Virus record (IMG/VR): IMGVR_UViG_3300042516_004946
Coordinates: 1 to 36,508 of that record
Reading direction: 5' to 3' (one strand)
Source: a virus
DNA length: 36,508 nt
In this document: positions 1 through 36,508 of the stretch, piece after piece
Position numbering within the stretch: position 1 is the first letter of the stretch
How the letters are laid out: every line of letters begins with the position of its first letter
Translations under genes and position numbers: made by a program
Notes under the pieces: model-generated
Database searches by the model: none
What the model was told of the DNA's origin: nothing
Seen by the model: the letters and a program-made list of their open reading frames with translations, nothing else

Positions 1-280
1 AAAGAATAAACCCAGTTACGACTGTAGATTTACCCGACTGACGAGGCATCTTACATATTGAAAATCGATTGTCTTTAAATGTTCTTACCATCTTGCGCTG
101 ATAAGGGTATAAATTAAAGTTGATCAACCCCTTATCGACGTTAACAATCTTCATGTAGTTGTTGATAAAGTATTCTGGATCTTTTGCACACTTGTGATAT
201 TCACGGATTTGCTCTTCCGTATAATTGATTTTTACGCCTGATCTTTTTAGAGATGGATTACCAAGATAGTTTTCAGACAT
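1..280 (-). CDS. 17: Terminase large subunit gp17, N-terminal part (cut by window edge)
   Basis: Packaging ATPase/nuclease that pumps DNA into the prohead. Only the first 93 codons are in the window. They read MSENYLGNPSLKRSG at the start, then an adenine-binding Q-motif-like LYPYQRKM (about residues 58-65) and a Walker A motif RQSGKST (about 80-86), the arrangement seen in T4-family large terminases. From memory, the Walker A of T4 gp17 lies near residue 161, so this protein has a shorter N-terminal part. The start ATG (278-280) overlaps the end of the small-terminase gene by 8 bases, so translation is probably coupled. The nuclease domain lies outside the window. The identification rests on these motifs and on the order 13-14-15-16-17. 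Confidence 0.93.
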   Translation of the reverse strand, partial: MSENYLGNPSLKRSGVKINYTEEQIREYHKCAKDPEYFINNYMKIVNVDKGLINFNLYPYQRKMVRTFKDNRFSICKMPRQSGKSTVVTGFIL

Positions 281-707
281 CAGACGATTCGCCGTCAATA
301 ATATTTGGTCTGCCGTTTATGATAGCTTGCAAATCAGCTGTGCTACCAATGAATACTGCATTATTTACGACAGTTGGATTATTTGATGAGTGATCATCAC
401 CTCTAATTTCTTTAACCTTTTTCTGTAGGTCTACTAAATCCTTGCTTACATCAGAGATAGTTTTTATAAGCTGACCAACAACTTCATATGCTCTGGGTTG
501 ATCACTACCTTCAGCAAGTAGCAATAGACTCTCAAGCGCCTTTTTACCTTGACCTATAACTTCTTTTAGATTGCCTCTAGCTTCATTATAATCGGTCTCA
601 AGCGGATCACTGTCATCAATATTTGCCACTACTGATGGTAATGGTATTTCTTTGACTACATCAGGAAGATTTAACGCATTTCTAAGACCATTATGTAAAT
701 CACTCAT
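273..707 (-). CDS. 16: Terminase small subunit gp16
   Basis: Probably the DNA-recognition/regulatory subunit of the packaging motor. It has 144 residues, close to the about 164 of T4 gp16. The middle (about residues 40-105) is rich in heptad-like leucine, isoleucine and valine with many charged residues, as expected of the helical oligomerisation core of small terminases. The C-terminus is short and acidic. No catalytic motif is expected. The start ATG directly follows the gp15 stop (TAAATG), with AGGA seven bases upstream. The 3' end overlaps gp17 by 8 bases. The assignment depends mainly on position between gp15 and gp17 and on size; sequence similarity to T4 gp16 is weak by eye. Confidence 0.82.
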   Translation of the reverse strand: MSDLHNGLRNALNLPDVVKEIPLPSVVANIDDSDPLETDYNEARGNLKEVIGQGKKALESLLLLAEGSDQPRAYEVVGQLIKTISDVSKDLVDLQKKVKEIRGDDHSSNNPTVVNNAVFIGSTADLQAIINGRPNIIDGESSDV

Positions 708-1622
708 TTAACTATCCTGTCCTGTTACTGGATTATATTTAACACCACCTGGATAAAAGAATGTATTAGGTGCAAATTTCCATGCGCTGTTTGCAGATAT
801 ACTATTATAAGATATCGATGCAGCACTATTTGTGGTACCAGCACCATTCGCTAATAGACCTGGTTGTATAGTTACGCGAGATGTAGTAAGCGAACGTGCA
901 ACTTCTTCGTCAGTAATATCAGCCGTTATACCATATATCGTATTTGCCTTCAATGCAGTATCCATAGAATGGAAATTGAGAATAGTTCTTTTGATGATAC
1001 CACCCTCATTTGCAGGTGCGCGCACCGGACCAAAGAACCAACATTTCATAGTAAAATTGTAGGTATAAATTAAGGCCCTACGATTTTCATAATCACCCTC
1101 ATAAGTATCTTCGATTGACATACTATTCAATATTGTTGGGACATCAAGTTTGATGCCCATTTCAGGTATTAGATTGACGGTATTTGTCCACTCCGGTCCA
1201 AAAAATGGTAATATCTGTTCCATAACTTGAACACCATCATCAGCATTTCTTACATATGAATAGAGAGAAAATGTAAGATTCCAAGGAACTGGAGTTCTTT
1301 GATATTGTGTTTTCCCATTAGAATTTAATGCAGAATTTCTAGTAACCGAAGTAAGTCTGCGTGTACCGTCATATTCAAATCCAGTAATTTCAAATGCAAG
1401 TCTAGGTAATATTGCTTGTAGCTGAGCCGTTAAATCAGGGTTGTCTTTGATTCTTGCTAACCATTTTTCTTTTGGGCTATAAGATATAGGAATGGCTAAT
1501 GTCTGTAATGTATTACCAGAATCATCAAGGCGACTGACAGTTAGATCATTAAACATATTACCAAATACTATGACGTATTTGCGTAAAGTTTGATGATAAA
1601 AGGTAGATCCAAACATTGGCAT
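708..1622 (-). CDS. 15: Tail sheath stabiliser and completion protein gp15
   Basis: Terminates the tail: gp15 forms the ring on top of tube and sheath that joins the tail to the neck. The protein has 304 residues (T4 about 272). The N-terminus MPMFGSTFYHQTLRKYVIVF and the following segment with FNDLTV and PISYSPKEKWLARI match the T4-like gp15 family; PISYSPKEKW is the recognisable block. The remainder is beta-rich with no membrane segment. There are two possible ATGs (residues 1 and 3); the first is kept. The gene follows gp14 by two bases and abuts gp16, so it belongs to one neck/packaging operon. Confidence 0.9.
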   Translation of the reverse strand: MPMFGSTFYHQTLRKYVIVFGNMFNDLTVSRLDDSGNTLQTLAIPISYSPKEKWLARIKDNPDLTAQLQAILPRLAFEITGFEYDGTRRLTSVTRNSALNSNGKTQYQRTPVPWNLTFSLYSYVRNADDGVQVMEQILPFFGPEWTNTVNLIPEMGIKLDVPTILNSMSIEDTYEGDYENRRALIYTYNFTMKCWFFGPVRAPANEGGIIKRTILNFHSMDTALKANTIYGITADITDEEVARSLTTSRVTIQPGLLANGAGTTNSAASISYNSISANSAWKFAPNTFFYPGGVKYNPVTGQDS

Positions 1623-1624
1623 GA

Positions 1625-2467
1625 TTAGTATCTATCCACCTCGCTGAATGGGTTGCGCTCGCTAAAGTCAACATCATTAAATGATCTAATTCTAAACAGT
1701 TCATTATTTGCTGTGGATGCAACTTCTTCTAGTCGATATTCTTGAATTAGATAACCACCATCCTCAGATTGCAATGCATCATCATTTTGCATGAGATAAT
1801 TATAGCTAAACATATCGCGGCTATTATTATCTTCAATGCTATCGATATCAGCATTACCGGTATTAATTCTTTCGGAACTATAACGGAATAGCTCGCATGT
1901 CATTTCATATGTGTATAGCTTGCCGTGCTGATAAAAAATTCTTTCATGTTCAACAAACTTAATTTCATAAAGCGCACCATTACCGTTGTTTATAAACGGT
2001 ATAAAAATTAAATCACCTTCTAAAGGACGAGATGATGATACGGTATATCCTTCCGCACTACCAGATTCTAAAAGATAATTATCTGTATTGGAAGAATAAG
2101 AATCAGAATTTGTTTCGACAAGGTATATATTACCAACCTCATCGACAAGCTTTTCTGTGCGTATCTGATCCCAACGCCGACGGGCCATTGTAAGAGTTAT
2201 CTGATCGCGGATTTCCAGATTGAACTTGCTTAGAAAGTCACCTTCGCCCTGAAAATTTTCAAGATTGTTAACATATACTTCAATGGGTATAGCAAGATCA
2301 AACTTTGAAAGAGGATCTTCACCAAATTCAACTATCTCATTGAATATGGTTCTAGGCATATATTGAATATCAACGCCATAAATTTTTATGGCCTCAACAA
2401 TCAGATCATCTTCTACTCTTTGTTCTCTACCGTAGCTGTAATTACGGAAGTACTTGTTAGTTGCCAT
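1625..2467 (-). CDS. 14: Neck protein gp14
   Basis: Head-tail connector (neck) protein that, with gp13, seals the packaged head and accepts the tail. It has 280 residues (T4 about 256). The N-terminal block MATNKYFRNYSYGREQRVED, then IKIYGVDIQYMPRT and FGEDPLSKFD, is typical of gp14. The block about DQITLTMARRRWDQIR (residues 88-105) and the following segment are also family-like. The start ATG comes one base after the gp13 stop. No strong Shine-Dalgarno is visible, which suggests coupling to gp13. Confidence 0.92.
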   Translation of the reverse strand: MATNKYFRNYSYGREQRVEDDLIVEAIKIYGVDIQYMPRTIFNEIVEFGEDPLSKFDLAIPIEVYVNNLENFQGEGDFLSKFNLEIRDQITLTMARRRWDQIRTEKLVDEVGNIYLVETNSDSYSSNTDNYLLESGSAEGYTVSSSRPLEGDLIFIPFINNGNGALYEIKFVEHERIFYQHGKLYTYEMTCELFRYSSERINTGNADIDSIEDNNSRDMFSYNYLMQNDDALQSEDGGYLIQEYRLEEVASTANNELFRIRSFNDVDFSERNPFSEVDRY

Positions 2468-2468
2468 A

Positions 2469-3212
2469 TCAATTCATCATATCCATGACAGGCAAGCTAT
2501 AACCACTATTCATTTCTTTTTCAAGTGTGTTAATTTCGTCATTAGCTTCATCCCAAATCTTCTGTCCATTAAACTTAACAGCACCTGGTAAATTCATACC
2601 CTCAAACTTCTTTAGGTTTTCACCCCATTGCTTTTTGACAAGTGCAGTAGCATATTTCTTTAACCATGGATCAGACCAAACATCACTAAATGCCGATGCA
2701 TCAAGAACTCGATAGCAATCGACTATCACAAAATCATCAACCTTTACGTCTTTATCCCATTTCATATCAACATAAAGACGATTATTGTGGCGATTGAAAC
2801 GAATAGGTTTGCTGCCAACAAATATCTGCTCTAGCTCCTCAATATGTCTCATACCCATAACATAAGGAACGTATGTTGTGCTGGAAAAGTCAAATAGATC
2901 ATTTAGATGAATCTGATATCTGATATTAAAGAGATTAGATACACTGGTTGCTCTACCGATATCAAAAATACGAATTACATAATTGATATCTTCTGGTAGG
3001 GTAATAAATTTGTTATCAACATCTGTCTGAGTAATCTTATATGACAAATAGACATGCTCTGTACCATCAAAGTGAAAATCACGATAATATGCAAGAGCAT
3101 CATCGATACGATCTTCAACCTGACCGTCATCGACGTTGATATCAATAACAGGAAAACCTAGCCTGCGAAGGCAGTAATCCTTGAATAGCTTGCGTGTTGT
3201 TGGTACAGCCAT
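2469..3212 (-). CDS. 13: Neck protein gp13
   Basis: Head-completion/neck protein acting together with gp14. The chosen start gives 247 residues (T4 about 309). The N-terminus MAVPTTRKLFKDYCLRRLGF and the segment VEDRIDDALAYYRDFHFDGTE are characteristic of gp13 of T4-like phages. A longer reading from a TTG four codons upstream is possible, but GGAGGG lies inside those codons, 4 bases before the ATG at 3212, so the ATG is the better start. A late-promoter-like CCTAAATA lies 22 bases upstream, overlapping the holin stop codon, and could give this neck block its own late transcript. Confidence 0.92.
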   Translation of the reverse strand: MAVPTTRKLFKDYCLRRLGFPVIDINVDDGQVEDRIDDALAYYRDFHFDGTEHVYLSYKITQTDVDNKFITLPEDINYVIRIFDIGRATSVSNLFNIRYQIHLNDLFDFSSTTYVPYVMGMRHIEELEQIFVGSKPIRFNRHNNRLYVDMKWDKDVKVDDFVIVDCYRVLDASAFSDVWSDPWLKKYATALVKKQWGENLKKFEGMNLPGAVKFNGQKIWDEANDEINTLEKEMNSGYSLPVMDMMN

Positions 3213-3233
3213 TCTACCCTCCAAACTGCTTGG

Positions 3234-3749
3234 CTATTTAGGGGCGCCTTTGGCCTCATCCTTAGCGCGTGAGCCAGCCGAAGAACCAAAATAGAATGAT
3301 ACCACAGCACCCCATGCAGTACCGAGAGTACCTAGCATAACAAGCATGGCTTCACCACCACCTGCCGCAGGGAGTCCATACATGAGCATATACATTAGCA
3401 CACCAAAAAATCCAACTGTAATTGCACCTGCAAGCGCGCGAGGAGTCCAATCTCTGGGATTCTGTATGGCCATCTGACGGGCGCTATCGCGGTCGCCTGC
3501 ACTAATACGTTCAAGATCAACATCAAGTTTTTTCATCTCAAGCTTAAATTGATTTTCAGCATTTTTTAGCGCAAGCATTTGTTCTGGTGTTGCATTCTTA
3601 GCAGCTTCAACAAGCTCTTCCTGAGTACCATCTGGTTTACCCAGTAGTGTTTCGGATAGAGTGCGAACAGCCATACCAGCAAGCGGCCCACCCATCGCAG
3701 TCGCAATAGATGGAGCTACCGTTTTAACGATGTTTAGAAGCTGATCCAT
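3234..3749 (-). CDS. Holin of the 3TM type
   Basis: Probably makes the inner-membrane holes for lysis. It has 171 residues. The N-terminal part (about 10-40) is a mildly hydrophobic helix rich in Gly and Ala. Residues 40-100 are a charged helical region (EELVEAAKN, KLDVDLERISAGDRDSARQM). Then NPRDWTPRALAGA leads into two clear membrane spans, about 104-128 and 133-157, and a short basic tail. This order fits the Holin_3TM family (PF11351), also found in gene-transfer agents. The gene is four bases downstream of another small membrane protein. No endolysin gene adjoins it. A role other than lysis cannot be excluded. Confidence 0.75.
   Translation of the reverse strand: MDQLLNIVKTVAPSIATAMGGPLAGMAVRTLSETLLGKPDGTQEELVEAAKNATPEQMLALKNAENQFKLEMKKLDVDLERISAGDRDSARQMAIQNPRDWTPRALAGAITVGFFGVLMYMLMYGLPAAGGGEAMLVMLGTLGTAWGAVVSFYFGSSAGSRAKDEAKGAPK
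3235..3242 (-). promoter_or_regulatory. Candidate T4-type late promoter box (CCTAAATA)
   Basis: Minus-strand CCTAAATA overlaps the holin stop codon and lies 22 bases before the gp13 start. It shares the TAAATA core with the T4 late consensus TATAAATA and with the boxes before gp8, gp25, gp48 and the membrane-protein pair. Confidence 0.4.
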
Positions 3750-3753
3750 GGCC

Positions 3754-4020
3754 TTACTTCCTTATGAAATTAGCCGATACCATTCCAACAAAGCAACCGA
3801 CAACGGTTTGGAATGCGGGCCCGATAACTTCAAATATCTTGTCATTGCTTACATCCGGATGAAATATGCTAATAAGCAAAACAAAAACCACAGAAACCAT
3901 AATTGTGGCAAGTGACATTACAGAAATTCTTGCTACAAAATTTGAATTTTGCACAGCCAATGCTTGCGCGTCAGGTTGTGGTGCTACTGCTGCAGGAGCA
4001 GCTTCTTTATTCTCAGCCAT
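3754..4020 (-). CDS. Small two-span membrane protein, possible holin partner
   Basis: Unknown membrane protein of 88 residues from the chosen start. The N-terminal 25 residues are Ala/Pro/Gln-rich and soluble. A strong membrane span (about 30-53, containing MVSVVFVLLISIF) and a second weaker span (about 63-82, containing TVVGCFVGMVSANF) follow, with a basic end FIRK. The pairing with the 3TM holin directly downstream suggests an antiholin or second holin, by inference only. A start three codons earlier (4029) touches the GGAGG and so is unlikely; the ATG at 4018-4020 has GGAGG 9 bases upstream. The leader carries an inverted repeat and a late-promoter-like element. Confidence 0.68.
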   Translation of the reverse strand: MAENKEAAPAAVAPQPDAQALAVQNSNFVARISVMSLATIMVSVVFVLLISIFHPDVSNDKIFEVIGPAFQTVVGCFVGMVSANFIRK

Positions 4021-4029
4021 ATCAGGCAT

Positions 4030-4034
4030 CCTCC
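4030..4034 (-). promoter_or_regulatory. Shine-Dalgarno GGAGG deciding the start of the small membrane protein
   Basis: GGAGG on the minus strand ends immediately before an ATG (4027-4029) and 9 bases before a second in-frame ATG (4018-4020). Only the second has usable spacing. The 5' side of this site adjoins an inverted repeat. Confidence 0.6.
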
Positions 4035-4063
4035 AACTATACTATTAATGGCATTGTATAGTT
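4035..4063 (-). promoter_or_regulatory. Leader inverted repeat next to the ribosome binding site
   Basis: A perfect 8-base inverted repeat: AACTATAC at 4035-4042 and GTATAGTT at 4056-4063, with a 13-base loop. In the minus-strand transcript the hairpin fills the leader between the late-promoter-like box (4075-4082) and GGAGG. It may stabilise the message or tune translation of the membrane proteins. The stem is AT-rich, so it is only moderately stable. Confidence 0.4.
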
Positions 4064-4074
4064 AGATCACTACC

Positions 4075-4082
4075 TATTTAGA
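4075..4082 (-). promoter_or_regulatory. Candidate T4-type late promoter box (TCTAAATA)
   Basis: Minus-strand TCTAAATA is 7 of 8 identical to the T4 late -10 consensus TATAAATA. It overlaps the stop codon of the methyltransferase-like gene and precedes the two holin-type genes by 54 bases. Such boxes occur by chance in AT-rich DNA; its position in a rare intergenic gap favours it. Confidence 0.42.
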
Positions 4083-4713
4083 TTCTTCCCACCAAAACCG
4101 ATGTCTTAAATTTATAATCACCTCCACCATATTGAAATGTTGTATTATAATACTTTGAGAATATTATTTTAGCAGTAATTTGTGATTTTAAATCATCAAC
4201 ATTATAGATTGGATTACCATATCTCATAAGCATATTACTAGTTCCAGTTAAAGAAACAAGTGTACCTTTTTTCGGTGATGGGATAAGCTCATCAAATGGT
4301 AAAAGCATATTTACTGATGGTATAATTATACCATCTTTATTATCGATAAATTCATTGATATTATTAAATACTACATTTTTTCTAATGTATGAAATTGACA
4401 TTGATGGATATAGAATTGAAATTTTTTTACCTAGCTCAATTACGGTTTTATCATGATCCAAAAGAATAATTTCTTTTACCTTTTTTGATCGATCAAGTAT
4501 CTCTAAAGTCATAAGAGATAACCAAGAAGCTAATATTATAATTTTTGAATTTTCTAAAAGATTTTCTGCAAAGCTAATACCTACATCAAATTCTGGTTGG
4601 GTATATGCAGTTGATATACTATTTTTTATAACCCTACATATTGCAGGGCTCTGGTCGATCATAATAGAATTTGCTTTAGATATGACAGAATTTAAACAGC
4701 TATCATATATCAT
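4078..4713 (-). CDS. Unknown protein with a methyltransferase-like Rossmann core
   Basis: Possibly a SAM-dependent methyltransferase or a degenerate relative; 211 residues. Residues about 55-100 show a strand-helix-strand pattern: KIIILASWLSLMTLEIL, then VKEIILLDHD with an acidic residue closing the second strand, as in class I methyltransferases. The usual glycine-rich motif I is replaced by ASWLS, so activity is doubtful. A later TLVSLTG strand and FQYGGGDYKFKTSVLVGR end would fit the C-terminal sheet. It overlaps the upstream glycosyltransferase-like gene by 11 bases and shares its low GC, so the two probably act on the same target. No specific substrate can be named. Confidence 0.5.
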   Translation of the reverse strand: MIYDSCLNSVISKANSIMIDQSPAICRVIKNSISTAYTQPEFDVGISFAENLLENSKIIILASWLSLMTLEILDRSKKVKEIILLDHDKTVIELGKKISILYPSMSISYIRKNVVFNNINEFIDNKDGIIIPSVNMLLPFDELIPSPKKGTLVSLTGTSNMLMRYGNPIYNVDDLKSQITAKIIFSKYYNTTFQYGGGDYKFKTSVLVGRI

Positions 4714-5428
4714 GAGAATCCCACATTTGCTTTGCCCAACCTTTAGTATTGGATATATCTAATCCAAAACCATGAGAATTGTTAAACAGACAAATCTTAT
4801 ATTCGGGTCGATATTTTGCTAGCTCAATATCATCAGGCCAGTGCGCGCCAGCATTATATGAATATACCATTTTTTTCGGATGATATGAATATTGATCTTC
4901 TAAAAGATAAAACATTGAGTGATCTAGACTCCAATATATCTTGGAGATTTTTTCAATATTATCTTTGTAAAATTTAAATATATGATTAGCTTGATTATCG
5001 CGCCAAGTTATAAATGATGAATTTATTGCACAGTAATTATGACCGTAATGTGTTATGATTGCATCCGGTGGAGCCCAATAGTTTTTTATTAGGCGAAATT
5101 CAGTAAAGCATTCATTAAGATATTCGGTTAAATTATTATGAATTATAATATCCAAATCAAGAAGAACATAGGGTCCAGCACAATCTAGAAAACCAGTTTT
5201 AAAGGCGGATACCTTTTCTATGGTAAACATAGTTTGACTAGTACCACAAAATGAGCTAAGTTCTTTAATGTTTTTACATATTACTTCGCTGCGAATATTA
5301 GCAGAATCATCAGTTATACAATAAAATTTAAAAGGTAGATTGTAATTTTTATTAACCATTGAATATAAGCGATTTACATATAATGCGGGATATTTCTTAC
5401 CCCACTTATAGCATATAAATCTAATCAA
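4703..5428 (-). CDS. Glycosyltransferase-like protein (GT-A fold, DxD motif)
   Basis: Probably transfers a sugar from a nucleotide sugar; 241 residues. The N-terminus (MIRFICYKWGKKYPALYVNR) resembles GT-A proteins of phages and bacteria. The metal/nucleotide-binding DxD is DLD at about residues 91-93 within YVLLDLDIII. A conserved-looking acceptor half follows (INSSFITWRD, LDHSMFYL, YSYNAGAHWP). The start is TTG at 5426-5428, supported by GGAG eight bases upstream; that GGAG is one half of the palindrome CTCCGGAG whose other half serves the divergent gene. The 3' end overlaps the methyltransferase-like gene. The acceptor (fibre, host surface sugar or DNA) is unknown. Confidence 0.68.
   Translation of the reverse strand: MIRFICYKWGKKYPALYVNRLYSMVNKNYNLPFKFYCITDDSANIRSEVICKNIKELSSFCGTSQTMFTIEKVSAFKTGFLDCAGPYVLLDLDIIIHNNLTEYLNECFTEFRLIKNYWAPPDAIITHYGHNYCAINSSFITWRDNQANHIFKFYKDNIEKISKIYWSLDHSMFYLLEDQYSYHPKKMVYSYNAGAHWPDDIELAKYRPEYKICLFNNSHGFGLDISNTKGWAKQMWDSHDI
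5414..5421 (+). promoter_or_regulatory. Candidate late promoter box (TATAAATC) for the inverted gene
   Basis: Plus-strand TATAAATC is 7 of 8 identical to the T4 late consensus. It lies 30 bases before the ATG at 5452, a distance like that of the boxes before gp8 and gp48. It lies inside the coding start of the divergent gene. Confidence 0.38.
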
Positions 5429-5436
5429 TGCACTTT

Positions 5437-5444
5437 CTCCGGAG
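5437..5444. promoter_or_regulatory. Palindromic Shine-Dalgarno shared by two divergent genes
   Basis: CTCCGGAG is its own reverse complement. On the minus strand GGAG (5440-5437) lies 8 bases before the TTG start at 5428; on the plus strand GGAG (5441-5444) lies 7 bases before the ATG at 5452. Both spacings are normal, so one 8-base site appears to serve both divergent starts, which are only 23 bases apart. Confidence 0.65.
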
Positions 5445-5451
5445 CTTAATT

Positions 5452-6081
5452 ATGTATCATATCTATTCATTGCTGGTCAAACCAAAATATACTGTCAATG
5501 ATGTTAAAAATATAAACTTACTATGTCACAAATTTGTACCTGGACCATTTGTGCATCATTGTCTAACTGATGATATAGAGCAATTTAATGGGGAGAATTT
5601 TTGCAATCCAATTGATATTAAAAAATATAATTTGGATACATGGTGGAACAAACTTATCGTCTTTGAAAAAGGATTTTGTGAATCAGGATCAACGTGCATG
5701 TTTTTTGATCTAGATTCAACTATATTAAAACCTTTAAATCCAATATTAGAAAATTATGATGGTAAACTCACTTATGCAACTAATCCGCATAAAATTAGAT
5801 CACAATATTTGAATAGTATAATTTATGGTAAGCATGGTGCATATTATACTATGATGAATTCATCATTCATGCTTTGGAAGGGTGATAATAATCCAGAAAT
5901 ATGGAATAAATTTTCAACGGACCCAGAATATTATATGTGCAAATATCTTTTAGGTAATGATCAATATATGTCCTTTGAGCATTCCAATTTTAGACTTCTT
6001 GATGAGAAATATATTACAGACTATCAAATGAAAAGAATGAAAATGGAACACCCAAAGGCTATAATATCATTAAAGGGTTAA
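5452..6081 (+). CDS. Glycosyltransferase-like protein, inverted within the minus-strand operon
   Basis: GT-A-like protein of 209 residues from the ATG at 5452. An upstream in-frame ATG at 5428 exists, but GGAGCTTAATT just before 5452 supports the later start. The DxD is DLD at about residues 86-88 in CMFFDLDSTI, followed by NSSFMLWKGDN and NDQYMSFEH, which parallel INSSFITWRD and LDHSMFYL of the divergent neighbour. The two are therefore related paralogues, with this one shorter. It is the only plus-strand gene between 1 and 28.9 kb. Its stop and the stop of the convergent oxygenase-like gene overlap on the palindrome TTAA (6078-6081). The acceptor is unknown. Confidence 0.66.
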   Translation: MYHIYSLLVKPKYTVNDVKNINLLCHKFVPGPFVHHCLTDDIEQFNGENFCNPIDIKKYNLDTWWNKLIVFEKGFCESGSTCMFFDLDSTILKPLNPILENYDGKLTYATNPHKIRSQYLNSIIYGKHGAYYTMMNSSFMLWKGDNNPEIWNKFSTDPEYYMCKYLLGNDQYMSFEHSNFRLLDEKYITDYQMKRMKMEHPKAIISLKG

Positions 6082-6716
6082 CATGATTCTATTTCTTCAA
6101 TCATATTTTCCCAAATATTTTTGTCATATATCACATAACTTAGTGTTAATCTATCGCAATCTGTTCTTGCAGAATGCCAAAAAATCTTGTCTTTCTCGCT
6201 AAATTTACCAAAATATCCAGCCTTTGCAGTCCAGCCGGGCTTATCCTTTATAGTATTAATTTCTTTTGCATCAAGATCATAATGATAGAAAGCACCATCA
6301 CCGGTCTTACTATATGTCATGATTATATTGTAACCATGAGCATTTGAATTATTATGCCAACCAATAAATCCCTTTGGTGGATAATACATCTTAAGAGCAT
6401 TATTTCTAGCACCTAAAAATGTAATAAGATCATCATCTAGCTTTTTCAATACGGAATGAAAATTCTTAGGTAGCTTTTCCGGCGACATCATAAGCATGTC
6501 CGCACCCCAAGCATCTCTAGGAAATCCAAACCGATCAGGTGTTGGTAGGGCTCTCTTTAGATATTCTGCATCTGTGCATTCAATGTAGGATAATCCCTTT
6601 TTGAAATCATCTCTACGTTGTGCTTCTAAAGAGGTATAGTCCTGAGAAAAAAACCAAGTGCTAAAATTATCTAATATCTGTAGGAGATCCGGATGAATTC
6701 TCGATAAAACCCGCAT
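6078..6716 (-). CDS. 2-oxoglutarate/Fe(II) oxygenase-like protein
   Basis: Probably a hydroxylase of the double-stranded beta-helix type; 212 residues from the start MRVLSRIHPDLLQIL. Support is the order MYYPPKGFIGWHNN (His about 121), a middle strand IIMTYSKTGDGAFYHYD, then IFWHSARTDCDRLTLSYVIY with His about 181 and Arg about 189, the usual distal His and 2OG-binding Arg pattern. The usual HxD iron ligand reads H-N-N here, so the acidic ligand is replaced, as in the two-histidine Asp/Asn hydroxylases, or the protein is inactive. A longer reading to 6812 overlaps the upstream gene too far. The chosen ATG (AGGG upstream) overlaps it by 50 bases. Confidence 0.55.
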   Translation of the reverse strand: MRVLSRIHPDLLQILDNFSTWFFSQDYTSLEAQRRDDFKKGLSYIECTDAEYLKRALPTPDRFGFPRDAWGADMLMMSPEKLPKNFHSVLKKLDDDLITFLGARNNALKMYYPPKGFIGWHNNSNAHGYNIIMTYSKTGDGAFYHYDLDAKEINTIKDKPGWTAKAGYFGKFSEKDKIFWHSARTDCDRLTLSYVIYDKNIWENMIEEIESC

Positions 6717-7416
6717 GAATTTTTTCCCTTGGTATTGTGTAATGGTGGACAACAATAGGTTTGTCTGTCTCACTCTCTTTATAATTATAAACGAAATTCC
6801 ACCTAGCATCATCAGGAAGAGTGGCTATTTTGATTCCTGTAGTATCTTCCTTACAAATTCGCCAGAATGTAAACTGGTCCCATGGTTTCATTTTTTCCGA
6901 ATATTCAGGCCATGGCCAAATTTTACTATGAATTTGTGTCAGGTAATCTTGCCACCACTTACGCATAAATGATTTGACTTTTTCACTATTTCTATACAAA
7001 AATAAACCACCATGGTATTTCATTTTCTCGGTTTTACTGACATTTACACCCTTTCCGCTATATTCACGGATTTCTGTCATTGAGATATCATTGTCACCTA
7101 AAAGATCAAAAATGTCCTTTATATCTTCATGCCATACTTCAGTATCACAATCCATGTATAATGTTATATCATATGGTGACTTATCTAAGGCATAAAGCTT
7201 TGCTCTAGTATGCACAGGTATACCAATATTAATATTTTCAAATAGATACCTATGACAATCTTCTACAAAAGCTGCGTGTGTAAAAAGGGTTATACGAGCA
7301 TCAGGATAATGATCCTTGATTGATACAGCTAATCTAACACCTGCATTATAAAAAGCCTTTGATATTGAAGCAACTAGTAAAAATCCCTTACTGGGTTGCG
7401 GTATTTGCTGTAGCAT
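6667..7416 (-). CDS. Glycosyltransferase-like protein (GT8-like, DxD motif)
   Basis: Probable nucleotide-sugar-dependent transferase of about 250 residues. GFLLVASISKAFYNAG begins the first Rossmann-like strand and helix. RAKLYALDKSPYDITLYMDC continues into DxD (DCD at about 89-91 from this start). Then HGGLFLYRN and a late KPIVVHHYT supply the patterns seen in GT8-type enzymes. The start is uncertain: ATG at 7416 and GTG at 7431 are both in frame, both overlap the upstream gene, and neither has a clear Shine-Dalgarno. The recognisable fold begins just after the upstream stop codon. It differs from the two neighbouring DLD proteins, so it may use another sugar or acceptor. Confidence 0.68.
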   Translation of the reverse strand: MLQQIPQPSKGFLLVASISKAFYNAGVRLAVSIKDHYPDARITLFTHAAFVEDCHRYLFENINIGIPVHTRAKLYALDKSPYDITLYMDCDTEVWHEDIKDIFDLLGDNDISMTEIREYSGKGVNVSKTEKMKYHGGLFLYRNSEKVKSFMRKWWQDYLTQIHSKIWPWPEYSEKMKPWDQFTFWRICKEDTTGIKIATLPDDARWNFVYNYKESETDKPIVVHHYTIPREKIHAGFIENSSGSPTDIR

Positions 7417-7858
7417 CTGGTGCACTTTCACTCACAGTATTCATAATTGCTGTATGATTTTCCATTGCAATCATCGAAGCTATAACCATAACTTCCATAG
7501 GAGTTGTGGCCTTACGTAGCTTTGATTTTAAAGCGGTATTTGTTGATGTGCGAACAAGCTCAATTTCAAAAGCATCACTCTTTGCCATAAACAATGCTTC
7601 TCTTTTACGCATTTCATTTTCGCGCTCATGATCCATTTGTCGCTTTAGGCGATTATTTTCATGAGTTTGACGCTTCTTCGCAGTATTAGCATCAATTTCT
7701 TCAATCGTATATTTTTCAAATATTTCGGCCCAATCCGGATTACCTTCTTCGGTCTGGGTAACAGAAGCGGTCAGGATTCTACCATCATCATATTTGAATA
7801 AACATATAATTTGATTTTTTAAATTAGAACCCCAATAGGGGTCTAGAATTTCTTTCAT
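7388..7858 (-). CDS. Unknown protein following the fibre gene, helical C-terminal half
   Basis: I do not recognise this 156-residue protein. The N-terminal 50 residues (MKEILDPYWGSNLKNQIICL, then FKYDDGRILTASVTQT) look like a small beta domain. Residues about 55-100 are highly charged (KKRQTHENNRLKRQMDHERE) and probably a coiled coil; the end is Ala/Thr-rich. Lying directly after the long fibre gene, it could be a fibre chaperone or a small fibre-associated protein, by position only. A TTG start three codons earlier (7867) is possible, but its AAGG is too close; the ATG overlapping the fibre stop region is preferred. Confidence 0.6.
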   Translation of the reverse strand: MKEILDPYWGSNLKNQIICLFKYDDGRILTASVTQTEEGNPDWAEIFEKYTIEEIDANTAKKRQTHENNRLKRQMDHERENEMRKREALFMAKSDAFEIELVRTSTNTALKSKLRKATTPMEVMVIASMIAMENHTAIMNTVSESAPDATANTATQ

Positions 7859-7859
7859 A

Positions 7860-9629
7860 TTAGGCAATCCTTACCCACAATCTAACGGTTGAGACATTTT
7901 CTGTACTTACCAAAATGGTAGCACCAGTATAATTACCGGTAAAAGTTCCAGCATAGGTTCCAGTATAATTTCCTGTAAATGTGCTGGAATAATCTCCAGT
8001 ATATGTACCAGAATATGTAGTCGTAAAATTACCAGTATATGTACCAGAATATGTGGTTGTATAATTTCCTGTATATGTACCACCAAAAGTTCCTGTAAAT
8101 GTACCAGCATAGAATCCAGTATAATTTCCTGTAAATGCTCTTGCGTAATTACCGGTATATGTACCAGAATATGTAGTGGAATAAAATCCGGTATAAGCAC
8201 CAGCATAATTTCCTGTAAATGCTCTTGCATAACCGCCAGTATAACTTCCTGTAAATGTGCTAGTATAAAAACCAGTATATGCACCAGCATATGAACCAGA
8301 AAATACCCGGGCATAAAATCCCGTATAGTTTCCCGTAAAATTGCTAGTGTAAAATCCTATGAAAAATCCTGTATAAACTCCTGAATATGCGCCAGCAAAT
8401 GGAATGCCGGTAAATGGTTGAAAATATGTACCTGTATAAAAACCTGTAAATGCTCTTCCGTAAGCACCAGAGAATGTCCGAGCATAAAATCCAGTATATG
8501 TACCAGAAAAGCTATTTGTGAAATTTCCGGTATATGAACCAGTATAACTTCCGCTAAATGCTCTTGCATAATTTCCAGTATATGTACCAGAATATGTGCT
8601 TGTATAATTACCAGTATATGTGCCGGAATAATTTCCTGTAAATGCTCTTGCGTAATTACCAGTATATGTACCAGAATATGTGCTTGTATAATTACCAGTA
8701 TATGTGCCGGAATAACTACCAGTAAAGGGTGATGTATATGTACCGGAATAATTTCCTGTAAATGCTCTTGCATAATTTCCAGTATAACTTCCGCTAAATG
8801 CTCTTGCATAATTTCCAGTATAACTTCCGCTAAATGCTCTTGCATAATTTCCAGTATATGTACCGGAATAATTTCCTGTGTAATTTCCGGTATATGTTTG
8901 ATCGGCTCTTTGGTTTCTGGTATCGATAAATGCAGATCCAGCGGTGACCCAAGTACCACCACTTACTGGAGCCGATTCTTGTAAAGAATAACGACCAATA
9001 CCAGTAGCAACTATTCTATTTCGAAGTCTAGATGTTAATGTTTGTATATTTGCATCAGTCATCTGTCTGATGGCAGTGCCGTCCAATCTTAGAGGTCTAA
9101 CAGTGGTGGGTGCTGTTCCGCCTGTTTTTCTCCAGAGAGTTGTAGTATCACTACCGGCGCTAGTGCTATTAGTTATAGTAGCAATAGATGTCCAAGTACC
9201 TGTGGGTGATGATGGTTGTAAAACATATGAACCAATACCCGTGCCAACCAAATTAGTCAAAGCATTTGCTATTATGTCTGAATTAAGTTGAGTATCATTT
9301 TGGACACGAACACCCCCTGTTGAAAATTCAAGAGGCCTTAATAGAGAAGTTTCGCTGGCTGATCCTAGGTCTTGCTTAAATTCATATGTTGTAGATGTAA
9401 TATCTGTACCTACGGGATGATCGCCTACGCTAAACGGTCTAGTTGTATCAATAAAGGTTCCTATTGATGTACCACTAACACCATTAACATTTAATGTACC
9501 AACACCAGTCTGACTAGATGCGAAATCCTTTAAAATAACATCTATACTATAATCTTGTTCTGACGTAGTCATGGTTTGCAGACCTTGGAAGGTCGCACCA
9601 GACATTCTTAGCTTTAAAGGTGATGCCAT
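7860..9629 (-). CDS. Tail fibre-like protein with 81 aromatic tetrapeptide repeats
   Basis: Likely a distal fibre or adhesin; 589 residues. Residues 1-100 form a beta-rich head (MASPLKLRMSGATFQGL). About 110-240 hold two diverged copies of one module: GTGIGSYVLQPSSPTGTW near 129 and ATGIGRYSLQESAPVSGGTW near 208. From Tyr246 to about 570 every fourth residue is Tyr or Phe, with units of the type YTGN, YSGT, FTGN and YARA. The register slips once, at a five-residue unit FTGIP near 406-410. The end, about 20 residues (VSTVRLWVRIA), is non-repetitive. AAGGTG precedes the ATG. Strictly spaced aromatics suggest an extended beta fibre. Neighbours are another fibre-like gene and glycosyltransferases. 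Confidence 0.75.
   Translation of the reverse strand: MASPLKLRMSGATFQGLQTMTTSEQDYSIDVILKDFASSQTGVGTLNVNGVSGTSIGTFIDTTRPFSVGDHPVGTDITSTTYEFKQDLGSASETSLLRPLEFSTGGVRVQNDTQLNSDIIANALTNLVGTGIGSYVLQPSSPTGTWTSIATITNSTSAGSDTTTLWRKTGGTAPTTVRPLRLDGTAIRQMTDANIQTLTSRLRNRIVATGIGRYSLQESAPVSGGTWVTAGSAFIDTRNQRADQTYTGNYTGNYSGTYTGNYARAFSGSYTGNYARAFSGSYTGNYARAFTGNYSGTYTSPFTGSYSGTYTGNYTSTYSGTYTGNYARAFTGNYSGTYTGNYTSTYSGTYTGNYARAFSGSYTGSYTGNFTNSFSGTYTGFYARTFSGAYGRAFTGFYTGTYFQPFTGIPFAGAYSGVYTGFFIGFYTSNFTGNYTGFYARVFSGSYAGAYTGFYTSTFTGSYTGGYARAFTGNYAGAYTGFYSTTYSGTYTGNYARAFTGNYTGFYAGTFTGTFGGTYTGNYTTTYSGTYTGNFTTTYSGTYTGDYSSTFTGNYTGTYAGTFTGNYTGATILVSTENVSTVRLWVRIA
7920..8894 (-). repeat. Tandem 12-base coding repeat (aromatic tetrapeptides)
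   Basis: About 81 degenerate 12-base units encode [Tyr/Phe]-[Thr/Ser/Ala]-[Gly/Arg]-x. Larger near-identical blocks occur: the stretches near 8581-8700 and 8761-8850 repeat 36-60 base patterns with few changes, which points to recent unequal recombination or slippage. The array stays in frame throughout. Confidence 0.92.
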
Positions 9630-9640
9630 GTTATTTCACC

Positions 9641-10168
9641 TTATGGATATGCTTGAGAACCGTTGGCATGATAGACATATAACGGAGCGGTCGTGGTAGC
9701 ACCATCAGGATATCTAAAGCCTCCACTCGAAGATCGAATAATACCTGATACGTCAAATGTCGTATTTGGGTTTGTCTTTCCTACACCAATTCTATTGGTG
9801 ATAGGATTTATAAACATAGTACCCGCATCAATATTTAATGTTGTAGATAATGATAGTGTGTTTGCGCCTATATTTACAACACTGGAAGGTGATGCGCCTA
9901 AAGTTGTATTGCTAATTACTAGCAAATTAGAATTCATTCTGACATAGCCGTTGGCCGTCAAAGCGCCATTTATTATGGTCGTGTCAAGTGACGAATCACC
10001 TAATTTACTATTTCCAAGAGAAAAAAACCTAACATTTGCTGTAATGGTATTAGCATATAATGATGACTCGTTAATAGAAAATTGACTCAGGCGATGAAAT
10101 GCCTGATTGGTTCTAATTCTCCATGTATCAAATGTATTGGTAAGTGCTACATTTGCAATCTTTGCCAT
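9641..10168 (-). CDS. Fibre-like structural protein
   Basis: Probable virion fibre or fibre-attachment protein of 175 residues. The N-terminal block MAKIANVALTNTFDTWRIRT, then NQAFHRLSQF, is of a type found at the start of fibre proteins in T4-like marine phages (from memory). The rest is Asn/Thr/Ser-rich beta structure (NTTLGASPSSVVNIGANTLS, IGVGKTNPNTTFDVSG), like the shafts of fibres with shallow beta repeats, ending in a Tyr-rich tip. AGGGG lies 5 bases before the ATG. It lies between the small coiled-coil gene and the long repeat fibre, so the three may form one appendage. Confidence 0.68.
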   Translation of the reverse strand: MAKIANVALTNTFDTWRIRTNQAFHRLSQFSINESSLYANTITANVRFFSLGNSKLGDSSLDTTIINGALTANGYVRMNSNLLVISNTTLGASPSSVVNIGANTLSLSTTLNIDAGTMFINPITNRIGVGKTNPNTTFDVSGIIRSSSGGFRYPDGATTTAPLYVYHANGSQAYP

Positions 10169-10176
10169 AGTTGCCC

Positions 10177-10395
10177 CTACCCGTCTTTCTTATCAATAAG
10201 CTGTAAAAGCAGCCCTTTTATGGTTGAAATTTCGTCTTTCAACATATTTATATCACTCAGCGCAGCATTTATTTCACTATCTCTCCGCCTCTTAGCTTTG
10301 TATGCTTCAAGTGCGGAGAGATCTGTAGAAAGAAGTGCCTGGTTTGTAGGATCCCTAGCAATACCGGGCGCATTATCTGCTTTTATAAGTCTCAT
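10177..10395 (-). CDS. Small coiled-coil protein
   Basis: Unknown protein of 72 residues. The C-terminal half (SDINMLKDEISTIKGLLLQL, about 46-66) has a regular heptad pattern and should form a coiled coil; the middle is basic (AYKAKRRRDSEIN). The ATG overlaps the stop of the DUF4815 gene by 4 bases (ATGA), and the fibre-like gene starts 8 bases downstream. This coupling suggests a small adaptor or trimerisation partner for fibres or the giant protein, by inference. No family is recognised. Confidence 0.62.
   Translation of the reverse strand: MRLIKADNAPGIARDPTNQALLSTDLSALEAYKAKRRRDSEINAALSDINMLKDEISTIKGLLLQLIDKKDG
10245..10252 (-). promoter_or_regulatory. Exact match to T4 late box (TATAAATA) before the fibre genes
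   Basis: Minus-strand TATAAATA is identical to the T4 late consensus. It lies inside the small coiled-coil gene, 76 bases before the fibre-like start at 10168. Several exact matches are expected by chance in DNA of this composition, so the call is weak. Confidence 0.25.
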
Positions 10396-13300
10396 CTTTG
10401 TAGTGCAATCACTCTCATATCATCTAGTCTAGGTGGGCGAGAGGTTGTAGTATTGGTCAATACAATCTTGATTGACATGTACTTATAACCCTCAAATCTA
10501 GCACCAGAAGAATTTCTATATTCTACGATATTTGAGTTTGTAGTATTTGCGCCTGATCTATATGTATTGCTATATGCAGGCACCTGAAATACGTATTCCT
10601 TAAAGTCATTTTGATCTTCTGAGCTTGAGAATACTGTTGATGCCGTTACACCTTCTTCATTAACCATAGATAACGGAGCCCATATGGCTTGATCAAAGGT
10701 ATCGCTATCCTCTCTATGAAGAATCTTATAATAAGCCAATACATCAGAACCAGGTGGTCTATATGCTGTTAGATATAGGCGAATATCTTCAGCATCCTGA
10801 CCATCCGCTAGTGTAACCTTGCGGGTTATATACCTGGCCATAGCGCCACCACCAGATGAATATCCGGCTTCATTTGTAGTATTAGCATTAATCATATTCT
10901 CTACAGTTATCACAGAAATACGCTTCACATCGATTGCTGGTGATACAAACGGAGACTGAGATGCCATTGAAATTGAAATCTCAGCTGATCTGTCTGTTGC
11001 CATAGTTGAACTTGATGCTACCGTATTCGATTCTATGCTTCTGCTAAGAACAAAACGAGGAGCATCAAATTCATAATTATCATTTGGATACAGTCTTAGA
11101 GAAGTTGTATCGCGTGTAGAGGTTCCTGTTGCAAACTTACCATAAAATGCTATACCAGTATTTGGCGGCAGAATATAATCTGTGCTGAAATTGATAACAT
11201 CCGCACGAAGATTATTCATTTTAGCAATATAACCGGTTCTTCCAAGAATCTGACCTCTAATATAGGTATTAGCAAAGAATATTCTTCCTGAAGTCGATGC
11301 AGGCCCGCTATTGACATAAGATACGTTTGCAAGATGCAGGAATGTATTGCTAAATCCGATATCATTGTAATACACGATACGGCCAATTGGTGTTGTAGCA
11401 GAAGTTATGCCACCATTTGATACACCAATAATTCTACCTGATGCAGGATCCAGAGAATTAGCACCAATATTACGAATACGTATAGTTTCGCCGCCCAAAA
11501 ACTTAGCACGGCTAACATTGCGAATACGTAATTGAGTTGGGCTAAATCTTGATATTGTTCCGGTAGCACCTGATGTAATACCCTGAACAAATGTAACGGC
11601 CGTATTAACTGGTTGTGTATTTGTGGTAGCAAATGTGCCAGTCAGAATAGTTTCACCATGAACTTCTTCACCAATTCGACTAAAGGTTCCTGATGTATTT
11701 GCAATAGTTAAATAGTCGCGCAATTCATTCTTAAATGTTGCTCTACCACTTGAAGTATTTAAAAATGTGGCAAGATACATTGTATATTTGATATCTTCTT
11801 CTTGCACAGCAGAATATTGACGATCATTAGATGAAGCAAAAAGAGTACCAATAGCAGGTTGAGTTGTGACTCTATTACCTGAAATGATATCAGTTTCGCC
11901 TAGTCTTGCAATGAATACGTTATAATCCGGATTGGATGCAATTGGTTTAATAACAAAGGCATATTCTTTACCTTCCTGCAAATATACAGGTGACGGAAAG
12001 TGAACAGGAGTTGGCTTTGATGAATCCTCACTAATATTTACTTCATCTGATGACAGTATGACTCGGCTAAACGGAACCACACGAGATGTTATATTGAATG
12101 ATACAGGATCAACCTCTCTTATGTGGACTTCAACACCTAAGCTTTCATGCTTTGTAGCAAAAAACAGATCCACTTTGGTTACAAAGATACCGCTGACAAG
12201 TGATCCTAGGACTCTTGATGTGATTAGGAATGACTGAGCAATTGGGTCGCCGCCGTCGCCACCACCATCACCACCTCCACCATCACCGCCGCCGCCGCCG
12301 CCGTCTCCGCCAGCGTCTCCACCAGCGTCTCCGCCAGCGTCTCCGCCAGCGTCTCCGCCAGCGTCTCCACCAGCATCGCCAGCGTCGCCAGCATCGCCAG
12401 GACCAGCATCACCAGGCGCATCACCAGGCGCATCACCGGGTGCACCAGTAGCATCACTAAAACCACCTTGAGCATCGCTTATGCTTTGGCTACTATCTGG
12501 TGTATCTGTAGATTGGCTACCACTAAATCCACCGCCATCGCCGCCGCCACCCCACCAAATTTCGGGTTGTGGTTCTGGTGGGGGTGGATCAGGTATAACT
12601 GGTGGTGTGACTATCACCGGTGGCGGTGGTGGGGTCACTGGCGGCCGTTCATCAGGAATTATCGGCGTAGGCGTAACAATTGTATCTGTAGGTGTAATGG
12701 GTAGAATTGTTACATTAGTTTCAGTTGTTGGTCCTGGTAACACAGGCGGTTTTACAACAGGGCCTTCTGTCGGTGGTTGAAGCACAATAGGCACAGGAAC
12801 TTCAATTATTTTGGTTACTATGACAGGTACCGGGACTTCAACGGGCTGTATGATAATTATTGGAGGCGGTGGTGGAATAGGATCCGGTACAAACACAGAA
12901 TTAGTAACACTTGATGACGATGTTCTGGTTTCTGTGACAGTTCTCGGTACAAGATCAGGATATCTAGTAGTCACAACAGTAGTTTCAGTTTGTTGTGATA
13001 GACCCTGTGCCGTATAAGTTGCTTCAGCTGAAGTGGTAACAGATCCAGTTGATGCTGAATTGTTTTGACTATCCGTTAAACGGAAAATCTTTGAACCAAT
13101 TCTAAACTTTAACTTGCTATCATTTGGAAGTCTAAACGTACCATATACATCACCATTTGCGGCAGCAAACAAACTCCCACCCTCAGATCCAATTCGTGTG
13201 AAATTGGAATCTGTTGGTGTCACATATGCCGAAACTGCAGTTCCATCAAAAAATGGATATACTCTACTACCAGGCTTTAGACCCTTACCAGTAAATCTGA

Positions 13301-16300
13301 TAAATCTGGATCTCATAAACGGAATAATATTTGATGAGATAATGCGCGGGCCAGTAGAATATGTCGATTGAGCCGGAACCACATCATATGCAGTCCCAGT
13401 TCTTCTTTCTGTAGTTGTAGTTGTGGTAACAGTATTTGTTAGGGTACCTGACTGTCCAGCAGCCTGTTGCTTACCTGATGACACATTAGTTGAGCTACCC
13501 TGCCAAGTTGTCTGCCAAGAATTCCACGAAGTGCTCCAACCACTTGGCATGTTTAGCCAGTTATCACTTAGTAGATTTACATTGGCCTGAACATCAGGAA
13601 GATTTACTGTATCAGTCCAGTAGTCATTATCCGGATCTAATACGATACCACCAACCCATCTCCAGAAAAGCCCTGCCGCATTCCGTGTTGTCGTAGCATA
13701 GGGTTGATTGATAAAGGGTCGATGCGAATAGATCATCGTAATTAGATCACCGGGCGCTTGGCGTCTAGCCTGAATTATATTGGCCGTAACACCGCTAAAT
13801 GCGCCTCTAACTGATGATCCTGATGAGAAATTACCAGAAGCATCTTCGATATAAAGCTTATTATCGACCTGGAATCTTAAGCGCGCCTGAATACCACCAG
13901 CATTGACAAGCTCACCATTTGTAAAAGAAATTTGACTATTAGATATAAAGAGTATCTGATCACGTGATACACCATTTTCAGTAACGTTGGTTCTAACCAC
14001 ATTAACCGAATTTGCTGCATTGTAGAAAAGCTCAAAATTATCCATCTTGAACGGTGGACGGGCTTCACCCTTGGTATCATCAATAGCAATCTTATAATCA
14101 GGATTTCTTACGTCACCGATATTGTGCCCAGCAAACTGATCAACAATAATACCATTCTTGAACCTATCATTACCTGAAGCATCCTTAATGGTTAAAGATT
14201 TGGTGCTTTGCTCTAGCAAGCTTAGTGAAGTATAATATTCTAAGTTTTCAATTCTATCGCGTAAGACACCTATGTCTTTCATGGTAAATCTTGGATTTTT
14301 AATTGCCCTCATAGAATTGGCAAGATCGGGTCTTGATACTCTACGAGCCTGTTCATCTGGAAGAGATGGAAATGGTGCAAGATTGATAGTAGCAATTGAC
14401 ATCGTACCTGACGGCTCATCTGGTGTTACCGGATTGAGCGAAGGTGTGCCTCGTATTGCTCTAAAATTACCCTTATGATCAAGTACTATGCGATCATTTC
14501 TCTTGAGATAATAATCAAGATCCATGGTGAAATTTTCACCAGGAGCTGCATGTCTTAGGCCGCCAATTGGCTGATCGAGAGTTGTTGCCAGTGCAGGATT
14601 GGTTGAGATACCAGCAATTGTGCTAACGCTTGCAGCAGTATCAGTCATTCTAGGGCGAATATCAACACAATCTCTCAGATCATATCTACGGCCAGTTTTT
14701 GGTGAGAAATATATTGGAATTTCATAGGTATAAATCTTAGTAGTATCTGTACCCGCAGTAGCATCATCAACTGGATAAGAATCTACTGAAAAATAACCAA
14801 CTCCAGATGAATAGCTATGTGTAAAATGATCAAATTTTACAAGTAATCTATCACCTGATGTGATAACAAGGCCACTATCCGGATTTTTAACTAGACGCGC
14901 GTGTTCATAAATTGTATCACGCATTCCTGAGTCTAGAGTAAAGTGGCTTGTTACATCATCACCTTCGGTTGTAGTTGTAAATGATGATCCGTTTTTCTTT
15001 CTAACAGAAACTAATCTAAAACCATCAGAAAGACCTAGTGACCAAGGACCGGCTACATCTGAAGTTAGACTTAATTGAACAAGCCTATCGCGCGCAATGA
15101 CCTTTGCTGCCTCTTGGCCATCAACCTTATTAAGCTCAGTAATAACCGTTGCATTTAATGCTGTATTGAGATTTTCATTTAGATTAAATGTAGCTTGTGT
15201 TGATGATCCAATTGAGATTGACCGATCACCACCACCGCCTTTGTTACCAAAATCTACGGCTTGACCTTCAATGAATCTTTTGTGATAAGCACCACCAGTT
15301 GAAGAAGCAGCATTTGCTGTTAGAGTTAGCGATGTATTATTGGTTATATTGCTAACAATAAACTTTTGCGTTGGGCTACAAGCAATAATATCACCAGGGC
15401 TTAATTGTGTAGTAAATGATGTACCAGATCCTGAAACTGATGTGGATCCAGATGTAACAGTTATTGTTCCTGTCAAATTTGTTGTATTTGAAGAACCTCT
15501 TGAAACAACATAAAATCTGGTTCTGGTTGCATCATCTGATATGACACCAGAACCAGAAATGGTTTCCGAAGAACTACCCGTTGACAGTGTTGCAGATGAA
15601 CCAGCACCGGTACTAAATGCGATATCAAATGATTTCTTAAAGCTAAAATTGGTATCTATTGTATTATCGGTAGCGCGAATTCTCTTTACCGCTGTAACGG
15701 GTAGCGCAAAAACACCGATATCAAACGAAGAATCTGTTGTGGTTGCATTTGTTCCGTCAGCACCCACAATATCAGCTTTACCATCTGCCGAGCTTGCGTC
15801 ATAACCAACTGATTTGACTTCAGTAAATGATCTACCGCTATTCATTTTTATATCGGTTAGATACATCTTATATTCGCAAGAAGGTAGACCCGGTGTGCCG
15901 TTAGAATATTCTATGGCTCTAACTCGGGCCGTTCCTATTGATGCGCCAGAAATAGATGTTGTAGAATATTCTCCATTTGTGATGGAGTTCATCTTTGCAT
16001 CTCTTAGTGTAATTTGGCTTTGACTATTAACGTCCCATTGACCGGACATATTATTTACGGTAATATAATTACCATAGTCCGCAGTCGTAGATACCTGTTC
16101 CACTGACTGAAAATCATTTGCTTTATCAATTGTAACTTTATAGCTTATGAGAAATTCTTTGTCATATCCCATAATATAGGCTTTACCTGGCTCAATTTCT
16201 ACTACCAGATTTGTTGCGCTACCACCTGCGGCCGCAGTATAAACACCCTGATTAAATCCGCTTACAAGGTGCTCTCGTATTCTTGGTTGAAGACCTCTGA

Positions 16301-17204
16301 CGATATAATTACCGGATTCATCATAAGTCCGTTCAGCTATGTAATCCTTTAGTTTATTATATTCAGGCTTATCACCTCTAGACTGCACTAGGCCAGATTT
16401 TACCGTCATAAGCTCAATAAAGTTATTGGTTGAAACTTCATTAAACTGCTTTTTTATTAGCTTTGGAAGAAGCTTTAGTCGGGCCGCGCCGGGTGCAGCA
16501 TAATTATATGATCCAGATGCAGGATCTAACAAGGTTTCATCAGTATTTTCATTAACAATAATTTCAAAAACTTCAAGACCGATACGATATGAAGGATTTT
16601 TTGCATATTTGTCAAGTATTAATGCATCGGCATTTACCCTAATAAAGTGGTCTTTTGCAAATACCACGCCAGGTTCAATTCTTACTGATGATGTCGGTCC
16701 TATTGCATTCTCGATAATAAGATTGGCGCTAGCACCAGTAGATGCGGTAATAACCTCGCCATTAAGGAATGTTCTTCGAGAACCATTAGCACCAGTATAT
16801 TTTACAAATAGGGTTTTTACATTGGGTGTATTTGCTTCAGAACCAGAATTTACAAGAATAACGCTAGCTTTAACACCTGATGTCTGACCGGTAATGGTTT
16901 TATTTAAGAAATTTTGAACATCTACAGATTCGCCCGATGCATTATTATCCCGAAGCTTTACATGCACAAATTCATCAAGGTGCATCTGACAGCCGGTTAC
17001 AATTGAACCTTCTTTAAAGACATGCTCAGCAAATCTATCAATTTGGTTTTGAAGTATACTTTGAATTTGTGTAAGCTCTCTCGCCTGAACGGCAAGACCT
17101 GGTCTAAAAAGAATACGATGAAAATTCTTTGACTCATCAAAATCGTCATAATACGGTGCCACATTTAGATTAGTGTTTATCGTGACGGTATTAGCTACTG
17201 ACAT
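10392..17204 (-). CDS. Giant DUF4815 structural protein with Pro-rich and Gly-Asp-rich linker
   Basis: Large virion protein, probably baseplate/fibre-associated; 2270 residues. The N-terminal block FHRILFRPGLAVQARELTQ (about 28-46) with the following ILQNQIDRF is the signature of DUF4815 proteins of T4-like cyanophages. Later blocks LDLDYYLKRNDRIVLDH-like (about 895) and PDEQARRVSRPDLANSMRAI (about 955) are also conserved-looking. Residues about 1438-1548 are a Pro/Val/Ile linker; about 1585-1655 is a Gly-Gly-Asp-Ala repeat. A second structured half starts at DPIAQSFLITS (about 1657) and runs beta-rich to the end (SRPPRLDDMRVIALQR). AGGA precedes the ATG. It follows gp8 and stands where T4 has genes 9-12. 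Attachment of fibres to the baseplate is an inference. Confidence 0.82.
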   Translation of the reverse strand: MSVANTVTINTNLNVAPYYDDFDESKNFHRILFRPGLAVQARELTQIQSILQNQIDRFAEHVFKEGSIVTGCQMHLDEFVHVKLRDNNASGESVDVQNFLNKTITGQTSGVKASVILVNSGSEANTPNVKTLFVKYTGANGSRRTFLNGEVITASTGASANLIIENAIGPTSSVRIEPGVVFAKDHFIRVNADALILDKYAKNPSYRIGLEVFEIIVNENTDETLLDPASGSYNYAAPGAARLKLLPKLIKKQFNEVSTNNFIELMTVKSGLVQSRGDKPEYNKLKDYIAERTYDESGNYIVRGLQPRIREHLVSGFNQGVYTAAAGGSATNLVVEIEPGKAYIMGYDKEFLISYKVTIDKANDFQSVEQVSTTADYGNYITVNNMSGQWDVNSQSQITLRDAKMNSITNGEYSTTSISGASIGTARVRAIEYSNGTPGLPSCEYKMYLTDIKMNSGRSFTEVKSVGYDASSADGKADIVGADGTNATTTDSSFDIGVFALPVTAVKRIRATDNTIDTNFSFKKSFDIAFSTGAGSSATLSTGSSSETISGSGVISDDATRTRFYVVSRGSSNTTNLTGTITVTSGSTSVSGSGTSFTTQLSPGDIIACSPTQKFIVSNITNNTSLTLTANAASSTGGAYHKRFIEGQAVDFGNKGGGGDRSISIGSSTQATFNLNENLNTALNATVITELNKVDGQEAAKVIARDRLVQLSLTSDVAGPWSLGLSDGFRLVSVRKKNGSSFTTTTEGDDVTSHFTLDSGMRDTIYEHARLVKNPDSGLVITSGDRLLVKFDHFTHSYSSGVGYFSVDSYPVDDATAGTDTTKIYTYEIPIYFSPKTGRRYDLRDCVDIRPRMTDTAASVSTIAGISTNPALATTLDQPIGGLRHAAPGENFTMDLDYYLKRNDRIVLDHKGNFRAIRGTPSLNPVTPDEPSGTMSIATINLAPFPSLPDEQARRVSRPDLANSMRAIKNPRFTMKDIGVLRDRIENLEYYTSLSLLEQSTKSLTIKDASGNDRFKNGIIVDQFAGHNIGDVRNPDYKIAIDDTKGEARPPFKMDNFELFYNAANSVNVVRTNVTENGVSRDQILFISNSQISFTNGELVNAGGIQARLRFQVDNKLYIEDASGNFSSGSSVRGAFSGVTANIIQARRQAPGDLITMIYSHRPFINQPYATTTRNAAGLFWRWVGGIVLDPDNDYWTDTVNLPDVQANVNLLSDNWLNMPSGWSTSWNSWQTTWQGSSTNVSSGKQQAAGQSGTLTNTVTTTTTTERRTGTAYDVVPAQSTYSTGPRIISSNIIPFMRSRFIRFTGKGLKPGSRVYPFFDGTAVSAYVTPTDSNFTRIGSEGGSLFAAANGDVYGTFRLPNDSKLKFRIGSKIFRLTDSQNNSASTGSVTTSAEATYTAQGLSQQTETTVVTTRYPDLVPRTVTETRTSSSSVTNSVFVPDPIPPPPPIIIIQPVEVPVPVIVTKIIEVPVPIVLQPPTEGPVVKPPVLPGPTTETNVTILPITPTDTIVTPTPIIPDERPPVTPPPPPVIVTPPVIPDPPPPEPQPEIWWGGGGDGGGFSGSQSTDTPDSSQSISDAQGGFSDATGAPGDAPGDAPGDAGPGDAGDAGDAGGDAGGDAGGDAGGDAGGDAGGDGGGGGGDGGGGDGGGDGGDPIAQSFLITSRVLGSLVSGIFVTKVDLFFATKHESLGVEVHIREVDPVSFNITSRVVPFSRVILSSDEVNISEDSSKPTPVHFPSPVYLQEGKEYAFVIKPIASNPDYNVFIARLGETDIISGNRVTTQPAIGTLFASSNDRQYSAVQEEDIKYTMYLATFLNTSSGRATFKNELRDYLTIANTSGTFSRIGEEVHGETILTGTFATTNTQPVNTAVTFVQGITSGATGTISRFSPTQLRIRNVSRAKFLGGETIRIRNIGANSLDPASGRIIGVSNGGITSATTPIGRIVYYNDIGFSNTFLHLANVSYVNSGPASTSGRIFFANTYIRGQILGRTGYIAKMNNLRADVINFSTDYILPPNTGIAFYGKFATGTSTRDTTSLRLYPNDNYEFDAPRFVLSRSIESNTVASSSTMATDRSAEISISMASQSPFVSPAIDVKRISVITVENMINANTTNEAGYSSGGGAMARYITRKVTLADGQDAEDIRLYLTAYRPPGSDVLAYYKILHREDSDTFDQAIWAPLSMVNEEGVTASTVFSSSEDQNDFKEYVFQVPAYSNTYRSGANTTNSNIVEYRNSSGARFEGYKYMSIKIVLTNTTTSRPPRLDDMRVIALQR
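12241..12450 (-). repeat. Gly-Asp-Ala coding repeat
   Basis: GC-rich 12-base units, best preserved at 12301-12372 (plus strand GCGTCTCCGCCA), encode Gly-Gly-Asp-Ala about six times, flanked by GDAP/GDAG and GGGGD variants. It is an in-frame flexible acidic linker inside the giant protein. GC content jumps far above the surroundings. Confidence 0.85.
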
Positions 17205-17219
17205 CTTTTTTTCCTGGTC

Positions 17220-18791
17220 CTAAAAAGTCACGACAAAACGAAAATCTTCTATCTGATCAGAAGTTCTCGTAATTGGTGTTTTGTTTTCTATGTATAACAC
17301 TTGACCGGTCCCCTCACGCACAGCAGGCTTTGCAAAAGAAGATACAGTTCCAACAGTTCCGGTTGTATCGGCTGTCAAGGTTTCCCCTTGTGAAAATGCC
17401 AAACCTGTTCCACCTGTAGTCACTCTAACAACCTTAAGTATACCCTGTGTTCTTATAGAATTTGTATTGGCAAATTGAACAACACGCGCTTTGCTTCCGC
17501 TGGTCGATCCTACAACCACTTCATCTTCTCTAAAGTCACCAGTAACACCTGTTAAAACTATTCTCGAAGTTTGATCTATGATTGCTACATTTGCTGCCGC
17601 ACCTGATCTTAGTTTAGGATTTCTAATTAATCCAACCATTCGAAGATCGTTATTTGCTGGATATGTATTTGCATCACCATCACCCAATGAGACTGATATC
17701 ATTATACTTTTTGCATTTAGTTCATTTACCGCACTACTACCATGACCACCTTGTGGCGAAAGTGCTGGAGAAACAATAGCACCTGATCCGTATGAAGTAT
17801 TTGCTCTTATTGTTACATTTGCAGTAGAATAATTACGACCAGTAGAAATCATGGTTATTTTTCTAACTTGACCACCAACACAATTTGACACATATGCGGT
17901 TGCTCTTTGAGATAATGTTGCTCCGCTATCGCCCATAATAATTACATTTGGTCCAATATAATATGTTGATTGTGTATTAGGTGTAATTGTAAATGAGCCA
18001 TTTACAACTGCTGATTTAGTTATTCCAATATACCTTGTAATTCTTCTTAGCTGACCTGATCCCAGTCCGGATGATATGAATACTGTAGAATTATTATAAA
18101 TGCCATCAACCGAGCTAGCTTCAGAATTTAGTCTCACTACAGTAGAATTGGTTATTGCAGAAAATGTATTAGTTAATGATAGATATCCATTACCATTTGC
18201 CGATATGACCATATGATCAATTGACCCGTTGGCTGCTGCTTGTTGCACAGCCCATTGCGCCGATCCATTATTTGCAGTTATCTGTACTACTGGAATATAG
18301 GTATTATTGAGAAATTTTAGCGCATCGGATGATGACACATTAAACATAAATTTCCATCTATAACCATCTGATGTATTAATTAATGAAGTACCAACACCGG
18401 CAGGTTCCTCAGTTGATGGACTTCCTCTATTATTGTCTATACACTTATAGACATTATAATCAGATGTTATGACATAAAACTGACTTGAAAATAGATTTGG
18501 GTTGGTATCGGTATATTGAGTATAGATTGTATTATTTGTCCAGTTATATCTTTGACAGACATGAGTAGTATCCGTATAATTGATACGTTTTAGAGTTACC
18601 ATATCTCTAAAAACATCATATGTCGAATTATACGGAGTATTTGCAACAGTGGTAGGTGCTGCATCATTAGCAAATGATGTTACCCTCCCAACAAACATAT
18701 ACATGCGAGTAGGATCAGTTTCATTGAATGATTCATGAAACTGCTCTGCTGTATTGATGTTAAAATTAAACGTAGTCGTACTTGCAGTCAT
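17220..18791 (-). CDS. 8: Baseplate wedge protein gp8
   Basis: Wedge protein that, with gp7 and gp10 in T4, builds the baseplate periphery. It has 523 residues, longer than the about 334 of T4 gp8. The block FVITSDYNVYKCIDNN-like (about 150-165), then DGYRWKFMFNVSSSDALKF (about 190-208), is typical of gp8 of T4-like cyanophages. The C-terminal 300 residues are beta-rich with VTTGGTGLAFSQGETLT-type repeats. The gene follows gp7 after a short gap holding a late-promoter-like AATAAATA. The C-terminal extension may replace functions of T4 gp10 or gp11, which are not recognisable here. Confidence 0.85.
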   Translation of the reverse strand: MTASTTTFNFNINTAEQFHESFNETDPTRMYMFVGRVTSFANDAAPTTVANTPYNSTYDVFRDMVTLKRINYTDTTHVCQRYNWTNNTIYTQYTDTNPNLFSSQFYVITSDYNVYKCIDNNRGSPSTEEPAGVGTSLINTSDGYRWKFMFNVSSSDALKFLNNTYIPVVQITANNGSAQWAVQQAAANGSIDHMVISANGNGYLSLTNTFSAITNSTVVRLNSEASSVDGIYNNSTVFISSGLGSGQLRRITRYIGITKSAVVNGSFTITPNTQSTYYIGPNVIIMGDSGATLSQRATAYVSNCVGGQVRKITMISTGRNYSTANVTIRANTSYGSGAIVSPALSPQGGHGSSAVNELNAKSIMISVSLGDGDANTYPANNDLRMVGLIRNPKLRSGAAANVAIIDQTSRIVLTGVTGDFREDEVVVGSTSGSKARVVQFANTNSIRTQGILKVVRVTTGGTGLAFSQGETLTADTTGTVGTVSSFAKPAVREGTGQVLYIENKTPITRTSDQIEDFRFVVTF

Positions 18792-18819
18792 ATACCATCA
18801 ACCCTTTTAAGCGTTATGA

Positions 18820-18827
18820 TATTTATT
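18820..18827 (-). promoter_or_regulatory. Candidate T4-type late promoter box (AATAAATA)
   Basis: Minus-strand AATAAATA is 7 of 8 identical to TATAAATA. It overlaps the gp7 stop codon and lies 28 bases before the gp8 ATG, in one of the few gaps in the baseplate block. Confidence 0.45.
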
Positions 18828-21528
18828 GCTGTACAAGATACTCACTTAGCTCAGAAAGCAATGAAGTTTGGTCTTCATTAAGTAATCTTGGTTGTATCTG
18901 GAACATACGGATTCTATCAAGGAATGAATCTATAATAAACATCTTAGTTTCATCTGTATTTAAGAAAATACCAGTAGGTGAAGTTCCTGGTGTTAGATCA
19001 AGCTGACTTACATAATTTGCAGTTCTTACATCCCACGGTGTTGATAGATTATATGAGAATAGCTTGTCATTTGTTGTTCCAGTCACAAACATTCTAGCAC
19101 CATTTTGCGAGAATGTAATAGAATTCATCGTAGCATCTTGTGAACCAAAAGCAAAAAATTTGCTATCCTCAAGGACAATATTGAATCCGTCTTGTGCTAC
19201 CAATATATCACCATTCTCCATTATGATATTATTGAAATTCGCATTTGCTGTTCTAATATCCCAAGGTATGGTTAGATCACATTCTACAACATTATCATAG
19301 GTGGATCCTGTCATAAACATTTTAGTTCCGTCAGGTTTGAATGCAAATCCTGTGACATTCAAATCGACAGTATCAGCTTGGAATGGTGTTGTGGTGTAAT
19401 CATAATCACCTAAACGATCACTGGATTCTGTATTAATAACATCACCAGTTTCGGTCAATAATTTGTCAAGTGAAATATAGGCAGTAGATATATCCCAAGC
19501 TGTAGAAAGATCATATTGCTCTAATATTTCTCTGGTATTACCGAGAACAAATATTTTACTACCATCGGGTTTAAATCTAATATCGGTAGGAGCATTATCA
19601 CCGGGACTTGAATTTTTATTTTGCGTATTTGCAACTAGCAAACTCTTACCAGAATATACTGCGGTGCTTAAGTCAAATTCTTTTGATAGATTAAACTGCC
19701 ACACAGAATCATTATTAATCCCGACCATATACATCTTACGGCCGGATGGGCTAAATTCAACACCGCTAGAATTTAAATCTCTAGTTGATATGCTAAGATA
19801 ATCTGTCTCATAAAGTCTTGATATATTATTAGCAAATATTGCCATACGGCTGGCCGTATCATTCTCACCCCTTAATACTGTATGATTTGGGTGTGGTAGT
19901 GTTGAAAATGATTGATATTGACCAAATAATGCTACACCTGCTGGGTGTACCATTTTTTTGAGAATTTCTTTATACTTACCTAAAGTTATATCGACCACTC
20001 TTACAACATAAGAATATTCTTGATAGAATCTATTATCTTGTAGACGATTTGACCAACTTAAAAATCCTTTGGTATCAGCATATCTACCCGGCAAACTAAT
20101 AACGCCGGATACTTCAGGTGTTAACAAACCAGAATAGGTATTAGCTCTAACAGTATATCTCGTTATACCAGCAGCATCAATGTATGCAATTGGGGTTGTG
20201 GCTGTTCCTCTATCATTATTAATTTCTGCTGTAGATAATCTGTCAAATGATGCATCCGACGATATTATCGAAATATCATTGATAGATCCTGGCGCAATTT
20301 CTGCCGTTAATACTGCATCACCACCTCTAAAATTACCATATTCACCCGGTAATCGTTGTTCGCTAATAACCTGATCAGTTACAGTCACTGTTGGTAATGA
20401 AGTATTATATCCTCTACCAACGCTAGTAATGCTTATTGCATTGATTGAACCTATGGTGACACTTGCAAATGTTAAAGCTGTTGTTAGTTGTGATGTTATA
20501 TTTGCCGCCGCCAAACTTGCTGAGACCGATGCCGTATTAGTACCTAATGAAACAAAAGTCGATCCGGTATTGAGAACAACATTAGCCATAGGTCGTATAA
20601 TATCTGAATTTAATGATATAGTAGTTGAATTTGATAGAGATATAACTCTAGCAGATAGACCATTTCCGCTACCACCAACTACGCTTATGACAGTATTACC
20701 GTCAGTTCTATAACCAGAGCCACCGCTGTTTATTCTTATAATAGCCGCACCTTGCGGCGAAGAAGATGTTACAATAGCTCTGGCAGTAGCGCCACCAGAA
20801 GATATGGTTAATGTGTCTCCGATGGTATGATATGCACCACCATCATTAATTGATATAATATCAACTATCGATCCAAAACGAGATTCAATAGTTGCAGTAT
20901 TTCCATCTTGGTCGCTTACGGTCTCACCGTCTCGAAAAGTACCTATGACACCTTCAACAATAAGTTCATATAGATCCAAACCAAGAACTGTGGTTCTGGT
21001 AACACCCTGTACTCTGGCCCTCGCACCAGATATTAAACCTGTAATATTTTTACCTTCAAATATCAAAGGATTACCAGTAAAAGGAGATCCTACTCGTAAC
21101 AATGTTTCTTTTAGCCAACGACCATCAGAAGCCCGAAGAATATAATCACCGGGATAGAAAATGTCTATTTCTTTATTATAAAGTGTTCTAAAAAGAAATC
21201 TATACGAGAATTCGGACCCTTTAGTTCTATAAAAATCTCGTATATGCTTTACAAGCAATTTCTGATCAGCCAAAGTATTTTTTGGTATGCTGACCATAAA
21301 CTCTCTTCTAAAGTATTCTATGAAGGAGTCTAAAGTTTTATCAACATCTTGATATTCAACTAGGCTACGAGTTGCATTGACAGCTCCGCCTTGCTGCTCT
21401 AAAAATTCGTAATATGCCTTTAAGAACAGAACAAATTTAGGTCCCTCTTCCCGAATAATAGCAGGAAATTGACTCTCTATAAGAGGAGATATTTTTTTGT
21501 AAATCTCTTCGGCGCCTAATATTGCCAT
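18823..21528 (-). CDS. 7: Baseplate wedge protein gp7 with C-terminal beta-propeller
   Basis: Wedge protein of 901 residues (T4 about 1032). Residues 1-150 (AEEIYKKISPLIESQFPAII, IRDFYRTKGSEFSYRFLFRT) match gp7 of T4-like cyanophages. The middle (about 150-480) is beta-rich with repeats of the type INSGGSGYRTDGN. About 485-570 holds KKMVHPAGVALFGQYQ, a common end block. Residues about 580-890 carry five repeats of about 60-70 residues: VEFSPSGRKMYMVG, IRFKPDGSKIFVLG, FAFKPDGTKMFMTG, ITFSQNGARMFVTG and IFLNTDETKMFIID. Most end in LSTPWDVRTA-like motifs, as in YVTN/WD-type beta-propellers. A propeller on gp7 suggests a surface-binding or sugar-binding role. It abuts gp6 with one base between. 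Confidence 0.87.
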   Translation of the reverse strand: MAILGAEEIYKKISPLIESQFPAIIREEGPKFVLFLKAYYEFLEQQGGAVNATRSLVEYQDVDKTLDSFIEYFRREFMVSIPKNTLADQKLLVKHIRDFYRTKGSEFSYRFLFRTLYNKEIDIFYPGDYILRASDGRWLKETLLRVGSPFTGNPLIFEGKNITGLISGARARVQGVTRTTVLGLDLYELIVEGVIGTFRDGETVSDQDGNTATIESRFGSIVDIISINDGGAYHTIGDTLTISSGGATARAIVTSSSPQGAAIIRINSGGSGYRTDGNTVISVVGGSGNGLSARVISLSNSTTISLNSDIIRPMANVVLNTGSTFVSLGTNTASVSASLAAANITSQLTTALTFASVTIGSINAISITSVGRGYNTSLPTVTVTDQVISEQRLPGEYGNFRGGDAVLTAEIAPGSINDISIISSDASFDRLSTAEINNDRGTATTPIAYIDAAGITRYTVRANTYSGLLTPEVSGVISLPGRYADTKGFLSWSNRLQDNRFYQEYSYVVRVVDITLGKYKEILKKMVHPAGVALFGQYQSFSTLPHPNHTVLRGENDTASRMAIFANNISRLYETDYLSISTRDLNSSGVEFSPSGRKMYMVGINNDSVWQFNLSKEFDLSTAVYSGKSLLVANTQNKNSSPGDNAPTDIRFKPDGSKIFVLGNTREILEQYDLSTAWDISTAYISLDKLLTETGDVINTESSDRLGDYDYTTTPFQADTVDLNVTGFAFKPDGTKMFMTGSTYDNVVECDLTIPWDIRTANANFNNIIMENGDILVAQDGFNIVLEDSKFFAFGSQDATMNSITFSQNGARMFVTGTTNDKLFSYNLSTPWDVRTANYVSQLDLTPGTSPTGIFLNTDETKMFIIDSFLDRIRMFQIQPRLLNEDQTSLLSELSEYLVQQ

Positions 21529-21529
21529 G

Positions 21530-23371
21530 TTAGAATACCGTCAGCGATGAAGCACCGGGTGAGCTTAAAGATGCAGAAGATCCTATTGTCGTTATCGACT
21601 GAATCAGCGCCTCTTCTCGACCAGTAGCATCATTCAATATTTTGATTCTTGATTCACTTAAAAGTAATATCTGATTACGAATAGGATATACGTTATAATC
21701 TGATACCCTAACAGTAATCGCAATTTCACCATTTATGCTTTGAGGTAAGAAAGCATTTAGTGTCACAAGACCAGTATCATAATCAATGGTGCCTATAGTC
21801 TGTAGATAATTTCTTTGAGCATTTGATAGATAATAAATTCTTACATTACCAAATCCATCATCATCTAAGAATGCCGTCTGATTATTAAATCTAAATGAAT
21901 TTGACGCAGTAGCTGACACATATCCATCATTTGGATGAAAAATTCCGCGATTGAATGAAATATTATAGGTATTTTTAGAAATCAAAGATGGAATAAATCG
22001 CTTCTGAACACTAATATCCGCCGTGGTAGATTTTATTGATGGATTTGCTGAATCAAGTAGATCCAAAAATCTAGAATATCTAAATTTACCATCAAATCTA
22101 TTGAGATTTGTATTTTCATATTCAATGATTTTACCAGCAACCAAATTGCCTATTTCTGAGGCAGTTAGAGTTGTATCGGCCGGATCATATCTGATAGTAA
22201 TAGTTGGTATTATATAAAGATATGTCGGATCTACTATTTCAGTATCAATCGACTGAATAATATACTTTCTAAGATTTGCCTTTATCTGATTTTTTCTTCT
22301 AGTTGAAATTAGTGTTCCCTGTCTAGCAGTAACTGCCATAAAAACTTTACCATAAATTGGTGGATCATTTTCCTCACCACCCCATACGCTAACCCCGGAT
22401 ATGTCAGGATTATCACGCAGCACTATTCTTTTATAGTCATCCGTTGTTACGGCTCTATTTTGTGTTTCATATGTCTTTGGTGCATTGTATCGAATTGATT
22501 CTATACTTTCTACATCCGCGCCGCCGGTAGCTCTTTCTACCGTTGATAGAATAAAATTACTTTGGCCACCTACTGAACCTGAAGCAGTAAAATTATTAGC
22601 ACCATTTGCTCTAATACCATTACATACTCTGTAATTAACAATAACAGTGCTATTAAGAGCAGGTTTTCTACCTAAGATGTTATCACCAAATGATATCTTA
22701 TACAGCTTATTTTTATCAGGTTCGATAAAAAATACTTGAGATGATGAATTAACAGTTCTTAGATCGGATGCTTCAATATAGGTTTGATTATTTCCTGCAT
22801 TGTCGACCGATACAGTTACGGATGAAATATCAGCATTAGCATTTGGTAAAACAAATGACACATTTGCTGAGGTAAACAGAAATCTATGAGTTAATGGATC
22901 ACCTTCAACTACATCAATATATCCTGTAAATCTATTTGATGAATTGGCCGTTATCGTATATGATTTTGGTGTTACAAATGTATAAGATACGGCATTGATT
23001 GTCGATTTGAATTGTGTATTTTTTGCTACCGTAATAGTTCGAAAAGCGGTATTACCTATAGCACTAAATGTTACCTTAACATTTGCTGATGCGCCTCGTG
23101 CTGATGTCGGAACATATCCTAACATCTTTGCTCTAGATGCAACATTCTCATATATCTGAGCAGTATCCAGAAATGATTCATTTACTGCCATATTAGCATA
23201 AAATGACATATAATATGTATTGTAAGCCAATAGGTCTAATAGAGTACCTATCGCAGAATCTTCGAAATCAAAATCCGAAAATTCTGATCTTCCTGCAAGA
23301 AAATTCCTGAGATTGATTCTTATAGAGTCGAAATCAAGACCTGTTACAGATAGTGCGCTATTTGCTGCCAT
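21530..23371 (-). CDS. 6: Baseplate wedge protein gp6
   Basis: Forms the continuous inner ring of the baseplate (Baseplate_J-like family). It has 613 residues (T4 about 660). The N-terminal segment with FDSIRINLRNFLAGRSEFSD, DSAIGTLLDLLAYNTYYMSF and NMAVNESFLDTAQIYENVAS (about 15-85) is highly characteristic. A later ESIRYNAPKTYETQNRAVTT (about 292-311) and DDYKRIVLRDNPDISGVSVW (about 312-331) form the conserved baseplate J block. The ATG overlaps the gp25 stop by one base, and gp7 follows immediately. The set 25-6-7-8 has the T4 order. Confidence 0.96.
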   Translation of the reverse strand: MAANSALSVTGLDFDSIRINLRNFLAGRSEFSDFDFEDSAIGTLLDLLAYNTYYMSFYANMAVNESFLDTAQIYENVASRAKMLGYVPTSARGASANVKVTFSAIGNTAFRTITVAKNTQFKSTINAVSYTFVTPKSYTITANSSNRFTGYIDVVEGDPLTHRFLFTSANVSFVLPNANADISSVTVSVDNAGNNQTYIEASDLRTVNSSSQVFFIEPDKNKLYKISFGDNILGRKPALNSTVIVNYRVCNGIRANGANNFTASGSVGGQSNFILSTVERATGGADVESIESIRYNAPKTYETQNRAVTTDDYKRIVLRDNPDISGVSVWGGEENDPPIYGKVFMAVTARQGTLISTRRKNQIKANLRKYIIQSIDTEIVDPTYLYIIPTITIRYDPADTTLTASEIGNLVAGKIIEYENTNLNRFDGKFRYSRFLDLLDSANPSIKSTTADISVQKRFIPSLISKNTYNISFNRGIFHPNDGYVSATASNSFRFNNQTAFLDDDGFGNVRIYYLSNAQRNYLQTIGTIDYDTGLVTLNAFLPQSINGEIAITVRVSDYNVYPIRNQILLLSESRIKILNDATGREEALIQSITTIGSSASLSSPGASSLTVF

Positions 23372-23769
23372 TAGCGTACAGACTCCAGAGTAAGCACTAA
23401 TGTGCTGGGTGCTTGCGTGTTGATCGGTCTAAAGACTATATTGACTCTAAGGTTATTAGTTTCAGGCTCACCGTCAACTGTTACAGATAATACCTCAACT
23501 CGTTCGTCGTAATTTTTTATTGCAGTTCTAATATCATATTCTATATTTGAGGCTATTGCAGGATCCATAAGATCAAATAGTCTCATTCGAATATCAGATC
23601 CAAAATACGGTCTAAAGGGTCTTTCTCCCTTATCTGTCAATATAAGATTTTTTAGTGCCTGCTTAATCGAGTCAGAATTTTTACGCGCAATAAGCTTACC
23701 CGTAACAGGATGCGCCTTCATGTTTAGGTCAAAATCCTTAAATACGAGTGATTTAACTGCGCTCGTCAT
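23371..23769 (-). CDS. 25: Baseplate wedge protein gp25
   Basis: Small wedge protein that nucleates sheath assembly (GPW_gp25 family). From the chosen start it has 132 residues, the same as T4 gp25 from memory. The family block is GERPFRPYFGSDIRMRLFDL (about 51-70), followed by IEYDIRTAIKNYDERVEVL. A start four codons earlier (23781) exists, but GGAG lies inside those codons, 6 bases before ATG 23769. A late-type box CTAAATAT lies 21 bases upstream. Its stop overlaps the gp6 start by one base. Confidence 0.95.
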   Translation of the reverse strand: MTSAVKSLVFKDFDLNMKAHPVTGKLIARKNSDSIKQALKNLILTDKGERPFRPYFGSDIRMRLFDLMDPAIASNIEYDIRTAIKNYDERVEVLSVTVDGEPETNNLRVNIVFRPINTQAPSTLVLTLESVR

Positions 23770-23790
23770 TATTGTCTCCATCTAATCGCA

Positions 23791-23798
23791 TATTTAGC
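23791..23798 (-). promoter_or_regulatory. Candidate T4-type late promoter box (GCTAAATA)
   Basis: Minus-strand GCTAAATA lies 21 bases before the gp25 ATG, in the 53-base gap after the unknown protein at 23823-24629. It shares the TAAATA core of the T4 late consensus and of the other boxes in this window. Confidence 0.42.
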
Positions 23799-23822
23799 AT
23801 GATAAAACCTATTTTTTGGCTA

Positions 23823-24629
23823 CTATTCAAGCTGCGATATAAGCTGTCTGCCAATATCTCTTAATCTGGTCCCTTCTTCTAACAAAGTTTCGCGTTCAGG
23901 TGATCCTGGTGTAGAATTTTCAAGTTGGGCCAATATTGCAGCAAGTTGATTGTTATTTTCATCAAGTTCTTGTGCATATTGTGAACGCCTAGCTTGTCTT
24001 TGTTCTTCAGTTAAACCTGCATTTTCACCCACTGGTGGTAATTCCTCAATTATTATTCTCTGTGCTCTAGCCGAAGTATTTGGTTGTTCTGGTGGTGTCT
24101 CAGGCGTTGGTATAGGTGCTGGTTCAGGTTGCGGCTCGGCGTCTGTTGAAGCTGGTGGAATCTCATTTGCCTCTTCAGTTACCTCATTTGCCGATGTCTG
24201 AAGATTTGGTACCATAGAACAAAAATTGAATCCAGGAAGACTAATTTGTGCTAATAGTGCATTGAGATCAAAATCAGGGAATAGTCTTTCTATTCTAAGA
24301 TATTGTTGCAAAAAAGCTGCTGGATTATTAATTGCAGACATCAATGTTCTAACTTCATCCGGTAATGATATTGATGTGCGAATATCACCAACAAGCCCAT
24401 CAATCATCTGGGTTGCAACAGTGGTTAATTCTCGCGTTATCACAGATGGTAATGATTGTATAGCTGCAACTATATCATTAGCCTGAGAAATAGCTTGATT
24501 TATTTGTGTTGTTGCCCTATCAATCGATTCATTTAGCGATTGAAGACCCGCACCAATTCCGCATGGAGCAGAATTGGTATTGATTCTTTGGGCAGCGGAG
24601 ACTAGGTTTCTGGTTATCTGTTCGCTCAT
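23823..24629 (-). CDS. Unknown baseplate-associated protein between gp5 and gp25
   Basis: I do not recognise a T4 counterpart for this 268-residue protein. Residues 1-90 are helical and Gln/Ile-rich (TTQINQAISQANDIVAAIQS). About 100-145 is a hydrophobic structured part (FLQQYLRIERLFPDFDLNAL, ISLPGFNFCSMVPNLQ). About 150-190 is a Pro/Glu linker, and the last 60 residues are a charged helical coil. Its ATG overlaps the gp5 stop by 4 bases (ATGA), so it is probably translated with gp5 and is a hub or spike partner. No membrane span or enzyme motif is seen. Confidence 0.66.
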   Translation of the reverse strand: MSEQITRNLVSAAQRINTNSAPCGIGAGLQSLNESIDRATTQINQAISQANDIVAAIQSLPSVITRELTTVATQMIDGLVGDIRTSISLPDEVRTLMSAINNPAAFLQQYLRIERLFPDFDLNALLAQISLPGFNFCSMVPNLQTSANEVTEEANEIPPASTDAEPQPEPAPIPTPETPPEQPNTSARAQRIIIEELPPVGENAGLTEEQRQARRSQYAQELDENNNQLAAILAQLENSTPGSPERETLLEEGTRLRDIGRQLISQLE

Positions 24630-25873
24630 GGTGGGTTCAGATCAATTGTTGATCCCTTTACTACTGTTGGTCCCGGTGATCCTGCGGTTAATGATGACCC
24701 GCCTGCAATATTCATTTCAGAACCTGCACCAAGTACCATTTCACCCGCGGCCACATTTGTTGATTTTCCTGATATAACTTCCATAAAATCTCCCTGGACA
24801 ATTCTAGTAGAATCACTTAGTGTTGTCCTTTGGTGGGTTCCGTTAAAATTTTCTGTAACGTCCCCACCAACTGTAGTTACACTATCGCCGGTAACCCTCT
24901 TACCTTCATTTGTATTGACTTGAGTATTAATTGATCCCAACACCTCAATACACTTATTACCATCAACCTTAGTATGCATATTACCTCTAACAGATAGGTG
25001 ATAATCACCAACAACCTCTTGTACCATATTCCCGCTAACTAAAACTCTAGCATCACCCTTGATAGTAATATTACAATTACCATTGATTAGAACATTCTTA
25101 TCTTTTACAATAACTTCAAAATCGTCACCAACAATATATGTTGTGCGCGTACCATCATCTCTTATTTCGCGGTTGGTACCAGATGCATGATATTCATGAA
25201 TACGTCTAGCTCCAACTGTATCATCAAATTCTAAAACATGACCAGATTCTGTTGTTCTGACGTGATTGAATGGGTATAGTGGAGGAACGGTGTCGCTATG
25301 TAATGCTGGCATATTCCATGTTTTAACTTCATATGTTGACGCATTTTCATCAGGCGTAACCGATGATAACGGCATTACTCTACCAGTAGGAACGTCTATT
25401 ACACTTTCTCGATTTGCGGCTCTGTTTAGTGTTGAGCTATGATTTGTATATGCGGTACCACCAATAGCTAGTCCAGTTGTATCTGGTAAATTTTGTGCTA
25501 ATGGATATGTTCCATATGGATCATTAAATCCTGCATTTTCATTATTAGCATCACCCGATACACCATGAAATGATCCCATGACCATAGGTTGTTGGGCTCT
25601 ATTACCATCCATGAAAAATCCTATAACCCAGCTACCCTCAACTAATCCTGTAGGAGAATTACCCACACCGCTAGTTGAGGCTGAAGTTACAGGAATCATC
25701 ACCTGCGCCCAAGGCAGACCCTCAGTTGATAGTGTTTCTTTATCTGAGGTATGCCAACCAAAACATCTAACTCGAACCCGCCCAATTCTAAGCGGATCAT
25801 TTCGATCTTCGACAATACCTATAAACCAAGTAAATCCGTTAGAGCCTAACCATTCACCATCACGTACCGGCAT
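24626..25873 (-). CDS. 5: Baseplate hub/tail spike gp5 without lysozyme domain
   Basis: Central spike that punctures the outer membrane. It has 415 residues against about 575 in T4. The N-terminal OB-fold is clear (WFIGIVEDRNDPLRIGRVRV, about 16-35, with PWAQVMIP and GSWVIGFFMDGN). The C-terminal part (about 230-410) is a spike beta-helix with short repeats such as VLINGNCNITIKGDARVLVS and GNMVQEVVGDYHL. The region between (about 115-225) has no lysozyme catalytic pattern, so the T4 lysozyme insert is absent. A GH104 lysozyme domain occurs instead in the protein at 31795-33537. The ATG overlaps the hub-gene stop by one base, with GGGAG just upstream. Confidence 0.92.
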   Translation of the reverse strand: MPVRDGEWLGSNGFTWFIGIVEDRNDPLRIGRVRVRCFGWHTSDKETLSTEGLPWAQVMIPVTSASTSGVGNSPTGLVEGSWVIGFFMDGNRAQQPMVMGSFHGVSGDANNENAGFNDPYGTYPLAQNLPDTTGLAIGGTAYTNHSSTLNRAANRESVIDVPTGRVMPLSSVTPDENASTYEVKTWNMPALHSDTVPPLYPFNHVRTTESGHVLEFDDTVGARRIHEYHASGTNREIRDDGTRTTYIVGDDFEVIVKDKNVLINGNCNITIKGDARVLVSGNMVQEVVGDYHLSVRGNMHTKVDGNKCIEVLGSINTQVNTNEGKRVTGDSVTTVGGDVTENFNGTHQRTTLSDSTRIVQGDFMEVISGKSTNVAAGEMVLGAGSEMNIAGGSSLTAGSPGPTVVKGSTIDLNPP

Positions 25874-27174
25874 TATTGTCTCCCATTAACAGGCTGAGAA
25901 TACGAATCCTTAACGCATTCCATCACGGTACCGTATGTAGCACCCGCACCACCAAATCTATGTGCCACGGCTGTGACAAGATATTTACCACCAACAAAAC
26001 CATCAAATTGTCGTCGAGTTATTCTAGACTCACCCGACTGTGGAACTAAAATTTCAATAGTATCACCAGCAGCTATACCAGAATCACCATGAACCATAAC
26101 TTTAGTTACATTTGATAAAAGGTCTGCTCTAGATGCAGTTTCAAAACCTAAAAATTCTTGTCTGCGCCTATAATCATTTTGTGTATCACTTTCTCGTTCA
26201 GATACGAATGACAAAGATCCTCTATATGAATTTGATACTATAAATTTTTCTCGTGATATGCTACTTCCAAAAATTCTAGATGTTTGTGGTGATATTCTTG
26301 GATTTTTTGATGAGTGATCAACAGATGAGAAATCTCTATTATAGAGATATTGAGATGATCTAAATCTTTTGGCCACTGTGTCTAAAGCTAAAACTTGTGT
26401 ACCAAATTGACCTGATGTTACGCCATCCATCATATCAAAGCTTACTGGTTCTTGTATCGAAATAACTCGTTGGCGGTCATATTGACGATCATTTTCAATA
26501 TAATCTTCTAGAAGATAAAATTTTCTCTTTATAGGTTGCTTTATCAGATATTGAAATGATACAAAATGATATCCACGATAATTTTCAAAAAAGAAATAAT
26601 TTGAAGTGCTTCTTCTATCGGCCGATTTTGCTTCATCAGAAAGATATTTTAATGATGAAAATGGGCTCATTCTAGGAAATGCGCTAGTAAATAATCCCTC
26701 TGTAGGTTCTATCGTAACAAGCTTTTTTGAAGATATCGGTGCTATATGGTTATCAAATATTTTTCTAACCATTTCATCAACATTTCTATTATCAAATGAA
26801 TTTGACACCAATGTATATTGATCTCTAAGCAATTCATCAGAAGTCATGAATATATCATAGGCATCAACATTTTGTTGCACTCTTATCTTATTTGATAGCT
26901 TGTAAAGTCGCATGTTACCACGGATGCGATCCGAAGATTGATAAGAATCTGATATATTATATGATACAATTTCTCCACCAATTATTGGTAGAGTTGTTCT
27001 TACGGCCGCGCCGTCAATTACGCTTATGGTCATAGATGTTGTAGGTGAGTCTAAGCTTTCATAATAGCTAATTTCACCAGCTAGACCTTTTACATCTAAA
27101 TTGACAGACGTAGTGGTAGAACGTATGCTTAATGCATTTACTAAGCCTGTACCTGACCTTTGTTCCGGTAACAT
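25873..27174 (-). CDS. Baseplate hub protein, gp27-like
   Basis: Probably the hub protein on which gp5 sits; 433 residues (T4 gp27 about 391). The pattern fits phage hub proteins of the gpD/gp27 type: an N-terminal beta domain (VNLDVKGLAGEISYYESLDS, about 24-43), a middle helical/beta domain with YDIFMTSDELLRDQ and VRKIFDNHIAPI (about 105-150), a stretch reading FFFENYRGYHFVSFQYLI (about 192-209), then a C-terminal VHGDSGIAAGDTIEILVP and KYLVTAVAHRFGG typical of late-control-like hubs. The position between gp53 and gp5 supports this. Direct similarity to T4 gp27 is not obvious by eye. Confidence 0.7.
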   Translation of the reverse strand: MLPEQRSGTGLVNALSIRSTTTSVNLDVKGLAGEISYYESLDSPTTSMTISVIDGAAVRTTLPIIGGEIVSYNISDSYQSSDRIRGNMRLYKLSNKIRVQQNVDAYDIFMTSDELLRDQYTLVSNSFDNRNVDEMVRKIFDNHIAPISSKKLVTIEPTEGLFTSAFPRMSPFSSLKYLSDEAKSADRRSTSNYFFFENYRGYHFVSFQYLIKQPIKRKFYLLEDYIENDRQYDRQRVISIQEPVSFDMMDGVTSGQFGTQVLALDTVAKRFRSSQYLYNRDFSSVDHSSKNPRISPQTSRIFGSSISREKFIVSNSYRGSLSFVSERESDTQNDYRRRQEFLGFETASRADLLSNVTKVMVHGDSGIAAGDTIEILVPQSGESRITRRQFDGFVGGKYLVTAVAHRFGGAGATYGTVMECVKDSYSQPVNGRQ

Positions 27175-27752
27175 TATGTGTACAGATTCCTATAAGTGTC
27201 AACAATTGCAGGTACATATACTGGATCAATTACAGATATGTTTCTGCGAGAATCATTAAGCGCAATCTCATAATCATATTTTGTGACTAATTTTCTATCA
27301 TTTGGGCTTAGAGTTTGATATGTTGTTTGATCCACAACCAAAGTTTTTTCTGATATACGTATCATCTCACCATCAGTATCTCTAACTTCTTTTGCCTTTT
27401 GCATTATCTTCTCATATTGATGAATTTGATTATATGCATTAGGAATACTGCCGTATTTTTCTCTAATGTATGATTGCATTTCAAGATAATTTCTTGGCCA
27501 TCCAAAATATGGATCAATTATCTCATTTGGTATTAGTATTATCCAATCTAAATTTGGATCGCCATAAAAATTGAATGCAACATTATCTGGTCTCTCACCT
27601 TCTTTAACGTCATAAGAAAAATATGAGATAAGATTCCTACGATATAAATCTTTTATGATAAACCTCTTAGAAATATCAATTACTCTGAGGGGTCGATTGA
27701 TAGATTTAAGATTATAATTTATGGCTGGAAAAGAAGCAAAATATTGCGTCAT
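27174..27752 (-). CDS. 53: Baseplate wedge protein gp53
   Basis: Completes the wedge and joins wedges around the hub; 192 residues, near the T4 length (196). The family block is FNFYGDPNLDWIILIPNEII (about 60-79), followed by DPYFGWPRNYLEMQSYIREKY (from about 80), a signature of gp53 (LysM-like wedge family). The start is two bases after the gp48 stop, and the stop overlaps the hub gene by one base. Confidence 0.94.
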   Translation of the reverse strand: MTQYFASFPAINYNLKSINRPLRVIDISKRFIIKDLYRRNLISYFSYDVKEGERPDNVAFNFYGDPNLDWIILIPNEIIDPYFGWPRNYLEMQSYIREKYGSIPNAYNQIHQYEKIMQKAKEVRDTDGEMIRISEKTLVVDQTTYQTLSPNDRKLVTKYDYEIALNDSRRNISVIDPVYVPAIVDTYRNLYT

Positions 27753-27754
27753 GG

Positions 27755-28846
27755 TTATCTACCGTTTTCTGTAATTTGTTCTTTGGTGACAATATCCGTT
27801 TCTTTAAAATTAAGCTCAATGGTTATCTCTGCTGGCGATGCAACTGTCGGTGTCTCAAGTGATCTAACATATGCAGGATAATTCATAGGATGATAATTAA
27901 CTGTCATTGATTCTAATACAGACTCACCTATAGTAAATAGTTGTCTGTGATTATTAAATTCTATTTGAAATACGTCAGGATATTGAAAAAATGCGCGTGA
28001 TGTAGTTCCCGCATTCTCAGCAATTCCGCCTAATTGAGAAAGAAGTTCATTTTGGATACCAAGACCAGATGCAAATCCCCCAACAGCCGCAGGTACATTT
28101 CCAAGACCATAGCTCGGTAACATATGAAACTTAAATGATTTGATTATATTTTGAATCGTCTGCGCTTCGCGTCTATTTTTTGGTGATAGACTAAAAGCAA
28201 ATCTATGCTCCCTTCGATTCACACCCTGAAATAATAAGACTTTGTGTGAATTTCTAGCAATACCTGTTAAGTTTGCAGCAATAGCATTATTAAGAGATGA
28301 CCCAAGGGCATCAGCGACCGCACCTGCAGCAGCACTTCCTGCAGCAGTCTGTGCATCCCGATTTTGCATAAGCTGATTCATCTGTCTTTGAATACCCAAA
28401 AGAACATCGGATACTGTTTTGCCTAAAGTTTGATCACTTGCGGTCTGAACAGCAGTTCTTAATCCGGATCCCAACTCTCTAGCAGTCTTCTCCATATCTC
28501 CACCAATGGCGTTAGATACCGCAGTTGATAGCACCTCATTAAGTGCAGTAGTTGGTTGATTATCATCATATGTTGCTCCATATGATGTTAATAACTGTGC
28601 CGGCATGGGTAAAGTTACAGTAGTAATAGCATTTCTAACTGTAGCTATTCTATTATTTACTAGAGGTAAATCGGAACTAAGAGTTGATGTTCTAGTGACA
28701 CTATTAAATTTTAGCGCACGAAATGTCACAAAATGATAAAGTTTTTCACTATTTTCCGGAAAATAATAATTTGCAGTCTGCGGTTGCACTATTCGTGTCG
28801 CAGTTACTACAACTTCCGGCACAGTAAAACTAGTTGTCTGGGACAT
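27755..28846 (-). CDS. 48: Baseplate tail tube cap gp48
   Basis: Caps the baseplate and starts the tube with gp54. From the chosen start it has 363 residues, like T4 gp48 (about 364). N-terminal: MSQTTSFTVPEVVVTATRI. A helical Ala/Gln-rich middle (about 100-195) separates it from a tube-fold C-terminal half with RREHRFAFSLSPKNRREAQT, IIKSFKFHMLPSYG and FQYPDVFQIEFNNH, the conserved core of gp48 in T4-like cyanophages. A TTG start seven codons earlier is possible, but GAGG sits inside those codons, upstream of ATG 28846. It heads the minus-strand baseplate block and has a late-type box upstream. Confidence 0.87.
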   Translation of the reverse strand: MSQTTSFTVPEVVVTATRIVQPQTANYYFPENSEKLYHFVTFRALKFNSVTRTSTLSSDLPLVNNRIATVRNAITTVTLPMPAQLLTSYGATYDDNQPTTALNEVLSTAVSNAIGGDMEKTARELGSGLRTAVQTASDQTLGKTVSDVLLGIQRQMNQLMQNRDAQTAAGSAAAGAVADALGSSLNNAIAANLTGIARNSHKVLLFQGVNRREHRFAFSLSPKNRREAQTIQNIIKSFKFHMLPSYGLGNVPAAVGGFASGLGIQNELLSQLGGIAENAGTTSRAFFQYPDVFQIEFNNHRQLFTIGESVLESMTVNYHPMNYPAYVRSLETPTVASPAEITIELNFKETDIVTKEQITENGR

Positions 28847-28873
28847 AAAAAGTTTACCTCTTATCAATCTGGA

Positions 28874-28881
28874 TATTTATC
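28874..28881 (-). promoter_or_regulatory. Candidate T4-type late promoter box (GATAAATA) for the baseplate block
   Basis: Minus-strand GATAAATA is 7 of 8 identical to the T4 late consensus. It lies 27 bases before the gp48 ATG, in the 50-base gap between divergent gp48 and gp4. No equally clear box is seen for the plus strand; CATAGATA at 28884-28891 is a weak alternative. Confidence 0.5.
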
Positions 28882-28896
28882 GCCATAGATAGAAGC

Positions 28897-29343
28897 ATGT
28901 CATACAAAGGTAAATATACACCGTCAAACCCAATGAAATATTTAGGTGACCCAACGAACATAGTTTATCGTTCGCTGTGGGAACGGCGTGTTATGGTTGA
29001 ATTTGATACTAATCCTAGTATATTAGAATGGGGTTCAGAAGAAGTCATAGTTCCATATCGTTCACCTCTTGATGGTAGATACCATCGATATTTTCCGGAT
29101 TTTGTAGTCAAAATGCGTGAGAAAAGTGGTGCAATAAAGACAAAGATGATTGAGGTCAAACCTCTTGCACAGACTAAGGCCCCACCGCCACATGATGGTA
29201 AGAGAAAACCAACTAAAAAGTATATTACAGAAGTGGCTAGATATGGGATAAATAGCGCAAAGTGGAAAGCCGCAAGAGAGTTTTGTGCTGATCGAGGCTG
29301 GGAATTTGTTATAATAACCGAAAGGGAATTAGGCATCAAATAA
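28897..29343 (+). CDS. 4: Head completion protein gp4 (TnsA-like nuclease fold)
   Basis: Completes the filled head before tail joining. It has 148 residues, like T4 gp4 (about 150). The block YRSLWERRVMVEFDTNPSIL (about 24-43), then WGSEEVIVPY, YHRYFPDFVVKM and IEVKP, is the TnsA/PD-(D/E)xK-like fold: Glu in the first helix, Asp in FPDF and the E-V-K of IEVKP are the nuclease-type residues. AGAAG precedes the ATG. It diverges from gp48, as gene 4 diverges from 53 in T4, and overlaps the next gene by one base (TAATG). Confidence 0.93.
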   Translation: MSYKGKYTPSNPMKYLGDPTNIVYRSLWERRVMVEFDTNPSILEWGSEEVIVPYRSPLDGRYHRYFPDFVVKMREKSGAIKTKMIEVKPLAQTKAPPPHDGKRKPTKKYITEVARYGINSAKWKAAREFCADRGWEFVIITERELGIK

Positions 29344-29966
29344 TGGTAGCATATGTCTTTGACAATCTACTGACGCAAGGCGAAAAGCAGGGACAGCTAC
29401 CTAATCGTACCATGCAGTCAAGAAACTGGTTTCGCGCGCAAGCTAGTAAAGTCGCTATGGGCCCAAATGCATTAATGGCTCAAGATCGTAGTGCTATGGT
29501 TAGTGTACCTATGATTGGTCAAATGTATTTGTTTTCATATGAACCAAAAACAAAAGAAAAATTACCTTATTATGATAGATATCCTTTGGTCATTCCGTTC
29601 GATAGTGTCAGATTGGGTGGTCGTGCTGCCGGTAGCTCATCATCTCAAGGATTTATGGGATTAAATTTACACTATCTACCTCTTAGATTACGCGCCAGAT
29701 TAATGGATGCGCTTTATAATGTCATAAGCGATGAAAATTATGATGAGCGTACACATCTGCAAGTTTCTTATAAGCTATTAAGCTCAGTCACAAGATATAG
29801 ATTTTATAAACCGTGCGTAAAGCAATATCTGTTCTCCCATGTTAGAACCAGATTTTTCCGCATAGATCCTGCTTCTTGGGATATCGCGCTTTTTATGCCT
29901 CTGGAAAGATTTGTTGGTGCCAGTGCAAGTGCGGTTCATAGAGACAGCTACGCAAAGGTGCAATAA
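29343..29966 (+). CDS. 2: Probable gp2-like DNA end protector
   Basis: Likely the counterpart of T4 gp2, which enters the head last and protects packaged DNA ends; 207 residues (T4 about 274). The recognisable block is QMYLFSYEPKTKEKLPYYDR (about 60-79), then YPLVIPFDSV and GLNLHYLPLRLRARLMDALY (about 100-119), a pattern I recall from cyanophage proteins annotated as gp2. The order 4-2 on the strand opposite to 53 agrees with T4. The protein is basic and has no membrane span. An unassigned structural role remains possible. Confidence 0.6.
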   Translation: MVAYVFDNLLTQGEKQGQLPNRTMQSRNWFRAQASKVAMGPNALMAQDRSAMVSVPMIGQMYLFSYEPKTKEKLPYYDRYPLVIPFDSVRLGGRAAGSSSSQGFMGLNLHYLPLRLRARLMDALYNVISDENYDERTHLQVSYKLLSSVTRYRFYKPCVKQYLFSHVRTRFFRIDPASWDIALFMPLERFVGASASAVHRDSYAKVQ

Positions 29967-30889
29967 TGGCAAATCGTAGATTTAATATCTCAGAATTTTC
30001 GGCGGAAATAGGTAAGAGAGGTGTAGCAAAACCGAATTACTTTTCGGTTATGCTTACAGTTCCAAATTCTATTCGAGGTTTTTTTGAAACATCGCATATT
30101 CCTCTTAGAATAGAAAGTGCATCATTACCTGCTAGATCATTAATGACGATTGAACAGAGATATCACGGGCCTACTAGAAAAATTCCATATATGTTTCAAA
30201 CAGAGCCAATGAGGCTTCGTGTTCTTCTTAGCGAAAATATGATAGAACGAGAGATATTCATGGCTTGGCAAGATATGGCCATATCGGCTGGTGGTCGTGC
30301 AAGCTATCGCCGCGCAATGGGTAGACCTATAAAAGACGGCGGATATGATGCGACATTCTATGATGAAATGGTAGGTCAAGTTGATATTATGCAATTTGCC
30401 GAGTCACCAAAATTTCAAACACCAAGTGCGGTATCAGCAGCATCTTCCGTTATTAGAGGTGGTGCTGATTTACAATCGCTCGTTGGTGATGTAATTAGTG
30501 CATTTAATCCACTAAATCAAAATATTTTTAATGCACCCGGTGATAGAATCGTATTTCCGCAATATCAGATTAAGCTTACCGAAGCATATCCGATAGCTAT
30601 TGATGATGTAGAGCTTGATTGGGGTGCTGACGGCGCAGCAAAATTGAATGTGCAAATGCAATATTTTACTGCTGAAGAAAAGCATCCAGATGCTCTACCG
30701 TTTGGTGAGCTTTATGGGCTAGAAAGTCTGCTTAGAGGAACTGTCAATGCGCTAGACAGATTTTCTCCTCTTATTTCTCTGTTTACACAAAATGGTCTCT
30801 CAGGTGGCGTGCGCGGGCTTACACAGCAATTTGGTAATCAATTCCGCAACACCGCAGTTGGAGCAGTTCGTTCGAGATTTGGTATTTAA
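29966..30889 (+). CDS. 54: Tail tube-like protein, probable tube initiator gp54
   Basis: Probable baseplate tube initiator; 307 residues (T4 gp54 about 320). A tube-fold N-terminal half is visible: KPNYFSVMLTVPNSIRGFF (about 22-40), LRIESASLPARSLMTIEQRY (about 47-66) and EPMRLRVLLSENMIEREIF. A second beta part ends with YPIAIDDVELDWGADGAAKL (about 209-228) and VQMQYFT. The C-terminal 60 residues are helical. AAAGGTG precedes the ATG, which overlaps the previous stop. In T4, gene 3 stands in this position, so a tube terminator is an alternative; the size and fold fit gp54 better. Confidence 0.62.
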   Translation: MANRRFNISEFSAEIGKRGVAKPNYFSVMLTVPNSIRGFFETSHIPLRIESASLPARSLMTIEQRYHGPTRKIPYMFQTEPMRLRVLLSENMIEREIFMAWQDMAISAGGRASYRRAMGRPIKDGGYDATFYDEMVGQVDIMQFAESPKFQTPSAVSAASSVIRGGADLQSLVGDVISAFNPLNQNIFNAPGDRIVFPQYQIKLTEAYPIAIDDVELDWGADGAAKLNVQMQYFTAEEKHPDALPFGELYGLESLLRGTVNALDRFSPLISLFTQNGLSGGVRGLTQQFGNQFRNTAVGAVRSRFGI

Positions 30890-30904
30890 AAGTGGAGGAT
30901 TATT

Positions 30905-31618
30905 ATGGCACTACCTAAAATTGCAGCACCTACGTTTTCTCTGGTGCTTCCGTCAAATCAGAAAGAAGTAATATTCAGACCCTTTCTGGTTAAAGAGGAA
31001 AAAGCATTGCTAATTGCGATGGAATCGAAAGATACCGATCATATGAATAGAGCAATGCTTGATGTTCTGAAAAGCTGTATCATATCTGAAGAACTTGATA
31101 TTGAAAAGTTACCGTCATTTGATATCGAATATCTCTTTCTTAAGATTAGATCGAAATCTGTAGGTGAAAAGGTTAATCTAAGTTATCGCCATGTTGATGG
31201 TGTTAATTATAAGGGCGAACCTTGCACCGCTGTAACAAATGTAGAGATAAACTTAGATGATATTGAGGTTGAATTTGCGAAGGAACATTCAGCACTAATA
31301 AAGCTGACGGATAATTTGACTCTAAAAATGAGATATCCGACACTAGCAGATATCAAGTCAAGTGTATCGGCTAATGTAGATGAAATTGACCTGATCACAA
31401 AATGCATAGAATGTGTTTATGACGAAGAAGAATTATATGAACCCGATAGTTTGGATGAGGCCAGACAATTTGTCGGTTCTTTAAACAATGCACAGTTTAT
31501 GGAAATTATGAAATTTTTTGAGACCATGCCTAGACTTCAGCACAAGGTTACATACAAGTGTGAGGGTTGCGGGCAGGAGGATAACATAACTCTAAAGGGA
31601 CTTTCTGATTTTTTTTAA
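30905..31618 (+). CDS. 26: gp26-type protein, probable tail assembly chaperone
   Basis: Member of the T4 gp26 baseplate family (PF12322 type); 237 residues (T4 about 208). The N-terminal LPSNQKEVIFRPFLVKEEKA (about 15-34), LLIAMESKD, KSCI and FDIEYLFLKIRSKSVGEKV (about 73-91) are characteristic. The C-terminus has a CxxC pair (KCEGCGQ) and ends LSDFF. GGAGG lies 6 bases before the ATG. The last codons sit on eight T's (31609-31616), forming the slippery heptamer T TTT TTT directly before the stop, in phase to give a -1 fusion to the next ORF. With a tape-measure-like gene following, this suggests a tail assembly chaperone. Confidence 0.87.
   Translation: MALPKIAAPTFSLVLPSNQKEVIFRPFLVKEEKALLIAMESKDTDHMNRAMLDVLKSCIISEELDIEKLPSFDIEYLFLKIRSKSVGEKVNLSYRHVDGVNYKGEPCTAVTNVEINLDDIEVEFAKEHSALIKLTDNLTLKMRYPTLADIKSSVSANVDEIDLITKCIECVYDEEELYEPDSLDEARQFVGSLNNAQFMEIMKFFETMPRLQHKVTYKCEGCGQEDNITLKGLSDFF
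31609..31615 (+). promoter_or_regulatory. Candidate programmed -1 frameshift site
   Basis: T TTT TTT in the gp26 reading phase (codons TTT 31610-31612 and TTT 31613-31615), followed by the gp26 stop TAA. A one-base backward slip re-pairs perfectly and continues TTA ATG GCC into the 58-codon ORF. The predicted fusion is about 296 residues. No downstream stimulatory hairpin is obvious by eye. Confidence 0.55.
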
Positions 31619-31794
31619 TGGCCCTCTCTCATAATACTCTAGCGAATTATTACATGATTAATTTTTCATTGATGCAACATCACAAATATAGCTTGACTGA
31701 AATAGAATCTATGATGCCCTGGGAGAGGGAAATATATTTGAAATTACTAGTTGATCATATAGAGACCGAAAGAAAGAAAAAGGAAAGCAATTAA
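31618..31794 (+). CDS. 51: gp51-like short protein, possible frameshift half of gp26
   Basis: A 58-residue ORF: MALSHNTLANYYMINFSLMQ, then YSLTEIESMMPWEREIYLKL and a basic end. The EIESMMPWEREIY block is what I recall from the short proteins called gp51 (hub assembly catalyst) in T4-like cyanophages; T4 gp51 itself is about 249 residues. The ATG overlaps the gp26 stop by one base, and the nearest purine-rich site (GGGA near 31597-31600) is about 17 bases away, too far for normal initiation. Translation therefore probably depends on stop-start coupling or on a -1 frameshift from gp26. The small helical protein with a Pro-Trp-Glu motif resembles second halves of tail assembly chaperones. Confidence 0.72.
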   Translation: MALSHNTLANYYMINFSLMQHHKYSLTEIESMMPWEREIYLKLLVDHIETERKKKESN

Positions 31795-33537
31795 TTGGCC
31801 GCATTAGCTGATGCTATGAGAATATATGGGCTTGGTGGAGATAACAATCAAGGGCGTGTTATGTCTTTGCCCGTAGAAATACTAACATCAGCAGAACCGG
31901 GGTCTCTACAAAAAATAGGTGGTGGAATATCAAGATCAGTAATATCAGAAGTAAAAGATATTTTAGGTCGAATGATTAGTGGGTTGCGAAAATTTAATGA
32001 TGAAAAAGAAGATCAGAGAATTGTATTAGAGCGTATACGAACCAATGAAGAAGAATCAATAAGAGAAAGATTAATCAGACCACCTGTTGATAATAAAATT
32101 GTAGAACGCATAGAAAATGAAACACCGCAGCAAACAGAGCAGGATGGTATTTTAGGTCAATTTGCTGCTTTAAGAGATATTCTACGCAAAATATTTGGTG
32201 TAGGAAGAATATTCATAACTATAGTTGCAGCTGCCGCGCGAGCAATTGGTAGATTACTTTCAACATTAAGTGGTCTAGCAACGGGTTATGCATTATTGCG
32301 GAGGGTATTAAATGCATTAAGAGGTAACCCGAGGTTTAGATTATTGCGCGGACTTGGTGGTATAGTCTCAGGAGTTGCTGCCGGTGCTGGTGCAATTGCT
32401 ATAGGTAGAGAATTGCTTGGTGGTGGTGAAGAAAGAACACCATCACCAGTGGCCGCAGCACCTTCTACACCAAGCACACCTTCTACACCAAGCACACCTT
32501 CTACACCAAGTGGAGCTGGTAGAAGAGGTGCACCAACAGGTGGACCTTCAACAACATTTGCATCTGAAGTTGTTGAAGGTGAAGGTCGAAGAAATACCCA
32601 AGGTATTATGCTGGATATACCACCTGAAGGTAGAGGTTTATTAGATGCTATTGCTGTACCAGAAAGTGCTGGTAGATACAATATAATTTTTGGTGGTCAG
32701 ACCTTTTCTGATTTTTCTGATCACCCTAGAGTTGATGTCAGAATACCTAGCGGACCTAATGCAAATAGAACTTCAAGTGCCGCTGGCAGATATCAATTTA
32801 TTAAGGGTACATGGGATAGTATATCAAGAAAATATGGACTATCTGATTTTAGTCCTGAAAATCAAGATAGAGCTGCTTGGTATCTAGCGCAAGAAGATTA
32901 CAAGTCAAGAACCAGAAGGGATCTTTATACAGATCTACGTGAAGGTAGATTGCAAGAAGTATCAATTGCTCTTAGTCGAACTTGGACTTCACTTGCTGGC
33001 GGGATTGAAGCACAGGCATCAGGAACAGGATCAAGATTTCAAACAAATTATCAATCTGGTTTATCGGCTGGTAGAGAACAGATAGAAGCATCTCAAAGAG
33101 TTGCAGAAAATAGACGTACTCAAGATTCAGCCGAATTAGTTAGAATAACTGAAGCCAATCAACAACAAACTAGACCAGAAGGGTCAACAAGACCTCAAGA
33201 TTCATCTGAACCAACTAGACCTCAAGGTGCGCCTGAACCAACTAGACCTCAAGGTGCGCCTGAACCAACTAGACCTCAAGGTGCGCCTGAACCAACTAGG
33301 CAACAAGAACGAACTGAAATAGATATGGCAATGGGTCTAGTTGGTTCAGGTCAAGAAAATAGACGACCTATGATCGAAAATGTGCAACAAGTAGCACAAA
33401 CTCCTGGTGCATTATCACCGCAGCAATTACAACCATCATCACAAATACCAGCAACAATAACAGCGGGCGCAGAATCAACTCCAACCGATGTAATAATTTT
33501 ACCTTTGCTGGTAGAAGGACCTCAAACAAATGCCTAA
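31795..33537 (+). CDS. Structural protein with GH104 tail lysozyme domain
   Basis: Virion protein of 580 residues, likely hub- or tape-measure-associated, that cuts peptidoglycan at entry. Residues 1-130 are charged and helical; 130-170 and 180-205 are hydrophobic, membrane-like segments; 215-245 is a Thr-Pro-Ser linker. About 280-425 is a lambda-R-like lysozyme (GH104): [20 protein letters not shown] with catalytic-type Glu290, [29 protein letters not shown] and [20 protein letters not shown]. The tail contains three 9-residue repeats (PTRPQGAPE) and low-complexity Gln/Pro. The start is TTG immediately after the previous stop, with AGGA 10 bases upstream; the ATG at 31816 lacks a site. It overlaps the next gene by 8 bases. 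gp5 here lacks the lysozyme. Confidence 0.78.
32461..32510 (+). repeat. 18-base tandem repeat (Thr-Pro-Ser linker)
   Basis: CCTTCTACACCAAGCACA occurs at 32461-32478 and 32479-32496, with a partial third copy. It encodes the PSTPST linker just before the lysozyme domain. Confidence 0.85.
33211..33291 (+). repeat. 27-base tandem repeat, three identical copies
   Basis: A 27-base unit beginning CCAACTAGACCTCAAGG occurs at 33211-33237, 33238-33264 and 33265-33291 without any difference, with partial flanking copies. It encodes PTRPQGAPE. Exact identity suggests recent expansion; copy number could vary without breaking the frame. Confidence 0.92.
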
Positions 33538-35692
33538 TCTAACCGAATTGATGAATAAGATAGGCACCGATGTCATCTATGATGAGAGAACTCAGCGGTT
33601 TCATGATTTAACTAAAAATTATCGTATGACCAGAGAACCGGCAAGTGGTGTATTTGGTACTATGACAAGAAGTGGTTCTGCAATACCAGCAAATGCTAAT
33701 GCTGCTAGTGGATCAACCGTAAACAAATATGTTCCTATATCAGTATTTGAAGAATTCAAAAGAGATATTTACGGATTTATCTCACAAATAGCAACTTTTG
33801 CGAAAGATGGTCTTGCGGAAATTCAGAGATCAGTTAGGGTGCAAGAAAGAGATTATGATCTCTTAGTTGATGCTGAACGCAAAGCAAGAGAACAACAACT
33901 TGAGACCAATATGGCTAATTCCGAGATAAAACCAAAAGAAAGACGAATTGAAAGAATTAGACCTTCTGGTTCATCTGGACTCGGTCTTTTAGAATTTCTC
34001 GCAATAGGTGCTATAGTATCAACATTAACTGCTGCCATGACTATGACACCGGAGCAAATAGTCGATCTTGGAAGATCGATAGATCAATTTGTCGAAAGAG
34101 TTAGATCTGTAGCAACCGCAATATCAGAAGCATCAGATATTATAACGACCATTATTACAGGTTTGGGTGTTATTTTAGCGGGTGCGGGTGCATTAAGCTT
34201 AGTAAATAGATTAATGGATGGTAAAACCCCACCACCTGCTGGACCTGGACCGAGACAACCTGGACCCACAACACCATCTCAACCTCGACCAGGTCCTTCA
34301 TCTCCACCATCAATGCCTTCTGCCGCAAGTGCCGCAGGCACAGCGGCCGCTGGTGCAGCTACTGCAGGTATTGCAGGTGCAGCTGCTGGATCTCAAACCA
34401 CACCACCAAGGGCCCCACCGCCACCAGTAGCACCCCCACCACCTCCTCCACCACCCCCCCCTCCGGCATCAAGACCACCAGTGACACCACCGCCGGCACC
34501 AACAAACCGTTTTGGTGCGCTTGGTGTTCCATTACCAGATCCGCCGCGAGGTCCTACACCACCGCCGGCACCACCAAGACCACCAGTGGCACCAGTGACA
34601 CCAGTGACACCACCGCCGGCACCACCAAGACCACCAGTGGCACCAGTGACACCACCGCCGGCACCACCAAGACCACCAGTGGCACCAGAGCTAAAAGCTA
34701 ATGCTGCCGAAAGATTAGCACCTGGAACTCCTACGCAAACACAAACACCATCTACTCAAGAAGCACCAAAAGCCGGTGAACCTACTAGAGCAGGTAATCG
34801 TTTTTCACGCATAATACGTTCGGCTCCAGCATTAGCAGCATTATTGGAATCAATTAATGCATACCAACAGATTGATAATCTTTCAGAACGTAGAGATAAT
34901 CAGGAAATAACAGAAGAAGTTTATAAAGAAGAAGTCATCAATGTCATAGCAAGAGCAATTGGAGCTGTAGCAGTAGGATCTGCTGGAGCTGCTTTGGGTG
35001 GTATGATTGGTAGTATGATGACACCTGGAGTTGGTACTCTGCTTGGTGCAATTGCTGGTGGTATGATGGGTGCAGAGCTTGGAGCTGATGCTGGTGAAAG
35101 ACTGGCCAATACTAGAATCGGTAGAATGATCGGAAATGCAGTATATGGTTCGTTTTTCTCAAGCGAGGCTCCTATACAACCTATACAGCGAATAGTTATG
35201 TTTAGGAGATCGGGTGAAAATATAGAAAATGAATTATCAAATAGACTAAGAGCACTTTCGGAAGAAAGGGCTCAAAGGGTCACATCAACAGAGCAAGCCG
35301 TAGATATTGTAGATACTGCTATAACCGAAGGCAGAATTACGGAAAGACAAGGATCACAAATCCGTGAAGCAATAGGGCAATCCGGTAATTATAATAATAT
35401 TAGAATGGGCGATATTGAAGTTGCAATAGAACAACTTCAAGCTTCAAGAGAAGGTACTGGGGAAACTCTAAGAGTGGGTACAGATCGCGGGGGTAGAGTT
35501 ATTGTTCTACCACCGACGCCTATGCCCACTCAACGCCCAACTGAAAATAGAGCCAATCCTAGAGGAAATCCTAGAGGGAATAATTCCAATCCAGGAAGAG
35601 GCTCTAGTGTTAGCGACCTTCAAACCAGAAATCGTGATGCATCTTTAGCTGCCGCTCAAGAGCAAGCCAATTTTATGGTGCATGGGGCATAA
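33530..35692 (+). CDS. Hydrophobic Pro-rich structural protein, candidate tape measure/hub
   Basis: Unknown virion protein of 720 residues. Residues 65-140 are a charged helical part. About 151-171 and 204-225 are membrane-like spans ([36 protein letters not shown]). About 232-405 is a Pro/Ala/Thr linker with a run of prolines and three copies of [11 protein letters not shown]. About 475-520 is a glycine-zipper segment ([38 protein letters not shown]). The C-terminal 170 residues are helical, then Asn/Arg/Gly-rich. The position after gp26, gp51-like and the lysozyme protein, where T4 has 27-28-29, and the pore-like segments suggest a tape measure or membrane-inserting hub protein. No family is recognised. 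Its stop codon lies in the loop of a hairpin. Confidence 0.66.
34558..34687 (+). repeat. Pro-rich coding repeat, three copies
   Basis: About 40-base units containing CACCGCCGGCACCACCAAGA repeat three times and encode [11 protein letters not shown] with a variable VTPVT, VT or EL end. An eight-C tract lies upstream at 34454-34461 in the same linker. Confidence 0.82.
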
Positions 35693-35700
35693 GCCCCATG
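35681..35700. terminator. Hairpin between convergent genes, probable bidirectional terminator
   Basis: Perfect 8-base stem CATGGGGC (35681-35688) / GCCCCATG (35693-35700) with loop ATAA; the loop holds the stop codon of the plus-strand gene. The minus-strand gp32 stop lies 4 bases to the right, so the hairpin sits at the end of both transcripts. There is no strong T-run on either side, so termination efficiency is uncertain. Confidence 0.55.
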
Positions 35701-35704
35701 CTTA

Positions 35705-36508
35705 TCAATCGTCCTGAGCCAGACGCTCAAAAAGATTGATATCAGAGTCATCTTCCCAAGGCGGGCGAGCCGAACCACGCGCAGTAGGAGCTTCAGCAGT
35801 ACGAGCCTTGGTCTCGGCCAGCGCGCGCGCGGCAGGGCGCTCCTCGCGCGTATCATCCTCATCACTATCACGACGACGAGGTGCGCTGCTCTCATTGAGC
35901 ACCTTATCGAGGCGAGCCTTCAGTTCATCATAGCTCTTGAATTGATCAGGAGCAACAAAGGCCTGAAGCTTATGTTGAGAATTCCAGATGCGCTCCAGCT
36001 CCGAATCATCGGCAGACAGAGGCTCTGAACGATCAAACTCGGACTTGTCGTAGTTACGATAACCTTCGACATTACGGATCTTCAGCTTGAAGTTCGCACC
36101 AGCCCAGAAATCGAAGGGATTAACCGCCTTCTCATCCTCAAACTGAGGCGTCATCAGTTCGTTGATCTTGTCGAAAATCTTCTTACCAAACTTGAACAGC
36201 TTGACCTTACCCTCATTCTGAGGATTAGAAGGGTCCTTGACGATATAGACGTTAGCAATGTAAGAAAGGCGACGCTTCTGCTTGCGCGCGACTTCCTTGT
36301 CCTTATCGCTACCGCTATTCCACAGCTTGGAATTCATTTCAGCGACAGGATCCTTCTGACCGAGAGTCGTCAGAGAGTTTTCGATATACCAACCACCCGG
36401 GCCCTGGAAACCGTGCGACCAGATGCGAACCCAAGGCAGGTCTTCACCCTTAGCAGCAGGAAGGAATCGAATGACGGCATAACCGTTGCCAGCCTTATCA
36501 ACCTCAGG
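35705..36508 (-). CDS. 32: Single-stranded DNA-binding protein gp32 (5' end outside window)
   Basis: Coats ssDNA in phage replication, recombination and repair. The visible 267 residues run off the right edge in frame; the first inner Met is not the start. The core block reads IWSHGFQGPGGWYIENSLTT, then LWNSG, VARKQKRRLSYIANVYIVKD, PSNPQNEGKVKLFKFGKKIF and DKINELM, matching the OB-fold of T4 gp32. The C-terminus is a long acidic/basic linker and an acidic end (WEDDSDINLFERLAQDD), the partner-binding tail. There is no Cys at all, so the zinc site (His-Cys3 in T4) is missing. GC content is higher than in the structural genes. It converges with the late block. Confidence 0.94.
   Translation of the reverse strand, partial: PEVDKAGNGYAVIRFLPAAKGEDLPWVRIWSHGFQGPGGWYIENSLTTLGQKDPVAEMNSKLWNSGSDKDKEVARKQKRRLSYIANVYIVKDPSNPQNEGKVKLFKFGKKIFDKINELMTPQFEDEKAVNPFDFWAGANFKLKIRNVEGYRNYDKSEFDRSEPLSADDSELERIWNSQHKLQAFVAPDQFKSYDELKARLDKVLNESSAPRRRDSDEDDTREERPAARALAETKARTAEAPTARGSARPPWEDDSDINLFERLAQDD

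Follow-up and report, generated by a model that had tools for sequence, protein, structure and literature searches.

The protein encoded on the minus strand at 9629..7860 of the window (the whole stretch of viral DNA analysed, 36.5 kb) is quite probably a tail fibre with a very long beta hairpin, running out and back, as its shaft. Its two arms of aromatic tetrads mirror each other around a central pentad, FTGIP, and mirror registers of the same kind occur in relatives.

The tetrad fibre gene and its surroundings

The window carries the tail module of a T4-like myophage, with sheath stabiliser, head closure, tube cap, hub and baseplate wedge genes, and the fibre gene lies in the tail/baseplate cluster, with baseplate wedge, hub and tube-cap genes nearby. 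Beyond the baseplate genes come a 2270-aa structural protein and a 175-aa gene, then the fibre gene, and after it a 159-aa gene followed by glycosyltransferase-like genes. The features are as follows:

9629..7860, minus strand: fibre ORF, 589 aa
8895..9629, minus strand: N-terminal domain, residues 1-245, two ~70-aa 'MTDAxI...GxYxLQ..AP.GTW' modules; proposed attachment domain
8415..8894, minus strand: outgoing arm, residues 246-405, 40 aromatic tetrads
8400..8414, minus strand: putative FTGIP turn, residues 406-410, five residues at the mirror centre; PFFGGF/LFFGGF is the counterpart in relatives
7920..8399, minus strand: returning arm, residues 411-570, 40 aromatic tetrads, its non-Gly tetrads mirroring the outgoing arm
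7863..7919, minus strand: conserved C-terminal tail TILVSTENVSTVRLWVRIA, residues 571-589, the last 19 residues
10392..17204, minus strand: 2270-aa baseplate-adjacent structural protein (phrog_358, in part phrog_1980 tail fibre)
9641..10168, minus strand: 175-aa gene upstream of the fibre, in closer relatives only (25/161 loci)
7388..7867, minus strand: 159-aa gene directly downstream of the fibre; assembly chaperone proposed from its position
6667..7431, minus strand: glycosyltransferase-like gene (PF03407) of the same cassette

The first-pass annotation had described an aromatic residue at every fourth position from residue 246 to 567, with the single pentad FTGIP, and all 81 aromatics were confirmed in the translated ORF (41 from Y246 to F406 and 40 from F411 to Y567). 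Its figure of 41 tetrads before the slip and 40 after it is right for the aromatics, while counted strictly the units are a pentad flanked by 40 tetrads on either side. The upper bound of the range it gave, 7920-8894, corresponds to residue 246 (codon 8892-8894), whereas 7920 belongs to residue 570 and the last aromatic, residue 567, is encoded at 7929-7931. Such a run of 81 aromatics cannot be attributed to chance. The commonest units are Y-T-G-N or F-S-G-S, and Gly fills position 3 of the tetrad in 74% of cases, the rest being mainly Arg, Ser, Thr or Asn, with Gln as well; the description 'Gly or Arg between' was thus correct for these two residues but left out Ser/Thr/Asn. It is the exceptions to Gly at position 3 that carry the mirror signal described below. 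Tandem DNA repeats are present in the fibre gene. Elsewhere in the window, twelve-base repeats at 12302-12437 encode a GDAG-rich linker inside the 2270-aa protein, and tandem repeats at 33185-33318 and 34556-34688 lie inside an endolysin-like gene and a tape-measure-like gene.

The fibre protein had no family match in Pfam or PHROG and no match among PDB sequences, and nothing relevant was found in the literature on the tetrad motif, the fibre family or phage C48C1. Using a scan for 21 aromatics at 12-base spacing, we found that tetrad runs recur in many viral contigs, as the first-pass annotation had proposed searching for, and that most of the viral-contig matches listed are genuine tetrad proteins. 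The same pattern occurred in 14 stretches of the 257 Gb of cellular genomes scanned, 13 of them being other low-complexity or antisense frames. The sole real tetrad fibre among these 14 (L245) is on a 142 kb contig of a Sphingobacteriales MAG, perhaps a misbinned phage.

In relatives, the 2270-aa protein, the fibre, the 159-aa gene and the glycosyltransferase recur in this order. Among loci with the fibre N-domain, the 159-aa gene is present in 127/161 and the glycosyltransferase in 129/161, a count that takes in several overlapping pieces of the same contigs. The 159-aa protein matched nothing in Pfam, and in PHROG nothing below E 0.1. Glycosyltransferase-like genes at 4703-7431 of the window adjoin the fibre, and the Ser/Thr/Tyr-rich fibre could be their substrate. 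The place after the baseplate genes, the conserved folded N-terminal domain and the conserved gene cassette bear out the earlier designation as a fibre and support the assignment of the window protein as a putative tail fibre of a T4-like phage.

Mirror register around FTGIP

Within the window protein, the mirror sum is i+j = 813, which places the centre inside FTGIP. Counted from this pentad, the non-Gly tetrads of the returning arm are numbers 5, 8, 12, 15, 19, 22, 29, 32 and 35, and in the outgoing arm they include numbers 6, 9, 13, 16, 20, 23, 30, 33 and 36. At i+j = 813 each of the nine non-Gly tetrads in the C-arm exactly faces a non-Gly tetrad of the N-arm, and every one of these pairs is complementary, with Arg facing Ser/Thr/Asn. 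Only two Gly/non-Gly mismatches occur, YGRA and YTSP. The latter (residues 298-301, window 8727-8738) breaks the pairing rule by standing opposite a Gly tetrad, and likewise a YTSP in L002.

None of 20,000 shuffles equalled this mirror, and 11/20,000 did so under a stricter shuffle that kept the set of spacings and let the offset vary by up to eight tetrads. The best parallel alignment of the arms gave 7 coincidences, 3 of them complementary. Moreover, phi reaches 0.93 at the true centre and does not exceed 0.60 when the centre is moved in 4-residue steps. The first-pass annotation had rightly stressed the slip at the midpoint, but 'a kink or boundary' is less apt than a fold-back turn, since arm lengths, irregular units and non-Gly tetrads all mirror around FTGIP.

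Arms, hinges and mirror signal in relatives

Relatives were collected in IMG/VR by a whole-protein search (40 loci) and an N-domain search (79 loci). The N-terminal domain is conserved in all of them, and the signature L[WY]VR is found at the C-terminus of those relatives whose protein ends were listed. For arm lengths, we used 24 distinct full-length members, namely the window protein and 23 relatives, in which a hinge motif (FTGIPF, FSGTPF, FFGGF and variants) divides the repeat region into two arms. The arm pairs range from 39/47 to 277/285 residues, and the lengths of the N-arm and C-arm are tightly correlated (r = 0.995, slope 0.99, n = 24), with a difference of 7-9 residues in 19/24 members. 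The unequal arms of L002 (+31), L189 (+27) and L171 (+19) count against a fold-back; those of L002 align once about seven extra tetrads of one arm are gapped out.

In L003-L021, six-residue units interrupt the tetrads, in equal number per arm and with constant residue sums. These units mirror by type, P opposite T and SR opposite SR, and where they could be matched by position the pairs were 41 SR-SR, 44 P-T and 1 P-P. By the measured offsets, P stands directly opposite T, and the R of an SR unit would, by derivation, lie opposite an aromatic. In L196 and L238, most TR/SR units are unpaired at the offsets tested; in L198 and L190 the units are mostly outside the offset list, and the order of unit types is complementary. 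One relative (L013:6001-7254) carries the hinge segment YQRFFAGFSGGFF in two copies, so that its topology may differ from that of single-turn members, with two turns. Some loci encode two tetrad fibres of unequal length: L009 (779 and 939 aa), L051, L088, L099 and L100 (1379 and 683 aa).

Homologues of 2,000-3,100 aa carry the mirror across 500-950 ungapped residues, with phi of 0.86-0.93. One of them, L105 (3138 aa), has the same N-domain and tail as the window fibre and a mirror score of 183 against a null of 29, over ungapped arms of ~950 residues (phi 0.93). At position 3, its table of Gly-Gly, Gly-other, other-Gly and other-other reads 89/5/3/140; Lys faces Thr 49 times and Thr never faces Thr. 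The gapped mirror of L105 covers the whole repeat region, residues 253-3111, with its centre at 1682.5 and the midpoint at 1682.0. L085 (phi 0.88) and L119 (phi 0.86) both resemble L105, although L105 and L085 are not independent cases because their tip sequences are similar. The mirror scores of L079, L051 and L125 are also above shuffles. A larger non-repeat insert occupies the centre of these giant fibres instead of a short turn, and arms in relatives from uncultured phages may reach about 1,400 residues.

The tetrad mirror was not above shuffles in the R/G-type families C48C1, L098, L104 and L115 (ungapped), nor in L099, L088 and the longer L100 fibre. Several of these families, such as C48C1, L099, L088 and L104, share the tail signature, and the lack of a tetrad mirror in them counts against a fold-back. 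Of the 71 tetrad proteins scanned, most showed no position-3 mirror. Some of the position-3-negative proteins carry signal in six-residue units, and many are truncated or poor in informative residues. Given that mask-only mirror centres are skewed to the midpoint by overlap, weight was put on hinge motifs, unit types and position-3 identity.

C48C1 is the only one of 50,697 annotated phage records with any of the fibre N-domain, the 159-aa gene or the glycosyltransferase. Its fibre (WJE88074.1, Kyanoviridae, a hypothetical protein of about 3,350 aa) shares with the window protein the homologous N-domain, the tetrads, the C-tail, the 159-aa partner and the glycosyltransferase. It differs in its non-repeat inserts, in its many octads, where aromatics come only at every eighth position, and in that no mirror was detected by the scoring used. 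The locus L042:5512-15555 corresponds to this fibre, in which repeated non-tetrad inserts of roughly 100 residues separate the tetrad segments.

Fold-back model and alternative readings

Structure prediction gave partial information. For the whole window protein, AlphaFold2 with 13 sequences returned an unusable model (pLDDT 34.5); the arms, at a pLDDT of about 25-30, gave no usable model, which counts against a fold-back. A short relative, L166 (370 aa, arms of ~50 residues), was modelled as a monomer with 26 sequences (pTM 0.66), the N-domain (residues 1-240) reaching a pLDDT of about 77-94 per ten-residue block and the tail 85-94. Its strands 236-252/344-369 and 256-267/327-338 have residue 297 as their rough centre of symmetry, and the mirror centre of its sequence, a mask-only centre, is at 297-299. 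This symmetry is consistent with a fold-back and is no proof of it, because arm confidence is below 50. Foldseek searches against PDB and BFVD, which bear on a collar-type base domain like D10 of T4 gp37, returned nothing significant (the top BFVD hit being a T4 protein 37 fragment, E 0.03, TM 0.11), and the sole VIA-align result was 6u2k chain B, MPEG-1 (Z 4.2, rmsd 4.7, 117 aligned). With these results, no claim of a new fold is made.

A known structure offers the closest geometric comparison. In the T4 gp37 needle, equal stem arms 882-931 and 960-1009 enclose a tip, 932-959, inserted at the apex; G921 packs on F970 of another subunit, the sum 1891 being that of the stem-end mirror, and the needle base is built from N- and C-terminal parts (PMC6957217). 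The window fibre is like this needle (domains D10-D11) in its equal out-and-back arms and apex tip, here at the level of sequence only, in presumed aromatic-Gly packing at mirror positions (G921/F970 in gp37) and in that its gene sits among the tail genes of a T4-like phage; a base formed from both chain ends would be a further common point. In contrast, the gp37 stem has 50 residues per arm and HxH iron sites, whereas the window fibre has 160 residues per arm and Tyr/Phe at every fourth residue. His is absent from the window arms, and from positions after residue 250 in members below 1,000 aa. No Pfam, PHROG or PDB sequence match indicated homology to T4 gp37. By the features tested, the window fibre is not a gp37 member and resembles gp37 in arm geometry.

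Three other readings of the repeat were weighed. Two extended chains lying head to tail, with an N-domain at each end of the rod and no hairpin, would bring residue i of one chain opposite 813-i of the other, an i+j symmetry identical to that of a fold-back in mirror tests. We nevertheless regard such an antiparallel homodimer as unlikely, since the Gly/Pro-containing or PFFGGF turn, or the large insert of the giants, suits an apex and would be needless in the middle of a rod, and since parallel trimers are the norm among phage fibres of this kind. The N-domain and C-tail are moreover both confident in the single L166 monomer model, even if a swapped partner could supply the tail. Local repetition alone might also build a one-way fibre, such as a beta solenoid or spiral with 12 residues per turn. 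Non-Gly tetrads of the window protein do tend to return at intervals of 3 and 7 tetrads (correlation at lag 3 of 0.44, 0/5,000 shuffles), but the repeat order varies among families (2, 3, 5, 6 or 7 tetrads), the best-correlated lag in 103 proteins being 3 tetrads in 41, 7 in 22, 6 in 12, 5 in 11 and 2 in 10. A one-way arrangement gives no reason to expect equal arms or complementary mirror pairs and therefore appears very improbable. A general 12-residue solenoid, which lag 3 in the window had suggested, was discarded, as residues per turn are not constant and other families use other lags. Collagen-like GXY and triple beta-spiral shafts share with the window fibre a short strict repeat, but only those shafts are one-way and have no mirror register.

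The first-pass annotation had named a disordered linker as its alternative, and a low-complexity linker growing by replication slippage would fit the tandem DNA repeats and the very low AlphaFold2 confidence. In members with the mirror signal it fails, however, to explain a register that is residue-exact across up to 950 residues in relatives, and we give it hardly any credence. Slippage and duplication yield direct repeats, and DNA inversion yields reverse complements, not reversed amino acids. Since none of these processes can produce amino-acid mirrors, a residue-exact complementary mirror points to selection for contact between antiparallel arms. Most likely, then, the arms pair antiparallel, within one chain or between chains, an arrangement compatible with the 'intertwined beta fibre with aromatic stacking' first suggested.

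In the fold-back that we favour, the N-terminal domain would anchor the chain at the fibre base, and forty tetrads would go outwards as a single strand up to FTGIP, which would reverse the chain at the tip. Forty tetrads would then return antiparallel in exact register (i+j = 813), bringing the C-terminal tail back to the N-terminal domain. Aromatic would stand opposite aromatic and position 3 opposite position 3, pairing Gly with Gly, or a bulky residue (Arg, Lys) with a small one (Ser, Thr, Asn). What can be read off the genes and proteins themselves is the register, the pairing code, the equality of the arms, the central hinge and the synteny; from these we infer beta strands, which would pair in cis or with a neighbouring subunit. 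Most likely, three chains would together form a six-stranded rod like the T4 gp37 needle, and by the same analogy the apex (the turn, or the larger insert in giants) may be the host- or receptor-facing tip. Folding of T4 fibres is assisted by gp38/gp57A, and the 159-aa protein might help in a comparable way. Assuming straight strands, the rod of the window fibre would be about 50 nm long (160 residues at 0.33 nm, ~53 nm) and that of L105 perhaps 470 nm at 0.33 nm per residue.

On balance, we lean towards regarding these proteins as a new fibre class, in which a complementarity code (Gly-Gly, Arg/Lys-Ser/Thr, Pro-Thr, SR-SR) would set the register over hundreds to >1,000 residues, topology would be readable from sequence, and hairpins would extend up to several hundred nanometres. 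Fold topology would then be readable directly from the repeat where AlphaFold2 gave no model, by a pairing code that recalls complementary strands and points to a natural design by which very long protein rods could be scaled in length. This large unannotated fibre family probably governs which hosts many uncultured T4-like phages recognise.
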